From: a virus
Virus record (IMG/VR): IMGVR_UViG_3300042519_001442
Span: 1 to 35,157 of that record
Reading direction: 5' to 3' (one strand)
DNA: 35,157 nucleotides
The position numbers were made by a program, and so were the translations under genes. Below, piece by piece: positions 1 to 35,157 of this stretch (the first letter of the stretch is position 1; each line of letters begins with the position of its first letter). Under the pieces are notes generated by a model. It saw nothing but the letters and a program-made list of their open reading frames with translations, did no database searches and was not told the DNA's origin.

Positions 1-26
1 GTGGCAAGCCACGCGATAAGCGGGGG

Positions 27-35
27 GGGTGGTAA
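27..35. other. Possible cos core, left copy (GGGTGGTAA)
   Basis: A run of eight G (22-29) is followed by TGGTAA, conserved in both copies (see 33988-34001) in otherwise diverged sequence, about 45 bases upstream of the small terminase start in the right copy. GC-rich overhangs ending in GGTGGTAA are, from memory, known cohesive ends of some actinobacterial phages. The position beside terS fits a cos site, but nothing here shows cleavage. Confidence 0.25.
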
Positions 36-69
36 AAGATTCCTTTGAGGCCCTTTTCCCCTGTTTTCC

Positions 70-534
70 TCATGTGCCGCGGACACGGCGCAGACCGCTC
101 TCCATGCGTGTGCGGAAGCACGCTACTTGCTGCACCACCGATACCCGGGAGCAGCCGAGTAGTTTTGAAATTTGTTTATGCGTCAGCTTGGAACCGATTC
201 CTAGGCCGATACGGACCACCTCTGCCTGCCCACGTAGCACCGGGCAGCGCTTGCCTCCGATCGTGTCGAGCACGACAGCCAGGACGGTGAGCACCTCGTC
301 CCTGGTATAGGTCGCCGGCCTCACTGTCGCGTCAGCTCCTTCGGTCTGTCTGATACGGAAGCAGGCGCGTGCCTCATCGAGCTCCATGACTGTGTCACCT
401 GATCGGGGCAGCTCGCGGTAAGGACGGAAGCCGTTGGCCCTAGCCTTGGCCTGAGCCTTGGGAGACAGGGAGTCGAAGTGAGCATCGACGGCGCGTTGAT
501 GCTCTAGCGGGATGTTGTCCTGAGTCTCGGCCAC
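70..534 (-). CDS. HTH DNA-binding protein (left copy)
   Basis: This encodes a 154-residue protein if started at GTG 534. A TTG 21 bases further upstream keeps the frame open, but the right copy only supports the GTG start. The N-terminal half is charged and variable between the two copies. The C-terminal half holds a helix-turn-helix (roughly residues 116-140, with KLTHKQISKLLGCSRVSVVQ) and a stretch of nearly 60 residues identical in both copies. It lies between the iteron region and the small terminase, so it could bind the iterons as a regulator or replication initiator, or act at the packaging site. No named family was recognised. No clear Shine-Dalgarno sequence precedes the GTG. Confidence 0.85.
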   Translation of the reverse strand: MAETQDNIPLEHQRAVDAHFDSLSPKAQAKARANGFRPYRELPRSGDTVMELDEARACFRIRQTEGADATVRPATYTRDEVLTVLAVVLDTIGGKRCPVLRGQAEVVRIGLGIGSKLTHKQISKLLGCSRVSVVQQVACFRTRMESGLRRVRGT

Positions 535-861
535 TTGCCTAGTTGTAGGGGTCAAGGTGGCTTGAAGTGAAACTATAACCCGACAACGTGCGTTTGCATC
601 TGTTTGCAGTCGTTTGCAGGACTTGCAAACACCTTAACCCATTGACCAGCAACGGACTTGCGAACGACTACTACTACTACCTACAACTATATAGATAGAT
701 ATATATAGAGAGAGAGAGAAGAAGGGGAGAGGGGAGGGGGTATCCTATAAAGGGGGCTATAGTGCGGGGAAGTTGCAAACACCGACTTGCAGACGTAAAG
801 CCTTACCACTGCAGACGTTTAGCACGTTTGCAGAGTAGGCCGAAACTGTTGCAACAGACCG
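535..861. other. Iteron and AT-rich intergenic region, likely origin or operator (left copy)
   Basis: The 327-base gap between the primase stop and the HTH start has no gene. In order it holds three direct GTTTGCA repeats and one inverted copy (592-630), an AT-rich and TA-stepped stretch (about 667-706), a polypurine tract (about 707-740), a CCTATAAAGGGGGCTATAG segment, then more TGCAAAC/GTTTGCA copies at 774-780 and 826-832. Iterons flanking a low-melting stretch beside a primase gene are typical of replication origins. The same sites could equally be operators for the HTH protein. Confidence 0.55.
592..630. repeat. Iterons: GTTTGCA at 10-bp spacing plus inverted copy (left)
   Basis: GTTTGCA occurs at 592-598, 602-608 and 612-618, exactly one per 10 bases, followed by its inverse TGCAAAC at 624-630. 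The spacing puts all sites on one face of the helix. The same spacing is kept in the right copy although some bases differ. Confidence 0.75.
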
Positions 862-3495
862 TTAGTCGAGGAAAGCCGACCTCGGAATCCTGACCGCTCG
901 GTGTATCGACGCGCCAAAACGGACGCCCGCCACGTGGGCCGCACCCGGGACTCTTGCAAACTGATCCTTCCACTTGTCAGCCCAGGACGTGTCCATGAAC
1001 AGGGTCCGCAGGGCCGGGTGGTGGTTGGAGATGGCCACGGTATCGTCCTCCAGTCGGATGCCTGAGCGCTGCAGGTTGAGGCGCAGGTTGTCGGCCTCGT
1101 CCACGGTGACCTCGGTCGAGTAGTAAGCCTGCACCAGTTCGCCGATGGATCGGGTGTAGGTGTGGTCGCCCTGCTCGAAGCGGATGGACTTATCGAGGAG
1201 CCAAGCGAGGGCTCGGACTTCGTCCTGGTCAGCCTCGTCGGGCATGAAGCCGTGCCAGTTCTGCTTATCGACCCAAGCGGTGGCATCCTCAAGGGAAAGG
1301 ACTCGCGTGGAGGTCAGGGAGAAAGCCCCGGATAGGAGAGCCCCCAGTTGGTCGCCGATGCGCTGGTCGCCGAGCTTGATGGCCACGGCCTTGGCGAATG
1401 TGCGGGCGTTGGCGGTGATGGAGAGGGCGTTAGCCAGGGCGCGGGAGCGGATGCCCTCGGCATACTCCGGGCGGGCTACCGTCTCGGCCCAGAGTGCTTT
1501 CAGCTGCTCGAAGCGTTCGCGGCCTCCGTCGGTGTTGTCCTTCCGCAGTTCGAGGGAGGTGATACGGCTGGTGTCGGCGCGCTGGTTGGCGGCCACGCCG
1601 ATGGACGCGAAGGCGAAGCAGGAACGGATCTGGTACTCGTGCGCCTTGCCGGATGCGGAGCCCTTGCCGATGCCTGCGCCGGTCTCAGCTGAGGCGGCAC
1701 GGGCGAGTTCGAGGATGGACTGCATACGCATCTGGCCGCGCTTGTCTTCGGACTCGGCCTCGTCGAACACGACAGGCAGGGCGTCGGACTTGAGGCGCTG
1801 ACGGATGTAAGCCTCGGTGGTCGCGGACTGGACGGACAGGGCGAGACGGCCAACGAGAGGGTCGAGGATGTTGTTGAGCAGCCAAGTCTTGCCGGAGCCG
1901 GACGGACCGTTGACCCAGATGTGCGGACGCCAGGAGAGCACGCCGCAGATCGGGGCGATGACGCACCAGCCTGCGAAGAACTTGGAGAAGATGGGCTCCT
2001 TCCAGTTCATCATATCGGTGAGCTGCATGAGGCGCGCGGCCTCGACGTTGGAGATGGGTTCAGCCTGGTCGGCCTCTAGGCGCTGGCCTTGGGTGTAAAT
2101 CCACTTGGACTGCCAAGAGGGGATGGTGCGCTCTTCGTTGCCGATCAGGAGACGGTCGCCTGCGTGGAACAGGACCTGCTCGCCATCGACCCAACAGCCA
2201 CGGCCACGGACGCGGCGGGGGGCGAAGATGCCTTCGCGGTGGCTGGCTTGGATGAGAGCGTTGGCGGCGGCCTTCCAGTCAGCGCCGTCACGCCCGGGGA
2301 AGTGAGTCTCCCACCAGTTGGCTCCAGCGAGACGCAGGAACGGCAGGTGCTTGTGGTCGCTGGCGGTGAGGCTGACGATCTGCTGGCTGGAGTCGGGGAG
2401 GTAGAAGTAAACGCCCTCATCATGACCGAGGACGCGGAACGGCCACGGCTCTTCGGTGACGGGGTCGGGCTCGTGCAGGGGCTGGGCGTCGAGGTTGGCG
2501 TAGTCGATGGCCTCGAGCACTTCGGGCGGGGGAGGGGTGGAATCGGCCGGCGGGGGAGTGGGCTCGCCCTTGATGTGAGCGCGGACTCGCTCGGTGTCCC
2601 AGCCCTCGGCCTCAGCGTCGGCGAGGTCCCAGCCTTCGGCCACGCCGGTGGGCGGGGTGACGATGCGGACGTTGGGCAGTTGCTTGCGGATGAGCTCGAT
2701 GCACTTGCGCCCGGGCTCGTCGGCATCAGGCCAGAACAGGACCTTGCGCTCGGCGAGCGGGGACCAGTCGGCAAGGCTGACGGCCTTCGAGCCACCCGAC
2801 CAGGTCGTGACGGCGAGGTGAGGCATCAGGCGCTGCGCGGCGTCGGCGGTCTTCTCGCCCTCGACGATGAGCACCCAGCCAGTCGAAGCGACGACGCGAG
2901 GCAGGGCGTAAAGCGGGCGGGGCTTGGCGAAGGACTTCCAGCGCCAGCCTTCGCGGCCTGAGGTATGCTTGCACCAGGTGATGGGGAGGACTTCCTTGGA
3001 GCCGTCGGCAAGGTTGAACCTGCAGATCAGGCCGACGCGGTGGCCTTCGGCGGTGTGATACGTCCATGTCGCGACAGGCTGGCCGTGCTTGTAATGGTTC
3101 AGGTCGGGCTCATGGCAGCCCTCGGGAGCGTGGGCCATCGGCTCCCACTCGGAGGCGGCTGACGGCTTGGACTCATACTCGGCCTTGCTGGCGGTGGCCG
3201 TGAGGTTGCCGAGGGAAAGGCGTTCGGTCAGTTCGCGGGCGGCCTCGCCCTGCTTGCATCCACGGATCGCGGCAAGGAGGGAGATTGGGTCGGAGCCCTT
3301 GAGGTCACCGGCGAAGTCGGCCCACTTCCCGTTGGTCAGGTTGATGGACAGGGACGAGCCGGGCTCTCCGTTGATGGAGCCGACGCGGAACTCGTGGCCG
3401 TCCTTCTTGCCTGCGGGGAACCATTCACAGCAGAGGGATTCAAGTGAGCCGAGCGCGGCGGCGTTGACGGCGGCGAAGTCGAGACGGGAAGTCAT
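862..3495 (-). CDS. Primase-helicase (TOPRIM plus P-loop ATPase)
   Basis: This 877-residue protein should make primers and unwind DNA at the phage fork. The N-terminal part (about 35-95) resembles a CHC2-like primase domain without the zinc cysteines (KWADFAGDLKGSDPISLLAA). A TOPRIM core follows, with IVEGEK at about 210 and DAD at about 257. The C-terminal DUF927-like ATPase has Walker A GPSGSGKT at about 530 and Walker B VVFDEAE at about 575. A proline-rich linker (about 310-325) separates the halves. The ATG at 3495 is chosen over an upstream TTG because the TCCCGCAC start box lies 3 nt before it. It follows the VRR-NUC gene in the same operon and ends beside the iterons. Confidence 0.9.
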   Translation of the reverse strand: MTSRLDFAAVNAAALGSLESLCCEWFPAGKKDGHEFRVGSINGEPGSSLSINLTNGKWADFAGDLKGSDPISLLAAIRGCKQGEAARELTERLSLGNLTATASKAEYESKPSAASEWEPMAHAPEGCHEPDLNHYKHGQPVATWTYHTAEGHRVGLICRFNLADGSKEVLPITWCKHTSGREGWRWKSFAKPRPLYALPRVVASTGWVLIVEGEKTADAAQRLMPHLAVTTWSGGSKAVSLADWSPLAERKVLFWPDADEPGRKCIELIRKQLPNVRIVTPPTGVAEGWDLADAEAEGWDTERVRAHIKGEPTPPPADSTPPPPEVLEAIDYANLDAQPLHEPDPVTEEPWPFRVLGHDEGVYFYLPDSSQQIVSLTASDHKHLPFLRLAGANWWETHFPGRDGADWKAAANALIQASHREGIFAPRRVRGRGCWVDGEQVLFHAGDRLLIGNEERTIPSWQSKWIYTQGQRLEADQAEPISNVEAARLMQLTDMMNWKEPIFSKFFAGWCVIAPICGVLSWRPHIWVNGPSGSGKTWLLNNILDPLVGRLALSVQSATTEAYIRQRLKSDALPVVFDEAESEDKRGQMRMQSILELARAASAETGAGIGKGSASGKAHEYQIRSCFAFASIGVAANQRADTSRITSLELRKDNTDGGRERFEQLKALWAETVARPEYAEGIRSRALANALSITANARTFAKAVAIKLGDQRIGDQLGALLSGAFSLTSTRVLSLEDATAWVDKQNWHGFMPDEADQDEVRALAWLLDKSIRFEQGDHTYTRSIGELVQAYYSTEVTVDEADNLRLNLQRSGIRLEDDTVAISNHHPALRTLFMDTSWADKWKDQFARVPGAAHVAGVRFGASIHRAVRIPRSAFLD

Positions 3496-3498
3496 AAG

Positions 3499-3506
3499 GT
3501 GCGGGA
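3499..3506 (-). promoter_or_regulatory. TCCCGCAC start box before the primase
   Basis: TCCCGCAC reads on the minus strand and ends 3 nt before the primase ATG. No Shine-Dalgarno sequence is present here. The sequence further upstream (ACCGTTGCCAA) resembles that before the ligase (ACCTTTGCCTA), so the shared element is longer than eight bases at these two genes. Confidence 0.6.
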
Positions 3507-3533
3507 TTGGCAACGGTGTCCCGCCCCGAGGGG

Positions 3534-3875
3534 TCAGGCAACCAGAAAAGATATATCATCCACCGACCTAGCCACGACCGCGATGCCCCCGGCCTTCTGG
3601 ACGGCGGCCTGCCACGTCTCCTGCTCAGGGGATAGCCGACCTGATGGGGTCTTGACCTCAATCGATACGAAGCGGGCGAAGCGTTGGCCGACCATGGCGG
3701 GGGTGATGACCACGGACTGCCAGCCGATCAGGTCAGCGGAGCCAGTGCACAGGCCGTAGCGGACCAGGCGGTTGTTGCGGTCCTTGATGGCGCCGACGTT
3801 GTTGCGGAAGACCCGAAGCCCGGGCGTCTGTCCCAGGGCCAGCCTGATGTCCTGCTGGATGGCGGCCTCGCTCAT
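3534..3875 (-). CDS. VRR-NUC domain nuclease
   Basis: The 113-residue protein is almost exactly one VRR-NUC domain, a PD-(D/E)XK-fold nuclease of phages and repair enzymes that acts on branched or nicked DNA. The N-terminus has IQQDI and RVFRNNVG. The catalytic pattern is visible as GSAD (Asp48), then ExK (Glu73, Lys75) and Gln85 in LSPEQ, followed by the typical GGIAVVARS strand. It overlaps the helicase stop by 4 bases and precedes the primase, so it is translated from the replication operon. A role in resolving branched recombination or replication intermediates fits, but the actual substrate is inferred from the family. Confidence 0.88.
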   Translation of the reverse strand: MSEAAIQQDIRLALGQTPGLRVFRNNVGAIKDRNNRLVRYGLCTGSADLIGWQSVVITPAMVGQRFARFVSIEVKTPSGRLSPEQETWQAAVQKAGGIAVVARSVDDISFLVA

Positions 3876-5245
3876 TTCTTCTGCCGTGCCTTGAACACGT
3901 TGTGCGCCCAGCCGTAAGGGTTCTTCATACCGCGAGCCTTGCCGACCTTGATGAGGTCCTCGAGCGTCTGCGCCGTGCCCTGCTCCCGCTTGCGCTGCCG
4001 AACTGCCTCTCGGGCCTTCAGCTCTTCGAGCTCGCCATCGACGACGTCAGGGATGCGGTCCTTGATTTCGTAGACGTGCAGGCACTGCGGACAGGTCGGG
4101 CTAGGGGTGTGGACGGCGAAGCACTCCGGGCACTGGCGGGTATCGGCCACGTCGTCCTGCGGTCCTCGCTTGCCTCGCTTCTTGATGCCGTCGAGCGACC
4201 AGTCGCGAACCTCTTCGGCTAGGCCGTGCCGCCTGCAGTTGCCCACGTGGTCGAGGATGATGGCGCGGGGCTTGTTCGGTGCTGGCCTGAGCACTCGCCC
4301 GATCTGCTGAAGGTGCAGGGAAAGGGACGCGGTAGGGCGTAGCAGGATGGCCACGGCCACGCATGGCAGGTCGAAGCCCTCTGACACGATATCGACCGAG
4401 ACGAGGCCATGCAGCTGACCTGAGCCCAGGGCGGCGACGCGGGCCGCGCGCTCCTCCTTGGAGAGCGTGCCGTCGATGACCTTGAAGCGATAGCCTGATG
4501 CGTTGAACGCGGCGGCCACGTTCTCGGCGTGCTTGAGCCCCGTGCAGAACACGATGCAGGGCTGGCCCTCGGCATACTTGCGGTAGTGGGTGACAGCGTC
4601 GCCGGTGATGGTCGGCTTGTCCATGCGCTCGGCGACCTCGGCGCGGTTGAAGTCTCCGGCTGTCTTATGCACGCCGTCCATGCTTACGGTCTTGGGCGCG
4701 TAATACACTGGTTTACATAGGAATCCCTTCTCGATGAGGTCGGACACCTCGGGGCCACGGATCAGGTCGTCGAACACTTGGCCGAGTCCCTTGCCGTCGA
4801 GCCGTGCCGGTGTCGCGGTGACGCCGAGCACGCGGGCTTGCGGCCACTGTGCCAGGACGGACGCCCATGCGCCTGCGGTGGCGTGGTGTGCCTCGTCAAT
4901 TACGATCAGGTCGGGAGGCACGACGCGGTCGAACCTGCGGACGAGCGTCTGCACGCTGGCCACCTGCGTCAGTTGGTTGCGGTCAGGCGTGAGCCCTGCG
5001 GCGATGAGGCCGTGCGGCACGTCCATGGACGCAAGCGAGCGGTGGCACTGCTCCAGGAGTTCGGCGCGGTGGACGAGGATGAGCGTGCGGTTGCCCTTGG
5101 CCGCAGCTGAGGCCGTCACGTAGGAGAACATGACGGTCTTGCCGGAGCCGGTGGGGGCGACGAGCAGGGGCTTGCGTCGGCCTGCGCGGAAGGCTTCGCG
5201 GACTTGGTCAACAGCGGCCTGCTGGTATAGACGGAGAGGGAACAC
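3872..5245 (-). CDS. SF2 DEAD/DEAH-box helicase
   Basis: This 457-residue superfamily 2 helicase has motif I APTGSGKT (30-37), motif II DEAH (117-120), motif III TATP (143-146) and motif VI QIGRVLRP near residue 315. A four-cysteine zinc-ribbon-like segment (CPEC then CPQC, about 372-390) follows the second RecA domain. It belongs to the RadD/SSL2-like DNA helicases common in phages. The start is GTG at 5245, directly abutting TCCCGCAC. It is the first gene of the minus-strand replication operon and diverges from the plus-strand block. The likely job is strand separation or branch migration during replication and recombination. Confidence 0.93.
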   Translation of the reverse strand: MFPLRLYQQAAVDQVREAFRAGRRKPLLVAPTGSGKTVMFSYVTASAAAKGNRTLILVHRAELLEQCHRSLASMDVPHGLIAAGLTPDRNQLTQVASVQTLVRRFDRVVPPDLIVIDEAHHATAGAWASVLAQWPQARVLGVTATPARLDGKGLGQVFDDLIRGPEVSDLIEKGFLCKPVYYAPKTVSMDGVHKTAGDFNRAEVAERMDKPTITGDAVTHYRKYAEGQPCIVFCTGLKHAENVAAAFNASGYRFKVIDGTLSKEERAARVAALGSGQLHGLVSVDIVSEGFDLPCVAVAILLRPTASLSLHLQQIGRVLRPAPNKPRAIILDHVGNCRRHGLAEEVRDWSLDGIKKRGKRGPQDDVADTRQCPECFAVHTPSPTCPQCLHVYEIKDRIPDVVDGELEELKAREAVRQRKREQGTAQTLEDLIKVGKARGMKNPYGWAHNVFKARQKK

Positions 5246-5253
5246 GTGCGGGA
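5246..5253 (-). promoter_or_regulatory. TCCCGCAC start box before the SF2 helicase
   Basis: The box touches the GTG start codon with no spacer. This supports GTG 5245 as the true start, since there is no Shine-Dalgarno sequence and no alternative start nearby. Confidence 0.6.
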
Positions 5254-5345
5254 GACGTTCACCATAGGGTCATTCCAATCGGTTGCCAGAATTATAACGC
5301 TTTGTGGTTTACAGCGGAAGTCCTGCCGCCAGTGTGACCGAGCAA
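5254..5345. promoter_or_regulatory. Divergent promoter region between helicase and plus-strand operon
   Basis: This short gap separates divergent operons and must contain promoters for both. On the minus strand a perfect TATAAT (plus-strand 5291-5296) lies about 45 bases before the helicase GTG, but no good -35 sits at the usual distance. On the plus strand TTGCCA (5284-5289) and TTTACA (5308-5313) are weak candidates. The call rests on the arrangement and the one -10 match. Confidence 0.4.
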
Positions 5346-5353
5346 TCCCGCAC
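5346..5353 (+). promoter_or_regulatory. TCCCGCAC start box before the histone-fold-like gene
   Basis: TCCCGCAC ends 1 nt before the ATG at 5355. It fixes that ATG rather than the in-frame one at 5304 as the start. Confidence 0.6.
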
Positions 5354-5354
5354 C

Positions 5355-5549
5355 ATGACTACCCAATACATCAAGACCGCCGCTGTCCGTAAGGCCGTAA
5401 AGGCCGCCGGCAAGCGCACCTCCACCGAGTACCTGGATGCCCTCGACCGCTACGTCGAGCGCGCGATCCAGCGAGCCATCGCCGAACACAACGGCGGCAA
5501 GAAGACCGTCGATGCGTCCGTCGCCGGTCACACCCTCGGCAACCGATAA
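5355..5549 (+). CDS. Small histone-fold-like DNA-binding protein (candidate)
   Basis: This 64-residue basic protein opens the plus-strand operon. Residues 11-56 follow the order of a minimal histone fold: a short helix (VRKAVKAAG), KRTS, a long helix (TEYLDALDRYVERAIQRAIAEHN), a GGKKTV loop and a short final helix. Archaeal and bacterial histones share the Ser start of helix 2, the central Ala-Leu and the (R/K)KT(V/I) loop. The acidic residue usual a few positions after that Thr is not conserved here. If real, it would coat or bend DNA as a dimer. Alternatives are another short helical DNA-binding protein or a ribbon-free regulator. Start chosen from the upstream TCCCGCAC box. Confidence 0.45.
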   Translation: MTTQYIKTAAVRKAVKAAGKRTSTEYLDALDRYVERAIQRAIAEHNGGKKTVDASVAGHTLGNR

Positions 5550-5553
5550 GACC

Positions 5554-5694
5554 ATGAAGTCCCTGATCGCCCTGACGTTCATCGTCATCTTCGGCTGGCT
5601 GGCCGTCGTCACCTTCTGCGGTCCTGAACTGGCCCGCGCCATCAACGGCCCGGAGCCGGTCAAGGCCAAGGTCACCCACCGCCGCGCCCGCTAA
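5554..5694 (+). CDS. 46-residue single-pass membrane protein
   Basis: It encodes one hydrophobic segment (about residues 3-23, SLIALTFIVIFGWLAVVTF) followed by a positively charged tail ending in RRAR. Only 4 bases separate it from the upstream gene and 4 from the next, so it is co-transcribed. It could be a host-envelope-targeting protein or a small inner-membrane protein of unknown purpose. No family recognised. The start is the first ATG after the upstream stop; no strong Shine-Dalgarno is seen. Confidence 0.6.
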   Translation: MKSLIALTFIVIFGWLAVVTFCGPELARAINGPEPVKAKVTHRRAR

Positions 5695-5698
5695 TTCC

Positions 5699-6001
5699 AT
5701 GAGCAAGAAACCCACCACCCCCCAGCCGCGTCACCGCGACGACCTCGGACGCAATGCCCTGGTCAACCTGCTGGAGAACATCGACGGCGCGCAGACCATG
5801 AAGGACGCAGGCAAGCCGCAGGAGGAAGTCATCGGCTACGTCGAGCAGGCCATCGCCGAGTTCAAGTCCACCCCGGGCGTCTCCTGCGACGGCGGGGCCA
5901 TCTTCTTCGGCATCACCCTCGGACGCATCACGCTCGACGTGACCTTCAGCGACCCCGCTGGCGAGGTGTCCGTCACCTACATGGCCAAGCGCCGCGACTA
6001 A
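5699..6001 (+). CDS. Hypothetical protein, 100 residues
   Basis: A soluble protein with a charged N-terminal tail rich in Pro, Arg and His, a helical middle (about 18-60) and a beta-rich end (AIFFGITLGRITLDVTF). No motif or family was recognised. It sits in the tightly packed plus-strand block. The next gene starts 11 bases after its stop and carries its own TCCCGCAC box. Confidence 0.65.
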   Translation: MSKKPTTPQPRHRDDLGRNALVNLLENIDGAQTMKDAGKPQEEVIGYVEQAIAEFKSTPGVSCDGGAIFFGITLGRITLDVTFSDPAGEVSVTYMAKRRD

Positions 6002-6003
6002 TC

Positions 6004-6011
6004 TCCCGCAC
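6004..6011 (+). promoter_or_regulatory. TCCCGCAC start box before the 6012 gene
   Basis: The box directly abuts the ATG at 6012 and is preceded by TAATC. The RecT start on the other strand has TAATCTCCC directly before its ATG, a shortened form of the same leader. Confidence 0.6.
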
Positions 6012-6314
6012 ATGATCCATAAACCCAAGAACATCGACGACGCAGGCCGTCTCCAAGCCTGCAAGGAACTCATCATCGAACACCGCAAGCAGGCCGGAGC
6101 CCGGGCAACCTACGAGCTCTACGGCATCCTGTTCGGCAGGAAGGTCGAACTCGACCGCATCGACCACGCCCCCACCTCCGGCGACTTCGCCTCCATGATT
6201 GGCAAGAAGCGCATCGCCTCGCTCTTCACGGCTTACGACCTGGTCGTGGAGTTCCGTGGCAACTGGAAGACCGACGATCAGGCCAAGGTCGTCGCATGGG
6301 AGGCCGCGCAGTAA
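6012..6314 (+). CDS. Hypothetical protein, 100 residues
   Basis: A soluble, mixed-charge protein with two predicted helical halves (about 10-50 and 62-95). No catalytic motif or known family is visible. It is the second plus-strand gene whose start is marked by the TCCCGCAC box, which suggests it is under the same control as the replication genes. The downstream gene begins 5 bases after its stop. Confidence 0.65.
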   Translation: MIHKPKNIDDAGRLQACKELIIEHRKQAGARATYELYGILFGRKVELDRIDHAPTSGDFASMIGKKRIASLFTAYDLVVEFRGNWKTDDQAKVVAWEAAQ

Positions 6315-6318
6315 GACC

Positions 6319-6621
6319 ATGCGCCCTGTCACGTCCAACGAGGTGGCCGCCATCAAGATGCGCCACTACTACGCCGCCAACAAGGAGAAGATGAAAGCCC
6401 GGGCTTATGCCTGGCGTGAGGCCAACCGCGAGAAGTACGTCTCCTACCAGAAGGCTTACGCAAAGGCTCACGCGGATAAGCACAAGGCCGCCATGGCCGC
6501 TTACTACCAGCGCAACAAGGAAGTCCTGAAGGCCAAGGCCAAGGCTTGGCAGCAGGCAAACCCTGACAAGGTGCGCGGCTACCGTCTCGCCCGTCTCGCC
6601 CGCATCTCCTCCAATGCCTGA
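6319..6621 (+). CDS. Lys/Ala-rich helical repeat protein related to the HNH N-terminus
   Basis: This 100-residue protein consists of tandem helical units of the type YYxxNKExxKAxAxAWxxANPDK. The same repeat forms the first half of the HNH endonuclease at 12178-12759, where it is fused to a nuclease. Here the nuclease half is absent. Such repeats in phage HNH proteins are thought to bind DNA, so this may be a free-standing DNA-binding protein or the remnant of a homing endonuclease. The ATG at 6319 is used because it follows the upstream stop closely; a long upstream extension of the frame is antisense-like noise. Confidence 0.7.
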   Translation: MRPVTSNEVAAIKMRHYYAANKEKMKARAYAWREANREKYVSYQKAYAKAHADKHKAAMAAYYQRNKEVLKAKAKAWQQANPDKVRGYRLARLARISSNA

Positions 6622-6997
6622 CCCCCTAGCCCACCATCCCTCCATGCTCATCGTCCGACCCGACTCCCTCCCCCGCTTCTGGTGGCTGTTCCCCTGGACT
6701 GTCTGCCGTCAGCTGCACAAGAACGCCGTGGCCCTCCGCTCGCTCTGCGACAGGCAGGACTCAGTGCTCAAGGACATGGCAAAGCCTCGTCCGCGCTGGT
6801 CTATCTGGATCAGCGGCCTGCCCGGTCCTGACCGCAAGTACCTGTTCGTCGATAACGACGGCAAGTGCGAGACTAAGACCGGCATCCAGTATGGCAGTAA
6901 GATTCACTTCTACAACGGAGCCTTCACGTCCTTCAAAGACCCCGAAGCCGCCATCGTGTTCTGCGATGACCTCAACAAGCGGGAGGAGCAGTCGTGA
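6614..6997 (+). CDS. Hypothetical protein, 127 residues
   Basis: The start ATG overlaps the upstream stop by 8 bases; an in-frame ATG at 6644 is an alternative. The N-terminus contains an aromatic stretch (FWWLFPW, about 22-28), too short for a clear membrane helix. The rest looks soluble, with a beta-rich centre. No family recognised. It overlaps the next gene by GTGA, so the two are translationally coupled. Confidence 0.65.
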   Translation: MPDPLAHHPSMLIVRPDSLPRFWWLFPWTVCRQLHKNAVALRSLCDRQDSVLKDMAKPRPRWSIWISGLPGPDRKYLFVDNDGKCETKTGIQYGSKIHFYNGAFTSFKDPEAAIVFCDDLNKREEQS

Positions 6998-7221
6998 GCT
7001 ACGAACTCTCCCCGCGTCAGATCGTGGCCCGCTACATGGCGTCCGAGGTCGAGTACGTCCAGCGCCTGCTCAAGGCCCGCGATATCGACGACCACCGGGC
7101 GAAGACCATGCTCCAGTCCTCCGCTGCCGAAGCCCTCAAGCACTGCGAGCCCGAGTCGCTTGCCATCGTGACCGAGGTCAAGCGCGGCACGGCGTCCTAC
7201 TACATCACCGAAACCCGATGA
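6994..7221 (+). CDS. Hypothetical protein, 75 residues
   Basis: It starts at GTG 6994 within a GTGA overlap, preceded by a clear Shine-Dalgarno sequence (GGGAGGAG, 6981-6988). The protein is mostly helical with a beta-like end (VTEVKRGTASYYITE). Its function is unknown. It ends in an ATGA overlap with the next gene. Confidence 0.65.
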   Translation: MSYELSPRQIVARYMASEVEYVQRLLKARDIDDHRAKTMLQSSAAEALKHCEPESLAIVTEVKRGTASYYITETR

Positions 7222-7442
7222 ACGATTACAACCGAAGCCGTATGATACCCCTGCACATCGCCGACCAGGCGGTGGCCAACTGCGAGGCCGAGATCCAGAA
7301 GCTGAGAGACGAGAACGCCCGGCTCCGCAAGGCCGGGGACACCCTCATGGCGGCCTACTGCATGGGCGACAAGAACAAGGAACGCTGGGCAGAATATCCC
7401 GTCGTCCGCGAATGGCTGGCCGCCAAGGGGGAACTTTCATGA
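7218..7442 (+). CDS. Small coiled-coil protein
   Basis: This 74-residue protein has a heptad-like coiled coil at about residues 17-45 (EAEIQKLRDENARLRKAGD). The coil and the following KAGDTLMAAY resemble the end of the 7986 gene product, suggesting an internal duplication or shared module in this block. ATGA overlaps are present at both ends. No function recognised. Confidence 0.65.
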   Translation: MNDYNRSRMIPLHIADQAVANCEAEIQKLRDENARLRKAGDTLMAAYCMGDKNKERWAEYPVVREWLAAKGELS

Positions 7443-7627
7443 ACATCGATTACACATCCCTGCTGGTTAAGCTCGGCCTCGCCCTGCTGCCGACCTTCGG
7501 CTTCTGGGTCATCATCGTCACCATCGACTGTATGTTGAACGACGGCGACCTTGAACGCAGGTTCGACTACCTGTTTCCCTGCGCGCTTATCTTCTTCGCG
7601 GCGGTCTATGTTTGGCAAAACCGCTGA
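7439..7627 (+). CDS. Small membrane protein, two helices
   Basis: A 62-residue protein with two hydrophobic segments (about 8-28 and 43-58) joined by a short acidic loop. It starts in an ATGA overlap with a Shine-Dalgarno-like AAGGGGGA upstream. Size and topology would allow a holin or pinholin, and it shares an operon with the transglycosylase at 9759, but a better holin candidate lies at 16277. It could also act in superinfection exclusion. Confidence 0.55.
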   Translation: MNIDYTSLLVKLGLALLPTFGFWVIIVTIDCMLNDGDLERRFDYLFPCALIFFAAVYVWQNR

Positions 7628-7650
7628 TCACTTAACCACACTAAGCAACC

Positions 7651-7989
7651 ATGACCAAACCTAAACTCCGCAAAAAAGCGGAGATTAACCCTCCACAATC
7701 TCCGCACGACGGTATTCACACTTGCTCCAAGGGGTGCAAGAAGCCGGGTTGCACCCGAACCCTGCGTGACACCATCGAGGAGCAGGACAAGCAGATATTG
7801 ATGCTCAAACGAGACGTCCTTGAACACGCCTCAAAAGCCCGCATCCTTGACGAGTTCATGCAACGCTTCGACGGGATACTGTATGCCCACAACTGCAAGG
7901 GGGTGGCTTATGATACGCACGCTAAGCTCGACCAACTGCGCTGGGATTACATCAACTGGAAGATTCCCCAGGAGGAACAAGGACTATGA
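7651..7989 (+). CDS. Hypothetical protein with a small Cys cluster and coiled coil
   Basis: The 112-residue product has a basic N-terminus, a cysteine/lysine motif CSKGCKKPGC (about 25-34) that might bind zinc, then a helical, probably coiled-coil segment (about 38-72). The DNA here is visibly richer in A and T than the neighbours, hinting at separate origin. It overlaps the next start by 4 bases. Confidence 0.65.
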   Translation: MTKPKLRKKAEINPPQSPHDGIHTCSKGCKKPGCTRTLRDTIEEQDKQILMLKRDVLEHASKARILDEFMQRFDGILYAHNCKGVAYDTHAKLDQLRWDYINWKIPQEEQGL

Positions 7990-8336
7990 GCGAACCTGAT
8001 CCTTTCAAAATTAGCGAAGCCGTCATCGACCTATGGCGTTGCTATACCATCGAACGCGACATGGCTAAAGAGCTGGAAGCCGAGAACGCCCGCCTCAAGG
8101 CCCATGTCGAGAGGCTCAAATCCGAACCGGATGCCCTCACCGCTTATCTCTACGCCGACACGCTACGCCGTGACGATATCAAGACGCTGAAAGCACATAT
8201 CGAGCGGCTGACCAAGGCCGGGGATGCGATGGCTAATAACATTCCCTATTATGCCGATGTGGACATCTCAGCAGAAACCCTGCGTGAGTTTACGGACAAG
8301 TGGAACGCCGCCAAGGAGGGCAAGCCCCATGCCTAA
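7986..8336 (+). CDS. Coiled-coil protein, 116 residues
   Basis: It starts at ATG 7986 with a strong Shine-Dalgarno sequence (GGAGGAA, 7971-7977). Long heptad-patterned helices span about 22-48 (ELEAENARLKAHVERLK) and 62-78. The IERLTKAGDAM segment resembles KAGDTLM in the 7218 gene, so the two are probably paralogous in part. No function recognised. Confidence 0.65.
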   Translation: MSEPDPFKISEAVIDLWRCYTIERDMAKELEAENARLKAHVERLKSEPDALTAYLYADTLRRDDIKTLKAHIERLTKAGDAMANNIPYYADVDISAETLREFTDKWNAAKEGKPHA

Positions 8337-8487
8337 GCCCACCCGCAAGCGCCGCCCCGAGCTGAGCCGTCCCGGCCTCAAGCAACTCACCCCCGCCGAG
8401 AAGCGCATCGTGGCCGAGCGTCTCGCCGATCACCGCAAGCGCTGGGAATACCTGTTCAGCCTCAACGTCTGGAAGCCTGCCAAATGA
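8329..8487 (+). CDS. Short basic protein, 52 residues
   Basis: A strongly basic N-terminus (KPTRKRRP) is followed by a helix (TPAEKRIVAERLADHRKRWEY). The start overlaps the upstream gene by 8 bases and has an excellent Shine-Dalgarno sequence, AAGGAGGG at 8313-8320, 8 nt before ATG. The charge suggests nucleic-acid binding, but no family was recognised. Confidence 0.6.
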   Translation: MPKPTRKRRPELSRPGLKQLTPAEKRIVAERLADHRKRWEYLFSLNVWKPAK

Positions 8488-8837
8488 CCACGCCCTATAA
8501 CCCGCGCTCGTCGGTCGGCGAACTGCACGACCTCATCGACAAGTTCGTGCCGGTCCGCGAGGCCGCGCTCCAGGAGCACTACATGAAGGCCGCCGAGACG
8601 CGGGCCTTGCTCAAGAAGCTCGGCTGCTGGCCGACCGACAAGCGCAAGCCCGTCGAGCCTAGGGGCAAGAAGCCGAAGGCCGGCAAACTCGCCAGCGAGC
8701 TAGGCCGCGAGGCTTACCACTGGGCGTTCAAGAATAACGCCACCTACACCGAGGCCGCCGAACGCTTCCGCGTCGATGCCAACTCAATCCACTCTTACCG
8801 CCAATACCGCAAACTCCCTAAACTCCGCACCAAATGA
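8484..8837 (+). CDS. HTH-like hypothetical protein, 117 residues
   Basis: The N-terminal half is helical. A Lys/Pro-rich linker (about 52-66) follows, then a C-terminal segment (about 72-110) ending in a helix-turn-helix-like pattern (YTEAAERFRVDANSIHSYRQYR). It may be a small DNA-binding regulator. ATGA-type overlaps couple it to both neighbours. Confidence 0.65.
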   Translation: MTTPYNPRSSVGELHDLIDKFVPVREAALQEHYMKAAETRALLKKLGCWPTDKRKPVEPRGKKPKAGKLASELGREAYHWAFKNNATYTEAAERFRVDANSIHSYRQYRKLPKLRTK

Positions 8838-9202
8838 GCAACCTACCAGACTACGATGAAATCACCCGGCTCCGGCTACGCCTTGCCGAGGTCGAACTCC
8901 AGCGCGATGCCTTCAAGGCCATGGCCGACAAGGCCGTGACCGACCTGATCCGTCAGGTCATGGACCGCGAACGCTGGCAGGTCGGACTCCCCGGCGTAGC
9001 GACCTACACCTACGACCCGAAGGAAGCCGCAACCCTACGCCAAGACGACAAGGTTTCGACCTACGAGATACAAGGCAAGCAGGTGTCAAAGGAACTGTAT
9101 GACGTCGCCAAGGAGCAGGAGCACCTAATGGCTGTAATCGACAATGTAATTGAGCGTCTAGACGGCCTCAAGAAACCCGCCAAGCGCAAACGCCGTGGCT
9201 GA
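8834..9202 (+). CDS. Hypothetical protein, 122 residues
   Basis: A helical, coiled-coil-like N-terminus (about 7-45), a central beta-like segment, a second helix (about 83-113) and a very basic tail (KKPAKRKRRG). No motif or family recognised; the tail suggests contact with nucleic acid. It overlaps the upstream gene by 4 and the next by 8 bases. Confidence 0.65.
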   Translation: MSNLPDYDEITRLRLRLAEVELQRDAFKAMADKAVTDLIRQVMDRERWQVGLPGVATYTYDPKEAATLRQDDKVSTYEIQGKQVSKELYDVAKEQEHLMAVIDNVIERLDGLKKPAKRKRRG

Positions 9203-9452
9203 GCACGAACTGACGGTCAAGCACCGTGGCCAAGAATACCAGGTCATCCTCGACGGCCCGGCCATGTATGTGGACGACTCCTTCGACCATGCCTTCGGCA
9301 CGGAGATTCGCGGCCATTGGGAACTGAACTGGGAAGAGACGGAAATCGTCTCGGTCATCGACACCGACGGCGAAGAGATTGACCCCTACGAGGTGGTCGG
9401 CCTGACCCGCGCAATCAAGGAAGCCACCGATGACCTCGAGATCACGGACTAA
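9195..9452 (+). CDS. Hypothetical acidic protein, 85 residues
   Basis: It begins at GTG 9195 inside the end of the previous gene. The protein is beta-rich and acidic (many Asp and Glu), with the look of a small compact domain. No family recognised. It overlaps the start of the HTH gene at 9430 by 23 bases. Confidence 0.6.
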   Translation: MAEHELTVKHRGQEYQVILDGPAMYVDDSFDHAFGTEIRGHWELNWEETEIVSVIDTDGEEIDPYEVVGLTRAIKEATDDLEITD

Positions 9453-9762
9453 CTACGGGCTGGTGAAGGCCGCCGTCATCGCCACGGCCTCCCCGCAGCT
9501 GACGGTCGAACAGGTCGCCACCCTTACCGGGCACAACCTGCGGTCGGTCCGTTGCGCCATCAAGCACCTCGGCCTGCCCTCCCTCCGCGAGCGCCGCCCC
9601 AAGGGGTCCATCAAGGACCTCGTCCTGGCTGGGCATGAGCAGGGGATGACCGTCCCGCAACTGGCCGAGACTAGCGGGGTTTCCCGTTACACCCTCTACG
9701 CCACCTACCGAAGGCTCGGCCTGACCCCCTGCGTGGCCCGCCAAGGCCGCCCTACCCTATGA
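9430..9762 (+). CDS. Double helix-turn-helix regulator candidate
   Basis: This 110-residue protein contains two tandem HTH-like units: about 24-49 (LTVEQVATLTGHNLRSVRCAIKHLG) and about 73-98 (MTVPQLAETSGVSRYTLYATYRRLG). A basic linker (RERRPKGS) joins them. Two similar HTH units in one chain recall paired-domain or resolvase-like DNA-binding proteins without the catalytic part. Directly upstream of the endolysin and coupled to it by ATGA, it is a plausible late-gene regulator, but its targets are unknown. Confidence 0.7.
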   Translation: MTSRSRTNYGLVKAAVIATASPQLTVEQVATLTGHNLRSVRCAIKHLGLPSLRERRPKGSIKDLVLAGHEQGMTVPQLAETSGVSRYTLYATYRRLGLTPCVARQGRPTL

Positions 9763-10232
9763 CCCTAGTCCTAGCCCTCTCTGCCGCCCTGCTGACCTCT
9801 GAGGCCATCCCAGAGCCTACCCTGCAGGCCGTCGAACAGGTCGAGTCCTCTGGCCGTGGGGCGTCTACCCCTCGGGGTGACGGGGGAAAAGCCCTCGGCT
9901 GCCTTCAGTGGCACTCGGTGGCGTGGAAGGATTGCTCGGCCATCAGGCGCAAGGCAGGGCTGGCCGTTTATCCCTATGCCGATGCCGCGAACCCGGCCAA
10001 GGCGCGGGACTACGCTCGCACCTGGTTGACCGTCCTGAAGGTCAGGCTCGCCGACCAGATCGGGAGACAGCCTTTCCCCGGCGAAATCTGGCTGGCTTGG
10101 AATCTCGGCTGGACGGGCTTCCGTCGCTACGGTTTCCAGTGGGCCGAGGTTCCTGCAGCCAAGTTCAACAAGGCGCGGCAGGTCAACACGCTGGCTTGGC
10201 GCTTGCCAAGACGCGACCATCTCGCAAAGTAA
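9759..10232 (+). CDS. Secreted lytic transglycosylase-like endolysin
   Basis: This 157-residue protein should cleave peptidoglycan. Residues 1-16 form a signal-like hydrophobic segment. The mature part has the SLT-type pattern: catalytic Glu29 in VESSGRG, LGCLQW (about 46-51) matching the GxxQ element, and AWNLGWTGF (about 113-121) matching the AYNxG element. The family cuts the glycan strand between MurNAc and GlcNAc. It is the last gene of the plus-strand block, followed by a terminator. It lies well away from the holin-type genes at 15979-17521, so lysis functions are split between two operons. A virion-associated or entry role is an alternative. Confidence 0.8.
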   Translation: MTLVLALSAALLTSEAIPEPTLQAVEQVESSGRGASTPRGDGGKALGCLQWHSVAWKDCSAIRRKAGLAVYPYADAANPAKARDYARTWLTVLKVRLADQIGRQPFPGEIWLAWNLGWTGFRRYGFQWAEVPAAKFNKARQVNTLAWRLPRRDHLAK

Positions 10233-10292
10233 CAAGCGAGGCCCGGACAAAATCAATTGTGCGGGATCGCAACTGAGGGCAGTTCGGGCTTC

Positions 10293-10314
10293 GGGCCATC
10301 CGCAAGGGTGGCCC
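10293..10314 (+). terminator. Convergent terminator hairpin
   Basis: GGGCCATCC pairs with GGGTGGCCC across a GCAA tetraloop, giving a 9-bp stem with one G-T pair, followed on the plus strand by TTATGCTTT. It sits exactly between the convergent endolysin and winged-helix genes. The T-tract is weak on both strands. Confidence 0.65.
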
Positions 10315-10809
10315 TTATGCTTTGTAGAGCCGGTCGAGCTCCGACTTCTTGTAGTAGGCGTTAAGGTGCAGGCCGATGACGCCGCGAGGGGTCTTCCAAT
10401 ACCTGGGCTTCAGTCCTGCCCGGGCGACCCTGCCGCGCACGGCCACGTCGGACACGTTCACGGACACGGCGAAATCGACGAGGCGCACCCAGCCCTTGGG
10501 AACCTTGTCGGCGCGGTGGGCGAAGAGCTGCTCGGACGCTTCCTTGACCGTCTTATACGGCGGGACGGGGCGGTAGACGTAAGCCTTGTGGCACTGGCCT
10601 GTGCCTGACTTGAACTGATGGGGCTGACGTTCCAGCAGGCCACGGCGGTATAGGTCGTAAGCCCTGGTCGAGGCGTTGCGCGTGTGCGACATACGCAGGT
10701 CCTGCCTGATCTGCTCGACGGTGGTCCAGCCTTCGGGGCACGGGTAGGTGACCGGCTCGCGGTTGAGTTCGGCCATCAGGACGGAGAGCAGCTTGCTGGT
10801 GTTGCTCAT
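10315..10809 (-). CDS. Winged-helix-like DNA-binding protein
   Basis: This 164-residue protein starts at ATG 10809, overlapping the metallophosphatase stop by 4 bases. An N-terminal winged-helix-like region (about 25-60: TTVEQIRQDLRMSHTRNASTRAYDLYRRGLLER) is followed by a second HTH-like part near 105-135 (VNVSDVAVRGRVARAGLKP). The sequence looks like a two-domain DNA-binding protein. Last gene of the 13031-10315 operon. Its target is unknown; regulation of early genes is one possibility. Confidence 0.75.
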   Translation of the reverse strand: MSNTSKLLSVLMAELNREPVTYPCPEGWTTVEQIRQDLRMSHTRNASTRAYDLYRRGLLERQPHQFKSGTGQCHKAYVYRPVPPYKTVKEASEQLFAHRADKVPKGWVRLVDFAVSVNVSDVAVRGRVARAGLKPRYWKTPRGVIGLHLNAYYKKSELDRLYKA

Positions 10810-11564
10810 ACGTTGATGCGCCACGGCTGGCCTGCCAGTTCCTGCGGGTGGACGTAGAGGGTGGGCACGATCAGGTCGTCCGAGTATTCCCCATAGCAGA
10901 TGGCCTGCCCCCACGAGAACGTCTTTCTCCTGGTATTGGCGTAGTCCATGCAACCCATGCGCGTGAGCGTGCCGACGTTGATGCCCAGGGGAGAGTCGTC
11001 GCGGCGACCCTTGGCGATGCCCGGGGAATGGGTATGCCCGAAGATGACCACGGACACCCCGCCCTTGCAGTACATCTCGGCCATGTCTCGGCAGGCGTTC
11101 TCGTTGTAGATGGAGCCGTGGGTGATCAGGCCGTTGCCGATGCGTGAGCCTTCCCAGATTCCGTTATAGGGTATCTGCTTGGCCTTCAGCTTGAGGCAGT
11201 GCTGTTGAATCTGGACTAGCAGCAGGCGGGCGCACTCGGCGATGACCTGGTTGGATGATTGCGAGAGACGGCGCAAGCGGACCTCATGGTTGCCGTCGTG
11301 TATGACGAGCTCGAGGTCCTTGTAGGCTTTCAGCTGCTCGAGGAAGGCGAGCCCCTCCTCGACGTCAGGGCCGAGCGGGTCGCCGTCGCCCTTGCCGTTG
11401 CCCATCATGGGCGAGAGGTCGGTGTAGTCCCCGGCGTGGTCGAAGCGGTGGGGCTGGAAAGCCTTGATGAAATCCGTGACGGCCTTGCCTGCCGCCGGGT
11501 CGATGAGATGCCCGTGCGAGCAACTGACGACCGCGAACCGCTTCCACTTCCGGGTGATGTTCAT
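10806..11564 (-). CDS. Calcineurin-like metallophosphoesterase
   Basis: The 252-residue protein has the metallophosphatase motif series: SCSHGH (14-19), GDYTD (45-49), GNHE (91-94), an H at 149 (LITHGS) and GHTH (176-179). The family binds two metal ions and hydrolyses phosphodiesters or phosphomonoesters; phage members include Mre11/SbcD-like nucleases and protein phosphatases. The first motif normally reads DxH, but here Cys15 replaces the Asp while His17 is kept. Start at ATG 11564 overlaps the kinase stop. Neighbours in nucleotide and DNA metabolism favour a DNA- or nucleotide-directed role. Confidence 0.87.
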   Translation of the reverse strand: MNITRKWKRFAVVSCSHGHLIDPAAGKAVTDFIKAFQPHRFDHAGDYTDLSPMMGNGKGDGDPLGPDVEEGLAFLEQLKAYKDLELVIHDGNHEVRLRRLSQSSNQVIAECARLLLVQIQQHCLKLKAKQIPYNGIWEGSRIGNGLITHGSIYNENACRDMAEMYCKGGVSVVIFGHTHSPGIAKGRRDDSPLGINVGTLTRMGCMDYANTRRKTFSWGQAICYGEYSDDLIVPTLYVHPQELAGQPWRINV

Positions 11565-12181
11565 CGGTATAGGCTCATGGACTGGGTGAACTTGCGAGCC
11601 CACTGCCTGATCTGCTCGACGGACTTGTCCGGGAAGCACACCTGCAGGGCGTTGCCCTTGCGGAAGTAGCCGTGCGCGGCCATCAGCCCGATGGACTCGG
11701 CCTCGGCGTTGTTGGCGGGGAGGTTGAACTGGCGCTCGATGTAGATCGGGACGTAAGCCCAGCCGCGTTTTACGCAGAGGGCTTCGAGCTTTTCATATTC
11801 ATTGGCGTACCTCATATCGGGAACCAAGATGACCGAATGCTCGGAGCCGGAGTCCTTGCAGGTGATGTCGGCCCAGTTGTTGATGTGCTCGATGACCTTG
11901 TCCACCCAGACGTTCTGGTTCTGCGTGCGGCAGTATTCCCCGTAGGCGACCAGGAGCGGACGGAGCGCGGCCTTCTTGGTCGTGTCCTCGGTGAAGACGT
12001 CGATGTTCACGCCCGCCTCGTCGAGCGCGATCTGGAGGGACTCCTTCAGCGCGTCGGCGAACTTGAGGACGATGCAGGAATACTCGGGCTCGTCCTGTTC
12101 GAGCAGCTCGTAGATGGAGTCTGCGAGGGAATCTTTCCCTGCGCGTGCGAACCCCGCGATAGGTATGACCACGTGTTTCAT
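11561..12181 (-). CDS. Deoxynucleoside monophosphate kinase-like P-loop protein
   Basis: A 206-residue protein with a P-loop at residues 10-18 (GFARAGKDS) straight after the first strand. The form GxxxxGKDxxA is typical of phage dNMP kinases, which phosphorylate dNMPs to supply phage DNA synthesis. A conserved-looking VPDMRYANEYE segment lies near residue 140. ATG 12181 overlaps the HNH stop by 4 bases. The operon also has an HNH nuclease and phosphoesterase. The exact substrate is not visible in the sequence. Confidence 0.83.
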   Translation of the reverse strand: MKHVVIPIAGFARAGKDSLADSIYELLEQDEPEYSCIVLKFADALKESLQIALDEAGVNIDVFTEDTTKKAALRPLLVAYGEYCRTQNQNVWVDKVIEHINNWADITCKDSGSEHSVILVPDMRYANEYEKLEALCVKRGWAYVPIYIERQFNLPANNAEAESIGLMAAHGYFRKGNALQVCFPDKSVEQIRQWARKFTQSMSLYR

Positions 12182-12759
12182 TGTTTGTAGGAAAGGACTG
12201 CTTTGCAGATGTTGATGAACTCCTGGTCTGTCAGGTCGTTCTTGCACTGGTTAACCTCTGGCGAAAGCCACTGAAGGTTTGAGGGATGGTTCAGCCCACC
12301 CTTAGACACCGGGATGATGTGATCCAACTCTGCGGTGCGGTCGAGGCGTTTACCAGTCAGGGCACAACGGCCACGCTGTTTATGCCACAGCCAAAAGATG
12401 GCCACAGTTAGCTCTTTGATGTCACCCTGCTTAGTGCGGCATACTGATGCGCTAGCCCTGCGTTGGAAGAAGCGTCGCTTAGACCTTCTGCGCTCAACCT
12501 CCTTCACCCTATCTCTGTTCTTCTCGCGCCAGCGTTTGATTGCGGCGCGGTGGCTCTCCTTATTCTTCTCACGCCAACGTGCCTGGACTGCTTTTGCCTC
12601 TTCAGGGTTTGCAAGTTTCCAAGCCTTAAGGCGAGCAAGCCACTTTGCCTTTGTAGCTTTAACCTTTTCAGGGTTGGCTTTAACCCAAGCCTTCTGGTTT
12701 GCCTTTGACCTTTCTGGGTTTGCTAACGCCCAAGCCTTTGATCGTTCTGCGGGAGTCAT
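12178..12759 (-). CDS. HNH endonuclease with N-terminal helical repeats
   Basis: This 193-residue protein has two parts. Residues 1-95 are Lys/Ala/Trp-rich helical repeats (KAWxxANPExxKA), shared with the 6319 gene and probably DNA-binding. Residues 130-180 form the HNH domain: Cys132, LDHIIP with His147, SKGGxNHPSN with Asn161, and NQCKND. The usual second cysteine of the first CxxC is missing (CALT). Codon use is visibly less GC-rich than the neighbours, suggesting acquisition as a homing-type element, yet it is joined to both neighbours by 4-base overlaps. It might also act in packaging or DNA degradation. Confidence 0.9.
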   Translation of the reverse strand: MTPAERSKAWALANPERSKANQKAWVKANPEKVKATKAKWLARLKAWKLANPEEAKAVQARWREKNKESHRAAIKRWREKNRDRVKEVERRRSKRRFFQRRASASVCRTKQGDIKELTVAIFWLWHKQRGRCALTGKRLDRTAELDHIIPVSKGGLNHPSNLQWLSPEVNQCKNDLTDQEFINICKAVLSYKQ

Positions 12760-13031
12760 AGGGAAGTCTTGCGGTAGCCTTGGGACCAGAGCAGGTCGGT
12801 CAGTTCCCGCGACACGCGGTCAACCTTCGGCTCCCGGGCTTTCCAATCTGATAGGTGCAGGCCCTCATGCAGGAGGACGCGGAGGTTCTCCTTCGCCCCG
12901 ACGATGTTGGGGTCGAGCTCGATGGTGTTGTCCTTCTTGGAAGCGAGCCCACCGATGTCGCCCGGTAGCGGACGAACGATGACCTTCGGCACCTTGGGCT
13001 TGCGTCCCATGGGAGCAGGTTCGCCCTGCAT
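12756..13031 (-). CDS. Small HExxH putative metallopeptidase
   Basis: The 91-residue product carries HEGLH (HExxH zinc-binding pattern, about residues 55-59) followed by SD, which fits a gluzincin or minigluzincin-like peptidase core. A basic N-terminus precedes it. ATG 13031 is the first start; an ATG at 13010 (MGRKPK) is an alternative. It is the first gene of the operon that follows the terminator after RecT. Substrate unknown; it might process a host protein. No third zinc ligand can be assigned with confidence. Confidence 0.65.
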   Translation of the reverse strand: MQGEPAPMGRKPKVPKVIVRPLPGDIGGLASKKDNTIELDPNIVGAKENLRVLLHEGLHLSDWKAREPKVDRVSRELTDLLWSQGYRKTSL

Positions 13032-13052
13032 CTGGACTTACGCAAACAATAA

Positions 13053-13078
13053 GGCCCGCCCCCTTTCGAGGACGGGCC
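13053..13078 (-). terminator. Rho-independent terminator after recT
   Basis: On the minus strand GGCCCG and CGGGCC pair as a six-base GC stem with further inner pairs, followed by TTATTGTTTG. It lies between the RecT stop (13105) and the start at 13031, ending the recombination operon. Confidence 0.75.
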
Positions 13079-13104
13079 CGGCTACACGGCACTCCTGCGT
13101 CAGC

Positions 13105-13893
13105 CTAAACGTCGATGGGCTCGTCTCCCTGAGGCGCGGCCTCGGTGGGCTCGCTGGCCTTGGCCTTCTTGACCAGGTCCTTCACGGCTTCGGCAGCAGG
13201 CTGGACCGGCTGACCTTCGACCGTGCGCTGGCCATACTCGGCCTCGTTGTCCTTGCGGATAGCCTCCTGCACGTCACGCGGCAGGCGGGGGAGCCACTTG
13301 GCGAGGCGCTTGAAGGCGGTCTTCTTCCACATCTCCATGGGGTAGGTCGCCCATGGGCCGGAGTTGCCGGAGCGGCTGGCCTTGCGGATGGCCTCGACCT
13401 CGGCCTTGCTCATCTGGATTGCGGCGGTTTCCCCGTCCTTGAAGCGGACCATGGCGTAGACCGCGTAGGCTTCGCCCCGGTCCTTGGACAGGTCCACGAC
13501 GTGCTCCTCGACCTTGCCCAGGTTGAACCGATACTTGTCATTCTGGCAGACGATATCGGCGTGGATGTGGGCGACTTCGCCCGATCGCATGACGAGCGCA
13601 AGGATGCCCTTGTAGTCGAACTGCAGGGTGGCGTCGTTGCCGTAGGGGATGAGGTGGGCGTGGTGGCCGTCAGGCATCAGACCCCACTGGGCGGCCTGCA
13701 GGACCACGGAGGCCACGCTGGCGGGGGTGCAGTCCCACAGCTTGGGGTTCTTGTTGCACGCGGTGATGACGCAGCGCATGAAGCGGCTGGCGTCGTCGGC
13801 GTTGGGCAGGGCCTTGGCGACCTGCTCCTGAAGACCAGCCGAGCGGACGAGCTCGACGGTGTTCTTGGGGGGGAGTGCGGGTGTGTTGCTCAT
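13105..13893 (-). CDS. recT: RecT-family single-strand annealing protein
   Basis: This 262-residue protein is a clear RecT. It shows the conserved central region (LQAAQWGLMPDGHHAHLIPY, then LQFDYKGILAL), SRSGNSGPW and the hallmark MWKKTAFKRLAKWLP (about 203-217). RecT binds single-stranded DNA and anneals complementary strands after an exonuclease resects the ends. The C-terminal 45 residues are acidic and low-complexity. The exonuclease stop is only 6 bases upstream. The leader TAATCTCCC directly before ATG is a shortened form of the start-box leader. The gene is closed by the terminator at 13053-13078. Confidence 0.97.
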   Translation of the reverse strand: MSNTPALPPKNTVELVRSAGLQEQVAKALPNADDASRFMRCVITACNKNPKLWDCTPASVASVVLQAAQWGLMPDGHHAHLIPYGNDATLQFDYKGILALVMRSGEVAHIHADIVCQNDKYRFNLGKVEEHVVDLSKDRGEAYAVYAMVRFKDGETAAIQMSKAEVEAIRKASRSGNSGPWATYPMEMWKKTAFKRLAKWLPRLPRDVQEAIRKDNEAEYGQRTVEGQPVQPAAEAVKDLVKKAKASEPTEAAPQGDEPIDV

Positions 13894-13899
13894 GGGAGA

Positions 13900-14691
13900 T
13901 TAGCGGATGTAAGCGGGCTGTTCGATATCGATGACGCCTTCGGTGAGTTTGGTCGGCCAGCGGGAATGGTCATCGCCGTACTTGTCCTCGATGCGGGACA
14001 TCTTCTCCAGGGCTTCGTTGTAATGGCGGCGACCCGTCTCGATGACGTAGGCCGGAACCGCGAAACACTGGACGAAGATTTCAGGGGCCTCGTCTCCGGC
14101 GATCACGACGTAGACGGTCTGGCTAGGCTGGAAGCCGAGGTTGGCTTCGATGCCGTCGCCGTACATGGCGGCCTGCCTGTGGTAGCCAAGGTCGAAGAAG
14201 GTAGAGTTAAACTTGCGCGGGTTTATGGACGCTGAGGTTTTGATATCTCCGAGGATGTTGTCGGGACGGAGGAAGTCGGGACGGCAGCGCAGCTCGTAGC
14301 CGGTAGGCTGATGCCTCCAGAAGTAGGACTGCTCGACCTTGTTGCCTTTGTCGGCCAGCAGGGCTCCGGCGAACTCGTCGGCGAAGACCGCGTCACGGAT
14401 CGCGACGAGGGACTCGTACTCCTCATGCTTCACGACCTCCTTGCCTTCGCTCTCCAGGGCGAACTGTTCCTTGCGCTCCTTGGCTCCCTTGCCCTTGTCG
14501 AGGCCCTCGGGCATCACGGCCCAAGCGGTGGAGACGAGGTGGGGCTCCAGCAGGAAGGTGTGGACGAGAGTGCCCCAGCGCATGGACGGCGTCTGCTTGA
14601 GAGGCGTCCGCGTCAGGCGGGGGGACTGGAGGAAGCGGGACAGCGTGGAGTTGCTGACCCCGATGTGGGCGTGGTATTCTGCGTTGTTCAT
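13900..14691 (-). CDS. PD-(D/E)XK exonuclease (RecE/DUF3799-like)
   Basis: A 263-residue exonuclease that should resect double-strand ends for RecT. Motifs follow the family order: GTLVHTFLLEP (His44), EQSYFW (Glu120), CRPDFL (Asp139), GDIKTS (Asp149, Lys151), then GYHRQAAMYGD (Gln173). This matches the exodeoxyribonuclease VIII C-terminal nuclease found beside RecT in many phages. The ATG at 14691 directly abuts CCCCGCAC and lies within the end of the previous gene. The RecT pairing makes the role firm. Confidence 0.93.
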   Translation of the reverse strand: MNNAEYHAHIGVSNSTLSRFLQSPRLTRTPLKQTPSMRWGTLVHTFLLEPHLVSTAWAVMPEGLDKGKGAKERKEQFALESEGKEVVKHEEYESLVAIRDAVFADEFAGALLADKGNKVEQSYFWRHQPTGYELRCRPDFLRPDNILGDIKTSASINPRKFNSTFFDLGYHRQAAMYGDGIEANLGFQPSQTVYVVIAGDEAPEIFVQCFAVPAYVIETGRRHYNEALEKMSRIEDKYGDDHSRWPTKLTEGVIDIEQPAYIR

Positions 14692-14990
14692 GTGCGGGGG
14701 GAGAGGATGATTCGAAGGTCGTCTTCGTTGGCTCGCTTGCGGTCGCTTTCAATCGTGCTGTGAACGGCAAAGTCCACGGTGATGTCATACAGGCCGTTAC
14801 TCCAGTTGCGTTGGACGACTTCACCGCTGGGAGTAATCACGGCATCTACCTCGAAAGTCTCGCAACTGATGTTGGTGATGAGGTAGTAGAAAGGACCTCG
14901 AGTGACGTAGGCGTTTATGTTCTCAAGCAATTTAAGGAATTCGCTTTCAGTTCCTTTAACCTTCCATCGTATGGTGGTCAGTTTAGCCAT
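14688..14990 (-). CDS. Hypothetical protein in the recombination operon, 100 residues
   Basis: It starts at ATG 14990, 4 bases after the ligase stop, and overlaps the exonuclease start by 4 bases. The protein is beta-rich in the middle (YYLITNISCETFEVDAVITP) with a charged end. No family recognised. Its place between ligase and exonuclease suggests a helper role in DNA metabolism. The DNA here is somewhat less GC-rich than the ligase gene. Confidence 0.7.
   Translation of the reverse strand: MAKLTTIRWKVKGTESEFLKLLENINAYVTRGPFYYLITNISCETFEVDAVITPSGEVVQRNWSNGLYDITVDFAVHSTIESDRKRANEDDLRIILSPRT
14692..14699 (-). promoter_or_regulatory. Start box variant CCCCGCAC before the exonuclease
   Basis: It differs from TCCCGCAC at the first base only and touches the ATG at 14691. 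It lies inside the end of the upstream gene, so it is unlikely to be there as an ordinary promoter. Confidence 0.5.
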
Positions 14991-14994
14991 GGCC

Positions 14995-15882
14995 TTACTT
15001 GTCGCCACGGATGCGCGGGTGGCGCATGGAGCCGTCGGGCGTCTTGGACTGGAAGGTGACTTCGAGGTAGGAACCGATGACGGTGTCGCGGTTCGCCCAG
15101 ATCGTGGCGCGCTGCTCGTCGGTGAAACCGCCGCCGACGCGGACGAGGCGACCGTTGTTCTCGACGACGACGTGGCCCATCGTGCCAGCCAGACGGCCAG
15201 TGCCTTCATGCACGGAGACTACCGGGCAGTCCTCGGCGTCCACGGCCTTGACCTTCAACCAGGCGTTGGAGCGCTTGCCCTGCGAGTAGGGAGCGTCGAG
15301 GTCCTTGACCATCGCACCCTCGAAGCCCTGCGAGACGAAGCGACGGAAGGCATCGTTAGGGCTGATGCCGACGAAGGACTCGACCAGACGGACGGAGTCG
15401 GTGTAGGTGAACTTGGCCATCAGCGAACGGCGCTCGCGGTAGGTTCCCACGTCGTCGGGCAGGTCGAGGAGCCAGAGGAAAGCGTCCTTGGCGGGCTCGC
15501 TGGAGCGGATATCGCCGACCGCGTCGTAGAAGTCAGCGCCGGACACGGCCTCGCAGTCGAAGGTGTAGACGCCGTGCTTGCCAGCGACGTCAGCGAACCA
15601 AGCGCCGAGGTGCTCGATGGACGGGAGCGGGTTGCCGTTGCGGGTCTTCATGGCCACGGCGAACGACTGGCGGCAGACTTCCACGATCACGCGGACGCCG
15701 TCAATCTTCGGCTCGACCGCGTAGGACTCGGGGAGGATGCCCTTGTAGGGCTTGGCCAGCATGGCCGGGGAAAGCGGCGCGGCGGCAGGCTTGCGAGCGC
15801 CGACACGGAAGTGCGGCTGGCTTTCAATCATGTTGAAGATGAAAGCGTAGAGGTCGGCGTTAGGGTCGGAGGATGAGCTCAT
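14995..15882 (-). CDS. ATP-dependent DNA ligase
   Basis: A 295-residue nucleotidyltransferase-fold ligase that seals nicks using ATP. Motif I is EPKIDGVR with nucleophile Lys59. Motif III corresponds to FDCE (Glu111), motif IV to EGAMVK (188-193) and motif V to WLKVK (208-212). An OB-fold-like end follows (GHVVVENNGRLVRVGGGF). Length suits a minimal phage ligase. The ATG at 15882 is chosen over an upstream start because TCCCGCAC lies 3 nt before it. It is the first gene of the ligase-exonuclease-RecT operon. Confidence 0.94.
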   Translation of the reverse strand: MSSSSDPNADLYAFIFNMIESQPHFRVGARKPAAAPLSPAMLAKPYKGILPESYAVEPKIDGVRVIVEVCRQSFAVAMKTRNGNPLPSIEHLGAWFADVAGKHGVYTFDCEAVSGADFYDAVGDIRSSEPAKDAFLWLLDLPDDVGTYRERRSLMAKFTYTDSVRLVESFVGISPNDAFRRFVSQGFEGAMVKDLDAPYSQGKRSNAWLKVKAVDAEDCPVVSVHEGTGRLAGTMGHVVVENNGRLVRVGGGFTDEQRATIWANRDTVIGSYLEVTFQSKTPDGSMRHPRIRGDK

Positions 15883-15885
15883 GTT

Positions 15886-15893
15886 GTGCGGGA
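15886..15893 (-). promoter_or_regulatory. TCCCGCAC start box before the ligase
   Basis: The box ends 3 nt before ATG 15882. The extended leader ACCTTTGCCTATCCCGCAC closely matches that of the primase (ACCGTTGCCAATCCCGCAC). Confidence 0.6.
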
Positions 15894-15928
15894 TAGGCAA
15901 AGGTATGCCCTCCCCACCCCCCGCCGTC

Positions 15929-15973
15929 AAGCCCCATCGGGAAACCGCCTAGGATGCCCTAGGAAGGGGGCTT
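15929..15973 (-). terminator. Stem-loop at the end of the lysis cassette
   Basis: AAGCCCC (15929-15935) can pair with GGGGCTT (15967-15973), enclosing a second hairpin of two CCTAGG copies around ATGC (15948-15963). It lies between the last lysis gene and the ligase. There is no T-tract, so it may be a terminator, an RNA processing site or a regulator-binding site. Confidence 0.45.
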
Positions 15974-15978
15974 CTGGG

Positions 15979-16308
15979 TCAGCCCTGCCGTCTACCCCGC
16001 CAGACCCTGATACCCACCGCCACGGCCACGGCAAGGCATCCAAACGACAGAGCCAGCCCTAGGTCACGGACGGACTGCAGGGCTAGGGTGGCCGAGGACA
16101 GGTTCTGCTCCAGGGATTGGGAGTCGGACTTAATCTTCCCGCCGTCCGTGATCAGCATGACCATGGCATCGGTGGACTGCAACTGGTCGAGGACGAAGCC
16201 CGAGGTGTAGGCGGTCGTCGCGGCGGCCATCCCCGCGAAGCCTACCAGCAGGCAGACGGCCAGCAGGAGGTTGGCCTCACTTGCGCTTGGTTCGCTTGGC
16301 TTTGCCAT
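15979..16308 (-). CDS. Small two-helix membrane protein of the lysis cassette
   Basis: A 109-residue protein from ATG 16308 with two hydrophobic segments (about 12-34 and 84-102) and a soluble helical stretch between them that would face one side of the membrane. The cassette position after a holin candidate suggests an antiholin or second lysis protein, but no family match is visible. It overlaps the upstream gene by 32 bases. Confidence 0.65.
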   Translation of the reverse strand: MAKPSEPSASEANLLLAVCLLVGFAGMAAATTAYTSGFVLDQLQSTDAMVMLITDGGKIKSDSQSLEQNLSSATLALQSVRDLGLALSFGCLAVAVAVGIRVWRGRRQG

Positions 16309-16657
16309 TGGGCTTAGACTTGGCAGGCTTGGACACCTTCTCGACCTCACGCTCTGCCCGGGCTTTGACCCAGCGCAGAAGGGCGTCGAGGACTTCGGGA
16401 CTGGAATAGGCCAGCGCACCGATTGCGCCCATCCGCAGGCCCGGGCTGGAAATGTATTCCATCAGCACGTAGCCACTGAGGCAGGCCACCAGCGAAGCGA
16501 CCATGACGCGGCGAGCCACCCAGCCCCAGGTATGCTTCTCGTCTGAGAGCATGAGACGCGCCGCCATCGAGAACGCCCCGATGGTCGAGGCCACGACGCC
16601 GTCCTTCAGTTCCTTCGGGATGGACTCCGGGTCGAGGGGGGGAGGAGGAGGGCTCAT
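16277..16657 (-). CDS. Putative holin
   Basis: This 126-residue protein has a Pro-rich N-terminus (SPPPPPLDPES), a helix-rich membrane region with hydrophobic segments (about 20-36, 50-67 and 73-85) and a highly basic tail ending KRTKRK. The middle (MAARLMLSDE, YVLMEYISSPGLRMGAIGALAY) resembles the LydA/phage holin superfamily layout. Holins form inner-membrane holes that time lysis. ATG 16657 overlaps the lipoprotein stop by 4 bases. The assignment rests on size, tail charge and position, not on a strict motif. Confidence 0.6.
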   Translation of the reverse strand: MSPPPPPLDPESIPKELKDGVVASTIGAFSMAARLMLSDEKHTWGWVARRVMVASLVACLSGYVLMEYISSPGLRMGAIGALAYSSPEVLDALLRWVKARAEREVEKVSKPAKSKPNGKAKRTKRK

Positions 16658-17385
16658 TCCTGGGGAGGCTTGGCGTTGACCTTGTCGCGGATGAAATCCC
16701 ACGCCAGCCAGATGAGCAGGGCGGCTCCGCAGCCGAGGGTGACCGTCACGATCAGGTCGAAGTGGGGCGACTCGACGACGAACGGGAAAGCCCCCATCGC
16801 CGCACCGCAGGCCAAAAGGGGCAGGCCAATGCGAGGACCGGCGAAGGCAGTCGTGACTGCGCCGAGGACGGCAAGGCCAGCGCCTGCCAGCGTCCAGATG
16901 TTCCGGCTCGCTTCCTTGCGGACGGCTTCGACCTCCTTCTGGAGTTCGACGATCCGGGCGTCCTTCAGCTGAGAGACGCGGAGGGCTTCGGCCTGCTGGG
17001 CTTCCAGTTTCTCCCAAGCCTTGTTCACAGCGGTGGCGAGTTGCCGACCGAACTCCATCTGCTTTGCGTAGTCGATATCGCCTTGAGGCGTTCCAGCCCT
17101 GCCAGCCCTAGCCAACGCGAACGCAACGTCGGCCTCTGGGGGCTGTGGCAAATACGATTGCGCAAGACGGGACTCGGCGACCACTACCTTCGGCTTGTCG
17201 GCGTTGCGCTCGATTGCCACGAGGGCAGAGGCTACGCGGTGATCCGTCTTGTCGAGGTCTTTGCCGAGGGTGGCCACGGCGTCAGGCTTGGTCGGAGCGT
17301 CCGGCTGCTTAGGCAGGGGCTCGTCCGTAGGCTTAGACTTGCACCCAGCCAGGGCCACTAGGGCGATGACTAGGAGCAAGCGCAC
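16654..17385 (-). CDS. Lipoprotein with C-terminal membrane helices, possible unimolecular spanin
   Basis: This 243-residue protein starts at GTG 17385. Residues 1-15 form a lipoprotein signal with lipobox LAGC (Cys15). A Pro-rich segment follows, then a helical, coiled-coil-like region (about 105-160), then three hydrophobic segments (about 163-182, 187-204, 210-231) and a charged tail. An outer-membrane lipid anchor at one end and inner-membrane helices at the other is the layout of unimolecular spanins, which fuse the two membranes at the end of lysis. Known u-spanins have one C-terminal helix, so three is unusual. It lies directly upstream of the holin candidate. Confidence 0.65.
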   Translation of the reverse strand: MRLLLVIALVALAGCKSKPTDEPLPKQPDAPTKPDAVATLGKDLDKTDHRVASALVAIERNADKPKVVVAESRLAQSYLPQPPEADVAFALARAGRAGTPQGDIDYAKQMEFGRQLATAVNKAWEKLEAQQAEALRVSQLKDARIVELQKEVEAVRKEASRNIWTLAGAGLAVLGAVTTAFAGPRIGLPLLACGAAMGAFPFVVESPHFDLIVTVTLGCGAALLIWLAWDFIRDKVNAKPPQE

Positions 17386-17389
17386 GGCC

Positions 17390-17521
17390 TTAGCGGTTCT
17401 TGAGGGCGTCGAGGGCGGCCTTGCCCTTTGCTTCGAGGTCGGTCAGGCGGGAGGCATGGCGACGAAAGACGAGAGCACCGGCGACGAAGCCGACGAGGAG
17501 AGCGAGGAGGTGGGTGATCAT
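17390..17521 (-). CDS. Tiny membrane protein, 43 residues
   Basis: Translation from ATG 17521 gives MITHLLALLVGFVAGALVF, one membrane helix, then a basic, helical tail (RRHASRLTDLEAKGKAALDALKNR in sequence order). A 43-residue single-pass protein at the head of a lysis cassette may be a pinholin-like or regulatory peptide. It ends 4 bases before the lipoprotein start. Confidence 0.6.
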   Translation of the reverse strand: MITHLLALLVGFVAGALVFRRHASRLTDLEAKGKAALDALKNR

Positions 17522-17525
17522 GGTG

Positions 17526-17714
17526 TTATTCGGAAATGAGTTCGACGCGGACGAGAGGGCCGAGGTCGGCGGGGGTTACGGTCGGATCGTTGAATGAAAA
17601 GGTAGCAAATGTTTGGTTGATGCTTGATGCATCGTGCTGCTTACCCGGGAAAAGAGTCGCAAACAGCGCCTCCCATTCTGGGACAAAGATAGGAGTAACT
17701 TTGTAGGTAATCAT
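17526..17714 (-). CDS. Hypothetical protein after the tail fibre, 62 residues
   Basis: The start lies 2 bases after the fibre stop, so it is translated from the same message. The sequence has a YKVTPIFVPEWEALFATLFPGK segment and a beta-like end. Size and place would suit a fibre assembly chaperone or tip protein, but no family was recognised. Base composition is AT-richer than the surrounding genes, like the end of the fibre gene. Confidence 0.65.
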   Translation of the reverse strand: MITYKVTPIFVPEWEALFATLFPGKQHDASSINQTFATFSFNDPTVTPADLGPLVRVELISE

Positions 17715-17716
17715 AA

Positions 17717-20566
17717 TTATACGCCCCAGTAAATCTTTGGGTTGATGGACTCCCAGACGATTCGAGCGGCGGCGGAGGCAGTCTGTTCTACGCTTTCAAA
17801 GTAAAAGTTGAAGCTCTCTGCAGTTGCAGTAGTCGGGCCTGCTGTAGTCGTTGCTACTTGCGCATCATTGATGTAAAGCGTGACGTTACCAGCTCCGTCA
17901 GAGTAGATCTTCCAGTCGAAGATTTCGCGAGCGTTAGGAGTAAAAGAGGTGGTAACGTTTGTAAGAGACGTTCCGTTTCCTCTGGATACTTGAAGCACCA
18001 TGGCACTGCCTGGAATGTAATACCATCCGAAGCCAGGATCATTAATGCTAATGTCCCCTGACGCAGCAAAAGACTTTCCTCCGACGCTTACACGAACAAC
18101 TGAGTTAACGGTTCCGTTGTAATTAGCATCGGCATAATACCCATGCTGACCTCGACCTGAAGCCCAAACAGGCTTATTCCATGCACGTGCTAATCCATTT
18201 GCTCCTCGTGTCATGCCAAGCATGCCAAAGCTAGAAACACCAGTATCCCATGTGGCCATCGAGAATCCAGCAACACTTACGTTAGGACCAACTAGCTCTG
18301 TGCATCCAGTTGAGTATGCTTGGACTGCGGCTCCAGCTCCTGAAGTGTTTGAACTGCCGCGGACATTCCACTGACGGAAGCCCGGATGCATCATGAAGTC
18401 CATGACGACCTTGGGTGATACAGCCGTAGTCGTAGATGTCGGACTAGGAGTGGTGAAGGTCGCAAAAGCCGGAACCGCCGCAGTGACGAAGGCCGTCGTC
18501 GCAAGCGCAGTGGTGTTATTACCGGCGGTCTGCGTGACGCCAGTCGTGCCAGTCGGTAGGGAAGGCGTGCCAGTGAAGGTAGGGGAATCCAAGGCGGCCC
18601 GCGTCGTATCCGTCGGATGGATGTGATCCTGACGAGCGTAGCGGAGGGACGTGCCGACGGCAGCCGTACCGTTGACCAGGGGAGTCGCGGAGCCAGCCTG
18701 ACCGACGACGAAGGCCGTGGTGGCAATCTGCGTGGTGTTCGTATCAGCGGCGGCGGTCGTCGATAGGGGCGTGCCAGTCAGGGAGGGGCTGGCGATGTTG
18801 GCCTTAAGGTTGTCGGCGGTCGTGACGAAGGCGGTCGTGGCAAGCTTCAGGGACGAATCGCCGGCGGACTGGGTGACTCCGTTCGTGATGCCCTGCAGCG
18901 TGGTCGTCGAAGTGCCCGTGGTCGAACCGATGGCAATGTTGGTCGTGCTACCAGCCACGCCAGCCGTGCCGATGTTGACGGCTTTGGTCGCACCAGAGAC
19001 GGTCGCCCCAGAGCCGATGTTAATAGTGCCAGCGCCCGTGTTGTTGCCGAGCGTGAGGTTGGCGTTGGAGAATGTCTTGTTGCCCGAGATGGTCTGCGTC
19101 TCGCCGAGGCTCACATACTGCTGGGTCGCACCGTTCTGGCGCATGAACAGGCCGGTGGTCGTCGTCCAGATGTCGCCGTTAACCGGGGTCGTAGGAGCCA
19201 CGCCGTGCGGGACGTTGAAGCCTGCGCCGCCAGTGGCCGAGGGGATGGTGGCAATCTTGCCGTTCTGGTCGATGGCGACGAAAGTCGTGTCCCCAGCCTG
19301 GTCGTGAAGGGTCAGGATGTTCCCCGTGCCCGCCTGCTGGATGAACAGCGCCGGGCTCGTCGAGTTAGTCGTGATCGTGACGTTGCCAGTCAGGGCGGGC
19401 GAGGCCAGCGGGGCGTAGGCAGACAGGTTAATGGACAAGTCGCTGCCAGTCACGGCCAGCGGGGACGTGACGCTGGTGATGTAGCCGCCAGAGACGATGT
19501 CCCAGGCGCCGTCCTTACGGGCGTACTGATTGCCGTCCGACGGGGCGTCCTGCAGGTAGTTTTGCGAATAGACAAAAGACGAATCTACGAACCCAGAGGG
19601 GTTCCCAGTCAGCGGATAAAATGCGGCGTTCGCGTCTAGGGTCGTGATGTAACCAAGACCAGCCACCCAAGACTCGGTCGCGTATCCGGTCAGGGCAGAC
19701 GTGACGTAAGACTCAGTCGCGTAGCCTACGAGCGCCGAAGAGGTGAGGTAAGCCTGCCCCTTGACGAAGGCCGTCGTGGCGATGGACGTATCGTTGTCCG
19801 AAAGGTTAGGCGTCACCGACTGAGGGTTGCCCGTGAAGTGAGGCGAATTAGTAGGCGCGTAGTCGAAGTCCTTCACCCACTCGGTCGTCGCGATCCGCGT
19901 AGAGTCCGTGCCAGGGGAAGGAGTCGGGGCGAATACGTTCCCGGTAAATGTCGCGCCAGAAAGTTGCGCGTAGTCCGACATACCCGCGAGGGTCTGGTAA
20001 GTCGCCGCCGCCGTGGAGCTGAGGAGGTAGGGCGAGAGGGCCGAGGAAGTGATATAGCCCTGCCCGGTGACCCAAGACTCCGTAGCGTATCCTGATAGGC
20101 TGGCTGCCGTCAGGAAGCCCGATGGGTTACCCGAGAGGGGGTAGTATCCAGCCGCCGCCGCCGAGGTCGTCAGATAGGCCGACATGGCCGCCTGCGTCTG
20201 GTAGGTGGCAGAGGCCGTCGAGCTGAGGAGGTAGGGAGCGAGCGCCGTGCTGACCTGACCAGCGGTCTGATAGCCTGCGGGATTGCTGGCGAGGTACTTG
20301 GTTCCGAGTTCCGTCCAGAGGTCGCCCTGGTCTTCGATATCGCCAAGAATGGAGCCCCACGTGCCGCCGACTCCGGGAGGGCCGGGAGGGCCTTCGGGGC
20401 CGACGGGGCCCTGCTCGCCCGCAGGCCCGGGCACACCCACCGAACCGTCCAACGTGCCAGCCACGATGCCCGTGACCGTGCCCACAATCGTGGACTGGTC
20501 AGCCGCGAACGTGCCGGAGATAGTCCCGAAGGTCGAAGCCGTCGAGGTGATCGTAGCGTCGGGCAT
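17717..20566 (-). CDS. Long tail fibre with collagen-like and repeat regions
   Basis: A 949-residue adhesin. The N-terminus (1-43) is beta-rich and probably joins the tail tip. Residues 44-65 form a collagen-like stretch of seven G-x-y triplets that would trimerise the shaft. A long repeat region follows, with recurring YATESWV, LLSSTxxATYQT and five copies of (I/L)ATT(A/E)(F/W)V, the usual tail-fibre repeats. A region of NIG/GSG-type beta repeats (about 490-560) comes next. The last 200 or so residues look like a jelly-roll or lectin-like domain (FDWKIYSDGAGNVTLYIND) and are the likely receptor-binding part. The DNA for this end is visibly less GC-rich than the shaft. Confidence 0.9.
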   Translation of the reverse strand: MPDATITSTASTFGTISGTFAADQSTIVGTVTGIVAGTLDGSVGVPGPAGEQGPVGPEGPPGPPGVGGTWGSILGDIEDQGDLWTELGTKYLASNPAGYQTAGQVSTALAPYLLSSTASATYQTQAAMSAYLTTSAAAAGYYPLSGNPSGFLTAASLSGYATESWVTGQGYITSSALSPYLLSSTAAATYQTLAGMSDYAQLSGATFTGNVFAPTPSPGTDSTRIATTEWVKDFDYAPTNSPHFTGNPQSVTPNLSDNDTSIATTAFVKGQAYLTSSALVGYATESYVTSALTGYATESWVAGLGYITTLDANAAFYPLTGNPSGFVDSSFVYSQNYLQDAPSDGNQYARKDGAWDIVSGGYITSVTSPLAVTGSDLSINLSAYAPLASPALTGNVTITTNSTSPALFIQQAGTGNILTLHDQAGDTTFVAIDQNGKIATIPSATGGAGFNVPHGVAPTTPVNGDIWTTTTGLFMRQNGATQQYVSLGETQTISGNKTFSNANLTLGNNTGAGTINIGSGATVSGATKAVNIGTAGVAGSTTNIAIGSTTGTSTTTLQGITNGVTQSAGDSSLKLATTAFVTTADNLKANIASPSLTGTPLSTTAAADTNTTQIATTAFVVGQAGSATPLVNGTAAVGTSLRYARQDHIHPTDTTRAALDSPTFTGTPSLPTGTTGVTQTAGNNTTALATTAFVTAAVPAFATFTTPSPTSTTTAVSPKVVMDFMMHPGFRQWNVRGSSNTSGAGAAVQAYSTGCTELVGPNVSVAGFSMATWDTGVSSFGMLGMTRGANGLARAWNKPVWASGRGQHGYYADANYNGTVNSVVRVSVGGKSFAASGDISINDPGFGWYYIPGSAMVLQVSRGNGTSLTNVTTSFTPNAREIFDWKIYSDGAGNVTLYINDAQVATTTAGPTTATAESFNFYFESVEQTASAAARIVWESINPKIYWGV

Positions 20567-20569
20567 GGC

Positions 20570-20884
20570 TCAGAGGGTAACCGAGTCAATCACCTGCACC
20601 CGGAACACCTCGGTGCGGGAGATGCCACCGCCAGGGAAGACGAACTTGATATCCCATCGGCCTAGGCCCAGCGCCCAGTCGGCGGTCGAGCCCGGGTAGG
20701 AGCAGGTAAACGACAGGCCGTCCACGGCCTTGGTGATCACGAGCTCGTAGAGGTTGCCGCACTTGTCCTCCACCGTCGAGGTCAGGGTCGTGGCCAGCAG
20801 GTTGGCAGGGCCAGTCGTGCCAGGAGTCCACGAGAAAGTGGCGGCGAACGTGTTGCCCTGCGATAGAGTTACAGTATCGCTCAT
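20570..20884 (-). CDS. Small beta-rich tail-region protein, 104 residues
   Basis: The product is beta-rich with a pattern (TLSQGNTFAATFSW, then GRWDIKFVFPGGGISRTEVF) like an immunoglobulin-like or baseplate-type domain. It sits directly upstream of the fibre and 3 bases from it, so a role in attaching or folding the fibre is plausible. No family named. Confidence 0.65.
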   Translation of the reverse strand: MSDTVTLSQGNTFAATFSWTPGTTGPANLLATTLTSTVEDKCGNLYELVITKAVDGLSFTCSYPGSTADWALGLGRWDIKFVFPGGGISRTEVFRVQVIDSVTL

Positions 20885-20912
20885 CTTACCTATTGTTCAA
20901 ATGGTAGGGTTT

Positions 20913-20926
20913 ACCCCCTTGGGGGT
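20913..20926 (-). other. Perfect short inverted repeat ACCCCC/GGGGGT
   Basis: A 6-base arm on each side of a TT forms a compact hairpin between the 20926 stop and the 20884 start. There is no T-run after it, so it is not a convincing terminator. It may lower expression of the following fibre genes. Confidence 0.3.
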
Positions 20927-21411
20927 CAGAAAGCGTTCAGTTTGCCCACCGAGAAGATGGGCTGGGTGACCGGGTAGGGGGGCGTAAAGCCCGACCCAGC
21001 CTGAATCAACTGACCAGGCGTAAAGAAGGCGCTGGTCATCGTGAAGGTCCCGATCGTGCCAGAGGCCACTACGACCTCGCCCGTCAGTTCGGCGATATCC
21101 TCGTTTGTCAGGCTAGGGGTCGGCGTGAATAGTTCGGCATACCAGCCAGCGGTTGGGGTCGAGCCTTCGTAGAAAGCAAACATAGGACGCCAGAATCCAG
21201 CGGGCCACGTCGTGCTGTCGTAGCGCATATCGAACCGAAGCAGGGTGTCATTGTCCGTCAGGAAGCCCGTCCCCGCGTCATACTCGATACTGTGAGTCCC
21301 TGCGATTAGTCCGCTAGTCAGGTCACGGCCAATAATCGGCGAACGCAACTTCCCCCACGTGCTGTAGTAGTCGCCCGTGAGGGGGTCGGTTGCTCCGATG
21401 ATCACGCCCAT
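20926..21411 (-). CDS. Hypothetical tail protein, 161 residues
   Basis: A beta-rich protein with many Gly, Thr and aromatic residues (WPAGFWRPMFAFYEG, GWYAELFTPTPS). It overlaps the large tail protein stop by 1 base. Position after the tail-tip gene and before the fibre suggests a distal tail or decoration protein. No family recognised. Confidence 0.65.
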   Translation of the reverse strand: MGVIIGATDPLTGDYYSTWGKLRSPIIGRDLTSGLIAGTHSIEYDAGTGFLTDNDTLLRFDMRYDSTTWPAGFWRPMFAFYEGSTPTAGWYAELFTPTPSLTNEDIAELTGEVVVASGTIGTFTMTSAFFTPGQLIQAGSGFTPPYPVTQPIFSVGKLNAF

Positions 21412-23162
21412 CAGATGCGGGCGTGGTAGTAGCGGGCCGTCTGCGTGCCCATCTTGATGCGGTCAGACCAGAGCGAGCCGGTGACGTACTGCGTGACCGT
21501 AGCGCCATCGACGGAGGCCACGCGGATGTAGGCGTCGGTGTCGGTGTCGTCGGGAACAGGCGTGCCGATATCCCACTCGAAACCAGTTGCGGCAGGGTAG
21601 ACGCCCGCAGCGTAAGGAGCCCTGACCCAGACCTCGTAAGGCCCGGTCGAGACGCTGATCGTGCTGGCGATGTTGCCAGGGACCTCGTTGTTGACCGTAC
21701 CAGAGACGATGCGGTACTCGCTGAGTCCGGCATCCGTCTCGACGTGGATGACCTTGAAGGGGTGGTCCATGGAAGGGTCGTCGCCGGTGCAGCCTGCTTC
21801 TTCGCCGTAGTTGAGGATGCGGGTCGTGAACGTGCGGGGCACGGTTCCGTTGACCACAGGGGTGGCCCAAGCGGGGATGAAGCCAAGTCCGTTGGCCTCG
21901 ATGGCGTCCGCGTTGTTGACCACGTTGCCCCAGGGCGGGTCGGTCGCCTCGTTGATGTAGTAGGGGTCTTCGGCCTCGGTGACGTCGGCCTTGCTCATTA
22001 GGAAGGTCGCGTTGAGCTCGCAGGGGATGACGATATCCTGCGACCCGACGTGCTTCTGGCTGACCTTGTACCAGGTCGAGAAGGACGTGAGGCTGGAGTT
22101 TACCGTAAGGGCTCCGACGTCCACGTTGCGCAGGCTGTTGGTAAACTCGATTTGATAGACGCCAGGGCCTGCAGGCTGGACGAATACATTGCCGGCCAGA
22201 GCTGGGATGGTGTTGAGGCAGACCTGTAGATCGTAGGCGTTCTGGGTCGAAGGGTTGAAGCTACTACCACTGGTAATCGTATCGTAGGTGAATGACACAG
22301 CGCCTGACCTGTAGTCTCCCGCGAACGTAAGCAGCTTGATTTCGTTTCCGTTGGCTGTGCTTCCCTCGCGCAGGGTTGTCATCGTGGCGGTCATTGGGAC
22401 AGCCGCGACGGAGTCGATGATGGCCAGCACCCGGACGTGATGCCCGAAGAAGCGGGGGTTGAAATAGGTCGTGTGGCAGTGGCCCCAGTCCAGTAGTGTC
22501 TCGCCCTCGGCGACGACCTCCTGGTATCCTTCCATCTTATGGATGTTCGTCTGGTTCTGGTACAGCGAAGGGCCAGAGTCTACGAACAGGGCATCAAACT
22601 CGGCAGAGCCGTCCTTGACGAAGGACACCCAAGGTAGGTTCTGATCCAGCAGGCCGCCCTCGAAGGCTCCGTTGCCAGCGTCCCACTTCGACAGGGTGAC
22701 ATACCATCGGCCTTCCCCGGTCAGGGAGTATCCACCGCCGCCGAGCATCCAAGGGGACGTGGCGTCAGCCAAGGGGGCTGGCGTGACCTCAGGTGTCTTT
22801 ACGGCTACGAAGTTGATGTATGCCTGCCTGTGGTCGGTAAACGCCCCAGTCTTGATGTAGGGCATCAAGGAATGCGTGTAGGTCACCGAGCCCATGGCCA
22901 CCTGCACGACAGGCGTAGGGATGCCAGAGACAGGCATGGCGATGACGCGGCACTGGAACTGAAGCGGGTTAAGCGCCTCAGTCATGGCCGGAGCGCTGAT
23001 GCCGGGGACCTCAGGGATATCGGGAGGCTGAGGGACGTCGGGGAACTTTATCCCGACAGAGATACCGTCACCAAGGGGCGGCGTCCAAGGCTTCTCGACG
23101 TCCAGGCTGAACGCGCCAGCAGACGTCTTGAAGGTGTATCCGTTGCCGGGTTGAAGGCTCAT
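21411..23162 (-). CDS. Large tail-tip or tail-associated protein, 583 residues
   Basis: The second-largest tail gene. Residues about 38-60 are Pro-rich (DVPQPPDIPEVPGIS). The rest is beta-rich, with several Trp/Tyr/Gly-rich segments. Position downstream of the tape measure and before the fibre is where hub or tail-tip proteins lie in siphoviruses. No hydrolase or peptidase motif is seen. The name is inferred from position and size only. Confidence 0.7.
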   Translation of the reverse strand: MSLQPGNGYTFKTSAGAFSLDVEKPWTPPLGDGISVGIKFPDVPQPPDIPEVPGISAPAMTEALNPLQFQCRVIAMPVSGIPTPVVQVAMGSVTYTHSLMPYIKTGAFTDHRQAYINFVAVKTPEVTPAPLADATSPWMLGGGGYSLTGEGRWYVTLSKWDAGNGAFEGGLLDQNLPWVSFVKDGSAEFDALFVDSGPSLYQNQTNIHKMEGYQEVVAEGETLLDWGHCHTTYFNPRFFGHHVRVLAIIDSVAAVPMTATMTTLREGSTANGNEIKLLTFAGDYRSGAVSFTYDTITSGSSFNPSTQNAYDLQVCLNTIPALAGNVFVQPAGPGVYQIEFTNSLRNVDVGALTVNSSLTSFSTWYKVSQKHVGSQDIVIPCELNATFLMSKADVTEAEDPYYINEATDPPWGNVVNNADAIEANGLGFIPAWATPVVNGTVPRTFTTRILNYGEEAGCTGDDPSMDHPFKVIHVETDAGLSEYRIVSGTVNNEVPGNIASTISVSTGPYEVWVRAPYAAGVYPAATGFEWDIGTPVPDDTDTDAYIRVASVDGATVTQYVTGSLWSDRIKMGTQTARYYHARI

Positions 23163-23165
23163 GGA

Positions 23166-24086
23166 TCAGAGCGTGCTGACCTTCTGGTATACTTCGCTTG
23201 GCCAGCCTTGGATGCTGTAACGGACCTCGTAGTTGACCTTATACAGGGCACCGAAGTCTTGGATGTTTACCTGGCTTAGGAGCAGCTGGTTGTAAGAACC
23301 GTTGTCGGCGTCTGAAGTCCAACCAGCAGCAGGGCCTGCGTAGTCGGGCACAATCTTGGGAAGCAGGGTGTTCCAATTGTTATTGAAAGAGGTCGTGCCT
23401 AGAAGGTTCAGCGCTTCGTTAACCATCGCTTGTTGTGTGGTGTAGAAGTGGCCAGAGAAGGAGGTCGTCGGGGCGAGGTAGTTCGTCTTGCCGTAGAAGT
23501 GCTTGAACTCTGGTTTGACGAAACCGATGAAGCGACCGCCCTGCTCGTCCTCGAAGCAGGCTCCGTGAAGGCCCATGTAGGACTGCTTACGCGTGACCGT
23601 GGTGATGGTGCTTCCGCTGACGATCTTGATGTAGTCAGTCGGACTTTTGATTTCAACCAGGGGGCCAATAGGTGACTGAGAATAGGGAGGCTCTCCGGCG
23701 ATGGCATCGGTGCTAGAGCCGAAAGCCTCGGTGAAGAAGTTCTGGTTGGTCGTGATGTTCTCGGACGTCAGGCCGTTGGAGGTTCCGACCTCAGGGTTGG
23801 TAAAGTTGCCGCTGTTGAAGGTCGGGTCGATGCCGACGTAGTCCACCGAGATGACAGCGATACCAAGGGCGTCCCATGTGACGTTGTACTTGTGGGCCTT
23901 CAGGAATCCATAGGCCGGGTCGGGATGCGCCGAACCGCGAGCGACCAAGGCTTCAAAGTCGGCGGTGTGGTCTGCCTTGTATTTGGTGGTCGAGGTGATC
24001 AGGCCGTAGCCGTCGCCGACGATGTTCCAGCCCGCCTGAATCAGCGGAATCGTCAATGCGTTTCCTTTTTCTACAATGTTAGGCAT
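23166..24086 (-). CDS. Distal tail protein candidate, 306 residues
   Basis: The first gene after the tape measure on the same message, the usual place of a distal tail (Dit-like) protein. The sequence is beta-rich, with many Asn, Thr and aromatic residues and no recognised catalytic motif. Composition is somewhat AT-richer than the capsid genes. The start ATG (24086) follows CCAAGCAT, the same bases that precede the tape measure ATG. Confidence 0.65.
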   Translation of the reverse strand: MPNIVEKGNALTIPLIQAGWNIVGDGYGLITSTTKYKADHTADFEALVARGSAHPDPAYGFLKAHKYNVTWDALGIAVISVDYVGIDPTFNSGNFTNPEVGTSNGLTSENITTNQNFFTEAFGSSTDAIAGEPPYSQSPIGPLVEIKSPTDYIKIVSGSTITTVTRKQSYMGLHGACFEDEQGGRFIGFVKPEFKHFYGKTNYLAPTTSFSGHFYTTQQAMVNEALNLLGTTSFNNNWNTLLPKIVPDYAGPAAGWTSDADNGSYNQLLLSQVNIQDFGALYKVNYEVRYSIQGWPSEVYQKVSTL

Positions 24087-24095
24087 ATGCTTGGA

Positions 24096-24977
24096 TTATA
24101 CAGGGTTGGTTACCGTAGGGCGGGTCGTGGTCATCCACGTGCCACCCTTGACCAGGTTGGCATCGACGAGCTGACGGAGCAAGGCCGACTGCGTGCGCTG
24201 CTCTTCCAGCTGAGAGTTCATGGCCTCGAGCACCGGGTTGGCTCCGACGCCGATGACGTTGCCGAAACCTTCGGGTCCCTTGAAAGTAGTCTCCATGCTA
24301 TCGACCTCTTTCTTGGTCGCAATCTGAGCCTCGGCTGCGGCCTTCTGGGCGGCGGCGGCCTGCGCGGCTTCGGCGGCGGCCTTGGCTTCCGGCCCGGTAG
24401 CGGCACGGCCTGCGGCACGCTGTTCGAGAATCTTCTGCATATCCTCGTTCTTGGCGTAGTCGCTGATGCCAACGCCCATCAGCCACGTCTCAAGGGTTCG
24501 GCCGATTGTGGCCATAGTCCCCTTGGCTTCGTAGACGTATTGCGACATGGCGGCTTCGGCTTCCGCTCCGCTGGTAAGTCCACGGCCTTGACTTTCGCCC
24601 TGCTCGCGGGCGATTTCTTCGGCTGCAATCTTTGCGTTCTTTCGGTCTAATGCGTCCTGCTGGCGCTTGGCTAGTTCACGCGCAGACGTGACCGTGCCTG
24701 CCCGCATATACTTGTTCTCGCCCTTCTCGGCGTCAGCCTTGGCGTCGCGAATCTGCTGGCGGTTCTTTTCGATGGCCGCCGAGATCATGTTCATGGCTCC
24801 GTTCAGGATTACCATCGGGGCCGCGAAGGAAAGGAACAGGTCCTTGCCGAAGGACTTGAAGCGGTTCTCGATTCCCTCGATGTTCTTCTCCAGGGAGCTG
24901 ACCGACTTCTTGACCTTATCGGTTACCTGATCGGCGTTGGTATCGCCGTTGATGCTGAACTTGATGACGTTGCTCAT
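24096..24977 (-). CDS. Short tail tape measure protein candidate
   Basis: The 293-residue protein is mainly helical: an N-terminal coiled-coil region (about 15-45), a hydrophobic segment (about 49-70, LFLSFAAPMVILNGAMNMIS) and a long Ala/Glu/Lys-rich helix (about 80-235). This is the layout of tape measures, which set tail length. At the family rule of roughly 0.15 nm per residue the tail would be only about 45 nm. It overlaps the chaperone candidate by 4 bases. Confidence 0.7.
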   Translation of the reverse strand: MSNVIKFSINGDTNADQVTDKVKKSVSSLEKNIEGIENRFKSFGKDLFLSFAAPMVILNGAMNMISAAIEKNRQQIRDAKADAEKGENKYMRAGTVTSARELAKRQQDALDRKNAKIAAEEIAREQGESQGRGLTSGAEAEAAMSQYVYEAKGTMATIGRTLETWLMGVGISDYAKNEDMQKILEQRAAGRAATGPEAKAAAEAAQAAAAQKAAAEAQIATKKEVDSMETTFKGPEGFGNVIGVGANPVLEAMNSQLEEQRTQSALLRQLVDANLVKGGTWMTTTRPTVTNPV

Positions 24978-25513
24978 GCTTGGGTTTTTTCGAGTTCTGC
25001 GATTAGTTCTTCATCCTCGGTAGTCAGGACCTTAAGGTCGGCCCCTTTGCAGATGGCGAAGGAAGAGTTGAGCCAGATGGCTTGGCACTCGGGCATCGTC
25101 CACGCCCGGTCTTCGGGGATGCCGTTGGCAATCAGGTTGGACACCACGCTGAGCGGCCAAGGGATGCCGGACGTCTCCATGCTCTTGGACTTCTTCTCCC
25201 AGAACTTGGGCCAAGCGCTTACGAGGACGTAGTTGGAGAAGCGGTCAATCTGGTCGGCGAAGTAATCGCCGTTCGCCGTCATCTTGCCGAGATACCAGGA
25301 GTCCTTCCAAGTCAGTTTGTCGAGGCGTTCGCCTGAGCAAACCTTGACGGCCACCAGCAGGTCGAGCGGACGGATGCCAGCGCCCGATCGGAGCAGGGGG
25401 CTTTCGGCTGCTTCAAGTTGTACCCGGTGAAGCAGGCAGAACGGAGAAACAAAACGGCCCAGGAGTTTGGTAAGCCCTGGGTCCGTGAAAGCGGATGTGA
25501 ACCGCTTATCCAT
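24974..25513 (-). CDS. Tail assembly chaperone candidate
   Basis: A 179-residue acidic-ended helical protein located between the tail tube and tape measure candidates, where lambda-like phages encode their gpG/gpGT chaperones. The C-terminal region (CQAIWLNSSFAICKGADLKVLTTEDEELIAELEKTQA in order) is acidic and flexible-looking. A run of six A near its end (plus-strand 24985-24990) lies just before the tape measure start in the -1 frame. No sequence family is claimed. Confidence 0.55.
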   Translation of the reverse strand: MDKRFTSAFTDPGLTKLLGRFVSPFCLLHRVQLEAAESPLLRSGAGIRPLDLLVAVKVCSGERLDKLTWKDSWYLGKMTANGDYFADQIDRFSNYVLVSAWPKFWEKKSKSMETSGIPWPLSVVSNLIANGIPEDRAWTMPECQAIWLNSSFAICKGADLKVLTTEDEELIAELEKTQA

Positions 25514-25517
25514 GCGG

Positions 25518-25901
25518 TTAAGAGACGACGACGGCCTCGTAGCAGACGGCAGTGATGGTTACTGCAGAATAGCCACGATTCGAGCCCTTGTCTGAGAGCT
25601 TTTGGACCCAGCCGGTAAAGGTGGTGCTAGCCGAGCCGCCAGTGTAGGAAGAGGCGGTGTTGACGATAAGAGTAAAGGATGCACCGAGCTGAGGGATGGC
25701 CGTGGTCTTAGCGATGATTTCAACAGTAAGCTGCGTCTTACGGTCGTCGCCGCGCCAAGCGACGGTCATGCCATCCTCATCGACGATGGTGGCTTCGGAC
25801 GTGAACTCGCCGTCGTTGGTGTAACTTTGCACCACGGCGTTAGCCAGGGTGGCATTCGGCAGGCCATAGATGGCCGTAACGCCTTTGACGATTGCTGCCA
25901 T
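25518..25901 (-). CDS. Major tail (tube) protein candidate
   Basis: A 127-residue beta-rich protein (TLIVNTASSYTGGSASTTFTGWVQKLSDK) with length and beta-content suited to a small tail tube subunit. Position before the chaperone and tape measure matches the order seen in siphoviruses. The ATG is preceded by GCAATAGTAT instead of a Shine-Dalgarno sequence. This box is shared with the scaffold gene and gpW, which hints at high or coordinated expression. Confidence 0.6.
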   Translation of the reverse strand: MAAIVKGVTAIYGLPNATLANAVVQSYTNDGEFTSEATIVDEDGMTVAWRGDDRKTQLTVEIIAKTTAIPQLGASFTLIVNTASSYTGGSASTTFTGWVQKLSDKGSNRGYSAVTITAVCYEAVVVS

Positions 25902-25911
25902 ATACTATTGC
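25902..25911 (-). promoter_or_regulatory. GCAATAGTAT start box before the tail tube gene
   Basis: GCAATAGTAT ends directly at the ATG and follows TAACCTTACC, which begins with the stop codon of the upstream gene. The same layout occurs at 29071 and, slightly changed, at 31615. Confidence 0.5.
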
Positions 25912-25924
25912 GGGTAAGGTAAGG

Positions 25925-26362
25925 TTAGCCCTCGGGGTTCACGACCACCAGAATGTCGTAGACTAGGACCGATGCCCAGGAGCGCTCGTTGACCCCTTCG
26001 TCCTCGGACATGGGGGTGATATCGTAGCAGTGGGCATCGCCCTGCAGGGTGAACACGGCCTGCAGCGCTTCGAGGTCCTGCATGGCCCCGGCGATGGCGG
26101 CCATCCGGGCACGGTGATCCGTCAGGGTCACGTCGTCGGCAGAGTCCAGCAGGGTCACGCGGACGGCGCAGGAGTAGTTCCCTAGGCCGTCAGGGAAGTC
26201 GTTAGGCAGGCGGGCCGAGTCGCAGAGCACGATGGCCTTGGGGAGCACGTTCGTGTCGGCGCTGTCGCCCTTGTAGATGTTCACCCCGGCCAGTTCGACC
26301 TGGTCGGAGAGGTGGGTGGCCACTGCGGCCTCCACGATATGGCGTGCGGATTTGGTTCCCAT
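25925..26362 (-). CDS. Tail terminator/minor tail protein candidate, 145 residues
   Basis: It starts at ATG 26362 behind AAGGAAA, a usable Shine-Dalgarno sequence. The sequence (ARHIVEAAVATHLSD, AIVLCDSARLPND, YSCAVRVTLLDSADD) has the alternating helix and strand pattern of gpU-like tail terminator or completion proteins. Position between a head-tail joining gene and the tail tube supports it. Assignment is by context. Confidence 0.6.
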   Translation of the reverse strand: MGTKSARHIVEAAVATHLSDQVELAGVNIYKGDSADTNVLPKAIVLCDSARLPNDFPDGLGNYSCAVRVTLLDSADDVTLTDHRARMAAIAGAMQDLEALQAVFTLQGDAHCYDITPMSEDEGVNERSWASVLVYDILVVVNPEG

Positions 26363-26366
26363 AGAG

Positions 26367-27335
26367 TTATTTCCTTTTCGGATTGTTGGCCTGCTGGAAC
26401 GTCTTCTCAAGCCTTGCGAGCACGGCGGCGCGCATTTGTTTGACGCGGTTGCCGTAGACCAGGTTCTCGGCTCCGGCCTCTCCGGCCACGTTGTTGATGT
26501 TCCCGATCAGGTTCATCACGGTCATCGAAACGAAGCCGGGGCTACGGCTGGCGCTGAACACCCCCTGGGCTGAACGCTTGTTCGCGTCCACCCATGGGGC
26601 ATCATAGACGCCGAAGTTGCGCTCGACGCCCTTCTTGGTCACGGGTTTCGGGACCTGCTGCATGACAGCCGCCCAGCCGGACTTGACCCGTCCGACCTTG
26701 GCCTGCCGTTCGGCGATGTAGGCTTCCAGCTGCTGGGTGGTCTGGACCATATACTGCGGACCGCCGATGGGTTGGTTGCGCTTCCAGCGTCCACCTACGG
26801 CGTTCTTGTATTTGTCGTGGATGCCTCGGAGGTCATCCGTCACTCCGGCGATGGGGCGAATCTGGCCGAAGATGTTGGCCTTGGCCAAGTAGTTCTGAGC
26901 CTTGGCAAACGCTCGCGTGTAGCTCGTGTCCTCCATGATCTTACGCATCACGGGGGAAAGGGTCCGAACGCGGGACAGGGTGGACTTGTGGTCGTAGATT
27001 GCCCGGAAGCCTTCCTGGTCATTGGCCTTCACGGAGTTGATGACCTGACGCAGCAGGACCGGCATCCCCCTCTTGGGGCTATCCGCAGGGACGAAGATGC
27101 GTTTCACGTCCTTGGACAGTTTGCCCATGCCTGCCTTATGGGCGGCCACGCTCAGGCCACGGCCACCGCCCTTGGGCATCGGCGGGGTGAAGGTCATGGC
27201 GTCGCGGCACATCAGCCTGATCTGCTCGCGGGTGACCATCTCCATGTCCCCCTTCACCTCGGCGGCAAAGTGCCTCAGCGCCGCGTTGAAGTCCGCGAGG
27301 CTGGCGGGGTCGATGGCTGGCCGGGCTTTGGCCAT
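26367..27335 (-). CDS. Minor head/tail joining protein, 322 residues
   Basis: A basic, helical protein with an N-terminal segment (AALRHFAAEVKGDMEMVTREQIRLMCRDA) reminiscent of HK97 gp10-like tail-joining proteins, which are usually shorter. It contains a Gly-rich loop (PKGGGRG) and a Lys/Arg-rich tail. It overlaps the upstream stop by 1 base. At 322 residues it may carry an extra domain; no catalytic motif is visible. Confidence 0.6.
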   Translation of the reverse strand: MAKARPAIDPASLADFNAALRHFAAEVKGDMEMVTREQIRLMCRDAMTFTPPMPKGGGRGLSVAAHKAGMGKLSKDVKRIFVPADSPKRGMPVLLRQVINSVKANDQEGFRAIYDHKSTLSRVRTLSPVMRKIMEDTSYTRAFAKAQNYLAKANIFGQIRPIAGVTDDLRGIHDKYKNAVGGRWKRNQPIGGPQYMVQTTQQLEAYIAERQAKVGRVKSGWAAVMQQVPKPVTKKGVERNFGVYDAPWVDANKRSAQGVFSASRSPGFVSMTVMNLIGNINNVAGEAGAENLVYGNRVKQMRAAVLARLEKTFQQANNPKRK

Positions 27336-27706
27336 TACTGGTTATCGTCGATGCACTGCAGCTCGATGACGGCGCTGGCCTGTTTGTAGGACTGGCCTTT
27401 GACCCGGAGGACCTGACCGTTGACCGTCAGTTTCTTGCCCGGGGCTAGGGAGGCCATAGGGACGCCTGAGACGATTGTGGCTACCTGACCTCCCACCCGG
27501 CCATCAGAAGCCGTCCAAGGGGCCGTAGCGGCGGCGAAACGCACCGTCCACATCTTCTCCTCGGTGAAGCCCCCCGCGTCGAACTTAGGGGTGTTCATCG
27601 GCTGGGACAGGCCGACGAGGAACAGGTTGGAGCCGACCGTAGCCGGGACTCCGATATCAGCCAGGAGCGATTGGTAATCTGCCAGAAAGGTTCCGTATAG
27701 GGACAT
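27335..27706 (-). CDS. Head-tail connector/joining protein, 123 residues
   Basis: A small beta-rich protein just downstream of the capsid and its terminator. The late part (GKKLTVNGQVLRVKGQSYKQASAVIEL) resembles stopper or head-closure proteins that carry an OB-like beta fold. No strong Shine-Dalgarno sequence is seen; the leader is CCCACCCACCCTCTC before ATG. Confidence 0.6.
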   Translation of the reverse strand: MSLYGTFLADYQSLLADIGVPATVGSNLFLVGLSQPMNTPKFDAGGFTEEKMWTVRFAAATAPWTASDGRVGGQVATIVSGVPMASLAPGKKLTVNGQVLRVKGQSYKQASAVIELQCIDDNQ

Positions 27707-27734
27707 GAGAGGGTGGGTGGGAAATTAGGGATAC

Positions 27735-27759
27735 AAAAAAGCCCCCATCGCTGGGGGCT
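27735..27759 (-). terminator. Strong Rho-independent terminator after the capsid gene
   Basis: On the minus strand AGCCCCC pairs with GGGGGCT (7 bp) around a 6-base loop, followed directly by TTTTTT. It lies 20 bases past the capsid stop and would set capsid over tail expression by partial read-through. Confidence 0.9.
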
Positions 27760-27779
27760 GTTTCAGGACTCAGCCCCGA

Positions 27780-28634
27780 TTAGGGGTTGTAGACCGAGGC
27801 GATCGTGCCGGCCGTGATCGCCTTGTTCGCACCGAACATCAGTTCCATGGAGCCGATGAGGTTGCGGGTGCTCTTGTCAGCCCAGACGTTGTAGTAGACC
27901 GAGATGCCGAGGCCTTCGATCGGGACGACTTCGCGGACGAGGAAATCGTTGCCGACGGAGTCGAGGTCAGGGGCGGCAGCGGCCATCGCGATGGCTTCAG
28001 CCGAGCAGGCGAAACCAGCGAGCTTGGACTCGGACGGGAACTGGGAAGCGTAGAACACGCCACCGTCGAAGCCGTAAGCGCCAGCGGAGAGCGGGAGGGA
28101 GGTCGTGCTGGTCGGGATGAGCTGGGAGTAGATGCCCGGGTTCACGATGAGGGTCTTGCGACCGGCCTTCGAGACGCCAGCCCAGAGAGCCTTCAGCTGA
28201 GCGGAGCCAGGGGTGACAGCCGAATCAGCGGCGGTGACGGTGGCAGCGCCGTAGTTGGCGACGGTGATGGGGGCGGTAGCGGCGGCCCAGATGGAGTCCG
28301 CGAGCTTGTCCATGTTGATCTTCAGGATCTTCTCCAGCTTGATACCGTTCTGGATATCAGCGTAGGAGAGGCCGAAGGGCTGGTAGAGGTGGTTCAGCGT
28401 GACGCCGGTGGCGCCCAGGGTGCTGTCACCGATGCTGTTGAACGCGGTCGGGTTGGTCAGCGTGGCGCTGCCAGCGGTGGAGAGGGCGACCTGGACGACG
28501 TCCTTCGGGCGCTTCACGTCCTGCGAGTAGTCGGAGGCGAAGTTGCCGAGGGCGGCGAGGCGGTTCGAGAGGGAGGTGAGGCTGAGCTCGGCGACGGTAT
28601 CGACGATGAGCGCGCTGTTGATGGTGTTAGGCAT
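27780..28634 (-). CDS. Major capsid protein
   Basis: A 284-residue protein whose position after protease and scaffold and before a strong terminator marks it as the coat protein. The sequence (GLSYADIQNGIKLEKILKINMDKLADSIWAAA, then a domain with KTLIVNPGIYSQLIP) has the order of HK97-fold coat proteins in lambdoid and P22-like phages. The GC-rich coding and even Ala/Thr-rich makeup suit a highly expressed gene. No Shine-Dalgarno sequence precedes the ATG. Confidence 0.85.
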   Translation of the reverse strand: MPNTINSALIVDTVAELSLTSLSNRLAALGNFASDYSQDVKRPKDVVQVALSTAGSATLTNPTAFNSIGDSTLGATGVTLNHLYQPFGLSYADIQNGIKLEKILKINMDKLADSIWAAATAPITVANYGAATVTAADSAVTPGSAQLKALWAGVSKAGRKTLIVNPGIYSQLIPTSTTSLPLSAGAYGFDGGVFYASQFPSESKLAGFACSAEAIAMAAAAPDLDSVGNDFLVREVVPIEGLGISVYYNVWADKSTRNLIGSMELMFGANKAITAGTIASVYNP

Positions 28635-28668
28635 GGGTAGCTAGTAGGTTGAAGTTAGGGGGGAGAAA

Positions 28669-29070
28669 TTATTTGGAGGCGAAGAGGACGGCCTTGTGCT
28701 TCTTGAGGAAGGCGCGGCGCTCAGGACCGGCAGGCATCGCGGCATACTGCTCGGCGATGGAGCCGACGGCGGCGGCGGCGACCGGGGCGGCGACAGGCTC
28801 GACACCAGAGGCGGCGAGGATGGTCGCGGCTTCGACGGAGGCGGTGGCCTTGTTGGCTTCGAGTTCCGCGATCTTGGAATTGGCTGCAGCCAGGGCGGCT
28901 TCCAGTTCCTGAACCTTCTGGTCCTTGGCGGCGGCCTCGACCTTGGCGGCGTCGAGCTCAGCGGAGACGTTCACGGCAGCGGCTTCGACAGTCTTGCGAA
29001 GGTCGTCGCGTTCGGCGGTGAGGGAGACGACAGCGGCCTCGGCGGCCTTGAAGCGTTCTTCGATGGTCAT
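28669..29070 (-). CDS. Scaffold-like coiled-coil protein
   Basis: A 133-residue protein, mostly one long coiled coil (about 1-80, Ala/Glu/Lys-rich), then a low-complexity Ala/Val linker (about 80-105) and a basic C-terminal helix (RRAFLKKHKAVLF). This matches capsid scaffolds, which bind coat protein through a basic C-terminal segment and are removed by the S49 protease encoded just upstream. The ATG is preceded by GCAATAGTAT. Confidence 0.75.
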   Translation of the reverse strand: MTIEERFKAAEAAVVSLTAERDDLRKTVEAAAVNVSAELDAAKVEAAAKDQKVQELEAALAAANSKIAELEANKATASVEAATILAASGVEPVAAPVAAAAVGSIAEQYAAMPAGPERRAFLKKHKAVLFASK

Positions 29071-29080
29071 ATACTATTGC
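29071..29080 (-). promoter_or_regulatory. GCAATAGTAT start box before the scaffold gene
   Basis: The box ends exactly at the ATG and follows the TAACCTTACC that contains the protease stop. It is identical to the box at 25902. Confidence 0.5.
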
Positions 29081-29093
29081 GTAGGGGGTAAGG

Positions 29094-29897
29094 TTAAGCG
29101 GACTGCTCGAAGGCCGCGAGGGCCTCGGCGAAGGACGTAGCCAAGCCGGTGACGAGGTTCTTGGCGGCGGCTTCCCGGCCAGTGAAAATCTGGCCTTCCA
29201 TGTCTTCGCGACGAGCGAGCGAACGCTTGCGGAGGACGGTCTGCTTGAACTCTTCGTGCATGGCCTCGACGGCCTTCTGCTCGAGCGCGCGCATCTCGTC
29301 GGTGTAGCCTTCGCCGGCAATGTTCGGGGCCTTGTACTTGCCAGCACGGAAGACCTCGACCTTGAGCCCCATGTTCTTGAAGGCTTCGTCGTAGGACTCG
29401 TCCACGCTGATCACGCCGATGGAGCCCACCATAGCCGAGGGGCTGGCGTATACCTGGTCGGCCTGCGAGCCGGTGTAGTAAGCGCCGGAGGCCATCAGCT
29501 TCTTGGCGTAGGACATGGTCGGCAGCGGGATGCTGGCGATCTTGTCGGCGAGTTCGGGCGTGCCGACGACCGTGCCGCCGGGCGAATCAATCTCGAAGGC
29601 GATGCGCTGGACGGCAGGGTTGGCGAGGGCTTCGTCAATCTGCTCGCTCACTTCGGTCATGTCCATGGCCCCGGTGAGTTTCTCGAACTTGGTCAGGCCG
29701 ACCCCGAGGAAACCCTGGAGCGGGATGACCGCCGTGCCGCCTTGCGTGACGTAAGGCTTGGCGACAGGGTTGAAGAACATATCGAGGACGCTGTCCACGA
29801 CGCCGTATTTCTCGGCATACTTCATATGGTTCGCGGCCTTGATGGGGTCGCAAAGCAGGGGCTCTCGCCCGGACAAACCGTTGATTAGGCACTTCAT
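29094..29897 (-). CDS. S49 (SppA/ClpP-like) head maturation protease
   Basis: A 267-residue serine protease, homologous in layout to lambda gpC. IDSPGG (103-108) forms the oxyanion-hole strand. The nucleophile is Ser137 in MASGAYY and the general base is the Lys in AGKYKAP (Lys189 is best placed). PSAMVGSIGVI (153-163) is typical of the family. It processes scaffold and capsid during head maturation. The start overlaps the portal stop by 4 bases. The separate scaffold gene follows rather than lying nested inside as in lambda. Confidence 0.93.
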   Translation of the reverse strand: MKCLINGLSGREPLLCDPIKAANHMKYAEKYGVVDSVLDMFFNPVAKPYVTQGGTAVIPLQGFLGVGLTKFEKLTGAMDMTEVSEQIDEALANPAVQRIAFEIDSPGGTVVGTPELADKIASIPLPTMSYAKKLMASGAYYTGSQADQVYASPSAMVGSIGVISVDESYDEAFKNMGLKVEVFRAGKYKAPNIAGEGYTDEMRALEQKAVEAMHEEFKQTVLRKRSLARREDMEGQIFTGREAAAKNLVTGLATSFAEALAAFEQSA

Positions 29898-31366
29898 GGA
29901 TTAGAGGGTTCGGGGGGAGGAGGGACGTCGAGGTTCTCGGCGGCGTCAGGGGAAATCTGGGTAGAAGCCTGACCCTGCTGCAGCCAGTTGAACGCAGACT
30001 GGTAAAGCATCCATAGCGGGAGGTTGCGCTCCTTGGCCTTCTGCACGAGCTTCTCCATCTCGACGGCGCGCTGCTCGAGCACCTCGTCGTAGGTCATTCC
30101 CTTCTTTCCGAGGATGGCCTGCGCCGTGGTCAGACCCATCTGCAGGTCGGCACGGTCCTGGGCGGCTTCGCGGCCAGCGTCCACGGTAATGTCGCGGGGA
30201 GTGATCCAAGACTTGCGGTTGAAGTCCGGGTCGTCGGGCAACTTGCCCTTGGCGATGGCGTCCGCAATCACGTAGTCGTAGACGCGGTCGAGGTTGTCGA
30301 TGAGGATGCTCTGCCACTTGGCCGCCCAGCGGGACACACGGCCAGCGACTAGCCTTACTGAACTGCCCCCAATCTTGCTGCTGTCCACCTGATACTCGTA
30401 GGGGAGCAGACGGACAATGTCGCGCTCGATGGCGGTCATCATGCCCATCCACGCCGGAGAGGGGCGGTTGTTAGCGAGCTGGGAAAGGTCCTCGTTAGTA
30501 TCGACGACCAGCATCTTGCCGCCCATCTGGCTGGCAATCTTCTCGCAGGAATTGTAATCGCCGGAGAACTTGGAGGCAGGGTCGTCCTGCAGGACGCCGC
30601 CCTGCTTCTTGAGGATGAGGGTATGATCGGCGCTGTCGCGGACGGCCCGCTTCTCGAGCTCGAAGACTTCCAGATGGTCCTGCACCGAGTTAAGGCTGGA
30701 CTGAAGCACGGGGTAGCCGCGCACCGCGGACGGGCGCTCGAACTCCATGACCTGGAGCATGGACTGGGACGGAACGTAGCGGTCCTTCTTGTCGCCGTCA
30801 GTGTAGACGTTCCAGCCGGTGATCTCACCGTAGGTTCCGAGGTAAGCGCCGTCCACGTTGCTGGTGTCGAACTTGTCGGTGGGCGAACCCACTCGATGAC
30901 TCTCGAGGAGCTGCACCTTCGGGATGCCGGTCTTCGGGTCGTTGGTCAGGATGCCGAACGAGTCGCCGTCGATGATAGCCCCGGACATCCACATGGCCTG
31001 AATCTGGCCTAGGTTGTAGCGGTTCGTCAGGTCGCAACGGATGGACCAGTCGCGGAAATAGTTCTGATGTGCCACGGCAACCATAGGGTCGCGGGCGTTC
31101 GACTGCACGACAAGCCCATCGCCGACCGATACCAGGACGGCCTCATCGACGCACTGCTTGTAGAGCGGGCTGTTGCGGACGGCCCAGCGGGACTTCGCCA
31201 CCATCGCCAGACGTGTGGCCGAGGTGACTTCCTTGCGCTGGTCGCTGACGCCGCCGATGAAGAGCATACGCCGCGCGCCCGACTGGGTCGTGCTGGCGAA
31301 CTGCGAATAGGAAGCGGTCGCTCCCTTCTTCGGCTGCTTGGTTTGCTTGTCGGTTTTCTTACGCAT
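29894..31366 (-). CDS. Portal protein (lambda gpB-like)
   Basis: A 490-residue portal of the lambda family, forming the ring at the capsid vertex through which DNA enters. Family features include WAVRNSPLYKQCVDEAVL, a NxxDLTNRYNLGQIQAMWMSGAIIDGDSF segment, a LLESHRVGSP segment (early-middle), RGYPVLQSSLNSVQDHLEV, and RLLPYEYQVDSSKIGGSSVRLVAG near 325. The N-terminus is Lys/Gln-rich. The C-terminus is Pro-rich and acidic. It overlaps gpW's stop by 1 base. Confidence 0.93.
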   Translation of the reverse strand: MRKKTDKQTKQPKKGATASYSQFASTTQSGARRMLFIGGVSDQRKEVTSATRLAMVAKSRWAVRNSPLYKQCVDEAVLVSVGDGLVVQSNARDPMVAVAHQNYFRDWSIRCDLTNRYNLGQIQAMWMSGAIIDGDSFGILTNDPKTGIPKVQLLESHRVGSPTDKFDTSNVDGAYLGTYGEITGWNVYTDGDKKDRYVPSQSMLQVMEFERPSAVRGYPVLQSSLNSVQDHLEVFELEKRAVRDSADHTLILKKQGGVLQDDPASKFSGDYNSCEKIASQMGGKMLVVDTNEDLSQLANNRPSPAWMGMMTAIERDIVRLLPYEYQVDSSKIGGSSVRLVAGRVSRWAAKWQSILIDNLDRVYDYVIADAIAKGKLPDDPDFNRKSWITPRDITVDAGREAAQDRADLQMGLTTAQAILGKKGMTYDEVLEQRAVEMEKLVQKAKERNLPLWMLYQSAFNWLQQGQASTQISPDAAENLDVPPPPEPSNP

Positions 31367-31614
31367 CAGAGGTCAACACGGGTGTCCCAATTGATCTGCA
31401 CGGAGGTATGAGCACCGCCATACTTCTTCGGGTCGATACGGGACAAAGCGTAGTTAATCTCCTGCAGGCGTTGCGCGGGGGGCATCCCGAACTGCTTGTT
31501 GACGCTCGTGCCGGAGTCCGAGTAGGACGTGACGGCTTTCCCAAGGTCGCCCAATGCCTCTTGCTTGTATTGCAGGAGGACGTCTTCGGGAACGCCTACG
31601 TAGATGCCGAGCAT
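31366..31614 (-). CDS. gpW-like head-tail connector
   Basis: An 82-residue helical protein between the large terminase and portal, the place of lambda gpW. Sequence pattern: helix (EDVLLQYKQEALGDLGKAV), a loop with Gly/Ser, a second helix (PAQRLQEINYALSRIDPKKYG). In lambda, gpW closes the packaged head beneath the portal. The ATG is preceded by GCAATAAGTAT, in which the TAA is the stop of the terminase. Confidence 0.85.
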   Translation of the reverse strand: MLGIYVGVPEDVLLQYKQEALGDLGKAVTSYSDSGTSVNKQFGMPPAQRLQEINYALSRIDPKKYGGAHTSVQINWDTRVDL

Positions 31615-31625
31615 ATACTTATTGC
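31615..31625 (-). promoter_or_regulatory. GCAATAAGTAT start box before gpW
   Basis: A variant with one extra A compared with the boxes at 25902 and 29071. It overlaps the stop of the large terminase gene. Confidence 0.45.
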
Positions 31626-33445
31626 GGGGCGGGTAAGGTTTGCACCTCGTCTCGTCCGATCAGACCCCAGCGGGCCGCGATGAGCATCCCGAGGAGCTCG
31701 CAGTCCAAGCCGTGGTTGTGCTTCACTCCCTGGCGCAAACGCCAGATGGCTTTCCCCCCGGGCTCCTTTACGCGGACCTCACTGTTTAATTGTTCCACGT
31801 AGGAGGGGTCGGCATCCCGGGCGAAGGTGAACACCTTGCGCGCGCGCAGGCCATGGAACAGGTCCTTGCCTGACAGGTTTGACCAGACCACCAGCGCCGT
31901 CGGCGTGCGGACACCCGGGACGTGGATCGCGGTAGGCGTCGCGTAGAACCGGCGCACCGTCTCACCCGACTTCGTCTTGACGTTGAAATACTCCTGGCCC
32001 GAACCCTTGGCGCAATACCAGCCACGGACGGCGCACTGCTTGTAGACCTCCTGGGTCGAGTTGCCGTCGCCCGAGTCTACCATGACGAGCTGAGGGTGGA
32101 CGCCGTGCTTGGCCGCCAGAGCGTCCAGCCCGCTCCAATCCGTCAGGCCGTCCACGCTCTGCACCTTGCCGAAGTGCACCAGACGGCTGTGGCCCGTTCG
32201 TGCCCACTGCCTTACGGTCGTCCAGAAGTGGTCCCCCTGACAGTCCACGGCTAGCGTCTGGAACTTGACCGAGCCTTCAGGTGCTCCGGCCATGTCCACG
32301 ATCTGACCGCGCGGACCGATGGCGGCCACCGCGTCCCAAGGGTCGGCCATCGCATAGTCCGAGGACTCCGTCGAGACGACGAGTGAGCCGGTGTCGTCGC
32401 TCCAGGGCAGAGCCAAGACCTGCTGCTTGAACACCTGCCTAGGGATATTGTCGCCCATCTCTGCGGACTCCTTCGCCTTGATCATGTCCACCGCGAGCGA
32501 CCCCCAGCTCGTAGACGCGAGGGCGTTGACGTGCAGTCCGACATAGCCTGCCTTCTCGGCCTTGGCCGTGGCCTCGAACCCGGCGCCACGCTCGACCTCG
32601 TTGCAGATCGTGCGGACCTCGTCGTTGTCCTCCATGCGGTGACGGCACTTCGAGCACTCGTAGGTCGTGCCCTTCTGCACGGCCTCAAGGTCCCAGCCGT
32701 CTATCATCTTCGCTCCTTCGGGGAAGCGGACGTAGTCCCATAGCCAGGGCTGGCGATGGTTGCACGACGGGCAGACGAACATCCACTCCCGCTGGTCGGT
32801 CATCAGGTAATACTTCCAGAACTCAGCACCCTGTCCCTCGACGTTCCCGGGCTGGCTCTCGTAGATCGCCTTCGACGCGAACGCCGCCGCCTTCAGTCGG
32901 CTCATGCTCATGGCCAGCGCACCGTTCGGCCACTGCCAGCACTCCGAGCCCAAGACGTAGCGGACGTGCAAGGACTGCAGGTGCTTCTCGGTCGAGGCCG
33001 AGCGGTTGTGAATCAGCGAGCCGTCAGCGAAGCGAAGCGTGCCAGACTTGTCGTTGTCCTCCCCGGACATCTGGCCTCGGATATCCGACACCTGGTCGAA
33101 CAGCGGCCTGAGCTCGTTGAGCGTGAACGCCTTCGCCTTATCCTGCGAGTCGAGGAAGATGGCCATCGACGCACGGCGGTTTGCCATCAGGTAAGCCGCG
33201 TTCAGTTTCAACGTCAGCGTCTTCCCGCAGCCGATTGCCCAGGGCATGAACAGGCGCGACGTCGTCGGCGCGTTGAAGATGCGGACGGCCTCGCCGATCC
33301 ACGGCCAGCGCTTCGGGTTGTAGCCGCCGTCGAACACGCCCGCAGGAATCTTCTTAACGTTCTCCTTCAGGTAAGCGACAGGGTCGCTCAAGGCCGACGG
33401 CCTGACCACGGCAAGCCCCTCCTCGAAGAGCTCGTCGGCGTTCAC
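31619..33445 (-). CDS. terL: Terminase large subunit (GpA family)
   Basis: A 608-residue packaging motor and nuclease. The ATPase part has PWAIGCGKT (about 68-76) as Walker A. The expected Walker B region reads VRYVLGSECWQWP (about 161-173): Glu168 is present but the usual preceding Asp is Ser. A zinc-knuckle pair, CPSC (225-228) and CSKC (264-267), precedes the nuclease. The nuclease Asp residues appear in LAVDCQGDHFW, MVDSGDGNST and HGLDCELLG. GTG 33445 overlaps the small subunit by 4 bases. GpA-type enzymes usually package from cos ends. Confidence 0.96.
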   Translation of the reverse strand: MNADELFEEGLAVVRPSALSDPVAYLKENVKKIPAGVFDGGYNPKRWPWIGEAVRIFNAPTTSRLFMPWAIGCGKTLTLKLNAAYLMANRRASMAIFLDSQDKAKAFTLNELRPLFDQVSDIRGQMSGEDNDKSGTLRFADGSLIHNRSASTEKHLQSLHVRYVLGSECWQWPNGALAMSMSRLKAAAFASKAIYESQPGNVEGQGAEFWKYYLMTDQREWMFVCPSCNHRQPWLWDYVRFPEGAKMIDGWDLEAVQKGTTYECSKCRHRMEDNDEVRTICNEVERGAGFEATAKAEKAGYVGLHVNALASTSWGSLAVDMIKAKESAEMGDNIPRQVFKQQVLALPWSDDTGSLVVSTESSDYAMADPWDAVAAIGPRGQIVDMAGAPEGSVKFQTLAVDCQGDHFWTTVRQWARTGHSRLVHFGKVQSVDGLTDWSGLDALAAKHGVHPQLVMVDSGDGNSTQEVYKQCAVRGWYCAKGSGQEYFNVKTKSGETVRRFYATPTAIHVPGVRTPTALVVWSNLSGKDLFHGLRARKVFTFARDADPSYVEQLNSEVRVKEPGGKAIWRLRQGVKHNHGLDCELLGMLIAARWGLIGRDEVQTLPAPQ

Positions 33446-33948
33446 GGCTTCGGCTCCTCCAGCGAACCCGAAACCCTGGCGACTTTCTCCCGCGTCTCAC
33501 GCGCCCATTCCGTCAGCACACCGATGGCCTTCACCGGGTCCTTGGGGTTTGCGTTCTCGCCGCACTCCGAGCCCAGCGCGTCCAGCCTCTCGACGATCAG
33601 GCCAGCCAGACGGAGAATCGCTTCCCGCGCTTCGCTTGCGCGGATATGCTCGCGAGCAAACACCGACCGACGCTCGGCCTCTTCCCGCAACGCCACCGCC
33701 TGCTTCAGCGATTGGTTATACGTGACTTGGTAGCGGCCAGCCTCGGCATCACCGGCTCTGAGCATCCGCTCATACTTCTCGCGTGCGAGCACGACCAGGC
33801 GCTCATGCTTCTCGATCGTCTGCTCGAAGCTCGCGTCGGGGATTCCCTCCACGTCGAGCGGCGGCCTTTCCTTTTTGGGTCGCCCCGGCGCGCGCCGTGA
33901 ACCGGCTGGTTCGGAATCCCCCGTTTTTGGCTGGTTTTCAAAGTCCAT
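33442..33948 (-). CDS. terS: Terminase small subunit
   Basis: A 168-residue protein beginning at ATG 33948; the longer frame to GTG 33978 would start inside a hairpin and is rejected. The N-terminus is disordered and basic, with GRPKKERPP, an AT-hook-like core that could grip DNA. A helical, coiled-coil body (about 40-130) would form the ring that recognises the packaging site. It lies directly before terL, coupled by GTGA. No Shine-Dalgarno sequence precedes the ATG; instead there is a run of seven T. Confidence 0.8.
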   Translation of the reverse strand: MDFENQPKTGDSEPAGSRRAPGRPKKERPPLDVEGIPDASFEQTIEKHERLVVLAREKYERMLRAGDAEAGRYQVTYNQSLKQAVALREEAERRSVFAREHIRASEAREAILRLAGLIVERLDALGSECGENANPKDPVKAIGVLTEWARETREKVARVSGSLEEPKP

Positions 33949-33952
33949 GTTT

Positions 33953-33978
33953 AAAAAAAGGGCGGGGTGGCAAGCCAC
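33953..33978 (-). terminator. Hairpin plus T7 upstream of terS
   Basis: GTGGC and GCCAC (33967-33978) can pair around a TT, followed after CCCGCCC by seven T. This could be a weak terminator of the HTH transcript or part of the packaging-site region. The tight loop and 7-base gap argue against an efficient terminator. Confidence 0.3.
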
Positions 33979-33987
33979 GCGGCAAGC

Positions 33988-34001
33988 GGGGGGGGTGGTA
34001 A
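33988..34001. other. Possible cos core, right copy (G8 TGGTAA)
   Basis: The G8-TGGTAA segment is conserved with 22-35, while flanking bases differ between copies. It lies about 40 bases upstream of terS, in the gap between terS and the HTH gene. GpA-type terminases act on cos sites near terS, which fits. No experimental support from the sequence itself. Confidence 0.25.
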
Positions 34002-34035
34002 AAGATTCCTTTGAGCCCCTTTTCCCCTGTTTTCC

Positions 34036-34500
34036 TCATTCGCCGCGAACACGGCGCAAACCGCCCTCCATGCGAGCACGGAAGCACGCCACCTGCTGCA
34101 CTACCGACACCCTGGAACAGCCGAGTAGCTTTGAAATCTGTTTGTGCGTCAGCTTGCTTCCGATGCCTAGCCCTATGCGGACCACCTCTGCCTGCCCACG
34201 TAGCACCGGGCAGCGCTTGCCTCCGATCGTGTCGAGCACGACAGCCAGGACGGACAGCACCTCATCCCTGGTATAGGACTGCGGGCGCATGGTCGCGTCC
34301 TCTCCCTCGTCTTGCCTTAGCCGGTGACACGCGCGCGCTTCATCTAGCTCGAAGACCGAGTCGCCTGATCTGGGTAGTTCGCGGTAAGGCTTGAAGCCTT
34401 GCGCTCTTGCCCGGGCCTGCGCCTTGGGTGACAAGGAGTCGAAGTGGGCATCAACGGCACGCTGATGCTCTTGCGGGATGTTGTCCTGAGTCTCGGCCAC
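34036..34500 (-). CDS. HTH DNA-binding protein (right copy)
   Basis: A 154-residue homologue of 70-534, starting at GTG 34500 in the same position. It differs at 17 residues: 14 of them in the first 85 residues and 3 at the very end. The HTH and the stretch around it are identical. Its place directly upstream of terS in this copy shows the true gene order. If it binds the iterons, the conserved HTH matches the conserved iteron spacing. Confidence 0.85.
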   Translation of the reverse strand: MAETQDNIPQEHQRAVDAHFDSLSPKAQARARAQGFKPYRELPRSGDSVFELDEARACHRLRQDEGEDATMRPQSYTRDEVLSVLAVVLDTIGGKRCPVLRGQAEVVRIGLGIGSKLTHKQISKLLGCSRVSVVQQVACFRARMEGGLRRVRGE

Positions 34501-34828
34501 TTGGCTAGGTTTTAGGGTCGGGTATGGCTTAAAGTGAAACTATAACCCGACATGATGCGTTTGCGTCCGTTTGCTGGCGTTTGCACGACTTGCAAACACC
34601 TTAACCCATTGACCAGCAACGGACTTGCAGACGACTACTACTACTACCTACAACTATATAGATAGATATATATAGAGAGAGAGGGAAGAGGGGAAGGGGA
34701 AGGGGACCATCCTATAAAGGGGGCTATAGCGTGGGGAAGTTGCAAACACCGACTTGCAGACGTAAAGCCTTGCCACTGCAGACGTTTAGCACGTTTGCAG
34801 GACAGGGCTGGAATGTTGCAACAGACCG
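34501..34828. other. Iteron and AT-rich region, right copy
   Basis: A 328-base gap without a gene, equivalent to 535-861. It keeps the order: iterons (34559-34597), AT-rich and polypurine region (about 34632-34710), CCTATAAAGGGGGCTATAG, and flanking TGCAAAC (34741-34747) and GTTTGCA (34793-34799). Confidence 0.55.
34559..34597. repeat. Iterons at 10-bp spacing, right copy
   Basis: GTTTGCG, GTTTGCT and GTTTGCA begin at 34559, 34569 and 34579, and the inverse TGCAAAC lies at 34591-34597. Only the last base of each unit varies; the GTTTGC core and the spacing are kept. Confidence 0.75.
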
Positions 34829-35157
34829 TTAGTCGAGGAAGGCCGACCTCGGAATCCTGACCGCTCGGTGTATCGACGCGCCAAAACGGACGCCCGCCAC
34901 GTGGGCCGCACCCGGGACTCTTGCAAACTGATCCTTCCACTTGTCAGCCCAGGACGTGTCCATGAACAGGGTACGCAGGGCCGGGTGGTGGTTGGAGATG
35001 GCCACGGTATCGTCCTCCAGTCGGATGCCGGAGCGCTGCAGGTTGAGGCGCAGGTTGTCGGCCTCGTCCACGGTGACCTCGGTCGAGTAGTAAGCCTGCA
35101 CCAGTTCGCCGATGGATCGGGTGTAGGTGTGGTCGCCCTGCTCGAAGCGGATGGACT
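34829..35157 (-). CDS. Primase-helicase, C-terminal end (partial, cut by window edge)
   Basis: The last 109 codons of a second primase copy. Its 329 bases differ from 862-1190 at three positions, all synonymous, and the translated end is identical. The frame is open to the window edge at 35157, so an internal ATG at 35101 should not be taken as a start. Confidence 0.95.
   Translation of the reverse strand, partial: SIRFEQGDHTYTRSIGELVQAYYSTEVTVDEADNLRLNLQRSGIRLEDDTVAISNHHPALRTLFMDTSWADKWKDQFARVPGAAHVAGVRFGASIHRAVRIPRSAFLD

Follow-up and report, generated by a model that had tools for sequence, protein, structure and literature searches.

The window, by which we mean the whole 35,157-base virus record analysed here, carries genes for a terminase large subunit, a portal, a tail fibre, RecT, an ATP-dependent ligase, endonuclease VII, a primase and a helicase, a gene set that identifies it as a tailed phage; Rfam and tRNA scans of it were empty. 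On the plus strand, a short ORF runs from the ATG at 5355 to the stop codon at 5549 and encodes a 64-aa product, MTTQYIKTAAVRKAVKAAGKRTSTEYLDALDRYVERAIQRAIAEHNGGKKTVDASVAGHTLGNR, with a pI of 10.1 and a net charge of +6. The first-pass annotation had proposed a histone fold for this product from an Arg-Thr-Ser before the long helix and a GGKKTV loop, and both elements are present. It had also placed the gene at the head of the plus-strand genes, and the histone gene is indeed the first plus-strand gene past the divergent helicase gene (Table 1). The small plus-strand ORFs downstream of it are likely early genes. Where tested, those at 5699-10232 have almost no PHROG match.

Table 1. Features of the window around the histone-fold gene; residue numbers refer to the 64-aa product.
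Feature	Position	Strand	Basis or remark
Phage alpha3-type histone-fold gene (predicted), 64 aa	5355..5549	+	ORF, family alignment, model, Foldseek, profile searches
alpha1, residues 8-17; basic R12 and K16 match HBb DNA contacts K12 and K16	5376..5405	+	
L1, K20-R21-T22-S23; R21 in 57/57	5412..5423	+	Family alignment
alpha2, residues 24-43; a shortened central helix presumed to cross its partner in the dimer	5424..5483	+	Model
Signature H45-N46-G47-G48-K49-K50-T51, past the alpha2 end and in L2	5487..5507	+	H, N, G47 and T invariant
alpha3, residues 54-61, short	5514..5537	+	Model
Start box TCCCGCAC	5346..5353	+	Directly 5' of the histone-gene ATG
TCCCGCAC before start codons	3499-3506, 5246-5253, 15886-15893 (-); 5346-5353, 6004-6011 (+)		
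Divergent DNA helicase gene	3872..5245	-	phrog_16, E 7e-104; start box 5246-5253
Primase/helicase-like gene	862..3495	-	phrog_35358; start box 3499-3506
Small co-directional ORFs downstream of the histone gene	5554..10232	+	Mostly without family match where tested

The box TCCCGCAC occurs in eight exact copies in the window against 2.4 expected, a count that none of 100 shuffles reached. The histone gene, the gene at 6012, the primase (3495) and the helicase (5245) each have a copy just 5' of the start, and another copy precedes an ATG within the region of the ligase gene. We take the start box to be real because of this excess and because of its position before several gene starts, which agrees with the earlier suggestion that the histone gene shares it with the replication genes. 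No Shine-Dalgarno sequence was seen before the histone-gene ATG, and none is evident at the other starts preceded by TCCCGCAC. Boxes resembling TCCCGCAC (ACATCCCGCAT) also lie 5' of the histone genes in four related loci (L020, L024, L054 and L061).

An AlphaFold2 model built from 57 sequences (mean pLDDT 93.5) shows alpha1, L1, a long alpha2, L2 and a short alpha3, the order of a histone fold, with no beta strand. Within the limits of a confident model, the absence of a strand excludes a ribbon-helix-helix protein, and the presence of three helices rules out a simple helical hairpin. In a Foldseek comparison with the PDB, the best matches were all prokaryotic alpha3 histones, namely HLp, HBb and HTkC (probability 0.99, 0.98 and 0.97, respectively; TM 0.69-0.75), followed mainly by H4-type histones; the E-values lay above 0.1, as is usual with so short a query. 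A first model from 10 sequences was weaker (pLDDT 72.7) and has been superseded; it gave the same top structural families. The modeled alpha2 has 20 residues, shorter than in nucleosomal histones, and alpha3 has 8, with confidence falling toward the end; in alpha3 histones this last helix is truncated to 3-4 residues (PMC11390915). No further helix follows alpha3 in the model, and there is no C-terminal tetramerisation helix.

Profile searches in the forward and reverse directions agree with the structural comparison. When the family profile was run with hmmsearch against PDB sequences, it matched only alpha3 histones, HTkC (1.8e-4) rather than HBb (0.035) being the best and HLp (0.16) the third. 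In the reverse direction, we used an alpha3 profile made of fragments of HBb, HTkC and HLp and four HBb-like viral histones (L077-L080), with no family member included. Its single match in the six-frame translation of the window was the 5355-5549 gene (E 9e-7), and its top 62 matches among 12,190 ORFs of the related loci were all family members. Aligning the family with the alpha3 profile by hhalign gave an E-value of 2.3e-10 and a prob of 96.8, compared with a prob of 0.3 for the reversed profile and 10 for the best of 200 column-shuffled profiles. The single sequence gave a weak histone match in phmmer against the PDB (E 0.1), and neither the window protein nor the family had a match above chance in Pfam or PHROGs, RovC_DNA-bd and phrog_10190 being the only weak matches of the window protein. 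TAL-effector matches obtained with smaller profiles proved to be a summed 14-residue chance match to repeats and were gone with the 57-sequence profile. Five lines (the model, Foldseek, the family profile against the PDB, the alpha3 profile and the profile-profile comparison) agree on the fold, and the 64-aa protein almost certainly is a histone-fold protein.

The protein belongs to a family with 63 related loci in viral contigs and one in a MAG contig. The number of relatives recovered from viral contigs rose with the query, from 9 with the single protein to 25 with 10 aligned members and 63 with 27 members, and the counts are lower bounds because the scans rely on short conserved peptide patterns. 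With at least 63 loci among 2.9 million viral contigs and nothing significant among 50,697 phage records (matches at E 9 were rejected as chance), a histone of this kind is rare in phages, as had been supposed. The members have 61-79 residues, are basic (pI 9.6-11.0), and their genes start at the same point as the window ORF. Purifying selection is seen across pairs of relatives and is strong in most, with a dN/dS of about 0.24 between the window gene and its closest relative, L011, and about 0.04 for L014/L015. Two uncharacterized BFVD proteins of uncultured Caudovirales phages, A0A6J5MS37 and A0A6J5QYV5, show 50% identity and a TM of 0.90-0.95 to the window protein and are unannotated members of the same family, although A0A6J5MS37 has a listed length of 91 aa. 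The MAG-contig member (L036, 8001-8192 of the 32-kb RGCW01000008.1) is 77% identical and is binned with a Candidatus Aquidulcis MAG; this could be a phage contig, and so a hint of the host, or else a binning error. Only that MAG contig was found among 201 genomes of the phylum of this MAG, and therefore a cellular source in the phylum is not supported. A match in a Lentisphaera MAG (L037) was a 20-residue chance match.

The DNA contacts of HBb provide a reference for the residues of the family. HBb contacts DNA at minor grooves through residues of alpha1 (T8, S9, K10, K12 and K16), L1 (N22, T23 and S24), L2 (K52 and T53) and alpha3 (R57), and its dimer bends DNA (PMC11317129). At the matching alpha1 positions, the window protein has T8, which is variable in the family, A9, which is S or A, and A10, while R12 is K or R in all 57 members and K16 is K in 42. 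In L1, R21 is found in 57 of 57, T22 is mostly T or V, and S23 is S in 43; in L2, position 50 (K50) is K or R in 47 members, and T51 is invariant. The R57 contact is not conserved, the window protein having S55 there. Judged from the alignment, the family keeps the grip formed by L1 and L2 and some of the contacts of alpha1, and has lost the alpha3 contact; taken as a set, the HBb-contact positions are not significantly more conserved than other positions (p 0.11). The RD clamp (R-x-T, with an Asp seven residues after the Arg) retains K/R49 and T51 and lacks its Asp: the clamp position 56 is V, L or I in nearly all members (V56 here), and an Asp stands at 53 instead. H45, N46 and G47, just before L2, are the remaining invariant residues of the 57 members besides R21 and T51, and this triplet is absent from the aligned alpha3 histones. 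One might speculate that D53 forms a substitute clamp with K/R49 and that H45-N46 caps alpha2 or makes a new contact.

Compared with known histones, the family resembles HBb (Bd0055 of Bdellovibrio bacteriovorus; PDB 8fvx, 8cmp, 9ezz and 9f0e; PMC11317129), an alpha3 histone of the "bacterial dimer" group, which was defined by CLANS clustering, in its size, three-helix fold (TM 0.72-0.75, 29-30% identity), basic alpha1, Thr-Ser in L1 and Lys-Thr in L2. Unlike HBb, it has neither the RD-clamp Asp nor the R57 contact, carries an L1 Arg for the Asn of HBb and the invariant H-N-G, and is one residue shorter from alpha2 to L2 in the profile alignment. The face-to-face alpha3 histones (PMC12701072) HTkC (9f2c) and HLp (9qt0) have the fold in common with the family (prob 0.97-0.99), and HTkC, the best profile match, has Arg-Val-Ser in L1. 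However, the family lacks the RD clamp, and around position 43 it has no conserved Arg as a counterpart of the tetramer-interface Arg (HLp R49); whether the invariant N46 is equivalent to the HLp interface Asn is uncertain. At the sequence level, the family departs from both the bacterial dimer and the face-to-face histones in clamp and interface residues. In H4 and HMf, L1 contains Arg-Ile/Val-Ser and L2 contains Lys-Thr-Val. The family shares L1 Arg-x-Ser and L2 Lys-Thr-Val with H4 and the archaeal nucleosomal histones, H4 types being its next-best structural matches, but alpha2 and alpha3 are longer in those proteins, and H4 has histone tails. Phage histones as such have already been described with another architecture, in which a helical tetramerisation domain comes after the alpha3 histone fold (Schwab et al. 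2024, A0A2E7QIQ9; PMC11390915). They too are encoded by tailed phages and lack the canonical RxTxxxD motif, whereas our family ends at 61-79 aa with no C-terminal domain, A0A2E7QIQ9 having been compared by description only. The family was not described in the literature that we searched, a search that had most subscription journals and all preprints outside its reach.

Gene context suggests where such a protein could act. About half of the relatives have an exonuclease VIII-like, RepO-like, DnaC-type loader and/or Erf-like annealing gene nearby, usually downstream and on the same strand, and about 10 other loci, including the window and L011, have a helicase or primase-helicase gene near, the helicase adjoining the histone gene in these two. 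An association with replication and recombination that recurs with different sets of genes speaks for a protein acting on phage DNA as it replicates, and on this context such a role is plausible. We consider it probable that the protein is a minimal alpha3-type histone with an architectural role on phage DNA that is replicating or recombining. It would be made early, alongside the replication genes, a timing that only the gene context suggests, and would form a head-to-tail homodimer through alpha2, in which L1 of one chain (K20-R21-T22-S23) pairs with L2 of the other (K49-K50-T51). Together with alpha1 (R12 and K16), this L1-L2 pair would hold the DNA backbone at minor grooves regardless of sequence, and the homodimer would bend DNA, as HBb does, while the phage DNA is being replicated or recombined; by analogy, the working unit is likely a DNA-bending dimer.

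The main rival to the replication role is host takeover, in which an early histone-fold protein would coat the host chromosome or strip proteins off it and so stop transcription or replication. Blocks of small, mostly unassigned ORFs are typical of early host-takeover genes, and the histone gene is the first in such a block and encodes a protein with a basic surface; however, the neighbouring exonuclease, RepO, DnaC and Erf genes of many relatives belong to phage replication, and an action aimed at the host seems unlikely to us. It is also rather unlikely that the fold has been turned to specific regulation, or to partnership with a replication or recombination protein, and is no longer a general DNA architect, with H45-N46-G47 as the partner patch. 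TAFs set a precedent for such a change, and an H-N-G found in 57 of 57 members and in none of the aligned alpha3 histones would suit it, as would the loss of the RD clamp, but R21, T51 and a basic residue at 12, all of which presumably touch DNA, are invariant as well. DNA of tailed phages is motor-packed and largely naked, and the gene is grouped with replication genes, away from the portal and terminase genes, both in the window and in many relatives; packaging in the virion with the genome is accordingly very improbable, despite the giant-virus precedent of the Marseillevirus histones (PMC11390915). A non-histone small helical DNA-binding protein, such as a ribbon-helix-helix or helix-turn-helix protein, for which the missing Pfam and PHROG histone match and the weak RovC_DNA-bd and phrog_10190 matches could be cited, is hardly tenable against the strand-free model, best structural matches that are all histones, and profile searches that agree in both directions.

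Returning to the replication role, we tentatively raise the possibility, less than probable at present, that viruses have a branch of minimal histones of their own, distinguished by H-N-G and the lack of the RD clamp, which coats replicating DNA in a chromatin-like manner in several unrelated tailed-phage lineages and would be one of the smallest known forms of viral chromatin. The evidence that bacterial histones act on DNA is recent, and the case for phage histones consists of a few predictions. With a conserved family whose members have about 64 residues, which is present at 63 or more viral loci and absent from Pfam and PHROGs, phage chromatin can be put to a direct test using a small protein whose expression should be easy. 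The family also bears on the movement of alpha3 histones between bacteria, archaea and viruses.

Two further observations concern the strand opposite the gene and other viral histones. An antisense ORF of 127 aa (5292-5675, minus strand) covers the histone gene, and 14 relatives have comparable antisense ORFs; it is probably a by-product of codon usage and the conserved plus-strand gene. An HTkC query found nothing in the viral contigs. The HBb-like histones L077-L080 lie around 4968-5171 in other viral contigs (45-190 kb) and carry the full RKT motif in three of four cases and the clamp Asp in all four; they represent a second type of alpha3 histone in viruses, closer to the canonical form.
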